This document shows positions 1-64,000 of a DNA stretch of 64,000 nt, piece by piece; positions within the stretch are counted from its first letter, which is position 1, and every line of letters begins with the position of its first letter. The notes beneath the pieces were generated by a model, which saw only the letters and a list, made by a program, of their open reading frames with translations, was not told where the DNA came from and did no database searches. This DNA is from Corallium rubrum (Eukaryota; Cnidaria; Anthozoa; Scleralcyonacea; Coralliidae). The position numbers and the translations under genes are program-made. The DNA lies in the NCBI GenBank assembly GCA_964035015.1, contig OZ036000.1, positions 2,741,599 through 2,805,598 of the forward strand, written 5' to 3'.

Positions 1-101
1 TAACCACATTTACGGTAGCAGTAGCGGTAGAGGAAGTGTGATCTGAACCTCGCTAATATCGTCTGGAGATAGGCAGAATAAATACATAAGTGAAATAAAA
101 G

Positions 102-349
102 TAGTGTGCTGCGTAGGCAGTGTTGAAATACAAATCGAAATATAGTAAGATTTGAGTGCTGCCAAAAATATTGAACGTAGTTTCTAACGTTTCGAGCGAA
201 GGCCCTTCGTGAGCAGAGAAACGTAACCAAGGGCCTTCGTGAGCAGAGAAACGTAACCAAGGGCCTTCGTTCGAAACGTTAGAAATCGACGTTCAGTACT
301 CAAACCTTACTATATTTCGACTTCAGAGTCGGTTGCCACTGAGAACGCT
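102..349. mobile_element. Fold-back MITE, family A (hammerhead-like remnant)
   Basis: The two halves are inverted copies of each other: the motif around 140-200 (GAAATATAGTAAG, then TTCTAACGTTTCGAGC) returns in reverse complement at 260-325. The centre carries a direct duplication of about 30 bp at 201-262 containing GGGCCTTCGTGAGCAGAG. On the minus strand the arm reads CACGAAGGGCC, then GCTCGAAACGTT, a damaged hammerhead core flanked by GTTTCT and AGAAAC that could pair. A second family A copy at about 6568-7110 is split by another element. It lies in an intron or 3' region of the CCDC87-like gene and has no coding capacity. Confidence 0.6.
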
Positions 350-767
350 GTACTAGCTTTTCTTCTTCGATATATCATTGCATGTGCGTTATCATTGAAG
401 GCCAAGTGAAAGTGGAACTGTTCTTTCTCTCAAGGGCGTCCCAACACCGACTTGTTTCGTACACCACCTGCGCTCTATGCTGCCAACTGACACAGTGGTG
501 GATTATCAGTTTCGGGGCCTGGAGGCTAAATAAAATTCACGGACCTTTATGACGATATTTTCCGGAAATTTTTTTGAATTTAGAGTCTCGTAAGCGCCAT
601 TTCCTGCATTCTGAGGCAGTGTACGATACGGCCCTGATATTCATATAACAACTAATCTTAATGAAAAATCCATTCTCTGGAAATTACGGGCCTCTTGCAA
701 GCCCGGGCCTGTAGGCTTCAGCCTACTCAGCCGACTGGGTAATCCGCCACTGAACTGACAACTAAAC

Positions 768-931
768 GTTGCTTTCCACTCGGGAAAATTATCCTCAGGG
801 CAGGAACGGATAAGGAAGTTTTCTTTGTCTTGTAAGCTCTCGGTCGGAACCATAATGACTTAGTCCTTAACACAAAAGAAACTTTCCTGTCTGTTCCTGT
901 CCTGCGGAAGATTTCCCGGAGTGGAAACCAA
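768..931. mobile_element. Fold-back MITE, family B (Harbinger-like)
   Basis: The ends are inverted (CTTTCCACTCGGGAAAAT on the left, CCCGGAGTGGAAACC on the right) and the body contains TTTTCTTTGTCTTGTAAGC. The same 150-bp unit is found at 39527-39677, with clean TAA target duplications, and at 54966-55444, where it is split by a nested insertion. Three-base TWA duplications are typical of PIF/Harbinger elements. It is non-coding. Confidence 0.65.
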
Positions 932-973
932 CCTGAAGACTGGCTGTCGTAAAAAGATTGCGGGAAGCTTTAC

Positions 974-3900
974 CTTATCAAAAAGCAGATGGTCTGTTCC
1001 TATTGTCTTTGTAATTTCTTCATATACTTCTCGAATCTCATCACCAATATAAAGATTGCGATCGAGCCACTTCACAGAAGCAGTATCAATCTAAAACGTC
1101 ATTAATTAGAAAAAATATGAAATGTACAGTTTCTTAAGGTGCTTGTTTAAATAATTTTCCTATTTTACATGGAAAGACGGGATAGAACAGGTTACTTGAA
1201 CTAACCTCGCCAATAAGATCATTATAAACTGTGGGATAACTCTGCAGAGTGATATCTGATTTGTTTACTCGATTTGAAACACGTACGTCTGTAGTACGAA
1301 CAATACTCTGAAAAGATAAAAGAATAAAGGTTTGTGAGGAGAATGAAAAATATTACATCACATGCATGTATATAACAGAGCATATAATCAAGTTTAATCC
1401 ATATTCGTCAACGGAATTATATCTAATTCATATGCTACCTTGTCTGGTAGTCTAGTTGACACTGTAGCTGGCTGTACTGGTTGCTTGTTCTCTAGTTGTT
1501 TATTCTAAAAAGTAGTAGAAAAGAGGCAGAAAGGAGTGAGTAAAGGTAAGATTGGCGAGGAAAGGAGGGAGGGAGGGAGGGGGAGGAGGGAAGGAAGGAA
1601 GGAGGGAGGGAGGGAGGGAGGGAGGGAGGGAGGGAGGGAGGGAGGGAGGGAGGGAGGGAGGGAGGGAAGGAAGGGAGGGAGGGAGCGAGGGAGGGAGAAA
1701 GGGAGGGAGGGAGGGAGAAAGGGAGGGAGGGAGAGAGGGAGGGAGGGAGGGAGGGAGGGAGGGAGGGAGGGAGGGAGGGAGGGAGGAGGGAGGGAGAGAA
1801 GGGAGGAAGGGAGGGAGGGAGGGAAGGAGGGAGGGAGGGAGGGAGGGAGGGAGGGAGGGAGGGAGGGAGGGAGGGAGGGAGGGAGGGAGGGAGGGAGGGA
1901 GAGGAGGGAGGGAGGGAGGGAGGGAGGGAGATAGGGAGGGAGGGAGGGAGGGAGGGAGGGAGGGAGGAAGGGAAGGGAAGGGAGGGAGGGAAGGAGGGAA
2001 GGAAGGGGAAGGGAAGGAAGGAAGGGGAAGGAAGGAAGGAAGGAAGGAAGGAAGGAAGGAAGGAAGGAAGGAAGGAAGGAAGGAAGGAGGGAGGGAGGGA
2101 GGGAGGGAGGGAGGGAGGGAAGGAAGGAAGGAAGGAAGGAAGGAAGGAAGGAAGGAAGGAAGGAAGGAAGGAAGGAAAAAAGGGAGTTATAATTTTTAGC
2201 AACTTCTTGACAGTAGTTTGAAGTATTTACCTCTTCTGCAAATGACACGACCCTAGAACAAATAAGATATATATGTTTAAATAACGAGAAATGACACGGT
2301 TTTATGATAGAAAGAGAAGATAAAAAAACAATCCTTGTAAACTCACTTTTCGTGGCCTAGATCTTCATTGCAAGCAACAGAGGAAGCAATAGTTGAAGCC
2401 ACTTCACTTTTGTCATCACATTCATCTTGATCCAAGTCAATATTAACCGGAACTTTTCTTTTCTTAGTGCTATGGTAGCTCAAAGCCTGGTTAACAAATG
2501 GTAGTTGAGAATACTTTTACTCTAACATTCTTTGCTCACTCTACTTAACAAGTTCAGAAATCAGTCTGATGAGAAGTCGAAACATTAGAATATTGTGGAG
2601 TTGAGAATTGGGGATGGTGAAGTTTTGAGATAGAGATAGTGGAAAGTTGACATGCTGAAAATGATCAACACACACCTGAAGTAATGGTGGTAGGTCTTGA
2701 TCTTTGTCTGTGACTGGAAACTGTCGTTGCTGATAAAAAAACAGAAAAGATATTTATAACAATCAGATTCAATATGTGAAATATAAAAATTTGTACTTAT
2801 GTACATGTGGTGTACATGTGATGTGCATGTGGTGTGCATGTGATGTGCATGTGGTGTGCATGTGATGTGCATGTGGTATGCATGTGATGTGCATGTGGTG
2901 TACATGTGATGTACATGTGATGTGCATGTAGTGTAGATGTGATGTATATGTAATGTACATGTGGTGTACATGTGGTGTACATGTGATGTGATGGACATGT
3001 GGTATACATGTGTTATACTTGGTGTACATGTGATGTATACATGTGGTATACATGTGGTGTACATGTGATGTACGTGTGGTGTACATGTGATGATGGACAT
3101 GTGGTGTACATATGGTATCCATGTGGTGTACATGTGGTGTACATGTGATGATGGACATGTGATGTGCATGTGGTATCCATGTGGTGTACATGTGGTGTAC
3201 ATGTGGTGTACATGTGGTATACATGTGGTGTACATGTGATGGACATGTGGTGTACATGTGGTATACATGTGGTGTACATGTGATGATGTACATGTGGGGT
3301 ACATGTGGTGTACATGTGGTGTACATGTGGTGTACATGTGGTGTACATGTGGTGTACATGTACCTTTGTTGAAGCATCCTCAGCAACAAGCTTCTCAAGA
3401 TCCGCAGAAAGAAAATCTGAGTCTCCTAATCTACACAAGGAATTATTAAATATTTATAAGCAACAACACATGGAAAACAATAGAAACTAAAGAATGAACA
3501 CACAAGTAACCTACTTTGCTTTTCCTAAGCCAGATTCTTCATTTTCTGTAGAATCTTCTTTTCCACCACATGCAAGATTAATCTGAGGAAGATAACACCA
3601 ATTAATAACAGTACGTCTACTATTAAACGTCTTCCGTTGGTGAGTGAGGTAATGAAAATGCCAAAGATGCATGGGGACATATAATCACATTACAACCCAG
3701 ACCACCGTGCATGGACAACCAGGAAGGATGATAGGTACATAAGAAAGTACTATAGCTAAACCAATAAATTTCTTTACAAGGTATATCCATTACTCAACAT
3801 ACCCCAAGAGTATCCACGCTGACACGTCGATATCCTAAAGAGAAATTTTGAAAGATGTTTAAAAAGATGGAATAATAATAAACTATAACAAATTATTTTA

Positions 3901-6900
3901 ATAATTTTGAATACCGTAAATAAAATTAGAAATGTTCCATTAGAACACAAAATCAATGTATGTTAAAGTCATTACTTGTTCCATTTTCTGGCACACCAAG
4001 TTCATCCAAAAGTGATTCTCCAACCATTAAGTTTGGTAACGAGTGGTAGTGCTTCTACCAAAAAAAGAAATATGTACATGTACATGCTTGCTGTGAAAAT
4101 TGGTTGTCTAAGTTAGCGTAGTCTTAAGAAAGACTATTGTTGGTGGTGATAGTGGTAGTGGTTGCACCGTTGTGGTGGTGGTGGTGTGGCTGTTGGTGGT
4201 GGTGTTGTTGTTGGTGTTCTTGGTGGTGTGGTGGGTGGTGTTGGCAGTGGTGTTGTTGGTTGTGGTGTTGTTGGTGGTAGTGGTTGTGGTGTTGGTGGTG
4301 CTGTTGTTGGTGGTAGTGGTGTTGGTGTTGGTGGTGGTGGTGGTGTTGTTGGTGGTAGTGGTTGTGGTGTTGTTGGTGTTGGTGGTGGTGGTGGTTGTGG
4401 TAGTGTTGGGGTGTACTTGTTGATGGTGGTATTGTCGCTGGTGGTGGTGGTGCATGGTGGTGGTAATCTAACTACGTTTCGACGGCCTTAGAGGTATCAT
4501 ACCTTAAGAAGTATCTTCAGAGTTATCAAGTGAAGTATTTCTGTCAGGTTCACATACAGTAGCTAGTGTGTATTTACGTGTCTGGTTCATCGCGTTATGT
4601 GTGGGTACTGTGCACGCATGTGGGAGCCGTCGAACCACGAGTTACTACCACTTTATCAAAATACTAAATCAAACTAAAATTTACCTCTGCACGCGAAAGT
4701 GGAGTGCGGTGATCATAACTATACAAACCACATAAAAAAACATGATATTAATGGAGAAAAACTTCCCTGAAATGAACATGACGTGAAAAATGAACATTCA
4801 TGTTCCATGAGCAACTTTACTAACTCAAAAACTTACTCTTCGTCAACAACATCAGATATCTCAACAACTGGTGTTTCTTTTTCTAATCAAATAAAGAAAC
4901 GATTTGCTAAGAAACGTGTATTTTTTCCGAGAAAAGACAGCCCAATGGTTTAACCTACCTGCAGGCTTTTCAGGTTCAATTCTTTTGTGAAGATCATACG
5001 TGAAAATACCGTAAGTTTTTTCAACTTTTTCTACGGAAATGTTGGGCATTTGTGCTTGAATCTAAAAACAAATTCTATGTTTCATTTTTGTATTTATATG
5101 TACAACAGTATTCTATGTGGATTTCATGAAGAAACCGTTATTCATTACTTCTTAGATTGTCCCCGTTTTGCTGCTCTGAGGCAAACTTTGCTTTCCTCCG
5201 TTGACAATACTTTAGTGACTCTTGGCGTCACATGTCCGACTCACAAAAAGTAGATATATTACTGTTTGGCTCAGCAGAGTTATGTTTAGTAGAAAATATT
5301 GCTATGTTCTACGAAGTGCAGACATTTATAAAAAGGTCAAACCGTTTTCATTAATTTTACACTTTGTACATGTGATGCATGTTTTGTATTATTGTATCAA
5401 GTTTATTCTTGTTATCCTATTATTCTCGTCAATACTTTTCTCTGTTCGTAACTTGTACGATGATCGATTTCCTGTAGTTCTTCGAGTCTTTTTGTTATGT
5501 TTCTTTGGCGTGAACCTCCTCGATGAGCGTTTCGTTCTTGGGGCAAATGCAATTAATTCAATTAATTGTACTTAATTAATTAATTAAAATATGTTTAAAT
5601 TAAAAATAATATTCTATGTTTAATTATCGGTTTCTTGTTAACGGTTATTCAACAAAGTATTTTTTGAAAATGTAAAAATTTAAGTAGAGTGCTGCGTCGG
5701 CAGTCGGTTTTAGAAAAGGTGGTAAACTACTGAGACTTTTAGTAACGGAAAGCTGACGTTTCGAGCGAAGCCCTAAATCACATTTCACTCTGATGAAAGG
5801 CTCTGCTTGAAACGCCAGTTTTCCGTTACTAAATACCTCAGCAGTTTACAACCTTTTCACTTTGTTCTATCTACAAAACACTGCCGCCGTACCATTCTAG
5901 TTAAGGTGCTGTTACACGATGCGATTTTTCATGCAACAAATCACTGAATGTTGCAAGTTGCATAAAAAATCGTACAGTGTATACCCAGTGCCCGTAGCAA
6001 CTTGCGATTTTGTTATTTTTGCCGTGTTGCATGTTGCAAGAAAAGTTGGATGGGTTCTACTTTTTGCTGCATCTTGCAACAAAAATCGCAAGTTGCTGAA
6101 CGTGTAACACCCTTCCTGCAACTTGCGAATTTTTTTTTCAACGAGTAAATTTGTAGCAAGTTGCAAGAAAAATCGCATCGTGTAACAGCACCTTTAAATT
6201 TTTACATTTTCAATTTCTGATCTCAATTTTTTTTAAATTTTTAAAATTTTCAAATTTTTACATCTTAATTTTTGAAAATAATTTGTTGGGCAATAATTTC
6301 CCTAAAAATAATCAACTACTGTAACATATTGTTGCCAGTATATTCATATTGTTATATATGTATCTAAGTGCTGTACAGCCAGTACAGGTATTAACCTCCA
6401 TAATGTCGTGGTCTCTTCTCTTCCTGTCTTTCTCTTCCTTCGTCTGTTTTGGTTGTATGCAGAGACTTGTAAGCCCCATTTTTGTCTTCCCAGGTTTCTG
6501 CATGATCAGGGAAATAAAAAACAACAGATTTAAAACAAAAAACACACTGTTCACTACTGAGAAATTGATATTAAATATCAGTACGGTTTGGGTACAATTA
6601 TTGAACGAAGTTTCTAACGTTTCTCTCAGAAACTACGTTCAATAATTTTGGCAGTATATCAAACCTTAATTCTTTGAACGTTTTCATGGCGATAAAGTAA
6701 TATAAATAAGTTTTGTGGAAACATCACGTAAAATATTTCTTTGCTAAGCTTTCGGCCTGTTGACTCAGGCCTTCATCAGAGCAATAATAACAAACTGCTG
6801 GCTCAAGTCATTTATAAACTAAGCAACTGATCAATTAAATCACGTAAGAATACAATGGCGTATCACGTTAATTTTATTAATTAATAGGGCACGCCACGTG

Positions 6901-9900
6901 CTATTTAATGGCTGTCCCTCCTGAGAAACAGTGTGATGTTTTGCGATATGTTATTATTGCTCTGATGAAGGCCTGAGTCAACAGGCCGAAAGCTTAGCAA
7001 AGAAATATTTTACGTGGTGTTTCCACAAAACTTATTTATATATCAAACCTTACTGTATTTCGATTTGTATTTCAACACTGCCTACGCGGCACACTACTTT
7101 TATTTCAGTAAATTAAATTTTAATTTGATAACTGCATCTACCAGCAATCGAACCGGGACTGATCACAGAGGAGAAAATCATGACTGCGCTAACCACTGTG
7201 GCACCAACACTCCACTCACTGTGGCAACAAATTAATTACTGTACCTTCGATTTTACATTGGTTAGTGTAGGCTGACGTGATAGTGTGTACTTTGAGCCAG
7301 TTGTGGACCCACGGCTGACATGACGAGCTTCTTTTACAGCTGCTGTCAAACGTTTGTGAATCTTGTGAATGTTGAAGCTATAAAAGAAACAAATAAAAAT
7401 TGTCAAAATAACGTATATGATAGTATGTAATATCTTCTTTGCCATGTCCTAGCCTGCGTGCGGGTAGCGACACTTGGGGTTGGGAGAAGGGAAGAGGAGG
7501 GAAAAGGATAGGGAAGGGAGGGAAAAGGATAGGGAAGGGACAGGGAAAGGAAGGGAAGGGAGGAAGGAAGGGGAAAGGAAAGGAAGGGAAAGGGAAAGGA
7601 AGGGAAGGGAGGGGAAAGCAAAGGGAAGGGAGGGGGAAAGGAAGGGAAGGGAGGGGGGAAAGGAAGGGAAGGGAGGGGGAAAGGAAGGGAAGGGAGGGGG
7701 GAAAGGAAGGAAGGGAGGGAGGAAAGAAAAGGAAGGGAGGGGGAAAAGAAGGGAAGGGGGGGAAAGGAAGGGAAGGGAGGGAAAGGAAGGGAAGGGAGGG
7801 GGGAATGGAAGGGAAGGGAGGGGAAAGGAAGGAAAGGGGGAAAGGAAGGGAAGGGAGGGGGAAAGGATGGGGAAGGGATGAAGAAAGGAAGGGAAGGGAG
7901 GGGGAAAGGAAGGGAAGGGAGGGGGAAAGGATGGGGAAGGGATGGGAAAAGGAAGGGAACTGGAGGGGGAAAGGAAGGGAATAAATGGAAGGGGAGAAAA
8001 GAAAGGGAGGAAAAAAAGACTTTGCGGCTGTACTCTAGACATCGGCACTGGTACAATTGTGTAGCCATCAAGCACTCGGGCTGCTCTCTTTAACCATCTT
8101 TGTGAACTTATTTATTACACAATTAATGAGTGTACCTTTGATTAGCTTCCAAGGCAAGCTGAACTTTCAAACGACTATTGTTTGCATAAGATGAAAATAC
8201 ACCTCTTTCATTAAGTTCTATAACACAAAATAGTAAAACATTCATTTGTCAGAAAGATTTTTAAAATTCGAATCAATGTTTTTCAGTTGACTTTGCTAGT
8301 GTTAGACAATCTTTTAACTTTTCTCTTCTTCTTGTTGATCTCACCTTTTGCTTTGTTTACAGTGTTGAAATAAAGGTCTTCAGCGATGGTGATCAGTTCA
8401 ATTGCCAGAAACCTAATGTTTAAATATTAATGACTTTTATTTTTTAATAAAGAATATTATTATCACCACCACAACTATCACCAGCTGCAGCATCATCACC
8501 ACCACCATCACCACAATCACCTGCATTATAATTACCACCAACAGCACCACAAGCAGCACCACCACCACCAGCATTACCACCACCACCATCAGCAGCAGTA
8601 CTATCAGCACCACTACCATCAACGCCATTGCCACTAGCAGCATTACCACCAACAGCACTACAAGCAGTACCACCAATAGCAGCACCACCAGCAGCAGCAT
8701 TACCACCATCACCATCACCATCAGCAGCAGCACTATCAGCACCACTACCATCACCATCACTGCCACTAGCAGCATTACCACCAACAGCACCACAAGCAGT
8801 ACATACCACCACCAGGAGCATTACCACCATCACCACCACCATCAGCAGCAGCACTATCAGGACCACTACCATCAGCACCACTGCCACTAACAGCATTACC
8901 ACCAACAGCACCACAAGCAGTACCACCAACAGCAGCACCACCAGCAGCAGCATTACCACCATCACCACCACCACCACCAGCATCATTACTGCCATCACCA
9001 CTAGCAGCAGCATTACCACTATCAGCACCACTACCATCACCACAATCACCACCACTGCCACCAGCAGCATTACCACCACCAGTAGCAGCACCACCACCAC
9101 CACTGCCACCAGTAGCAGTACCACCATCACCACCACCACCAACATCACTACCAGCAGCACCACCACCATTACTACAAATAGTACCACCACCAGCAGTACT
9201 ATCACTACTATTACCACCATCACCATATCTCCACCACTACCACCACCAACATCACTACCAGCAGCACCACCACCACCATTACCACCACCACCATTACCAT
9301 CACCACCATTACCATCACCACCAACAGTACCACCACCAGCAGCACTATCACCACTATTACCACCATCACCACCACCACCACCATTACCACCATCACAATC
9401 AGATCCATATTACATAAGTCTTTAAATTTTATAGTATTATTTATATTTATTAAATATTTATATAGTTATAAACACATATACATTAAATAAATTATTTCTA
9501 CCTCTCAACTTGCTGATTTTGCTGATTACTCTAAAAAGTAGAATAAGAAAACGAAATTACTAAAAAAAATAATATACAGCACTGTAATAAAAAATATAAT
9601 TTTGCCCATCATGTAAAAAAATCGGACTCCCTTGGATTCTACTGCCTTCATCAATCACCTTCACCCCCCTGACATCATTTATAAAATGCTGAATGTGCCC
9701 CCCTTGTTTAAAAATGTAAGAAAATAAAGAAACTCACCAGAAATGGGTCTGGAGCAAGACTTCTAACCTCAGACCAAGAACTACTTAATTCTGAAATAAC
9801 AACACCCATCTAGAAGGCAATGTACACATTTTATATTTTTTATATTTTTCCCAAAGACTTACAAACAATGCCAGGGGCGTAGCATGTGAGGAGGGGGGAT

Positions 9901-11407
9901 GTAGGGAAATTAGTGCAATACCCCCACTTATAGACACTACATATACCACTGTACAGTGCATTCAAATGGGAGGCCATATATAGTGCTTATTATGTGAAGG
10001 GTTTTATTACCATTGCTTGTTGTTGACTTGATGTAAGTCCAGGGACTGGCTCTAATTTAGTTTCTATCCTTTTTTGTAAGACCTGAGAGAGTTGACTAAA
10101 TGATGATACAGGTTCCTTGATTGCTTCCTAAACAAAAACACAGAATATACAATACATGTACACTGTCACTAAAAAAGTGAAAATTATCTGAGGTCAATAC
10201 AGAGATTAGCAATTAGCAATTAGTAATACTGATTTTTGATAGCAATATACTCAGAAGATTTACCTCAGTTGCAGTAAGAGGTCTTGCTTGTTTTCCATCA
10301 TCAATATGAGCTTCAACAACAGGTTTAATTTCTAAATACGGCACAGAGAAATCAATTTGCAAGATAAAAAATAGAAAAACAAGACCCAGTCATAAAGGAT
10401 GGTGCCATACGTATTGATTTCACACAAACAAATAAATGAACATGTATACTGCACAGACAAACAATTAACAAATAAACTAACTAATAAACAATTTAATTCA
10501 CATGTAGAATATAAAACAATGCTAACAGCACTGCAATCTGAACCCATTACTGCCAAAGCCAGCCAAAAACAGATCCCTTTATTTTCTCCCCTCTGTCTAA
10601 CAGCAGACAATTTTTCTCATCAAAGGGACAACCCTCGGACATCCTAGGCAGCAATGGGTTAACGCACTTGTATTTGAATCATAACAATATTGCCAAACCT
10701 TTTTCTTCTAGTTTTTTAAATAGACTTGTTGGACCAGTAAGTTGAGAGAACTTAGCATGAAATGCATTCTATATTAAAGAAAATCCCTATAAATATTGGC
10801 AGGAATATAGCGTGCATGTGGGAAGGGGGAGGAAGCTGCAACAACCCCCCCCCCCCCTGGACAACTAGCTAAAACAAAAATCTAAAAAAAGTTCTGATAC
10901 ATACATAATTAAATTTAAAAAATAAACTTATGTACGGAATATATTACTGTTCTTCAAACAATGTATTTCTTAATTAATTCTTTGAAAGTTTTCATGGCGA
11001 TAATGTAATATAAATAAGTTTTGTGGAAACACCACGTAAAATATTTATATTATAATGTATTTATCTTATTTATATTATAATGTATTTCTTTTATCCAAAG
11101 CTCTTATAATGCACTGATTTATTTATAGTAGTGTTTAATTTTGCCTTTTTGCACTCAAATTATCAGATTTAAGGCTTGTTGTGTCAATAGCTTGGTAATG
11201 ATGTCAATTTGCTAATCAAGCTGGGTTTTCCCGCCGTCTGGCTCTAAAGCTCTTGGTATTTACATTTTCCCCAGAAATACTTCAATTTGACCAGCAAACT
11301 GACAAAATTAAATTATAAAAACAATGTATTTTGCAGCGAATTAATTCCTGTTAAACACTCACCGGTGAAAGGAATTCCGACTCTAATTCATAAAGTTCTC
11401 TGTTCAT
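974..11407 (-). CDS. CCDC87: CCDC87-like protein, 5' part (23 exons; 3' end outside window)
   Basis: Exons, 5' to 3': 11363-11407 (ATG), 10699-10768, 10264-10331, 10011-10127, 9738-9809, 9502-9530, 8345-8412, 8136-8217, 7245-7377, 6396-6497, 4959-5061, 4837-4882, 4685-4718, 3976-4054, 3803-3834, 3515-3582, 3364-3430, 2676-2729, 2347-2486, 2231-2252, 1439-1504, 1206-1307, 974-1090. All have GT-AG borders and their 1716 nt stay in phase for 572 codons. The last exon ends at a donor, so the gene continues past position 1. Segments that recall vertebrate CCDC87, from memory: RGVFSSYANNSRL, HSLPNLMVGESLLDELGVP, DLPPLLQ, and REVYEE followed by DHLLFDK near the end of the visible part. CCDC87 proteins are linked to sperm and are coiled-coil; their molecular role is poorly known. 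Exons 5-10 are separated by large purine-rich and trinucleotide repeats. The exon structure is well supported by phase; the family name is from recall. Confidence 0.8.
1560..2176. repeat. (GGGA)n/(GGAA)n microsatellite
   Basis: About 600 bp of pure GGGA then GGAA repeat units on the + strand, inside an intron of the CCDC87-like gene. The long open frames on both strands (Arg-Glu-Gly or Pro-Ser-Leu repeats) are products of the repeat and are not genes. Confidence 0.95.
2803..3362. repeat. 11-bp minisatellite, unit ACATGTGGTGT
   Basis: About 50 tandem copies of an 11-bp unit with consensus ACATGTGRTGT and GATGATG variants, ending at the donor of the 3364-3430 exon of the CCDC87-like gene. Since 11 is not a multiple of 3, all three frames read the same His/Tyr/Thr/Cys protein and many spurious ORFs appear. 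Confidence 0.95.
4145..4470. repeat. (GGT/TTG)n trinucleotide repeat
   Basis: Imperfect GGT, GTT and GTA triplets over about 320 bp, in the CCDC87-like intron between exons 13 and 14. The poly-Val, poly-Gly and poly-Thr frames are artefacts. Confidence 0.9.
5085..5560 (+). pseudogene. LINE 3'-end remnant
   Basis: The + strand encodes a short peptide with the pattern C-G-F-H-E-E-T-V-I-H-Y-F-L-D-C-P-x-F-x-x-L-R, which resembles the cysteine/histidine cluster at the C-terminus of many non-LTR retrotransposon polyproteins. Near 5250 a one-base frame change moves to a second frame (VDILLFGSAE) that continues the similarity. There is no reverse-transcriptase domain upstream, so this is a 5'-truncated, decayed insertion. 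It sits in the intron upstream (in + coordinates, to the right) of the 4959-5061 exon of the minus-strand gene. Confidence 0.6.
5693..5895. mobile_element. Fold-back element with degenerate hammerhead arm
   Basis: Inverted arms (AGTAACGGAAA on the left, TTTCCGTTACT on the right) flank a core that reads CTGATGA, stem, GAAACGCC on the + strand at 5790-5816. The expected GTC cleavage triplet is GCC here and the left arm has lost CTGATGA, so the ribozyme is probably dead. A related arm at 55507-55554 is intact. Confidence 0.6.
5904..6193. mobile_element. Fold-back MITE with TTA target duplication
   Basis: A 290-bp element with perfect terminal inverted repeats (AGGTGCTGTTACACGATGCG on the left and its complement on the right), flanked by TTA at 5901-5903 and 6194-6196. 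The three-base TWA duplication points to PIF/Harbinger mobilisation. The interior repeats CAAGTTGC and TTGCAAG motifs and is itself palindromic. Confidence 0.75.
6741..6784 (-). ncRNA. Hammerhead ribozyme (minus-strand arm)
   Basis: Minus strand, 5' to 3': stem I strand TTGCT, core CTGATGA, stem II GGCCTG / loop / CAGGCC, core GAAA, then GCT, T, then AGCAA, which pairs with TTGCT. Predicted cleavage is between the T after GCT and AGCAA. Stem III is only the palindrome AGCU, so activity would need a dimer, as known for many short-stem-III hammerheads. All core positions match the consensus. Confidence 0.75.
6957..7000 (+). ncRNA. Hammerhead ribozyme (plus-strand arm)
   Basis: Mirror copy of the minus-strand ribozyme: TTGCT 6957-6961, CTGATGA 6962-6968, stem II with six GC-rich pairs 6970-6987, GAAA 6988-6991, GCTT 6992-6995, AGCAA 6996-7000. 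Predicted cleavage is after 6995. It is antisense to the Penelope-like ORF tail, whereas the other arm is sense. Confidence 0.75.
7136..7212 (-). repeat. tRNA-like SINE head
   Basis: On the minus strand an A-box-like GTGGTTAGCGCAGT is followed about 35 nt later by a B-box-like CCCGGTTCGATTGC, the spacing of a Pol III tRNA promoter. The ends do not form a clean acceptor stem, so a tRNA-derived SINE fragment is more likely than a functional tRNA. It lies 30 bp from the donor of exon 9 of the CCDC87-like gene. Confidence 0.5.
7479..8015. repeat. Purine-strand (GGGAA)n satellite
   Basis: About 530 bp of almost pure purine on the + strand built from AAGGGAAGGGAGGGG-type units, in the CCDC87-like intron between exons 8 and 9. 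Polypurine tracts of this kind can form triplex (H-) DNA. The Lys/Glu/Gly and Pro/Ser/Phe ORFs are artefacts. Confidence 0.9.
8455..9405. repeat. (CAC/CAT/CAG)n trinucleotide repeat
   Basis: About 950 bp of CAC, CAT, CAG and TAC triplets with a higher-order period (blocks such as CATTACCACCAACAGCA recur at about 8640, 8780 and 8900). It lies between exons 6 and 7 of the CCDC87-like gene. Long Thr/Ala/Pro and Val/Leu/Met frames are artefacts. Confidence 0.9.
10973..11046. mobile_element. Penelope-like terminal fragment
   Basis: Matches the outer end of the elements at 6669 and 25109 (TTCATGGCGATAATGTAATA ... ACCACGTAAAATATTT) and stops before the hammerhead core. It lies in intron 1 of the CCDC87-like gene. 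Confidence 0.6.
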
Positions 11408-11976
11408 ACTCGAAATCACATTTTTATTGCTCAAAAAACAACAAAATCTCAACCCAGATGGATTTATAATAAAATGGAGGACCAAGATGGCGACGGCATT
11501 GCCATGGCAACTCACGAATATCACGTTCATAAGTACACGCAGGTCAAAACACGCAACACGCGTTAAACACGCGTTAAAATTGAGAATAAAAACATGAAAG
11601 TAAAAGCCGACATGATACATATTAAGAAAGAAAATCAAAACGCATTTCACTCCCCCGCCCACACCTTGATGGTCAGTCTAAATTTTTACGCCATTCTGGG
11701 GGCATTAGTGGGGGGGGGGGGGGGGGGGGGCATTGCTGATGTAATTTCTTACGTCGGTTTACGGATTTATCCGACTTTGAGCCGACGAGCAAAATACCGC
11801 TGTCCACTAAGTATAATTTCTAATTACCACCCTTACATCATTATTTTTAGCTGTTTACATATACATCAAGAAACAGCTTTTTATTTCAACAGAAACTGAG
11901 AAATCATGGGTTTTGTCTCGTTTTTCGTGACATAATCTTGTAGAACAAGACTTCGTGAAACTCTAGGCGAGAAATC
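11408..11976. promoter_or_regulatory. Bidirectional CCDC87/UBAP1 promoter with RFX X-box
   Basis: 569 bp separate the two opposed start codons. At 11498-11511 the sequence ATTGCCATGGCAAC differs by one base from the palindromic RFX X-box GTTGCCATGGCAAC, 91 bp upstream of the CCDC87-like ATG. RFX factors drive ciliary and flagellar genes, which fits a sperm-linked CCDC87. AAGATGGCGAC at 11484-11494 resembles a YY1 site. A 21-base poly-G run lies at 11710-11730. Promoter activity is inferred from position and motifs. Confidence 0.6.
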
Positions 11977-14900
11977 ATGCAGAGATCTGTTAGCAGTGAG
12001 TAGAAAACATCAAATTTACCTCAACATTAACGCGAATTATAATTTCTTTATAGTTCAATGCTCTTGAGAAATTTAAAAACATCTGTCATATGTTCTTTGA
12101 TGGCAAGAAAAACACATTGTTTTCACTCAATGACAGTTTGCTAAGTAACTAGCAGAGAAGCTGGTCAAATCTCTTTTTAAAATGTTGTTTTTCAACGTGA
12201 AAAAGTTAATTTTAATATCATACTTTCCTTTGTGAATTAAATAGTCTATGGCAGTTCTTCAGCACTTAGAGGGATACAACTGAAGATTGGTGAGAAGTTT
12301 AAACCTCCAGCCAAGGTTTGTAAATGTTTTTCATTTAACTAACATTGTTTATCTGGTTAGTATTTATATGATTGAATTCAATTCTTAAAATAAGTTTAAA
12401 CGTAATCAGTTTATTCAAGCGAAACGCCTCATTTTCTCTTCCTTATAAACTAATAAATGAGATTTGAGGTATTTAGCTGTTAGAAAGACTCAATCCTAGT
12501 GTTTAGTTTGTGAAAAAATGTCAAGTTAACAACACTTAGGCTAGACTATATTATAAAATTACATGATGTTGCTACCATCAATTCATTATCAATCGATTAT
12601 TGACAATGATTAATTGATTATTGACAATGATTGACTGACAATGATTGATTATTGACAATTTATTGACTATGATAAATTGTTTATTGACAGTGAGTAATCA
12701 ATTATTTATAAACAATTAATGATTAATTGATTATTAACAATTAATTGATTATATAAAAAGCTTGATGATTAAATTCTTATCACTGTACATTGTATAAGCC
12801 AATTAGTATAGGTAATCATATGATAGTGAGTGCAATTAATGATTTTACACTACGAGTGATATTTGAAAATTGATCCAAAATTGCACGAGCCGTAGGCGAG
12901 TGCAATTTGGCTCAATTTTCAAATATCACGAGTAGTGTAAAATCATTAATTGCATGAGCAAAATCATATGATTACTTGTTTATTATATGCATGACAAAAT
13001 TACGATATCTATCTTAATTACAGTCAAAAAATTTCGTCTTAATTTGAATGTTTATTGGCCATACAACCAGACAATCTTAAAAAGTTATTCAAAGCAGTGA
13101 ATTAATTTTTCTTTCTCGCAACCAACTATAAGTAATTACAAACTTCAAAACCAATTTACGATTACCTGAAGTGTCAATCCTTGTGGTACGCTTCGTAGTA
13201 ATTCGCATGTTTGAAAACATCTTGTTTCGTTACAACTGGACAACAAACAGTTTCACTTATGGTGAGCAGATGTTACCTGTATTGCTCTTCAAATATTTAC
13301 ATGAAATTTTCAGTTGAAAGTGTTCCACAAGTTGTTGGAAAAGTCAAAATCTTTCAATTTGAAAATACACCGCCATTTTGAATTTTATTTTTTACCACTG
13401 TTACCATGGTAACATTAATTTGCACGGAGAGTGTAATTAACGATATAATTGCACTCCTCTTAGCCAATCAGATTGCAGTAATTTTGTCATGCATATAATA
13501 AGTTGTTTAATAATTTTCTTTCAACACTAGGTAACTTTACCAATGGGATGGAAAACCAGAGATCCATCACAAATACTTGGTCTTACAGTAAGTTGCATAC
13601 TGTACTCACAACTTTCAGAGTCTACCAAAATTAATGTAGCTATGATGGCAATATCACACAAAAATATTAGGGTGAGGTGGTTCAGGGTAAAAACCGAAAA
13701 CCGCCTGGAAAAAACCGAAAAAATCGATATTTATATCTGTAGATTTACTTGATTCAACTTCACGCTACACGTTCAAGACTTTAGTTTTTAAAACAGTTAG
13801 TACAATGTATCGTAATATTTACAAGAATTAAATTTTCAAACATTGTAGCTATATACGTTCTACACACAAGGAAATGACTAAGTAACAGTAAAACTGGCTT
13901 TCTTTCTATCTATATACAAGCGAATGCGATAGTCTATCCTTACAAATTCTCCGCTAGGAAGACAAGTTTGTCAACTTTCTCGGGCTTTAGTTGCGCTCGT
14001 GCTGGTGTAGCAACTTGCCCCGCTTTGCTAAAAAGCCTCTCTGATGGCGAACTGGTGGCTTGAATGGTGAGGTATATTCTTGCCAATTGTGACAGTAACG
14101 GAAGTTCTTTTGCGTTAACCTTCCACCATTCTAAAGGTTCGTCGTCTCCGTCAATGACTGGATAACTGAGGTAAGTGTCAATCTCCTTGGAGAGACGGCT
14201 ATGTGGAGAGGCTGCTGGTGACGCCGTTTCTTTCTTTTTCAGGCTGGTCAATGCCCCAAGGCTGAGTTTTGCCTTCTTTGCAGCGGGCGATGGCAAGACA
14301 TCTTCTTCTTCTTCTTCAATGCTGCACTCTAGAAGAACAACATTCTTCAAGAGCTCCTCTTTGACATTGTTCAATTCTTCGCTTTCTGTTTCTAAAAAAT
14401 CAGTCTTGTATCTAGCATCCAAGAATGATGCGACATTCATCAAACCTTTCAATCGATCGGCAACATAACGCGCTTGTAGTCGCGTCATGACCTCCTCCTT
14501 GATTTCGGCGGCCAATGGCAAATCGTCATCTTGAGGGGCCAATTCAGTTGTTGACAGGCGATGGAGAATTGGCTTTAACGCACTTATTGTCACATAGTTG
14601 CTCGCAGACATAATATCTGTGAACGCCTTCAGCGGACCAAGTGCTTTATCCACACACTCCAAGACTTCCAAATCTTGCCACTTCGGGACCAAATGGGAAG
14701 TATCCTTGTCGTTGCCAAGAACTCGTCGAATGGCCTTCTTATTGCGCAGCACCCTGCTGATCATGTGTTGTGTGGAACCCCAACGTGTTGGGCACATCTA
14801 AAATCATTGTTCATGCGACACAACAAAAATTGTTTAGTAAAAAACAGTAACTAAGTTTTGAAACTTTTGATTGACTTAAGTTTATATAGTCTCAATAATA

Positions 14901-17900
14901 CATAACACACTGCTCACGAACCTATTAATATAATGATATTAAAAATACTCAATTACTCAATACCCACCGATGACAAATTCTTGAACTTTTGTCCAGGTTC
15001 CTCTTGAACTTGAGCTGCGGCAAGATCTCTCCGTCTCTTCCAGCTTGTGCCAAAAGCTGCCACGATTTTCTTGGATACACCCAATGCACGCTGTACTCTT
15101 GGGTTGTTCTTCATGGTATTGGTGATTGCGAGGTGGAGATTGTGTCCAAAACATGGCAAGTTTGTCCATTTGTTGTCTTTGCAGGCTTTCTTTATGTTTG
15201 AACCATTGTCTGTGGTTATGGCAATTTGCTTCGAAGCGCTCAGTTTCCAATGCCCAAGCATGTCGTTCATCGTCTCGGTCAACTGTTCGGCAGTGTGGTC
15301 ATCAGGAACAAACTTTGTCCCAAGGTTTCGGCTTTGTAACTTCCAACATGAATCCCATGTACGGTGTCAAGCCGTGAGAAGACCACATGTCAGTTGTAGA
15401 TGCGAAGTAGTTTATGCTGTTTAAGTCTAGCATAACTGCTTCTCTGGTGACATCATACAGCTTTGCAAGTTTGTTTTTCGAAAACGTTGTCTTGTTTGGA
15501 ATCTTGTAGCGTGGCTCTAATACGTTCAATAGTTTTTGAAATCCTGGTCGACTCACTGCGTTAAACGGGACGTTGTCTTTACAGAGAAAGTATGTGATGG
15601 CATCTGTTATACTTTCGTGGCGCTTGTTACCAGGTGTTAATGGCGTGCTGCTGGCAAAGAGGCTCTTTACTGTAGGTTGGGTAACTTGCGTATCTGATGA
15701 AACTGGGCTGCTATCGCTTGTCGCTCGACTTGGTGCTGACTTTCGTCCTGATGGAGTCATCGTCGCATATTGGGAAGGATGGATTCTTCGAAGATGTTGC
15801 AGCAAATTGGTTGTGTTTCCTCCCTTGTTTTTAACGGACTGCGTACAGATTTTGCACACGGCAAAATCCTCTCCTCTTTCTGGCTTCTTAAAGAAATTCC
15901 AAACTGCACTCTTACTCGTTTTAACAAAAACAGAAAGACTTCGGGATAGTGTAAGCAAACGACCAACTGAAGTTTAATGTTTGAATGCTATTGCACGTGT
16001 TTATATGTTAATTTGTTAACTCTGAATATTTTTGCGATGAGTCATACGCTACCTGTCTTCGCAGAGGTCCGCTTTCTGTTGAACCAATCAGGGCACTGAT
16101 TTGCTGAACCAATCAAGCGTGTGATCCGGCTTAGCTTTGATGCTTCGCTTCCCTGTAATTATTACTGCCATTTTGTTTCAATGTTACTGAGATTCAAACG
16201 GGGTTTTTCGGTGTTACTGAGATTCAAACGGGGTTTTTCGGTTTTTTGCCTGGAGCAACATCGGTCGAATCGGTTTTCGAAAAACATCGGTTTTTTCCGG
16301 TTTATCGATTAACCGCCTCACCCTAAAAAATATATCAACAAAGACAGATATTCAATGTATAGTATAGCAGCAATATCATTAACAGTACAAGCATTTTATA
16401 ATCAATATAGTGGATGTACATTTTCCAGTACAAATAAATTGTACTTGTTCACTTGAAAATGACACTCAATGCTGTTGTACAAGGATGTAGTCAATCCTTG
16501 AGGGAAATACTATAAAATAATACTTTAATTCCAAAATCTCACCCTAGGCAGTTGCGTAGTATGCTTACACTTCATTTATATTTTACCAGTATGATTTTAG
16601 CTTGGAAGAAGAAGTTATCAGAAAAGTGGAAGATGAGAAGCGAGCCAAGGAACAAGAACTAAGTGCCCAGAAAGCCAAAGAACTATTGAAAGTACAACCA
16701 TCTACACCAGTCATTGCTCATATGGGTGGAGATATCTTACTGCCTACAACAGTTAGTTCAGCTGGTACAAACAACCAGAAAGAAAACAAAGCAGCAATTA
16801 ACTATAAAGACTTTGAAGGAGATAGTGATACACCATTTGAGCTGGTTGAACTACAAAGTATAAACAATATGGATGCTCTGAAAAGTGTTTTACAACCAGA
16901 ATTACAAAGTGATGCTCCTGCAACTTCTGTAACCACACCAGCTGATGGTGTACCAAGTGATGGTAATACCGCTACCACGAGTGACCCTCAAGCTACATCA
17001 GGAAATCCATTTAATCCAATGGGGACTGGTACTACTGCAAATGACCCTCAAGCTACATCAGGAAATCCAATGGGGACTGGTGCTACCACAAGTGGGATAA
17101 CATTTTCAAATTCACTCATTAATCCGTCTGTATCCTTAAACATTCCCCCTCAGTATTCTCAAAATGGTTACCCAGGTGGAGATACAGTGACCAATGATGG
17201 AGTGGATACAAGGCAGGATCTTAATCCTTTTGCACCACACATTGCTGGGTTGCCAACAATGGTGGTCGATAATCAGCCTCCCGTCAGTAATATCAATACT
17301 CCTGTGTCACAACAACAAAATACTAGTGTATCTTCTACAAGTAATACATCATTACAAACTAATAGAAAGCCTCCTATGTCCGGAGCAATAAGGGTTCTAC
17401 CTGTTCCAGCACTAAGGTCATCACCAAGAGGAGCTGAGGAAATTGTGAACGAGCAGTCAAACATGGTTCCTCCTTCTGCTCTCAATGATGGAGGTGTTTT
17501 ACCATCTACCAAGCAAAAACGACCAGTACCAAAACCTCGTAACAAATTAGCACCATTAAAAAACACTGCAGGCCCATCAGAGGCACCACCACCATTACCA
17601 CCTAAAAAACAAAAAAGTCAGCCTATATATGACAGTGTACCTAACACACCTGTGTCAATGGTAAGCCATGTTGTACACATTATTAACCTTAACCCATTCC
17701 TTCCTGAAGTGGCCACCCTTTAATTACTCTACTAATTGTACTAATGTCAGATGATTTTAATCTACCAGTAATGCCAAATGATTTTAATCTACCAGTAATG
17801 CCAAATAATTTTAATCCAATGCCAAATAATTTTAATCCAATGCCAAATAATTTTAAACAAATGCCAAATAATTTTAATCCAATGCCAAATAATTTTAATC

Positions 17901-19273
17901 TAATGCCCAGATTTTATTCTGTCTAATGCAAGATGATTTTACTCTTACTAATACAGTACATCTGTTGATTCTACTGCCAAATGATTTTAATATGAGATGG
18001 TTTTACTCTCTGGTCTCTTTATTATTTTTAATGAGGTACCTCCACCATTACCAGCTAAAAAAACAAAAGCTAAAAAAAGTCAGGGATATGAAAATATACA
18101 TGTACATAAACCTGTATCAGTGGTAAGTATTACCAAAAAGAAAAACCTTTAGTAAACCCAGGCAGTAATGGGGTTGACATCTAGCCATTAATTGTGCTGG
18201 CTTCTTTTATTTTTACTCAAACACCATATTACTTTACTCTAACATATATTAATCCTTTCCCTACTGTGATGGCCTTTTAGTGTTTTACTCTGGCTAACAC
18301 CAGACAATTGTACTTGTCAAGGGAAGAACTCTGATAGTGGTAGGGAAAGGGTTAATACGTGGACATATAAAATAATAAAAAAAGAGAACCCTTGGAAAAT
18401 TTGACTTACATACTAGCCACATACACACAAAATTTCACTTGACTAGCTGTAAATTAACTTTGAAACTTAAGCTAAAAAACTGAAAAGTTAAATAAATTTT
18501 AAGTTGAAAATAAATATAAATTTAAATAAGTGATTTTAACTCCTGGTTTCAACTCTAAATTCAATACTTGACTTGCTTTGACTCTTGATATTTATCTAGG
18601 ATGAAAAACTTTTGAAACGCTATTCTTCTCCTCTACCACCCATCTCACCACCAGCAACAGCAAATGTTTCTTCCACCATTCCCGATCCCTGTTCATCTAT
18701 GTCCTCTGAGGAACGCGAGCTTGTAAAGAAAGTCTCATCCATGGGCTTCCCTACCCCAAGAGTCGCTCGAGCTGTAAAGAATTTAGGCTGCAAGGAGAAT
18801 GAGGTTCTTGAGTTTCTTATTTCTGTCAATGACATGTGCAATTTGGGTTACTCTGAAAACCAGGTTGAAATGGTTTTAAAAGACAAGGACTCAGACCAGG
18901 ATACCACCAAGGTAAACATAACAGTATCAATTATTCACTTTGTACATACTGTACAGTACTCCTTTTTTCATAAAAATTTCAAGAATGCAAAGGTTGTGCA
19001 GTTTGTACTGTGTAACACAGGAATTTTCAGGAAATTTTTATCAATACTGTATACAATCATGTATTATATGCTATCTTAGCTTGTCACAGTACACGACTGT
19101 ACAATATGCTCACAAATTTGTCTGTTTTTGTTTTTGAATAGGCTAAAAAGTTCCTGAGTCTCATAGCCCAATTTAAAGAGCTTGGCTTCCAAGAAGAAAA
19201 AATATTTGATGCATTAAAGAAATCTGAATGTGACAGTAATAAGACGTTAGATATTTTAACATGTGCAGGATAG
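11977..19273 (+). CDS. UBAP1: UBAP1, ESCRT-I subunit (7 exons, 581 aa)
   Basis: Exons: 11977-11995, 12245-12315, 13531-13587, 16590-17660, 18036-18122, 18600-18911, 19142-19273 (stop TAG). Phases agree throughout. Residues about 10-60 form the UMA-type N-terminus, with KIGEKFKPPAKV, LPMGW and YDFSLEEE close to what I recall of vertebrate UBAP1. The C-terminus (about 455-580) is the SOUBA ubiquitin-binding fold, with SSEERELVKKVSSMGF and FKELGF segments. The middle is low-complexity and proline/serine-rich, with PPPLPPKK. UBAP1 links ubiquitinated membrane cargo to ESCRT-I for endosomal sorting. Exon 1 codes for only six residues and a split codon; it was chosen because its donor (AGCA/GTGAGT) and phase join exon 2 in frame. 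Exon 5 looks like a duplicate of the end of exon 4. Human UBAP1 is about 500 aa. Confidence 0.85.
12560..12770. repeat. AT-rich degenerate tandem repeat
   Basis: Imperfect repeats of ATTGATTATTGACAATGA in UBAP1 intron 2. No coding or regulatory signal is seen. Confidence 0.6.
12790..12975. repeat. Near-perfect palindrome with GC-rich centre
   Basis: Arms of about 70 bp (GTGCAATTAATGATTTTACAC and its complement) meet at a short centre, GAGCCGTAGGCGAG. Outer bases ATCATATGAT also mirror. Similar architecture is seen at 31475-31635, 34798-34925, 44955-45060 and 51838-51935. Confidence 0.7.
12978..13503. mobile_element. TIR element in UBAP1 intron 2
   Basis: Terminal inverted repeats TTATTATATGCATGACAAAAT (first bases only quoted) and their complement TTTTGTCATGCATATAATAA enclose about 525 bp without open frames. 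It is non-autonomous, abuts the preceding palindrome and ends 27 bp before UBAP1 exon 3. Confidence 0.55.
13668..16325 (-). mobile_element. hAT transposon (ZBED type) with 8-bp target duplication
   Basis: The 2658-bp element has short imperfect terminal inverted repeats TAGGGTGAGG / CCTCACCCTA and is flanked by a perfect 8-bp duplication AAAAATAT at 13660-13667 and 16326-16333. It sits in UBAP1 intron 3, antisense to the host gene. Subterminal motifs AAAAACCGAAAAC and GGTTTTTTCCGG mirror each other. A 30-bp direct repeat lies at 16179-16240. The identical duplication argues for a fairly recent insertion. Confidence 0.9.
13940..15958 (-). pseudogene. hAT transposase (BED finger + dimerisation domain), one frameshift
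   Basis: First exon 14968-15958, intron 14798-14967 (GT-AG), second exon 13940-14797 with stop. N-terminal BED finger: VCKIC, then HLRRIH. A central region matches the hAT catalytic core (DMWSSHGLTPYMG; FVPDDHT; ITTDNGSNIKKAC). The C-terminal dimerisation motif LPLLSQLARIYL ... SSPSERLFSKAG is intact. Near 15340 the reading frame shifts by one base between GFMLEVT and LGTKFVPDDHT, so the copy as read is broken, unless this is an assembly error. hAT transposases cut and paste elements through 8-bp staggered sites. Confidence 0.85.
17757..17905 (+). repeat. 21-bp tandem repeat in UBAP1 intron 4
   Basis: Seven or eight copies of AATGCCAAATAATTTTAATCC. The unit is a multiple of three and open on the + strand (Asn-Phe-Asn-Pro-Met-Pro), but lies 96 bp beyond the exon 4 donor with no acceptor at its start. 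Confidence 0.8.
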
Positions 19274-19749
19274 CACATACCACAATAGATAAAGAGTTAG
19301 GCATACTAACTAGAGGAAGTATCCATCAGTGATGAAAATTACCATTAGATAGTGCAAAGACCCAAGGAACACTTAACTAGTTCTTACAACGTGCAATTAT
19401 CAGTTGTTTCTCATCCCATATTGAAAACAATTGTATGGCATCAATTGTATAGCATAAAACACTGTTGAATATAATTTACAACTTGTTGAAAAAGGAACAA
19501 GGTATTCATTATGGAATTTATTATTCATTGCTGGGTTACACTTAGTGAGAAAAAATAATGACTTTAGGTCAAGAAAAATGAAAATAAAGAGTTAGCTCTT
19601 TCAAAAGAGATGTCAGTTTTGAATCTTCATAGTCTTCCAGCTGTCCATTCTACAATTGCATCCCTTGCTTCAACCTAAAAGAAATGAAGAGGATATGATT
19701 AGCATGTCAGGCTACCAAAGACTTTAGAAACATTCTCACTTTCCTCACC

Positions 19750-21379
<1,630 letters not shown>

Positions 21380-21761
21380 CTTGGAATCGTTTCGAAAGTG
21401 CAGCTTCACTGGGTTTTAGTCTCCTGGCGCGCCAAGTTATTTATAGCGCAACGCATCGCGCGCATTCAAAATCATCGCGCGCCAGACACTCTACATTATC
21501 TGGAGAGGGAAAGTGCCAAATCATTATTTTTACATCACCATACATTTACGCGACAATTTTTTTAACTTAGCTAGGCTTATGTGCTTTTAACAGTGAACTA
21601 AAAAAACATCCGCATTTTCCCCCGCCAACAGGAGACAGATTAAATATTTATACCAAGATGAATGTTTCACCTGTTGGTCTTGTTAAAATAAAGTTCAAAC
21701 CCAAACAGTTGACTTCACGATAGTACAGGGGCAAGAACTAAGGTGATACTATATTAAAACG
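21380..21761. promoter_or_regulatory. Bidirectional HINT1 / M13 peptidase promoter region
   Basis: 382 bp between opposed start codons. AAGATGGCGTC overlaps the HINT1 ATG and resembles a YY1 site, also seen at the RBM8A start. The region has GCGC-rich words (GGCGCGCCAAG, ATCGCGCGC) near 21430-21485 against an AT-rich background, as in a CpG-type promoter. This is inference from position. Confidence 0.45.
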
Positions 21762-30889
<9,128 letters not shown>

Positions 30890-31474
30890 ACGTTGACGTA
30901 TGAAGAAATGCTTTCCCGGCATTGATTATAAGACATGGAAAAAAGGATGACTATATTAGATATCTTATATTTATGAAATTTTGTCTCCATAGCGAGGATA
31001 TTTCTAATATTTTTTTCAGTTCTTGCTGTACAAGCTGTCGCTAGATATTAAAGTTCATATAAATTTTTTTTATCATCTGAATACGTTCTACATAGAGCAA
31101 ACAGTTGTTCAGCGACATATTTTTTCAATGTCTTCTGGCGATTCGCATTTCTAGTATGGTAATGAGATGACGTCTATGTAGGCATTTGGCTTTCTTTCTC
31201 TTTCCGGCAAGATAAACTACCTGAGAATTTATGTGGAAAGACTCATACACTGATGTGGAACATGTTGTTCAAACACACCATTAATAGAAGAATTGGGTCA
31301 TGTCACTCCTGCAAATAAATATTGTATAGATAATCATGACTACTTTGGCGTCATCTCATTACCATTTTGAAAACAAAAATCTCTATTAAAGCAATAAAGG
31401 TTGCTCCAATCTAAAAATATTTCGTTGTTCAACTATTTGGCAAAGGTAGAACGTATTTAGATGATAAAAAATTT

Positions 31475-31635
31475 GGGGTTATATGTAATATATCATACAC
31501 TCGGAGGAGTGTTTCATCAGGATATCCAAACACTGAGACGTTTGTTGAAAACCGAGGCGAAGCCGAGGTTTTTGAACAAGCTTCGGAGTGTTTGGATATC
31601 CTGATGAAATACTCCTCCAAGTGTATGATATAGCA
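31475..31635. repeat. Palindrome with CGAGGC centre
   Basis: Arms include GGATATCCAAACACT and its complement, also ATCATACACTCGGAGGAG. The centre reads ACCGAGGCGAAGCCGAGG. It is downstream of the M13 peptidase gene. Confidence 0.75.
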
Positions 31636-31715
31636 TCTCAAACAAATCAGTATTTTAAGAGAAAATCGGGTATATCCGATAAAGGCCTCCTGCGCGGTTT
31701 TTAAATATTACTTAT

Positions 31716-31777
<62 letters not shown>

Positions 31778-31823
31778 AATATTACCAGGGTTAAGTCACG
31801 TTGACCTGAAAACAGAGAAAAAT

Positions 31824-31864
31824 CTTCTCGACGTTTCGAGCGAGAGGCCCTTCGTCAGGAGAAG
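31824..31864 (-). ncRNA. Hammerhead ribozyme
   Basis: Minus strand: stem I CTTCTC, core CTGACGA, short stem II (GGGC/GCTC), core GAAA, CGTC, then GAGAAG pairing with CTTCTC. Stem III is the palindrome ACGU. Predicted cleavage is after the C of GTC. Confidence 0.7.
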
Positions 31865-31871
31865 CTTTTAA

Positions 31872-31924
<53 letters not shown>

Positions 31925-31925
31925 G

Positions 31926-31965
31926 CTTCTCCTGACGAAGGGCCTTCGCTCGAAACGTCGAGAAG
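31926..31965 (+). ncRNA. Hammerhead ribozyme
   Basis: CTTCTC 31926-31931, CTGACGA 31932-31938, stem II with CTTC loop 31939-31951, GAAA 31952-31955, CGTC 31956-31959, GAGAAG 31960-31965. Stem I is six perfect pairs. Predicted cleavage is after 31959. Confidence 0.75.
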
Positions 31966-32348
31966 ATTTTTCTCTGTTTTTCAGGTCAACGTGACTTAAC
32001 CCTGGTAATATTTAAAAAATGAACGTTGCTACTCCGAGTTTCACGCGTTAAGCGATCATTAGGCAACTGAAAAAGTTTCACTATAACTTCTGTTTATACT
32101 GCGTGGCACGCGTGAGATCGCGGCACACGTAACATCGCCGCACGCGCGAGATTGCGTGGGATAAGTTCGAGAGATTATTCCCGGATGTGCATCACTGTTC
32201 CTAGGGCGGTGGACGTTCCTAGCATAAAATTTATTTTCATGCCGGCATTTTAAAATTAGCTCCGATCATTTTGTTGAGCAAGATCTATCTTGCTCTACCT
32301 TAAAAAGTATCGAGCACTCTGCGGTCTATTGTAAACGACTACTTTAAC

Positions 32349-32400
<52 letters not shown>

Positions 32401-32448
32401 CTTGTGAAATGAATAAGTAATAAAAATCCCTTTGGGATATTGAGATGC

Positions 32449-32523
32449 TAATTAGTTACAAGCACTAGTGGTTGTATCAGAAGAGTATACATCCACTAGT
32501 GGTTGTAACTAATTAGCATCATT
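32449..32523. repeat. Palindrome
   Basis: GATGCTAATTAGTTACAA and its complement with an inner CACTAGTGG on each side. No function is seen. Confidence 0.7.
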
Positions 32524-32617
32524 GATTTTAGTTTGTATGGGATTTACAGGGGTATACATGTGACGTAATTTCTGAAATGGGATTGGCTGCAAAACTCATG
32601 AATTAGTAATGAATTTC

Positions 32618-37200
<4,583 letters not shown>

Positions 37201-37254
37201 CAGTGTTGTGGGGACATGGGTGGCTAAGCTGTTAGCGCGTTGCTCTCACTGTTT

Positions 37255-37870
37255 AATTCTTTAAAGCCTGAAGGCGAGTCTTTTGTATTTTATTCAGCAC
37301 AGGGGGAGGTCCAGGCCTCAAAGTGTTAACACCTATCTCTTTAACTCTTTCTTTAACTCTTTAAAGCCTGAAGACGAGTCTTTTGTATTTTATTCTGGCT
37401 AACGCCAGACGATTTTAGTTCAGCACAGGGAGAGGTCCAGGCCTCAAAGTGTTAACACCTATCTCTTTAACTCTTTGAAGCCTGAAGACGAGTCTTTTGT
37501 ATTTTATTCTGGCTAAGGCCAGATGATTTTATTCAGCACAGGGAGAGGTCCAGGCCTCAAAGTGTTAACACCTATCTCTTTAACTCTTTAAAGCCTGAAG
37601 ACGAGTCTTTTGTATTTTATTCTGGCTAACGTCAGACGATTTTATTCAGGACAGGGAAAGGTCCAGGCCTCAAAGTGTTAACACCTATCTCTTTAACTCT
37701 TTAAAGCTTGAAGACGAGTCTTTTGTATTTTATTCTGGCTAACGTCAGACGATTTTAGTTCAGCACAGGGAGAGGTCCAGGCCTCAAAGTGTTAACACCT
37801 ATCTCTTTCACTCTTTGAAGCCTGAGGACGAGTCTTTTGTATTTTATTCTGGCTAAGGCCCAGACCTCAA
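37255..37870. repeat. 114-bp tandem array with hairpin
   Basis: About six copies of a unit containing TCTGGCTAACGCCAGACGAT, whose TCTGGC/GCCAGA halves form a 6-bp hairpin with a TAAC loop. The first copy lacks the hairpin. Single diverged copies occur at about 18284, 32848, 53836, 54604-54695 and 62916. Confidence 0.85.
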
Positions 37871-37940
37871 AGGGTTAAGTTAAGCCCGGTTGAATGGGGT
37901 TATAGTATTTGGATGGGTGACCACATTAGCTTCATGTGAG

Positions 37941-38237
37941 CATAGTCAATCGAGATATGGTCTGGAAACTCGGCAAACTTCAAAGCGCCTATAATGAGCT
38001 GGGATTTTATGTTGAACCGTACCTTACACCGCGCACATCTTTTGTTTTAGGTTTATTAATATTTAAATAGCACGGTTGAGTGATTGAACTGAAACGTTGC
38101 TATTGGACAATTCCTTCATTATACTAAAACACAATGTGTTCAGTGACCGTGCACCGTGCACAAAAATGCTAAAGGCGAACAAAAAGATAGACCAAAGACT
38201 TTAGCTGAGTTTCCAGACCATATCTCGATTGACTATG
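37941..38237. mobile_element. MITE, CATAGTYAAT family, copy 1
   Basis: A 297-bp element with inverted ends CATAGTCAATCGAGATATGG / complement, inserted in a 5S-like SINE with a duplication of TGTGAG (7 bp with one mismatch). The centre contains TTTAGGTTTATTAATATTTAAA. Other copies: 41697-42008, 55040-55346, 63477-63704. Confidence 0.85.
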
Positions 38238-38406
38238 GTGTGAGTGGAGTTGTTGGTTCTCTCATGTGGCTCGAGGGTTTTTCAGCAGGTTTCTCCGGGT
38301 TTCCTCCCTCCACAAAATCAACACCATAGTTTCCCCATGCAGTTAATTCTACTAACTATAGTTCCATCAAAGGAAGATGCCATAAGGTTATCAGTATATA
38401 TCTAAA

Positions 38407-38892
38407 CCAGGGTGGAATCCATGTATGTCACGCCGAAGATCTTCGGCGTAGAGTTTGAAAATCCTCGGCGTACTGGGGTGAGATCGTGGCGACTGTCGGA
38501 CTGGGGAATGCAGATGCATCCAGCAACGCAGCACGTCGTTTGCCGGAATTGCCGGTTTGCGATAATCGTGCATATAGTATGGTTATTTCTGGCGGTTATA
38601 AGGCGGTTTTTTTCTTTCGTAACATCAAACGGCCGTGAATTTTCATTCACGTGATTATTAATGCTGCATGTCGTTTGCGAGGAAGGGGCGGTTAACCGCC
38701 AACGGTGGTCAAAGCCAGTAATATTAAATACAGTACAACTTTGCCACGTAATTGCGTAGCACATCGCCGAAAGCCTTGGCGTGGTATTTTGAAGGTTTGG
38801 CGTGAATGGTGTGTCATTCCGAAGACCTTGGCGTGGTATTTTGAAAGCCTTGGCGCATCTTCGGCGTGAGGTTTACACGGATTCCACCCTGG
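38407..38892. mobile_element. MITE with CCAGGGTGGAATCC ends
   Basis: 486 bp, inverted ends CCAGGGTGGAATCC / complement, flanked by TATCTAAA (38399-38406) and CATCTAAA (38893-38900), an 8-bp duplication with one change, suggesting hAT mobilisation. Inner repeats of TCTTCGGCGT and CTTGGCGTG. Confidence 0.75.
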
Positions 38893-39526
38893 CATCTAAA
38901 GACTGTCAGATGTTATACCCTCAATAAATACAGTCACTATTGAGACTCTTTACTCTCTCTATAGTCAATACTTGGACTCGTCAAAACAGAACTCGGAGAA
39001 TTAAATAAGAGGCCAGTCCTATGAACTGGGATCGACGGATCAAAAGTAGCAACAAATAATTTACTTAAAAATTAATGTAGAAGAATTTACAAGCTGAATA
39101 ATTGAAAGAAAATCTTCTTGCGATCTATTAAAACTAAAAAAGAAAGACAGTTGCAAAAAAAAAAGTAATTTCTATGGGTCTAGCGTTTGGCGCGATATTT
39201 CGAAGTTACAAAGCAGTTGTAGGAACAGCATAATTTTTCAACACTATACAGTACTGGTTTCGGTTGAGTCTCAATACAGAGGTTTCTAGTTTCTGGCGTA
39301 ACTTTCATGAAGATGGTGTGTCAAATACCGCCATCAATCTTAATGAATATAGTACATATGTAGTATAATAGTATAGTAATATTTAATTCAGTATTAGTAT
39401 ATAATAATGTGTGATATTATCTAACATGAGTCCTTCTTCCATAAGTCAATAAGCTGTAATGAAATCATTAGTTGACACTTGTCAAGTCTTGTAATAAATA
39501 ATTTATGTTTACTTAAAGGCTAGTTT

Positions 39527-39677
39527 TCACTCAGGAAAATTATCCGCAGGATCGGAACGGACAGGGAAGTTTTCTTTGTCTTGTGAGCTCTCGGTCGGAA
39601 CTAATGACTATAACACAAAAGAAACTTTCCTGTCCGGTCCTATCCTGTGGAAGATTTTCCTGAGTGGAAACTAGCCT
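39527..39677. mobile_element. Fold-back MITE, family B, intact
   Basis: 151 bp, AGGCTAGTTTTCACTC / GAGTGGAAACTAGCCT, flanked by TAA at 39524-39526 and 39678-39680. This is the reference copy for 768-931 and 54966-55444. Confidence 0.8.
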
Positions 39678-40103
39678 TAAGTCATATACTTGTTGTTTCC
39701 GCAATAATTAATACACTGTCGATGAAAATTAAATGAAAGTAGTTGAGTCAATAGGTCATAAAAACGTAACAAAATTCATACTTTTTGGTAATGTTTACAC
39801 GTAAGAAGCCTAAAAATTTAATGTTCTGGGGCAAGTTGTACAGAAAAAGATTTAGCTTGATCCTAGATTAAATGAAAATCATTGAGCAAATGTACTATCT
39901 GCTTAAAAAATTAAGGTTTTTTAAGTAAAACAGTCAGATTTTTTGATTAGTACAAGTCAAGTTTCCAAAAAGTCAGCGCTGGGATATAAAATTGGAAACA
40001 TTTGCATTACATAGTAAATTCGAGGTTCTGATGGTGATAATTCTGGTCAGAGCCGCAAAGGAATAATATCCGAAAAATGCAATAAAATATGTTTCTTTAC
40101 AGG

Positions 40104-40345
40104 GGGAGCACGGGTGCATGGCGTGTGCTGTTAGGACGCTGCCTAGTTAAGCCTAGTTAGACGAGGTTAGTACTTGGATGGGTGACCGTCTGGGAATAAC
40201 CCCCGTACTCCACCAGCTTAGGACTTATGTGAGTAGAGTTTAGTTGGTCTCTTCTGTACTTCGAGGGATTTTCACCGCTCTGGTTTTCCTTCCTCCGCAA
40301 AATCAACATCATCTGGGATAGGAGTGAGAAGCCTTCTGGCTACCT
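40104..40345 (+). repeat. 5S rRNA-derived SINE
   Basis: GTTAGTACTTGGATGGGTGACCGTCTGGGAATAAC at 40163-40199 (key word TACTTGGATGGG) matches the internal control region of 5S rRNA. It is followed by a body with TACTTCGAGGGATTTTC and TTTTCCTTCCTCCGCAAAA. A 5S gene is excluded because the 5' half does not match. SINE3-type elements have this structure. Confidence 0.7.
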
Positions 40346-40480
40346 CTGACTAACGGTCGACCAATAGATAGACAGACAGCACCAAGCTACTTATCAACTG
40401 TCTTTTAATGTTGTCATGTTCAGGATATTTTTTTAATTCAATTGTGTTTCAAAAATAACTTATGTTAATTAAGTTTTTCC

Positions 40481-40609
<129 letters not shown>

Positions 40610-41087
40610 TCCACAAGTAAATAAGCTTTAATGAAATCTTGGTCGACATGCCAAGTTTTGCCAATTAATATACGCCATATAAAATATGCCTTCCTGATCT
40701 GGCTATTTCTGCAGTAAGTATGTTCTAGAAGTTTATTGTCAACCGAAGTCAAAATGTAAAGATATGTGTATATTTTTTGTCAATGTTTAGGAATACGAAT
40801 TGAATGTTTTGGCATAAAAACTAAAGATTTCTGGCACTAAGAGTCACTTGTTTCGAGTACCGAGCAGAGGTAATATTTTTATACGTATTCATTGAAGTGG
40901 GCTGGCGCGTTCGGGTTTAAGCAATTCACAGCGAGATTTTCTGGCGAGTGCTTTTAGCCATAAATAATCCGCGGCCCCTTTTCAAGAGCCATGACGCCTC
41001 TACTGTCAGACATATGACGATTAACTGCTTGCATATGGTGCACAGCAGTTAGCCTGCATGAAGTGATTTGACTTGTATGTAGCGTCT

Positions 41088-41245
41088 TCGTTTTCATGGC
41101 GATAATGTATTATAGATAAGTTTGGTAGAAACACCACGTAAAATATTTATTTGCTAAGCTTTCGGTCTGTTGACCCAGGCCTCTGATGAAAGCCTTGCTT
41201 TGATTAACGCCTGAGTGAACAGGCCGAAAGCTTAGTAAGTGCTAG
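41088..41245. mobile_element. Degenerate Penelope-like terminal pair
   Basis: Both ends of the family at 6669 and 25109 are present (TTCATGGCGATAATGTA; AACAGGCCGAAAGCTTAG), but the hammerhead cores are damaged and the interior is deleted. Confidence 0.6.
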
Positions 41246-41655
41246 AGTGTATAACTAGACAAGCACCAACAACTGTGACGAAATTCACTGAAACTTCTGG
41301 TTTATTTTCAGACTAATAATAGCTGCTAAACTCAGAATAATGATCGATCAAATCTCATTAACTGATGCCACGTGTGAACTGCCTGCATGACCACCTTTGA
41401 GAAAAAATAGCATGCACGAAAATAAACACGCACATGGCCTCCTCCGCACGCGGACAACTCTAACTCTGTACAGGTGCCGGCTCGTGGTCGATATTATGTA
41501 TTCATAGATATTATGTATTATTTATAATTATTTAAGTTCACTTGAGAATGATGTCCAGATGGCATCGAAACGTAGTACTTTTTCATTGCTAAATTTCACC
41601 ATTAAATATTAGTTTGAAGAAGAAGTTGCTTATCAATTAACCATTTACCTCCTTA

Positions 41656-42198
41656 AGCCCTAATCAAACGAGAACGCAAGTCATCGCAAGTTGCAGCATA
41701 GTTAATAGAAAATATACGTGGATTGGAAACCCAGCAAACTTCAAAGCGGTTAACAAGCAGGCTACGATTCATGTTGAAAGGTACATGAAGGTACCAAATC
41801 CTTTGTTTTAGGTTTATTAATATTTAAACAGTACGGTTGAGTGATTGAACCCAAACGTTGCTATTGGATGATTGCTTCATTATACAGAAAACACAATATG
41901 TTCAGTAACCGTGAAAGTGCAAAAATTTCCATAAACCTGAACAAAAACATAAAACAATGACTTTTGTTGAGCTTCCAAACCATGTAGCTATATTTTCTAT
42001 TAACTATGGTTGCAGTCACGCTATCTTAGCCAGCCGCTCTGAATAATTTCCCGTAAATATTATATACCGTGACAAAGTTAAAATTTGTTTAAAACACTCA
42101 TGAAACCTTATTTTGTTAATTTGGGTGTTCGAACGACCGCCACAGAAATTTGTGACTGCCAACTTGCGATGACTTGCGTTCTCGTTTGATTGGGGCCT
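41656..42198. mobile_element. Fold-back MITE hosting a nested MITE
   Basis: Inverted ends AGCCCTAATCAAACGAGAAC / complement, with inner GCAAGTCATCGCAAGTTG mirrored on the right. The CATAGTYAAT element at 41697-42008 is inserted 41 bp from the left end. Confidence 0.75.
41697..42008. mobile_element. MITE, CATAGTYAAT family, copy 2 (nested)
   Basis: 312 bp, flanked by perfect GTTGCAG at 41690-41696 and 42009-42015. About 90 percent similar by eye to the copy at 55040-55346. Confidence 0.85.
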
Positions 42199-42804
42199 AA
42201 AGGCTGTCACTTGCCCAGTAAGATTGTCTGCAGTGGCGTCGCCAGACGTGGGAGAGTAGTGGTGGTGAAGGTGGTGGTTGGTGGTGGAGGGGGGGGGGGG
42301 GGTTAGGGGGGTTGGAAAAATGACGACGTCATCGTAATATGACGATATGTGATATGAAAAAAACGGTAAAAAGAAGATTAAAACTTTTAAACTATAAACG
42401 ATCAAAAAGAGATTAAACAATAGGGAAACTTAAACAACTTATGTTATTTTCATTTTTTTTAAATAAATAGTGAACCTGTTGGCAACATTCCCGTAAAAGA
42501 AGTTCCATTTCTTCATTTCTTCAATAAGTGGTAACAGCAACGTTTGATTGAAAATAAAGAGATAGAAAACACAGCTAGCGTTACAGAACATTAGTAAACA
42601 AACAGTTTTGCTGTCTTCAACGACCACTGGAGGATATACTCATAAACTTTGTTCGACAAGACCAGTTCACACAAGGAGCGAAAAAAGACTGAAGTTTGAA
42701 AAAAACATCTCGACGGAAAAAGAAACATTATTGACAAGAAAAAGAGTTCTAGAAACAGCTTTATATCTTAGTTTAAACCTATTCTCGTTCAAATATCTAC
42801 AACA

Positions 42805-43878
42805 ATGGCGTCCAACTTGAGCTCGGGACTTCAGAATAGTACTCAATCAAGGTATGGAGGACAGTTTGACATAAAATTCCACACTGGTCTCATCCTAATC
42901 TCATCGCTTATTATAACAAGCAATGGCCTCGTCATCGTCTTGTTTGTTACCATGGAGAACCTGCGAAAGGCGGGAAAGTTACTACTCTTGAGCCTCGCCA
43001 TATCAGACCTCACCACAGGACTCGTTACCATTCCTCTGAATATATCATGCGAGGTAACGTTCTCAGCACCGCTGTGCTTAGCGTCTAGCACACTCAATCG
43101 CTTCATTGGTATCTCAACCGTTTATCATATCCTCGCGGTTACCTTCGAAACGTACTACGCCATCTTACGTCCCATGGAACACCGCGTGAAGGTTGAGCGC
43201 AGCAAAGTCCTGGGCTTAGTGTTTGGTATGTGGTTTGCAGCACTGCTGACCGCGCTTACACCATTGTACTGGACACTAGGAATCATCAAGAACGTCAGAA
43301 GCATACCATCCAAAGAATTTCTTCGAAAACAAGCCATTTATGAAATCGTTGTCTTCATCACCGGCTTCTTTCTGCCACTCGCGCTCATGGTTTTCGCACA
43401 CATGCGAATGTTTGCCAAAATTCTCGACGCTTTGAAGTTATTACGCAGCCGCTCTTCGCCCTTAAGTCAGCCAACCTACATGAGTAAATACAAAACAGCT
43501 TTACTTTTCGCTGTTATTCTGCTTGTGTTCACCTTGTCCTGGTCATTCTGGTTCATTATCAGCCTGCTGAAAGCCATTGGTAGTGCCATGCACCCGTTTC
43601 CACTCTGGGCAACGGATAGCCTGACCATAATCAGGTATTCCACGTCATTCATTAACCCATTACTCTATACGTTCTTCCGGCCCGATTTTTACAAAGCCTT
43701 CAAGTCGTTTGTTACGAGAAAGGAAGGAACACGGCGACAATCAGTCAGTGTAACGTACCTTCTGCATGGAGGAAGATTCAAAAGAGATTCGCAAACCAAC
43801 AGCACATTCGTCAGAGAGACCAGCGTTGGTGTGGCCTTACACGGAAACTCTGCTGCGAACAATGATACAAGAATGTGA
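42805..43878 (+). CDS. Class A (rhodopsin-like) GPCR, orphan, single exon, 357 aa
   Basis: Seven hydrophobic segments. Anchors: N40 (1.50, in TSNGLVI), D68 (2.50, LAISD), W143 (4.50), P191 (5.50), and N284-P285 in INPLLYTF (7.49-7.50), followed by a helix-8-like FRPDFYKAFKSF. The DRY motif is replaced by E-T-Y at 115-117, and the TM6 CWxP motif reads S-W-S-F, so the usual proline is missing. Asn4 and Asn11 are potential glycosylation sites. The start lies in CAACAATGG. No intron is seen. TM2 and TM7 recall amine/adenosine/melatonin-type receptors, but the ligand cannot be named. Confidence 0.9.
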   Translation: MASNLSSGLQNSTQSRYGGQFDIKFHTGLILISSLIITSNGLVIVLFVTMENLRKAGKLLLLSLAISDLTTGLVTIPLNISCEVTFSAPLCLASSTLNRFIGISTVYHILAVTFETYYAILRPMEHRVKVERSKVLGLVFGMWFAALLTALTPLYWTLGIIKNVRSIPSKEFLRKQAIYEIVVFITGFFLPLALMVFAHMRMFAKILDALKLLRSRSSPLSQPTYMSKYKTALLFAVILLVFTLSWSFWFIISLLKAIGSAMHPFPLWATDSLTIIRYSTSFINPLLYTFFRPDFYKAFKSFVTRKEGTRRQSVSVTYLLHGGRFKRDSQTNSTFVRETSVGVALHGNSAANNDTRM

Positions 43879-44036
43879 AGATAAGAAGAACTGTAGCTTA
43901 ACACATTTCCACGGCCGTAATTAATTGTAATGCTGAGTATTACTATATAGCTTTGAAGGCCGTTATCTGGTTTTTCGCAAAATGACGCACATTTTAACCC
44001 CACAATTGGGCCCGTGCTTTCTTGCCTGACCACGCC

Positions 44037-44501
44037 TAGTGCTGTGCAAACTCCGGTTTTTTCACCTCCGGCTCCGGCCAAAAACTCCGGCTCCGGCAGA
44101 AAATTTCCAGCTCCGGCATCCGAGGAAAATTCGAAATTTAATGGAAATTTTACGGCAATTTCACATTTCAAAGTGGAAGCACAAGCACTATCTTTGTTTT
44201 TGATTTTAACACTTCGCAACCTCGTACCCAGGGTCTTTCGAATATTTACTCTATGCCTTCAACAGCGAACTTTGAAATGATGCCGTGAACAACGAACTTC
44301 CGAAGTTACGAACTTTGGAAGTTCGTAAGTTCGTTTCGAAGTTCGCAACTAACTTGCGAAGTTCGTCGCCAACTTCGGAAATAACGAACGAACTTCGGAA
44401 CACAATCGGCAAAAGTTATGTGAAATCCTCTGTAAGTGCTGCCGGAGTTTTGCCGGAGCTGAACAAACTCCGGCGCCGGCCCTGGCCGGCGCACAGCACT
44501 A
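44037..44501. mobile_element. hAT-type MITE
   Basis: 465 bp with ends TAGTGCTGTGC / GCACAGCACTA and a perfect 8-bp duplication ACCACGCC at 44029-44036 and 44502-44509. The interior has CTCCGGCTCCGG repeats at both ends and a cluster of GAACTTCG words (44285-44400). The ends are typical of hAT elements. No transposase is encoded. Confidence 0.88.
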
Positions 44502-44954
44502 ACCACGCCCAGAAAATAAATGACGTGACGTCACTTCCGTTTTATTTGTCTAGATGGTGTCAAGGTCAAATGGCAAAGTGAACTATTACTTCAAAATACT
44601 TACATGATATTTATACTCTATAGTTGTTTAGGTTCGTGTTGGAAAATGCCATACGCTTGCATTGTGCTACTGGTTGTACAAATCAAATATCTGATTTTAT
44701 TTTACCTCATCACTGCCTGGAAATCAGAAAGGTAATCCCAAGTAAAAAGTCACGTGATTGAAACCTAAGAATAAGAAAAATGGCCCTTCTAAAATACATT
44801 AATAATTCATGAAGAAAATTCAAAATAAATCGATATTTAATCAGTATTTAGAAATCAGAGAAAGATTTCAGTCAAATTTAGCAAAATTTGAGGTTGATTT
44901 TCTCGTAAAATATTGACTTGTTTGAGAAGTGATATCCAACACCCATCAGTGTTC

Positions 44955-45060
44955 ATCTTCCGATGTCTAAATACAGCCAAGCTGGTTAAAAAACTCGGTT
45001 TCACCTCGTATTTTCAACCTGCTTGGCTGTATTTAGAAATCGGAGGAAAAACACTGACTC
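44955..45060. repeat. Palindrome
   Basis: CCGATGTCTAAATACAGCCA mirrored by TGGCTGTATTTAGAAATCGG, with AACTCGGTTTCACCTCG at the centre. Confidence 0.7.
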
Positions 45061-45284
45061 GTGTTGACTAGACTAGACTATCTTGTTTTCTAACAAGCTT
45101 TTGACTGACTGGACTATCTTGTTTTCTAATACAAGCAAAAACCTTACACCAATATTATTTAAAAAATGCCAAAATACTGTACCCCAAAATTACTGGCTAA
45201 AGTGAGAGATTGGAGGCTAGTTTTGACAGACAAAAATCTCAGGGTTCATTTGAAGATAAATTTACAAAACTATTACAGTACAAG

Positions 45285-45590
45285 ATGTTTAAATAAGTTT
45301 CTGTAAAAAAGTACCACAGGGAGTTGGTACCATAAGTGATTTAATTTACATATACTGTATATAATATAAAATTGTAAATATAAAAAAAGATAACAGAAGG
45401 TAAGCTTCCAAATTGCCTATAACCTTTAAAACAGTACAAAATACTTGAAAATTTCTGTAAAAAAATACTACAGGGATGAGGCACCATATGTACATATATA
45501 TAAGATGTAAAATAGAAAATTGTAAATATCAAAATAGCCAACAAAAGGTAGTTATTGGTACAACTTCCAAACTGCTGATGGTGCAAGCCA
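45285..45590. repeat. Tandem duplication of about 165 bp
   Basis: Two diverged copies of a segment with TTTCTGTAAAAAA, ACCACAGGG / ACTACAGGG and ATTGTAAATAT. No coding signal. Confidence 0.6.
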
Positions 45591-45599
45591 TTGAAGAAG

Positions 45600-46460
45600 A
45601 GATCATGTAAGAGAGATCTTGCTAGTTTATTTGTATTTAAACTGCAATATCAGTTTAAATAACATATATAATTGTACATAAATTATAAAGATAAGTTTCA
45701 AAAGGACTTAGGATGACAGACAGCAAAGATGATATTTTTCAAAGTTTTCAAATAGCATAAAATCTACTTGAAACTACATGTTTCATTCCTTTGCTCTATA
45801 ATTTCCCCCAAAATAGTGGCACGCAACCAGTCACTCAATTTTACCCCATTAAGTGCCCTTATATTCCACATTTATCACACCCATGGACAAAAAGTCAAAA
45901 TGTTTGGGAAAATTTGTTAGTGGACCGTTATGTAGAATTTAGTAGAAATTCAACTTCCTGTATATATAATATATTTACCACTAGTAGAAATTAGAAAAAA
46001 GGCAAAGTACATAAATATATACAATGTAAAGAATATATTGTAAACTATAATATAGAGGATGATGGAGATGTAAGTGTACACAATTTATGTTGACTCAAAT
46101 AATATAAAAAACAAATAAAAACAGAACTACAGAAGCATGGTTTTAGAAACTAAATAAGATATAAGTTAAGAAATTTATTGCCTAGATTGTAAATAATTAA
46201 AAGCATAGTTGTTGTAATTAATTTCCCGTTCAGTCTAAATTAAATTATATATTCCACTTATAAAGAAATAGAAAACTTTTGAGAAACCGAAAAATTGTAG
46301 CTTGTTATTTCGGTTAAAAGCAAAAGAAATAAAACTATTTAACTATCTTACCATTAAGAAGTTCCATCCAAATTATTTAGCAGCTGTTTTTGCTTTCTCT
46401 TTAATGTTTATTGACAAATTTTGTCAATTTATTTTGCCATTTGTACCCAGCAGTGTAAAA
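45600..46460. other. AT-rich interval without recognisable genes
   Basis: Only short frames with AT-driven composition; no repeats with clear ends. Confidence 0.5.
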
Positions 46461-46464
46461 GCTC

Positions 46465-46758
46465 ATGCTTTTCGACGCCATCTTGTTCTTGTTCATGTAC
46501 TCAGTACGTCATGTTAGGAAACATATCATGGTTCCTAAAAAAATTTCGAAAGTAGAAGACCACAATGCAATGCAATATGTTAAAGTGGCGTCGTATATTT
46601 CGCTTCCGAAAAACGGTATATCCAACCGGGATGCTGAAAAGTGTCTAAAACATCTAAACGTCGCCGTAAAAAGGCTAGAGCCGTATTCAGAGACCTTTTA
46701 TTTATTTCTATATAGTTTTTCAGATATTTGTTGCTCATTTATACAGGGAAAACAGTAA
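46465..46758 (+). CDS. Hypothetical small ORF, uncertain
   Basis: 97 codons; the internal segment MVPKKISKVEDHNAMQYVKV ... RDAEKCLKHLNVAVKRLE has ordinary amino-acid composition unlike the repeat ORFs. A possible YY1-like CAAGATGGCGTC is present on the opposite strand at about 46478. No domain was recognised. It ends where the 127-bp satellite begins, and the words CCGAAAAACGG and CAACCGGG inside it resemble that satellite, so it may be a repeat edge or a first exon. Confidence 0.2.
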   Translation: MLFDAILFLFMYSVRHVRKHIMVPKKISKVEDHNAMQYVKVASYISLPKNGISNRDAEKCLKHLNVAVKRLEPYSETFYLFLYSFSDICCSFIQGKQ

Positions 46759-46789
46759 CTAAGGTCTAAATTCGGGCTTAGTTTTTTTA

Positions 46790-47450
46790 CGGTAACTCTC
46801 GGGCTATATCAAATAACGCATCATGACAAAAATGAGGGTGTAGCTATTGTATATTGTAACTGTATGGAGAGTTACCGTCAAAAAACTAAGCCCGGTCGAA
46901 TATACCGAAAAACGGAAATATTCAACCGGGCTATATCAAATAACGCATCATGACAAAAATTAGGGTGTAGCTATTGTATATTGTAACTGTATGGAGAGTT
47001 ACCGTCAAAAAACTAAGCCCGGTCGAATATACCGGAAAATGGAAATATTCAACCGGGCTATATCAAATAATGTATTATGACAAAAAATGAGGATGTAGTT
47101 ATTGTATATTGTAACTGTATGGAGACTTACCGTCAAAAAACTAAGCCTGGTCCGTCGAATATACCGAGAAATGGAAATATTCAATCGGGCTATATCAAAT
47201 AACGTACCATGACAAAAAATGAGAGTGTAGCTATTTAATTAAGAAATAGAAAACATTTTGCGTGTTCACGCATACAGTTATAGAAACACGAGTGGAAGTT
47301 GCAGAACGGGAAATTGAAATGGGGCCGGTCGAATATACCGAAAAACGAAATATTCAACTGGTGAACTGGGCTATATATATCAAATGTTCTGACAAAACTG
47401 ATGGTGTATATTGTTGTAAAAACTAAGCCCAGTCGAATATACCAGAATAT
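46790..47450 (+). repeat. 127-bp satellite array, forward orientation
   Basis: About four copies of a unit with GGGCTATATCAAATAACGC, ATTGTAACTGTATGGAGAG and AAGCCCGGTCGAATATACCG. The last contains a strong hairpin (AGCCCGGT...ACCGGGCT). Degenerates toward 47,400. Confidence 0.88.
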
Positions 47451-47454
47451 GCGT

Positions 47455-47870
47455 TATCATCATGACATCGTTATATCATCACTATCATGACAACATCATC
47501 ATCATTATCATCAACATTATCACCATTATGACATCATCATCTTCATTGTCATTATCATGTTATCATTATCATCAACATCATCACCATTATGACATCATCA
47601 TCTTCATTGTCATCATCATGTTATCAATATTATCAACATCATTACCATCATTATCATCATCATCTTTATTATCATAGCATAATCATTTTCATTATCATTT
47701 ATACCATCAGGACGACATCACTATCATCACCATCAACATCATCATTAACGTCATGACTGATGATGTCATGATGACGATTATTATGATGATGATGATGTAA
47801 TCATTAGTATGATAATAATGATGGTGTTGATTATAATAATAATAAGAAACTGTGTTGATTATGATAACGA
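47455..47870. repeat. (ATC/ATT)n microsatellite between opposed satellite arrays
   Basis: CATCATCAT and TTATCATC units, changing strand sense near 47760 (from CAT-rich to ATG-rich), so this spacer is itself roughly palindromic. Confidence 0.85.
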
Positions 47871-47879
47871 TAGTGTCAT

Positions 47880-48835
47880 TTTTTGTCATGATACGTTATT
47901 TGATATAGCCCGGTTGAATATTTCCGTTTTTTGGTTTATTCGACCTGGCTGTTTGTTGACGGTAACTCCGCTCCGTACAGTTACAATATATAATAGCTCA
48001 TTTTTTGCCATGATACGTTATGTGCGTGATATAGCCCGGTTGAATATTTCCGTTTTCCGGTATATTCGACCGGGCTTAGTTTTTTGACGGTAACTCTCCA
48101 TACAGTTACAATATACAATAGCTACACCCTCATTTTTGTCATGATGCGTTATTTGATATAGCCCGGTTGAATATTTCCGTTTTCCGGTATATTCGACCGG
48201 GCTTAGTTTTTTGACGGTAACTCTCCATACAGTTACAATATACAATAGCTACACCCTCATTTTTGTCATGATGCGTTATTTGATATAGCCCGGTTGAATA
48301 TTTCCGTTTTCCGGTATATTCGACCGGGCTTAGTTTTTTGACGGTAACTCTCCATACAGTTACAATATACAATAGCTACACCCTGATTTTTGTCATGATG
48401 CGTTATTTGATATAGCCCGGTTGAATATTTCCGTTTTCCGGTATATTCGACTGGGCTTAGTTTTTTGACGGTAAGTCTCCATACAGTTACAATATACAAT
48501 ATCTTCACCCTCATTTCTTGTCGCAATACATTACTAGACATAGCCCGGTTGAATATCTCCGTTTTCCGGTATATTCAACCGGGCTTAGTTTTTTGACGAT
48601 AAATCTCGATATAGTTACCACATACAATATCTTCACTCTCATTTCTTGACGCAATACATTACTAGACATAGCCCGGTTGAATATCTCCGTTTTCCGGTAT
48701 ATTCAACCGGGCTTAGTTTTTTGACGATAAATCTCGATATACTTACCACATACAATATCTTCACCCTCATTTCTTGACGCAATACATTACTAGACATAGC
48801 CCCTGTTGAATATATCCCTTTTTTGGTATATCCGT
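47880..48835 (-). repeat. 127-bp satellite array, reverse orientation
   Basis: About seven to eight copies of the same unit as 46790-47450 in inverted orientation. Neighbouring copies near 48080-48400 are almost identical, and those toward 48800 more diverged. Repeated 75-91 codon frames on the minus strand come from the satellite. Confidence 0.9.
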
Positions 48836-48839
48836 TTGT

Positions 48840-49520
48840 GGGGGGCTCTAAAATTTATTTTTCTGTCTTGAGAGTTGGGAGGGTGCTTTGAAATACTAGT
48901 TGGTTTAAAAGGGGGCAGCGGAAGGGCTGCGAAAGGAGGGGGACTATACCCCCCAATATTTCCCAGAAGGGGGCTATGTCCCTCCAATATCTTCGACAAA
49001 GTGGCTAAAAAAGGCCTAAAATTTACTTGGTTGGGGGGGGGGGGGGGAATACACTTTTTATCATTCTATTGACGAATAATTAGCTCCTACAATATAGAAA
49101 AGATCTTCCGCCGCCGCTGGGGCAGCGAAAGAAATATTACGTCTCAGATTTTCTCCCCAGGGCCCCCTTGTATAATGAATAATGAGCAGTCTCTTATTTG
49201 ATATAGCCCGGTTATTACTATTGTTTTTAGTATTATTTGAATAGACTTTGGTGTAAATGCTAATGGTACACGTGGGCTTCGTTACCAGTATTCTTCCCGT
49301 CGTAGCCGTGTTTCATTTCTATTTTCTATAATGTTCTTACATGAAGTATAACGTTATTGCAAGGTTGCATTCCCGGTTGAATGACCATATTAAACTTTAG
49401 CGCAATGACAAGCTCGCAGTGGCAAGCGAGCAAAATAGTCGAGAAAAGGCAACCTCGTATCCTGGGTACGAAGGTTGGTCTTTTTTTTGGAACGGAAAAA
49501 AAACTGGAACCCCCCCCCCC
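48840..49520. other. Interval with poly-G/C runs, no gene
   Basis: Contains a 15-base G run at 49033-49047 and a 17-base C run at 49510-49526, plus a GGGGGCT-rich segment. No gene-like frame. Confidence 0.55.
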
Positions 49521-49603
49521 CCCCCCTCCTACCCCCCTGAATTTCCAGAAAGTTTTGTTTATTGTGAAGTCCTGGGCCTGAGTTCTTGCCACGCGTGTTG
49601 TTT

Positions 49604-49618
49604 TCCAAGATGGCGGAA
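49604..49618 (+). promoter_or_regulatory. YY1-like element overlapping the RBM8A start
   Basis: TTCCAAGATGGCGGA surrounds the ATG at 49610. AAGATGGCGGC is the YY1 consensus often found just downstream of start sites. The HINT1 start has the same arrangement. Confidence 0.4.
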
Positions 49619-51160
49619 AAAGATGTTCTTGATGTAGAAGTCGATGATCGCGCTGATTTTACCGAAGATACTGGAGAAGGTAAGTAAACTAAGTCTGGTA
49701 TTGATAGAGCAGAGGATATCGTTGATGAAATGACATAGATAGAGACAGTTACCTGTGGAAAAACGCATTTTACTTCGATGGGAAGTACTGGCAAATTCAC
49801 TATAAACCCAGCCATTGTTGCCAATGTCAGTGGATAGATTGAGACCATAATTTAGTAATTTTGCACTGGAAAGTGGTGAAAAGGACTACTGTTACCATTA
49901 ACAGTAATGGAAATCCAAATTCTGTATACTAAATTTGGTATTTTATGCTCAGATCAAGCTCTGCAAAATTAAACCATGTTTTCATTATTTACAGAAGGAC
50001 TTCAGAAACTCAAGAAAGGTGTTACAAAAAGGAAAGGTAGAGGTTTCAAAGGTATGACATAAAAATTATTTAAAATTGAATACTTTACAGTTGGTTCCAG
50101 GTTAGTTTGGACAGAAATGTTTTGGAGTTCACAAGTTCATTTTAACTTTCACATTTGATTGGCCACTTGGTTGCTGTTAGCCAATGAACTTGCGAACTTT
50201 GGAGCAAAGTAGTTTTTTAACTAATTTTTAATGTTTTACCCAGATGATCAGAATCCTTCAACAAATGAGCCGTTTGAATCAATTGAAATGGACGATGCAA
50301 ATGAAACAGGCCCACAGAGATGTAAGTATGACATGAGTTCATGGTTTCTGCTAAAAATAATTGTGGTTGGTGAATTTTAAGTTCTAATTCTGATATTGGA
50401 CTGTGTTGGATAATAGCTGTTTTGTCTTGTAGCTGTTGAAGGTTGGATTTTATTTATTACAAATGTGCACGAAGAGGCCCAAGAAGATGACATTTACGAC
50501 TTGTTTGCTGAATATGGCGAGATAAAAAACTTACATGCAAATCTTGATCGACGTACTGGGTATATGAAGGTATATGTACACCCTTTGATTTTCCAAATCC
50601 CTTTTCTTGACAATAAAATAATATAAAATTTAAAATATATACTGGTAAATAAATTTTACAAAATTAACCCATTACTTCCCCTTGCTGAATGTTTTAGGGT
50701 TATTCTCTTGTGGAATATGAGACATTTAAGGAAGCGCAAGCTGCACTCGATGCTCTGAATAATGCACAACTGTTGGAGCAAAAAATATCAGTGGACTGGG
50801 CATTTGTCAGAGGTCCAACCAAAAAAACAAGGTAGAATATTTCAAGTTTTATAATAAGAAAATTAAATGATTGAGATTTTCTGAAGCTTTTGGGGCCAAT
50901 TTTCTTTGTTTTTAGTTAATGAATTATTAATGATCTTATATATATTGTATATATTATATATATTATATACTGTATATATATATACAATAAGTGGGCTTAC
51001 CTCAAATCTTGATGGTCGCTACTTTCAGTTTCATGCTGGATGCTTCAGGCGAGTGAAGATTTTCAATTCGGCACTGTCTCAAATAGGTTGAGTTGCTTAC
51101 GTCAATGCTAGTGGGTTGATGGTGTGCTTCTGGGCATGTGGGTTCATGGGTTGATGATGC

Positions 51161-51238
<78 letters not shown>

Positions 51239-51323
51239 GATAAAATAGATTATAAGCCTTTTAATCAAATATTACATAATTTTCATTAATTGTTTTTTAC
51301 CAAGGTCGAGTCACAGGAGGTAA
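49610..51323 (+). CDS. RBM8A: RBM8A (Y14), exon-junction-complex RNA-binding protein (6 exons, 164 aa)
   Basis: Exons: 49610-49679, 49995-50051, 50244-50321, 50433-50569, 50698-50831, 51305-51323 (TAA). Phases agree. The start [10 protein letters not shown]-like segment reads [18 protein letters not shown], followed by KRKGRGFK and one RRM. RNP2 is ILFITN (74-79) and RNP1 is KGYSLVEY (114-121), with [20 protein letters not shown] between. This is the Y14 arrangement. Y14 binds MAGOH and forms the core that marks exon junctions on spliced mRNA for export and nonsense-mediated decay. The last exon is only 19 nt and codes for RSSHRR with its split codon; without it the frame would stop three bases past the exon 5 donor. 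The tail is shorter than the human Arg/Ser tail. Confidence 0.93.
51163..51236. repeat. (TA)n microsatellite in RBM8A intron 5
   Basis: About 72 bp of TA, 68 bp upstream of the tiny last exon. Confidence 0.95.
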
Positions 51324-51640
51324 AATTACCTGGTATGGTAAAACAAGCCAAAACAAGATCGATCACTTACCTTTTTTTGAACAGTAATGTTCATTCTATG
51401 TTTCTTGTTTGCTTCTCACACTGGAATGCTGTAAAGTCTACCACAGTTGTTTATGAGCTAAGTCTTTTTTCATGGAGGGAAGCATACAACAAATATCTGA
51501 GATTTTCAAAAAAAGCCATTCATAATTTAGGCCATAACAACCAAATTGTAACATCAACTTTACCATGCCATCATGTCTACTATTTTGAATTTTTTTATTT
51601 TTAAAAAAATAAAAGCTGTTGATATATTAAATGGATATTT
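51324..51640 (+). other. RBM8A 3' untranslated region (inferred)
   Basis: AT-rich sequence following the stop with AATAAAAG at about 51608 as a candidate poly(A) signal. A 104-codon frame overlapping it has no domain features. Confidence 0.45.
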
Positions 51641-51837
51641 ACTTGTCAGTTTGTTTTTATATTGCATCAAATTGCTTGATGTAAAATAATTAGTTAGATT
51701 TTTAATTTATTTCAGTATAATGTAAATTAGACCTGATAATAAGCCCTGCGCTTATATTTTTCAAAAGACTTTTTTGGCTTATTTTCAAAAAGGATTCATT
51801 GCATTGGAAATTGGAATTAAAATTGATGTTCTGTATA

Positions 51838-51935
51838 ATAAACGAGCAGGAGTGTTTTATCAGATATAAAGACTCGAGGCGAAGCCAAGTGTTTTTATAT
51901 CTGATAAAACACGAACTGCGAGTTTATTATATGGC
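51838..51935. repeat. Palindrome with CGAGGCGAAGCC centre
   Basis: TGTTTTATCAGATATAAA and its complement around ACTCGAGGCGAAGCCAAGT, the same centre as the palindrome at 31475-31635. Confidence 0.75.
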
Positions 51936-52441
51936 TTCAAAAACGAACCACTTGGTAAGTTGATTGGCAGAGTTAGTTTGAAAAATAACCTTGTCTAAGC
52001 CAAGAAAATCAAAGCTAAAGTTTATGTAAATCAGGAGAAATCTTTATCACGTATAAAGATACGATACGGTCATGATTTTCTTTTGTGTTTTCCTCATGAA
52101 TTGTTAATGAGTTTTGGAATAAGCTTTGAGAAACGTGTGCGTGTGTTTCTCTCAACGCCAAACATGTATAATTTTCAAGTGATTATCTTTGATAATAGCA
52201 AAGATATATAATTCAACAGTCTGATCGAGCTTTGTAAACTAACGTCAAGATGTTTAATTTACATTTCAAACAAACTGAAATATCTCAACAACAACGAAGC
52301 AAGGAAACGAAAATCTACAAAAGACGTTACTCTATCATTTTAAGTGTTCTTTCAAATAAGACAGAGGTACTTTAATGATTTTGAGAAATCTGAATTCTAA
52401 TTGTCAAGGTAATGGAATAATAATTTTAATTGTCAAGATAA

Positions 52442-55400
52442 TTATTCAAGATAATGGACACCGGGTAATATGCACAACATTTCAAAAAGAAGAGTTGCTG
52501 CTGTTAGTGCTGTTGTACCTTGTGGGTCATATGGTGGTGAAACCTAAAAAAAATATTGAAAAACTGGATAAAAATTATATAAGAATTGGGCAAACTGAAC
52601 GATAAAAAGGCACACTTTGAATTAAAACAATATCTAACCACCACAATTAATATATTCCCCATCCAGTGGACAAAAATGTAATGGCTCGACTAGAGCCTAT
52701 AGTTTAACCTACTCCATGCGTTTTCAGATCGATTCATTTTCATTTTAGTGAAAACGTAGCAAACGTTTTTTGCGTGCACACGACAACGCGGCGTTGTTGA
52801 AAGTCTTCGTTTTCAAACTCTCAACTTTCAAATGCGTTTTTGAAAGTCTTCGTTTTCAAACTCGCAACTTTCAAATGCGTTTTTGAAAGTCTTCGTTTTC
52901 AAACTCTCAACTTTCAGATGCGTTTTTGAAAGTCTTCGTTTTCGGTGAAAACAGAGACTTTCGAAGACGGTGACTCGGCGTTTACATGCGAGCCGAAAAC
53001 GAATAAAAAAGTCTCCATTTATCCACGAAAACGCGTATAAACGTGTGCTAGACTTCCCAAGAACGGGACTTTAAAATTCTCCTGTATGCATGGGTTGAAA
53101 TGAAATGGCTGAAGATTCACATAAGTATTTCAATTCTATAAACACAAACCTCTAGTCCTAACTACATTTATTACAATTATATTACTTGATTTTAGTTGAT
53201 TTATTGCAACATATTGGTACTTCACCCAGACACAAAATTTGGTCATTTCAACTTTGATTGACCCACCTCAACGACATCTCCTCCAACCACATTGAGTCCT
53301 TTACATCCACGGATAATTTCTAAACCCTGGATACTTGTCAGGCCTCCAATTTCAGGTGTACCTGCGAGAAAACTACGATTTAACGGCATATCAACCCGAA
53401 ATACAGTTTGCAAACAGTTTGGAAGTGGGAATAATTGTTGTGGGACAGCGAACAAAGGTGGAGAATGATAATTACCGGTGCTAGACTCATTTTTTTCCAT
53501 TCCAGAATGATGAAATCTTGTACTGCATTCACATGATTTGGAAGAAAAATTCAATACTCATTCACCCATTCCTATCTGAACCGACCAAAAACGTTTTATT
53601 ATTTTTGTACGTATCTACTGCGCATGCGAGTAGTGTATCTACTGCGCATGCGAGTAGTGTATTTACTGCGCATGCGAGTATAGATACTATGTCGGTATGC
53701 AAGGTTTTCCGATGTTGGTTAAATAACAATAGAATATTCTTCGAGACCAATCAAATTTCAGAATGTTTCTCCGACTACATCCCGAGACAGTCCGACGAGT
53801 AGATACATGTACGGCCAAGCGTGCCTATTTTTTTACTCTGTCTGACATCAGACACTTTAACCTGTCAAAGGGAGAACCCTAGGCAGTTAATACCTTACAA
53901 ATATTAAAAGAATCATTTCAGCAGAACTGACCTGTTCCTGGTGCCACAGATGGGTCAAGTACATCAATGTCAAAACTAATATACACTGGACCAACTCCCA
54001 TTTGTTCTCTTACTTCAGCCATAAGAGGCACCAATGACTTGTGCCAACACTCCTTGGAACGCACCACACGAAAACCCTAGTCGAACAGCAATTGACACTG
54101 TAAATATTAGTCATCAACTATTTATGAAGAAAATCCAAAAGAAAATTTAAACAGGTGTTGTAAATCGGATGAAAAATTGTCCTGATTTTCGGCTGCTGTA
54201 TAAAATGCTGTTACAGCTCTGCCGCTCCTATGTATATGCATATATACCTGTTCTTTAGCAAAGTTATAATCATCGTGACCAAATAAACTACCACGAAGAC
54301 CAATTTGAGCAACTCGTTTACAATCGAGTAAATCTTCTTCAACTGCCCTGAAAAATGGTGTACCATGTGCAAGTTTTTCACCAAGCGACGTGTCTAGAGT
54401 GTCTGAGTGTGCATCAAGATGAATTAAACCAATTTTACCATATTTCTCCTGCAAGAGAAAAACCGGTTGTGAAAGGTGCTCGTCGTGATTGGTGTTGTCT
54501 TGAGAAAGACTGGTGGTTAGTACTAGTGGCTGATCATTCCAGCAACACTCATCCGACTCCTGTTGCTTCAATGCTACCTTCGAGTGGACATTTTGCATTT
54601 TGAAGCCTGAAGACGAGTCTTCAGAATTTGTATTCTGCCTAACGTCAGACGATTTGATTCAGCACAGGGAGAGGTCCAGGCATCGAAGCGTTAAGGTTAG
54701 AATTGTGGATGGGGTAGGGGTTAGTGTTTGATTTTTGGTTGGAATTAGAAGCCGAAATCTTAAGAAAACAATGTTTAGTCTGTGTCTACTCAGACCCCGT
54801 TTGCACGATGCCGGTACAATTTGAAAACGGAACAAAATCATGCCGTTTAGGCCTTGCGTTTACACGATACCGGCACAAAAATGACATGAAAACGGCACAA
54901 AATGAAGACGGGTTCCTTGACGGCATGAAATGAAAACGGAACACTAACCGGTATCGTGTTATTAAAGGCTAGTTTCCACTCAGGAAAATCTTCCGGCCGC
55001 AGGACAGGAATGGACAGGAAAGTTTCCTTTGTGTTAAAGCATAGTTAATAGAAAATATACATGGTTTGGAAACCCGGCAAACTTCAAAGCGGTTAACAAT
55101 CAAGCTACGATTCATCTTGAAAGGTACACGAAGGTGCCAAATCCTTTGTTTTAGGTTTATTAATATTTAAACAGTACGGTTGAGTGATTGAAGCCAAACG
55201 TTGCTATTGGATGATTGCTTCATTATACAGAAAACACAATATGTTCAGTAACCATGAAAGTGCAAAAATTTCCATAAACCTGAACAAAAACATAAAACAA
55301 TGACTTTTGTGAGCTTCCAAACCATGTATATTTTCTATTAACTATGGTTAAAGTCATTAGTTCCGACCGAGAGCTCACAAGACAAAGAAAACTTTCCTGT

Positions 55401-58400
55401 CCGTTCCGGTCCTGCAGAAAATTTGCCTGAGTGGAAACTAGCCTAAACGCCCTGCATGCCGTAACAGTTTGATGACGGTAATGACGATATATACGACCAC
55501 AGTATTCGTAAAATTACTCTGATGAAGGACTCCACTCGAAACGTCAGTTTTACGTTACTAAAAATCTCAGCTGACTGAGCTTAACATCTTTTCACTTTGC
55601 TCTAAGATCCCGTTTACACGATACCGGCACAAAAATAACATGAAATGTTATATGCTGTATTTGCCTATACCGGCATGACTTTGTTCCGTTTTCAAATTGT
55701 ACTGGCATCGTGTATAAAGCCTAGTTCTCATATGTCGTCGACGGTCGCCGATTTGTGATTTAGATGCATGTTAAAACGGTAAAAAAGAAAAGTAATAAAG
55801 AACAATGTAGAAAGCAGTGCTTTTCTGCATTGTTCGTTATTACTTAACATGCATCTGAATCATGGATCGGCGACGGTCGGCGACATTTGAGAACTATAGG
55901 CTTAAAGGACATTGGCAATAAAAAATAAGTTTGTCTCATTTGAAAGAACCCGTCAAATGATATAAGATGACCTTTTACAATTTGTCCGTATCTGTTTTGG
56001 TTTTGGAAATATTTCGACCAAAGGCAGCGTGCTGTCCGCCATCTTGTTGTAATATTGGGTCTAATTAACTAGGAAATGGTGACGTCACAACCAGGGTAAA
56101 CCTGATGAAACTACTCCGTGGGTGACCAGATTTCCACGGAAGGCTTTTCAAATGTTGTGGGTCAATTTAAAATGGAAATAGCGCAACAAAAAATCGAGTT
56201 TCTAGCAAAATAAAAGGTTGGCAAGATAAAAATTGCACTTTACCCTGGTTATGTCGTCACATGCATAATTTTGCATATCGAAAATAATTCCAAGATGGGG
56301 GACATCACGCTGTCTTTAGTCAATACCAAAACAGATACGGACAAATTGTAAAAGGTCTTCTTATACCATTTGACGAGTTCTTTCAAATGAGACAAACTTA
56401 TTTTTTATTGCCAATGTCCTTTAAATGGGGTCTAAAACACTGCCTACGCGCAGCACTTTACTTTTTGACATTTTAAAAGCTTTCGTGTATGTTTAGACAG
56501 AATGCATTGTGCAGTGGGAACGCTCCTGTGTAATATGGTATTACAATAAATTGCCATTCACCTTAAAAGCTTGCAAGTTTGGATATGTGATGACATGATC
56601 ACCTCCCATAAATAATGGTTTGCAGCCATTTTGAATGATCTCACTTGTATCTTGTTTAATTCTTTTGCATGTATTTAATACATTATAAGGGATGACTGGA
56701 ATATCACCAACATCAGCAACGTTTAATGTTTTAAATGGCGATGCACCCGTTGCCCCATTCACTGCCCTCAACATCACTGATTCACAGCGGATTTGTCTTG
56801 GTCCGAGTCTAACAAAAATGACAAAATTAAATTAGGTCGACTAAACCTTTTGAAGTTACATTTTCTTCTGAAGGGGTTATCATCTAACTTAGCAAAAGTA
56901 AAGAAAAATATGAATTTCGAGGTAATCTCTCTCCGATAGTTCGCGATAGTACTTCTGTTTCCATTTTTAAACATAAACTTTATATTCACTACTCTTCTAA
57001 GTTAGACTCCAATTTCGATGTTAATAGACTGCGCACCTGGAAAAGCTTCTGTTCTAAATGTCGTTCTTTCAATCCAAGTTGTGGCTCTTAAATCTTTATG
57101 TAATTTGTGTATTAGTTTGGGGTTTTTTATCGTGTGTTTACTTCACGTTTATTATGTAATTTTTTTGTTGGGTTGGTCTTCACATGGGACTCGTGTCCTG
57201 TTGATCATTCCTTCAATCATGTTCAAGTATTGCACTCTTTATTTACTGTATATTTGCATTCTTGCATGGTTGTAAAGTTAATAAATTAAAGCAAGCTGCT
57301 ACATAGACATTTACAAGACCTTGACTTGGTGCTTTGTTTACTTGTTTTAGGTGTTGTTCAATATCGTGCATAATGAAATTAAGAAACCAAAGTTTTTGTA
57401 GACCAGAGCTGCTACAGTGGTCTGACCACAGAATAGTAGATACACCAGGGGTCTGACTCTTGTGAAAGTACTAGCTCCCTATTTGGCTCAGTTATAGAAT
57501 ACCCCGCCACTTGTACTAGATAGATCATTCAGGTGCTACCGTGTCAGGTAATCGTAATTTTCCATCCACAAACTTCCCCGATTTGTGATTAGGGTTAGGG
57601 TTCATGGTTCCATTGTGTGGGGGTCAGGTAATCGTAATTTTCCATAGTGGCCGAGTTGGTTCGATTTTAGAAAGTGGCGTGGTATTCTATAATCGCTCCA
57701 AATATTCTATGATCTGGTGTCTAAGTGTCGCTTAATTGTACATTTTCGTATAAAATTGTTGAGAAGCTATTGTGAACTGTTGGGAAACTTAAAGCTGTGA
57801 ATATGTTGAAAGCATTGAAATTAAATATACCTGTTGAAACTACAATACTGAGTATTGTTGTACTGTCTTATTTAAAATACTAGCAGAATCACAAAATATT
57901 AGTGATGTGCATTACATTTGAATGCCAACTACAGCATATTTATGACAGGTAAAATGTTGTTTTGGAACACAATGTTGATTATCTGGGGTGAGTTGTATGA
58001 AGCCTGGATAGCTTATCTAGTTGAAGTAGATAAGTCCTAGCTAAAGAATCATGCTTTGAACAACCTAATATAAAATTTTATCCACTGAATAGTTGTGTAT
58101 CTGATAGTGCTGTTCAGTGGATAAAAGTTAAATAATTTGGGACGTTTAAAGCACGATATCTTAGAGTGGTTCTCTAGCTAGGATTTATCCACCAGATAAG
58201 CTATCCGGGCTTCATACAACAATCTGAATTTTACAAGTTCACTTCACGTGAAACTTGGGGGCATTTTCTAAAATGCCAATATATGTTACAGTATGTTTTG
58301 GAAACAGCCAGTAAAGACGTATGTATAGGATGTGCCATGTTTAAATTAGCAATCACATGTATAAAATACCTATCATTTTTTTGTGACTCACTGTGTGCTT

Positions 58401-60149
58401 TTCACACATTTTCATGCTTCTTAAGTCTATACTGTATCTCATAGCCGGCGGTAGTCACATGTACGTATTGCGTACCTAGTTTTATATATGGTGAATAAAT
58501 ACGAGTTTTTCCCCTTCGATTTATAGTTCACAGTGCCACTGAAATATGTTAATCGCGGTCGCCAACGATTAATGTATTTGTTTTTCTATTTTTGAAACCA
58601 CGCGCCAGACCCGAAAACCGAGGTCTATTTCAACGCTTTGAAACATTAGCTGAACGATGTTTAATTAAATACAATCAATAAAAAACGAAACTTGAATATC
58701 TGTTTAACTAACAAATTGGAAATTCGGCATGTACGTGACACCCCCTGAAGGCGCCTTGTTTTCATTCAGTGCTTTTTATCGCGCGATCGACATTTTGTGA
58801 TCGCTTTCTTTTGTCTTGTGGGCTCTCGACTGGATCCGTTCCACCCGAGGGCTCATGAGACAAAGAAAGGGATCGCAAGAAGTCGCTCGCTCGACAAAAA
58901 AAGTTGAATGGAAATCCGCCTTAAGCCGGTTTTCCACTAGGCGTTTTTTTTCGCGCGAAGCGACTTTCTTTTGTTCGAATTCAATAGATTTCTGATTAGT
59001 TCCAGCTCAGAGCTTATGAGACAAAAGAAAAAGTCGCTTCGCGCGAAAAAAGTCGCCTAGTGGAAAACCGGCTTTAAGCCTAGTTTACACGGGCAATTTT
59101 TCTTTGGCAATTTTCAACTTGACAAGTTTTATTTGCCCGTGTGTATGAGGAAACATGGCAAGTTTTTCCTTGACAAGTCTCCCTTTTGAAAAGCTGGCAT
59201 GCCAGCTTTTGAACAAGGAGACTTGTCAAGGAAAAACTTGTCAAGAAAAAATTGCTCGTGTAAACTAGGTTGCTTATAACGGGAAACAACATGGCAAGGC
59301 TGTCAACAGAGTATGTGTGCCGTTTATATTGGTTCGCCTCTTTTCATACACCTCCATTTTTTGCGAAGTCCAATTTCGCAGACGTCTGAGTGCATATGGC
59401 TATCAGACTTATTCCACGTTATTCGATAGTTTTGGTGTCAAAATAATGAAAGAGAACGTTCGAAAGCCAGCACGCGGCGGAAGTGCATTAGAATTTCATT
59501 TACATTTTGTCAGTATGAGAGGCGAGCCAGCCCGGTAAGCGGGATAACCCGGTAAGCGAGATCTCACTGTGTGGTTATTTTCCTGTTAAAAATTCCTCTG
59601 CGTTTATATGGCCAAGCGGGCTAGCCCGGTTAGCGAGATCTCACTTGAAAGAGGCGAGATCTCGGTAAGCGGGATGGAAATTTCCCATGTAAACAGTCGC
59701 CAACTGGGCTGGCCCGCTTACCGGGACTTCGTTCATATAAACGCAAGCCAGAAATCATCCCGCTTACCGAGCTATCCCGGTAAGCGGGCTGGCTCACCTC
59801 CACATAAACAGCCCCGTATATATGGTTGACAACATTATTTATAAAAAAATAATTAATTACTGGATAAAGGAACGAGTTAATAGGTCTATAATACTCACCT
59901 AGCTCCCGAACGATTGCTTGCTCCAGCATCAAAAGGAATTCCTACAAAGCAAGCATCTAGTCCTTGCGTGCCTTCTTGAATTGGTAACCTCATCATACTA
60001 GCGATGCCTCCACTCCGAGGCATTTCATTGCCACTCAATGGCTGATTCTTGTCACCACCATAAACAACACTTGATCTTGTAAAACATCGACGCAAAATCG
60101 TACAATTCACAGTTCGTAAGAACGACAACCTGGTCGTAATAAAAGCCAT
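52442..60149 (-). CDS. AGMAT: Agmatinase-like ureohydrolase, complete copy 1 (6 exons, 346 aa)
   Basis: Exons, 5' to 3': 59899-60149 (ATG), 56562-56808, 54248-54448, 53932-54076, 53267-53361, 52442-52543 (TAA). They total 1041 nt, in phase. The N-terminus [14 protein letters not shown] ... LRR is basic and hydroxylated without acids, as in a mitochondrial presequence. Manganese-site motifs: GGDH (152-155), DAHSD (178-182), SFDIDVLDP (267-275, ligands Asp269 and Asp271). [17 protein letters not shown] and [13 protein letters not shown] are typical of agmatinase/SpeB. The family hydrolyses agmatine to putrescine and urea, but some animal AGMAT proteins act on other guanidino acids, so the substrate is not certain. 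Introns 1 and 2 (3.1 and 2.1 kb) are filled with fold-back MITEs. A tandem paralog lies directly upstream. Confidence 0.93.
52790..52935. repeat. About 42-bp tandem repeat, agmatinase copy 1 intron 5
   Basis: Three to four copies of TTGAAAGTCTTCGTTTTCAA plus CTCTCAACTTTCAAATGCG. The paralogous intron has the same array at 60826-61015 with about five copies. Confidence 0.8.
53618..53692. repeat. 24-bp minisatellite, 3 copies (copy 1 intron 4)
   Basis: Unit TCTACTGCGCATGCGAGTAG, plus TGTA. Its core TGCGCATGCG resembles the NRF1 site. The paralogous intron has about 26 copies at 62148-62775. Confidence 0.9.
54966..55444. mobile_element. Fold-back MITE, family B, split by a nested MITE
   Basis: Halves 54966-55039 and 55347-55444 join to the same structure as 39527-39677. 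The left flank is TAA; the right flank is AAA. It lies in agmatinase intron 2. Confidence 0.8.
55040..55346. mobile_element. MITE, CATAGTYAAT family, copy 3 (nested)
   Basis: 307 bp, flanked by perfect GTTAAAG at 55033-55039 and 55347-55353. The empty-site sequence is known from the uninterrupted family B copy, confirming the 7-bp duplication. Confidence 0.88.
55507..55554 (+). ncRNA. Hammerhead ribozyme
   Basis: Stem I 5' strand CGTAAA and ACT (55507-55518), CTGATGA 55519-55525, weak stem II 55526-55537, GAAA 55538-55541, CGTC 55542-55545, then AGTTTTACG 55546-55554 pairing with the 5' strand. Stem I has nine pairs with a small bulge. Stem II has only two or three pairs, so activity is doubtful. 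Only one arm is present here. Confidence 0.6.
55718..55902. mobile_element. Fold-back MITE with TAA target duplication
   Basis: 185 bp, ends AGCCTAGTTCTCATATGTCG / complement-like AACTATAGGCT, flanked by TAA at 55715-55717 and 55903-55905. The interior AGATGCATGTTAA is mirrored. Confidence 0.78.
55906..56420. mobile_element. Fold-back element with TTAA flanks
   Basis: 515 bp, ends AGGACATTGGCAATAAAAAA / complement, arms over 100 bp, flanked by TTAA at 55902-55905 and 56421-56424. TTAA duplications are typical of piggyBac and Kolobok-type elements. It directly abuts the preceding MITE. Confidence 0.75.
56816..57085 (+). pseudogene. LINE 3'-end remnant
   Basis: The frame near 56920-57070 reads [19 protein letters not shown], a pattern that closes many CR1/L2-type reverse-transcriptase polyproteins. 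Upstream [15 protein letters not shown] is in another frame. It is truncated and decayed, in agmatinase intron 1. Confidence 0.5.
57492..57691. mobile_element. MITE with TTATAGAATACC ends
   Basis: 200 bp, ends TTATAGAATACCCCGCCACT / complement. The interior has a 23-bp direct repeat containing GGTAATCGTAATTTTCC and the telomere-like word TTAGGGTTAGGG. Confidence 0.7.
57992..58220. mobile_element. Fold-back MITE with GTTGTATGAAGCC ends
   Basis: 229 bp, ends GTTGTATGAAGCCTGGATAG / complement, with inner TTATCCACTGAA mirrored at the centre. Confidence 0.72.
58749..58922. mobile_element. Degenerate fold-back MITE
   Basis: GCGATCGACATTTTGTGATC and TTTCTTTGTC-type words mirror across GGATCCGTTCC. 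The ends are less clear than in the neighbours. Confidence 0.5.
58924..59073. mobile_element. Fold-back MITE with TTA target duplication
   Basis: 150 bp, ends AGCCGGTTTTCCACTAGGCG / complement, flanked by TTA at 58921-58923 and 59074-59076; inner TTCGCGCGAAGCGACTT mirrored. Confidence 0.82.
59077..59271. mobile_element. Fold-back MITE abutting the previous element
   Basis: Ends AGCCTAGTTTACACGGGCAA / complement; inner GACTTGTCAAGGAAAAACTT mirrored; centre AAAGCTGGCATGCCAGCTTT. Confidence 0.75.
59519..59803. mobile_element. Fold-back MITE rich in CCCGGTAAGCGGG
   Basis: GGCGAGCCAGCCCGGTAAGC on the left mirrors GGGCTGGCTCACCTCC on the right; CCGGTAAGCG-type words recur at least seven times in both orientations. 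It lies in agmatinase copy 1 intron 1. Confidence 0.7.
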
Positions 60150-60457
60150 GAGGGCATACACTTGCAATTATTTCACTACCGACACAGGTATACGTATGAT
60201 TTATTCACCGAGGATGAAGCTAAAGGTTGAATAAACACATATCCCCAAGGGGCCTCAAAGTAATTTATTTTTTTTCAATTAAATAATTATTTTTCACATG
60301 GTTGACAGGATTTCATTGGTTGAGAGACCACATGATCTAACATATTTCACAAATCGAGATTCTGGTCGGCTATACACATTGCTATACATAGCCCGGCAAA
60401 GGGACTGCATGAGTTAACAAGTGGACCGTCAAGAATAATGTATGTACTGCTGCTTCC

Positions 60458-63400
60458 CTACGATGGGCAGCAATAATGGACACCGGGTAATATGCACAAC
60501 ATTTCAAAAAGAAGATTTGCTGCTGCTAGTGCTGTTGTACCTTGTGGGTCATATGGTGGTGAAACCTAAAAAAAATATTTAAAAAAACTGGATAAAAATT
60601 ATATATGAATTGGGTAAACTGAACGATAAAAAGGCACACTTTGAATTAAAACAATATCTAACCACCACAATTAATATATTCCCCATCCAGTAGACAAAAA
60701 TGTAATGGCTCGACTAGAGCCTATAGTTTAAGCTACTCCACGCGTATGCGTTTTCAGATCGACTCGTTTTCATTTTAGTGATAACGTAGCAAACGTTTTT
60801 TGCGTGCACACGACAACGCAGCGTTGTTGAAAGTCTTCGTTTTCAAACTCTCAACTTTCAAATGCGTTTTTGAAAGTCTTCGTTTTCAAACTCTCAACTT
60901 TCAAATGCGTTGTTGAAAGTCTCCGTTTTCAAACTCTCAACTTTCAAATGCGTTTTTGAAAGTCTTCGTTTTCAAACTCTCAACTTTCAAATGCGATTTT
61001 AAAAGTCTTCGTTTTCGGTGAAAACAGAGACTTTCGAAAACAGTGACTCGGCGTTTACATGAGAGCCAAAAACGAATAAAAAAGTCTCCGTTTAGCTACG
61101 AAAACGCGTATAAACGTGTGCTAGACCTCCCAAGTCGACTACCGTTGTTTTAATACGTGTGGATACATGGACGAGACTTTAAAATACTCCTGTATGCATT
61201 GGTGGAAATGAAATGGCTGAAGATTCACATAAGTATTTCAATTCTATAAACACAAACCTCTAGTCCTAACTACATTTATTACAATTATATTACTTGATTT
61301 TAGTTGATTTATTGCAACATATTGGTACTTCACCCAGACACAAAATTTGGTCATTTCAACTTTGATTGACCCACCTCAACGACATCTCCTCCAACCACAT
61401 TGAGTCCTTTACATCCACGGATAATTTCTAAACCCTGGATACCTGTCAGGCCTCCAATTTCAGGTGTACCTGCGAGAAAACTACGATTTAACGGTATATC
61501 AACCAAGAGCTACAGTTTGCAAACAGTTTGGAAGTGGGAATAATTGTTGTGGGACAGCGAACAAAGGTGGAGAATGATATTTTTTAAAAAACAACTTTAT
61601 TGGATATACTTTACTATATATATGAAGATATCCAAACGGGAAGAGCGCGAACGGGACTCGAAGACCCATGCGAGGCGATCCCCCGTAGGAATTAAAATAC
61701 ACAAATATAAAAAACTACATACTGAAATTCGTTTGAAATTTATCGTTATCGTAGAATGAAGGATTTCAAGGCATAATATGTCCAGCTTATTTAGTTTCAG
61801 AAATTTTTTCCAGGTTATTTAAATATACCACGAAAAATAACTTTACTTTAATTTACTTTAAGTCACTTGACGTTAATACGTAGACGGGTAACAAAAACAG
61901 GTAGCGGAGAAGTGTTTCGGCATGAATAGTTATCGGTAGATTCATCACTAGTTAGTTTTGAAGGAGTTTAAAATAGTTTAGCATATTAACCTATGCTAGA
62001 GAATGATGAAATCTTGTACTGCATTTAAATGATTCAGAAGGAAAATTCAATACCAGAATAAATAAAATTTCAATCCGGAATGAGAACCAGTCGGAACTCA
62101 TTTAACCCATTCCGATCTGAGCCGACCAAAAACGATCCCTTTGTTTTTGTATCTACTGCGCATGCGAGTATTGTATCTACCGCGCATGCGAGTATTTTAT
62201 CTACTGCGCATGTGAGTATTTTATCTACTGCGCATGCGAGCATTGTATCTACTGCGCATGCGAGTATTTCATCTACTGCGCATGCGAGTATTTTATCAAT
62301 TGCGCATGCGAGTATTTCATCTACTGCGCATGCGAGTATTTTATCAATTGCGCATGCGAGTATTGTATCTACTGCGCATGCGAGTATTGTGTCTACTGCG
62401 CATGCGAGTATTTCATCTACTGCGCATGGGAGTATTGTATCTACTGCGCATGCGAGTGTTGTATCTACTGCGCATGCGAGTATTGTATCTACTGCGCATG
62501 CGAGTATTGTATCTACTGCGCATGCGAGTATTTTATCTACTGCGCATGCGAGTATTTTATCTACTGCGCATGTGAGTATTTTATCTACTGCGCATGCGAG
62601 TATTTTATCTACTGCGCATGCGAGTATTGTATCTACTGCGCATGCGAGTATTGTATCTACTGCGCATGCGAGTATTGTATCTACTGCGCATGCGAGTATT
62701 TTATCTACTGCGCATGCGAGTATTGTATCTACTGCGCATGCGAGTATTTTATCTACTGCGCATGCGAGTATAGATACTATGTCGGCATGCAAGGTTTTCC
62801 GATGTTAGTTAAGTAACAATAGAATAGTCTTCGGGACCAATCAAATTTCAGAATGTTTTTCCGATCATATCTGACGCAGTATATACATGTACGCCCAAGC
62901 GTGCCTATTTTTTACCCTGTCTAACGTCAAACACTCCAACCAGTCAAAGAGAGAACCTCAGATATCCTAAGCAGTTAATGAATAACAAATATTAAAAGAA
63001 TCATTTCAGCAGAACTGACCTGTTCCTGGTGCGACAGAAGGGTCAAGTACATCAATGTCAAAACTAATATACACCGGACCATCTCCCATTTGCTCTCTTA
63101 CTTCAGCCATAAGAGGCACCAATGACTTGTGCCAACACTCCTCGGAACGCACCACACGAAAACCCTAGTCGAACAGCAACATGAAACCATATTACACATT
63201 GGGCTCTTTGCAGGTGACGTCAAAGTCGCCTTGATGGATGGCAACTTCAAAGTACGCACGTTTAGCAAACAAAATAATTTTATTTTATTTATTTTATTTT
63301 ATTTTATTAGCTTTGCCAGATAAAAAAATGTATATGTACAGATATCAACATAGAAAAGTTATTTAGAAATGATGGCAGGGGATCCGCAACAGCGATTAGC

Positions 63401-64000
63401 CAATGAATAACAATAATGAATGACAATCCTTTTGTTTAAATGAATTTGTCACCAAGTTTGGAAATACGTGCAATAGATTATAGTCAATTGAGAAATACTC
63501 TGGGAACAGTCTTCACAAATCTTTTGTTTTTTGTTTATTAATATTTAAATAACAAGGTTGAGCAATTGAACCCAAACACTGCTATTGGATGATTGCTTCA
63601 TTATACCAAAAATAATTTTTTTCGCCGTCCACAACTAGTTTGCATAAACATGAACAAAAAGATAAAATCATGGAGATTCCAGACCATATTTTGATTGACT
63701 ACAATGAAACTAATATTCTTCTAAGTTATTCTTTCCAATTCTTTCCAAATGAAATAATTTGATAAAACTTGACACTGTGTAAACAGTACTCATCCAATCA
63801 TTAATAATTTATGAAGAAAGTTAAAAAAAAAAGTATTTAAACAGGTGTTGTAAATCGAATAAAAAATTGTCCTGATTTTTGGCTTTTGTATAAAATGCTG
63901 TTACAGCTCTGCCGCTCGTATGTATATGGATAATATACCTGTTCTTTAGAAAAGTTATAATCATCGTGACTATACAAACTACCACGAAGACCAATCTGAG
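60458..64000 (-). CDS. Agmatinase-like ureohydrolase, copy 2, 3' part (5' end outside window)
   Basis: Exons seen, 5' to 3': 63939-64000 (partial, exon 3), 63020-63164, 61375-61469, 60458-60565 (TAG). Borders and phases match copy 1 exon for exon. [16 protein letters not shown] and [13 protein letters not shown] are kept, so the C-terminal metal ligands and the fold are preserved. Differences from copy 1 include Tyr-Ser for Phe-Gly in exon 3 (GSLYSHDD), Asp for Val in MGDGP, and a C-terminus of HYCCPS where copy 1 has HYLE. The stop lies only 309 bp upstream of the copy 1 ATG, so the genes are head-to-tail tandem duplicates. No disabling change is seen in this part. Confidence 0.9.
60826..61015. 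repeat. About 42-bp tandem repeat, agmatinase copy 2 intron 5
   Basis: About five copies of the unit found at 52790-52935; it has one or two more copies than copy 1. Confidence 0.8.
61577..62003. other. Copy-2-specific insertion
   Basis: About 430 bp replaces about 40 bp at the corresponding site of copy 1 (near 53470-53510). Both sides retain GAGAATGAT. On the minus strand CTTCGAGTCCCGTTCG resembles a Pol III B box, so a SINE is possible. Confidence 0.45.
62148..62775. repeat. 24-bp minisatellite, about 26 copies (copy 2 intron 4)
   Basis: Unit TCTACTGCGCATGCGAGTAT, plus TGTA or TTTA. The core TGCGCATGCG is palindromic and one base off the NRF1 consensus. Because 24 is divisible by three, both strands stay open for 240 codons; these frames are not genes. 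Confidence 0.95.
63477..63704. mobile_element. MITE, CATAGTYAAT family, copy 4 (diverged)
   Basis: TATAGTCAATTGAG on the left, TTTTGATTGACTACA on the right, and the diagnostic centre TTGTTTATTAATATTTAAAT. It lies in agmatinase copy 2 intron 3 and is absent from copy 1, so it was inserted after the duplication or lost from copy 1. Confidence 0.75.

Follow-up and report, generated by a model that had tools for sequence, protein, structure and literature searches.

The 64-kb window of the Corallium rubrum genome analyzed here (64,000 nucleotides of contig OZ036000.1) contains, at positions 6655–7052, a short insertion in which two hammerhead ribozyme motifs lie in opposite orientation. A preliminary description made from the sequence alone had recognized this arrangement and hinted at a role for the inverted pair, which raises the question of how two opposed ribozymes come to lie in one insertion and whether they act together. 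When the locus is compared with its relatives in the same genome, it quite probably represents a single Penelope insertion in which both target strands served as primers, reverse transcription began at two fixed positions and the two cDNAs were joined head to head, leaving the hammerheads as a by-product.

Layout and family identity of the window copy

The insertion is bounded by two copies of a 14-bp target-site duplication, TATATCAAACCTTA, located at 6655–6668 and 7039–7052 without strand assignment and identified by a direct-repeat search and an empty-site alignment; just about 8 nt of it (GGTTTGAT in the element sense) are unambiguous against the element ends. Within these borders, two arms at 6700–6792 (minus strand) and 6949–7041 (plus strand) form a 93-nt inverted repeat that is 99% complementary with one mismatch. 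Arm 1, aligned as S157–S249, would be the pseudo-LTR (pLTR) piece of a tail-bearing cDNA. The tail itself, the 3′ end of the insert, occupies 6669–6701 on the minus strand (approximately 34 nt including ambiguous border bases), extends beyond the position at which arms without a tail end, and holds the ATG of the ORF (CAT at 6685–6687, minus strand). Arm 2, judged from the inverted repeat and from comparison with genome copies, would be a pLTR cDNA without a tail, joined head to head; its outer end corresponds to the proximal start position and its inner junction lies near 6948/6949. Between the arms, the minus strand of 6793–6948 contains the 3′ UTR and roughly the last 25 codons of a Penelope ORF, which run from 6948 down to about 6880. 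This interior lacks 27 nt, the stop codon among them, that are present in copy L018, and its frame also occurs in copy L020, where it can be aligned with the C terminus of P0099, a protein with RT and GIY-YIG. When the two flanks are joined, they align continuously, apart from two gaps of 1 nt and 6 nt, with a host-repeat copy without the insertion at 91–191 (minus strand); the preliminary description took this repeat for a MITE. In these respects the preliminary description proved accurate: the two opposed hammerheads are intact, their 44-nt segments being identical letter for letter, the 14-bp duplication is present, the minus strand of the interior corresponds to the end of a Penelope ORF, and the insertion lies within another repeat that has an empty site.

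The window copy is truncated and carries no RT, and the family was therefore identified through its relatives. The RT of L018 matches PF00078 (E 1.1e-9) and has 5,006 homologues at E ≤ 0.001, the best with 70% identity; we take it to be of the Penelope type from its linkage to GIY-YIG. Alignments of a GVY...YIG stretch from L020 cover the PF01541 region in both P0024 (49%) and P0099 (37%). The same endonuclease piece has no match in Pfam even at E 5 and none in NCBIfam or PDB, so the GIY-YIG assignment rests on pairwise alignment. The features found are those of an endonuclease-containing Penelope-like element, namely an RT, a GIY-YIG domain, a pLTR with an inverted partner and a one-sided tail, and a short target duplication in AT-rich DNA. 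Furthermore, a 31-nt pattern reaching from the pLTR into the first tail bases (tail end excluded) has 1,193 exact matches in the genome, and the copies that were read are mostly 5′-truncated. By these similarities, the window element is a severely 5′-truncated copy of a high-copy Penelope-like element, with RT, GIY-YIG and a hammerhead in its pseudo-LTR, inside another repeat. Taken on its own, the locus is ordinary.

Hammerhead motifs and their predicted folds

The two motifs are located at 6741–6784 in arm 1 (minus strand) and at 6957–7000 in arm 2 (plus strand). Each consists of stem I (TTGCT/AGCAA), CTGATGA, stem II (GGCCTG/CAGGCC), GAAA and a self-complementary AGCT, and thus shows the features of a minimal type I hammerhead, with a CUGAUGA/GAAA core and stems I and II, stem III being nearly absent. 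Cleavage is predicted after 6995 and at the mirror position in arm 1. A descriptor requiring the core and GAAA together with stems I and II, each 4 bp or longer, matched these two sites only in the 64-kb window and had no match in 60 first-order-Markov resamples; the looser pattern CTGATGA-N(10–26)-GAAA matched five times, as opposed to 0.99 expected. By the letter of the preliminary description, which had named the lack of a covariance-model hit as grounds for refutation, the motifs do not pass: Rfam returned no match at gathering for the whole window, and with the limit relaxed to E 10 none of its nine matches within 6500–7200 is a hammerhead. We think that the Rfam models are ill-suited to such minimal hammerheads. 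In the excerpts of two published studies, minimal hammerheads in the pseudo-LTRs of Penelope-like elements keep the core and stems I and II, nearly lack stem III and are reported to be active as dimers (PMC7761336, PMC7229834). Against these, the motif described here has no distinctive feature, and its opposed layout would be an insertion by-product. As regards compensatory changes in the stems, the variants among the family copies, read by eye, are single changes that often break a pair, and the copies are very alike.

Animal non-LTR retrozymes share with the window copy their type I hammerheads and a unit of a few hundred bp, and their target duplications, when present, exceed 4 bp. As far as the excerpted source describes them, however, they are direct tandem repeats with mostly canonical hammerheads (PMC7229834). 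The window copy has an inverted pair, a minimal motif and part of an ORF, and its assignment to the retrozymes was rejected on the orientation of its arms and the type of its hammerhead.

For one arm alone, the predicted fold gives a probability of 0.99 for stem II and of 0.69–0.87 for stem I. For full-length RNA through both arms, in contrast, the prediction is a 93-bp duplex in which the ribozyme stems have probabilities of 0.0, and such a transcript would hide both ribozymes. The earlier proposal that either strand could produce a ribozyme consequently holds for the letters and is unlikely for the folded RNA, given this predicted duplex. The predicted folding energy of the dimeric hammerhead is −29.3 kcal/mol versus −32.8 kcal/mol for two monomers, in a calculation without tertiary terms.

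Outer and inner ends across the genome

The family was searched in the window's own genome (474 Mb), and 40 of 1,499 candidates from a tail-including query and 40 of 749 from a tail-free query were scored. With one insertion counted per locus, 58 family insertions were read, 45 of them with two opposed arms, four one-armed and nine unclassed (L020, L026=L050, L029, L034, L038, L039, L054, L076 and the window 41 kb copy). This tally excludes family fragments at L025 3038–3183, L027 3468–3668, L034 3125–3192 and L042 2158–2225, as well as L015 and L030, which duplicate L014 and L029 with the same flanks. Thirty-one of the 45 two-arm insertions came from the tail-including query or from the window, and the ends of the window 11 kb copy, L033, L064 and L071 were read by eye from the sequence. 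Related host flanks link 16 of the 45 to another insertion and reduce the set to 33 groups; L031, L037 and L071 lie at the same place of one repeat, and L021 and L052, whose flanks are homologous on either side and whose duplications are weak, may go back to one ancestral event.

Throughout this sample the outer ends are nearly fixed. In 43 of the 45 two-arm insertions, the tail of about 34 nt, ATG included, is present at one end, and the opposite end terminates 30–35 nt earlier. These two end positions map approximately 13 nt upstream and 21 nt downstream of the first base of the ATG, and the hammerhead cut is 58 nt upstream of that codon. The same pattern holds in all 22 two-arm insertions obtained with the tail-free query (from 30 loci) and in 32 of the 33 flank groups, the odd group consisting of L010 alone, whose inverted arm begins 25 nt further in. 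The second exception, L033, has both arms tailed, lies in a palindromic host repeat and belongs to a nine-member flank group. Binomial values of 4.8e-7 (21/21) and 5.6e-11 (42/44) assume independent ends, predate the reading of L064 as a tail/no-tail pair and are not relied on. In 16 of 37 insertions the no-tail arm extends further upstream than the tail arm, so that tail status does not track arm length. Hammerheads, inverted pLTRs and the tail are already in print, and a near-strict rule of one tail was not found in the compared portions of the Penelope literature.

The inverted ends, the target duplication and the position inside another repeat would also suit a MITE, a DNA transposon, whose terminal inverted repeats would measure 93 bp. 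Such an element should have terminal repeats of fixed extent, but arm length and inner junction vary among copies (inner ends from −75 to −2312), one end is longer by the tail in nearly every pair, the interior codes for the last part of an RT/GIY-YIG ORF, and single-arm copies with duplications exist. We give this origin next to no credence, and the combination of near-fixed outer and variable inner ends in our view refutes it. The single-arm copies, four in number (L013=L074, L016, L040 and L072), further indicate that two-ended priming is not obligatory.

The target sites speak for one event per pair. All 30 flank pairs of a first set, in which L015 is a duplicate, have a shared repeat scoring at least 8, as opposed to 6.8% of 870 mismatched pairs; among 14 further flank pairs, 11 share a repeat at the borders, L064 scores 6.5, the match of L052 is off the border and L076 has none. 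Most duplications measure 12–14 nt, and the 14-nt target is 80% AT compared with 62.5% further out. With so many copies in the genome, two independent Penelope insertions could conceivably have met in opposite directions at neighboring sites, but a single duplication spans the pair in the 30 and 11 cases just given, many junctions are tight and the rule of one tail holds. This coincidence is accordingly of negligible probability, and for the window copy the continuous empty site refutes it.

Inner ends, arm lengths, subfamily sites, descriptor matches and target composition were compared in 37 insertions, a subset that left out L010, L021, L033, L052, L060, L064, L071 and the window 11 kb copy. 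Tail arms end between −75 and −2312 and no-tail arms between −75 and −1161. Hammerhead cleavage as a rule for cDNA ends was rejected, as just one arm end in 74 falls within 3 nt of the ribozyme cut. The shorter arm ends before the whole ribozyme in nine of the 37 insertions, and both ribozymes match the descriptor in 12. These figures bear on the hinted role of the inverted pair, for instance as a double-hammerhead non-autonomous element or a two-strand RNA-processing device. Both motifs are intact and identical in the window copy, and animal hammerhead retrozymes are expressed as small circular RNAs, according to the excerpted report (PMC7229834). Against such a function, however, the opposed arms are the ordinary ends of the family (45 of 58 insertions), the arms end without regard to the ribozyme, nine short arms never held a whole one, and the predicted duplex would mask both. 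Furthermore, within the 40 scored candidates (of 1,499) the exact window layout has not spread as a unit: the single end-to-end match at 100% is the window copy itself, and the next near-full-length matches reach 85% and 83%. A functional pair is hence very improbable, and the suggestion was not borne out.

The arms of one insertion are correlated in sequence. Subfamily discordance within an insertion amounts to 6 of 69 versus 24% for random pairs, and since arms share subfamily letters above chance, most pairs appear to derive from the same or sister RNAs. Median arm identity within an insertion is 0.978 and equals or exceeds that to the best other arm in just 13 of 37 insertions. Arm-to-arm identity was dropped as proof of separate templates, because the subfamily sites show this correlation, and for the same reason L042 is the sole insertion used as such proof; its arms differ at three linked subfamily sites and hence come from two templates. 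Arm lengths within an insertion are anticorrelated (rho −0.42, p 0.01, 37 insertions), which free independence does not predict and which may reflect sampling by long matches.

Probable priming from both target strands

In the preferred reading, an element enzyme would make staggered cuts, about 12–14 nt apart, in the AT-rich target, and both cut strands would prime reverse transcription of element RNA. One strand would start synthesis at the distal position and yield the tail of approximately 34 nt with the ATG; the other would start about 34 nt upstream, at the proximal position, and yield none. Each cDNA would then extend upstream across the pLTR and its hammerhead, over a distance that varies, and head-to-head joining with gap filling would produce the inverted arms, the target duplication and the two opposed hammerheads. 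The hammerheads would be passengers on RNA templates that, as a rule, had not been cut at the ribozyme beforehand, and any later transcript spanning the two arms would form the duplex that masks them.

The inverted arm could alternatively arise by self-priming, where one cDNA or antisense template folds and is copied back. This was proposed for Penelope elements of Adineta vaga and, in the excerpted account, favored from palindromes at inverted junctions (PMC3846280). It would likewise predict the above-chance subfamily sharing between arms, and near-equal arms occur in several insertions (e.g., L037, L041, L043, L044, L045 and L047). A copied-back arm, however, is expected to share the outer end of its template, but the outer ends are unequal, some 34 nt apart, in 43 of 45 pairs; arm lengths differ widely, and L042 is discordant at its three linked sites. 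Fold-back therefore seems unlikely, although the related host flanks among insertions lead us to put slightly less weight on two-strand priming and slightly more on fold-back. The elements compared, Pen2a_Av of A. vaga and its relatives, are likewise canonical endonuclease-containing Penelope-like elements with 5′-truncated copies; their excerpted description calls the tail optional, reports a low Penelope copy number and favors fold-back on an antisense template, whereas here exactly one tail is the norm and two-strand priming is preferred (PMC3846280). Hammerheads have no occurrence in the main text of that paper.

Closer to two-strand priming are the in vitro results for Poseidon of Anolis carolinensis (PAc), as given in excerpts of PMC11167929. 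PAc shares a hammerhead at the pLTR/ORF start and an AT-rich target; both target strands were cut and extended, reverse transcription began internally at two sites, spaced by an interval that corresponds to the genomic tail, and RNA whose hammerhead was dead was inserted too. The systems differ in that the PAc hammerhead spans the start codon and is cut 26 bp downstream of it, whereas the cut here precedes the ATG. Reverse transcription of PAc starts 111–118 bp into the ORF, as opposed to the ends flanking the ATG start here, and the excerpts indicate no apparent start-site difference between strands, in contrast to the two ends here that nearly always differ (PMC11167929).

More tentatively, and with somewhat less than even confidence, the two-armed insertion may be viewed as a two-ended reaction with a built-in asymmetry. 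In this view, a dimeric RNP with two pLTR RNAs would use the distal start on one strand and the proximal start, about 34 nt away, on the other, leaving exactly one tail; the same RNP would pair two hammerheads, so that dimeric, protein-assisted cleavage could act after, not before, cDNA synthesis. The origin of inverted pseudo-LTRs, the steps after internal priming and the reason for hammerhead retention are stated as open in the excerpted literature (PMC3846280, PMC11167929, PMC7761336). If true, an asymmetric dimeric RNP would explain the inverted pLTRs with their one-sided tail, as well as a hammerhead that is kept yet leaves no mark on cDNA ends. The copies of one genome provide a quantitative rule, with a single tail in each two-armed insertion, ends separated by about 34 nt and inner junctions that vary, which separates two-strand priming from fold-back copying and is testable with an enzyme already purified by others.

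Anatomy and Relatives of the Insertion

The anatomy noted for the insertion at 6655–7052 in the preliminary description is borne out by direct reading of 6001–7800 and a repeat search. Two inverted arms, i.e., pLTR-derived cDNA pieces of 93 nt each (6700–6792 and 6949–7041), differ by one mismatch and enclose a spacer of 156 nt, and the target duplication TATATCAAACCTTA is found on both sides (6655–6668 and 7039–7052). The pre-insertion site is known because a repeat copy at 91–191 aligns across the joined flanks. The interior minus strand, previously taken for the end of a Penelope ORF, indeed reads in the frame of the genome copy L020; 27 nt including the stop, present in the longer family copy L018, are missing. 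The L020 piece aligns with P0099, a protein with RT and GIY-YIG domains, over 282 columns ending one residue short of the P0099 end, and its alignment with the comparison protein P0024 spans the GIY-YIG domain of the latter. The RT domain itself is present in L018 and has 5,006 homologues, with sea stars, a crinoid, sea urchins, a brittle star, a coral and insects named among the 120 matches listed. Taken together, the reading frame, the protein alignments and the RT domain indicate that the insertion consists of the 3′-terminal ~310 nt of a Penelope-like element, lying on the minus strand, plus an inverted pLTR piece.

A second copy of this family at 25109–25562 has head-to-head arms, the target duplication AAGTTATAT and an ORF end with an in-frame stop. 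Its plus-strand arm lacks the 5′ part of the hammerhead, and its minus-strand motif (25161–25190) has a broken stem I. An exon encoding part of an M13-type metallopeptidase (PF05649) lies next to this copy, which is probably intronic. A diverged copy at 41089–41238 has kept the tail in part, and its right-hand hammerhead is altered; no target duplication was found there by eye. Furthermore, a hAT-type transposase piece (13943–14797, minus strand) was recognized by a Dimer_Tnp_hAT domain match.

Relatives were sought in the same genome (474 Mb, 312 contigs). The whole-insert query gave at least 119 matches (40 of 1,499 candidates scored; 39 loci fetched, L009–L047), and a tail-free arm query at least 45 (40 of 749 candidates scored; 30 loci, L048–L077). 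After duplicate removal, 58 insertions were examined: 37 from the first search, four from the window and 17 new ones from the second. A 31-nt pattern that leads from the pLTR into the first few tail bases, and thus stops short of the tail end, has 1,193 exact occurrences in the genome (control pattern: 0), a count which also takes in internal pLTR copies. At one locus, L026, two Penelope pieces of a single copy flank a long ORF (1235–3136) that by eye looks like a LINE reverse transcriptase.

Hammerhead Motifs

The two opposed hammerheads reported earlier proved intact: the 44-nt segments at 6741–6784 (minus strand) and 6957–7000 (plus strand) are identical, and the minimal motif is complete in both. 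Each contains a 5-bp stem I, CTGATGA, a 6-bp stem II with a 6-nt loop, GAAA and the self-complementary AGCT. A descriptor combining core, stem II and stem I matches only these segments in the window and nothing in 60 resampled windows; across 37 insertions, it is passed by both arms in 12, by one arm in 22 and by none in three. The preliminary description had looked to the Rfam hammerhead models for confirmation, and these gave no match at the gathering threshold in the whole window and none at E up to 10 in 6500–7200, presumably because helix III or the non-conserved nucleotides within it are missing from minimal PLE hammerheads (PMC7761336). CTGATGA…GAAAC motifs in a sequence setting unlike that of the family occur at 5790–5812 and 55519–55541, with similar ones in L020 (1688, minus strand) and L031 (271, minus strand), and may be minimal hammerheads belonging to a different Penelope family.

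In an equilibrium model, which leaves co-transcriptional order and protein outside, the 6669–7041 transcript of either strand is predicted to fold into a 93-bp duplex (−190.6 to −192.4 kcal/mol) in which the ribozyme stems have a probability of 0.0. For the 280-nt tail arm by itself, the predicted probabilities are 0.99 for stem II and 0.69–0.87 for stem I. The energy model does not favor a dimeric hammerhead (−29.3 vs. −32.8 for two monomers), so that the suggested dimeric action would draw on the cited literature and not on this folding-energy calculation.

Outer Ends and Target Duplications

Two opposed arms are present in 45 of the 58 insertions, and nine were counted neither as two-arm nor as single-arm. 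The outer ends are almost fixed in position but differ from each other: in 43/45 two-arm insertions, one end carries the tail, ~34 nt that include the ORF ATG, and the other does not. The tail end stops within a few bases of ...ATGAAAACGTTCAAAGAATTAA, the no-tail end at ...CTTATTTATA(TTA), 30–35 nt short of the former (blastn). The exceptions are L010, where the start of the inverted arm is shifted inward by 25 nt, and L033, which sits within a palindromic host repeat and has a tail on each arm. The tail-free query set carries more weight because the first query included the tail; here, this one-tail rule holds for all 22 two-arm insertions whose ends could both be read (eight common to the first set). 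Host flanks akin to those of another insertion were found for 16 of the 45, giving 33 flank groups in all. The rule is kept in 32 of them, L010 alone forming the odd group, while L033 departs from it inside a nine-member group. Four insertions have a target duplication but one arm only (L013, identical to L074; L016; L040; L072), and in each of them that arm ends in the tail. A tiny copy at 10961–11090 combines a tail arm of ~72 nt with ~12 nt resembling the no-tail arm (duplication AAGAAATACATT); both ends thus seem to be present even in a very short insertion.

The typical Penelope structure is described as an inverted pLTR, one of the pair being optionally tailed, and the same source prefers self-priming on an antisense template as the origin of the inverted arm (PMC3846280). 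Such a fold-back copy is expected to have equal outer ends, however, against the unequal ends of the 43 insertions, and therefore fits less well.

In the first test, all 30 flank pairs (L015 being a duplicate) share a repeat scoring at least 8 at or near the borders, mostly of 12–14 nt, as opposed to 6.8% of 870 mismatched pairs. The same holds for 11 of 14 further pairs, L071 scoring 12; L064 scores 6.5 (9 nt, one mismatch), the match in L052 lies off the border, and no common repeat was found for L076. On this sequence evidence, each two-arm insertion appears to be one event. The target sites are AT-rich (80% vs. 62.5%). The flanks of L021 and L052 are homologous on either side of the insert and the target duplications are weak; the two represent either a composite element or a single ancestral insertion that was copied along with a larger repeat. 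L031, L037, and L071 (also L022 and L060) are inserted into copies of one host repeat, the first three at the same place with different interiors; either this target is hit recurrently or an old insertion has been reshaped.

Inner Ends, Templates and Mechanism

Over 37 insertions, tail arms reach 75 to 2,312 nt upstream and no-tail arms 75 to 1,161 nt, the no-tail arm extending further in 16. Of 74 arm ends, only one falls no more than 3 nt from the position of ribozyme cleavage, which indicates that RNA templates were as a rule not cut first at the hammerhead. Longer tail arms tend to go with shorter no-tail arms (rho −0.42, p 0.01), a negative correlation that may stem from the choice of loci by long matches. 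L060 shows several strand or template switches within a single insertion with normal outer ends. At three sites polymorphic across insertions, arms of the same insertion are discordant in 6/69 comparisons vs. 24% for random pairs (equally low in 1 of 2,000 permutations), indicating that the two arms usually have one RNA, or sister RNAs, as their source. The arms of L042 are discordant at all three linked sites, which fold-back could yield only with parallel changes or later conversion.

The Poseidon enzyme of Anolis carolinensis cuts and extends both target strands and uses two internal start sites, the interval separating them corresponding to the genomic tail; hammerhead mutants leave in vitro insertion unaffected, and no cleavage by the hammerhead was observed without protein (PMC11167929). 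Published work already covers Penelope hammerheads and their action as dimers, the inverted pLTRs and the tail, an internal start of RT and the extension of both strands. A strict rule of one tail per insertion was not found stated in the open-access literature searched, and it may well have been published elsewhere. Priming from both target strands would account for the outer-end, one-event and inner-end patterns better than fold-back. The window locus would then represent one two-ended insertion primed from both target strands, for which we infer the priming steps, an RNP dimer and the joining of the arms.
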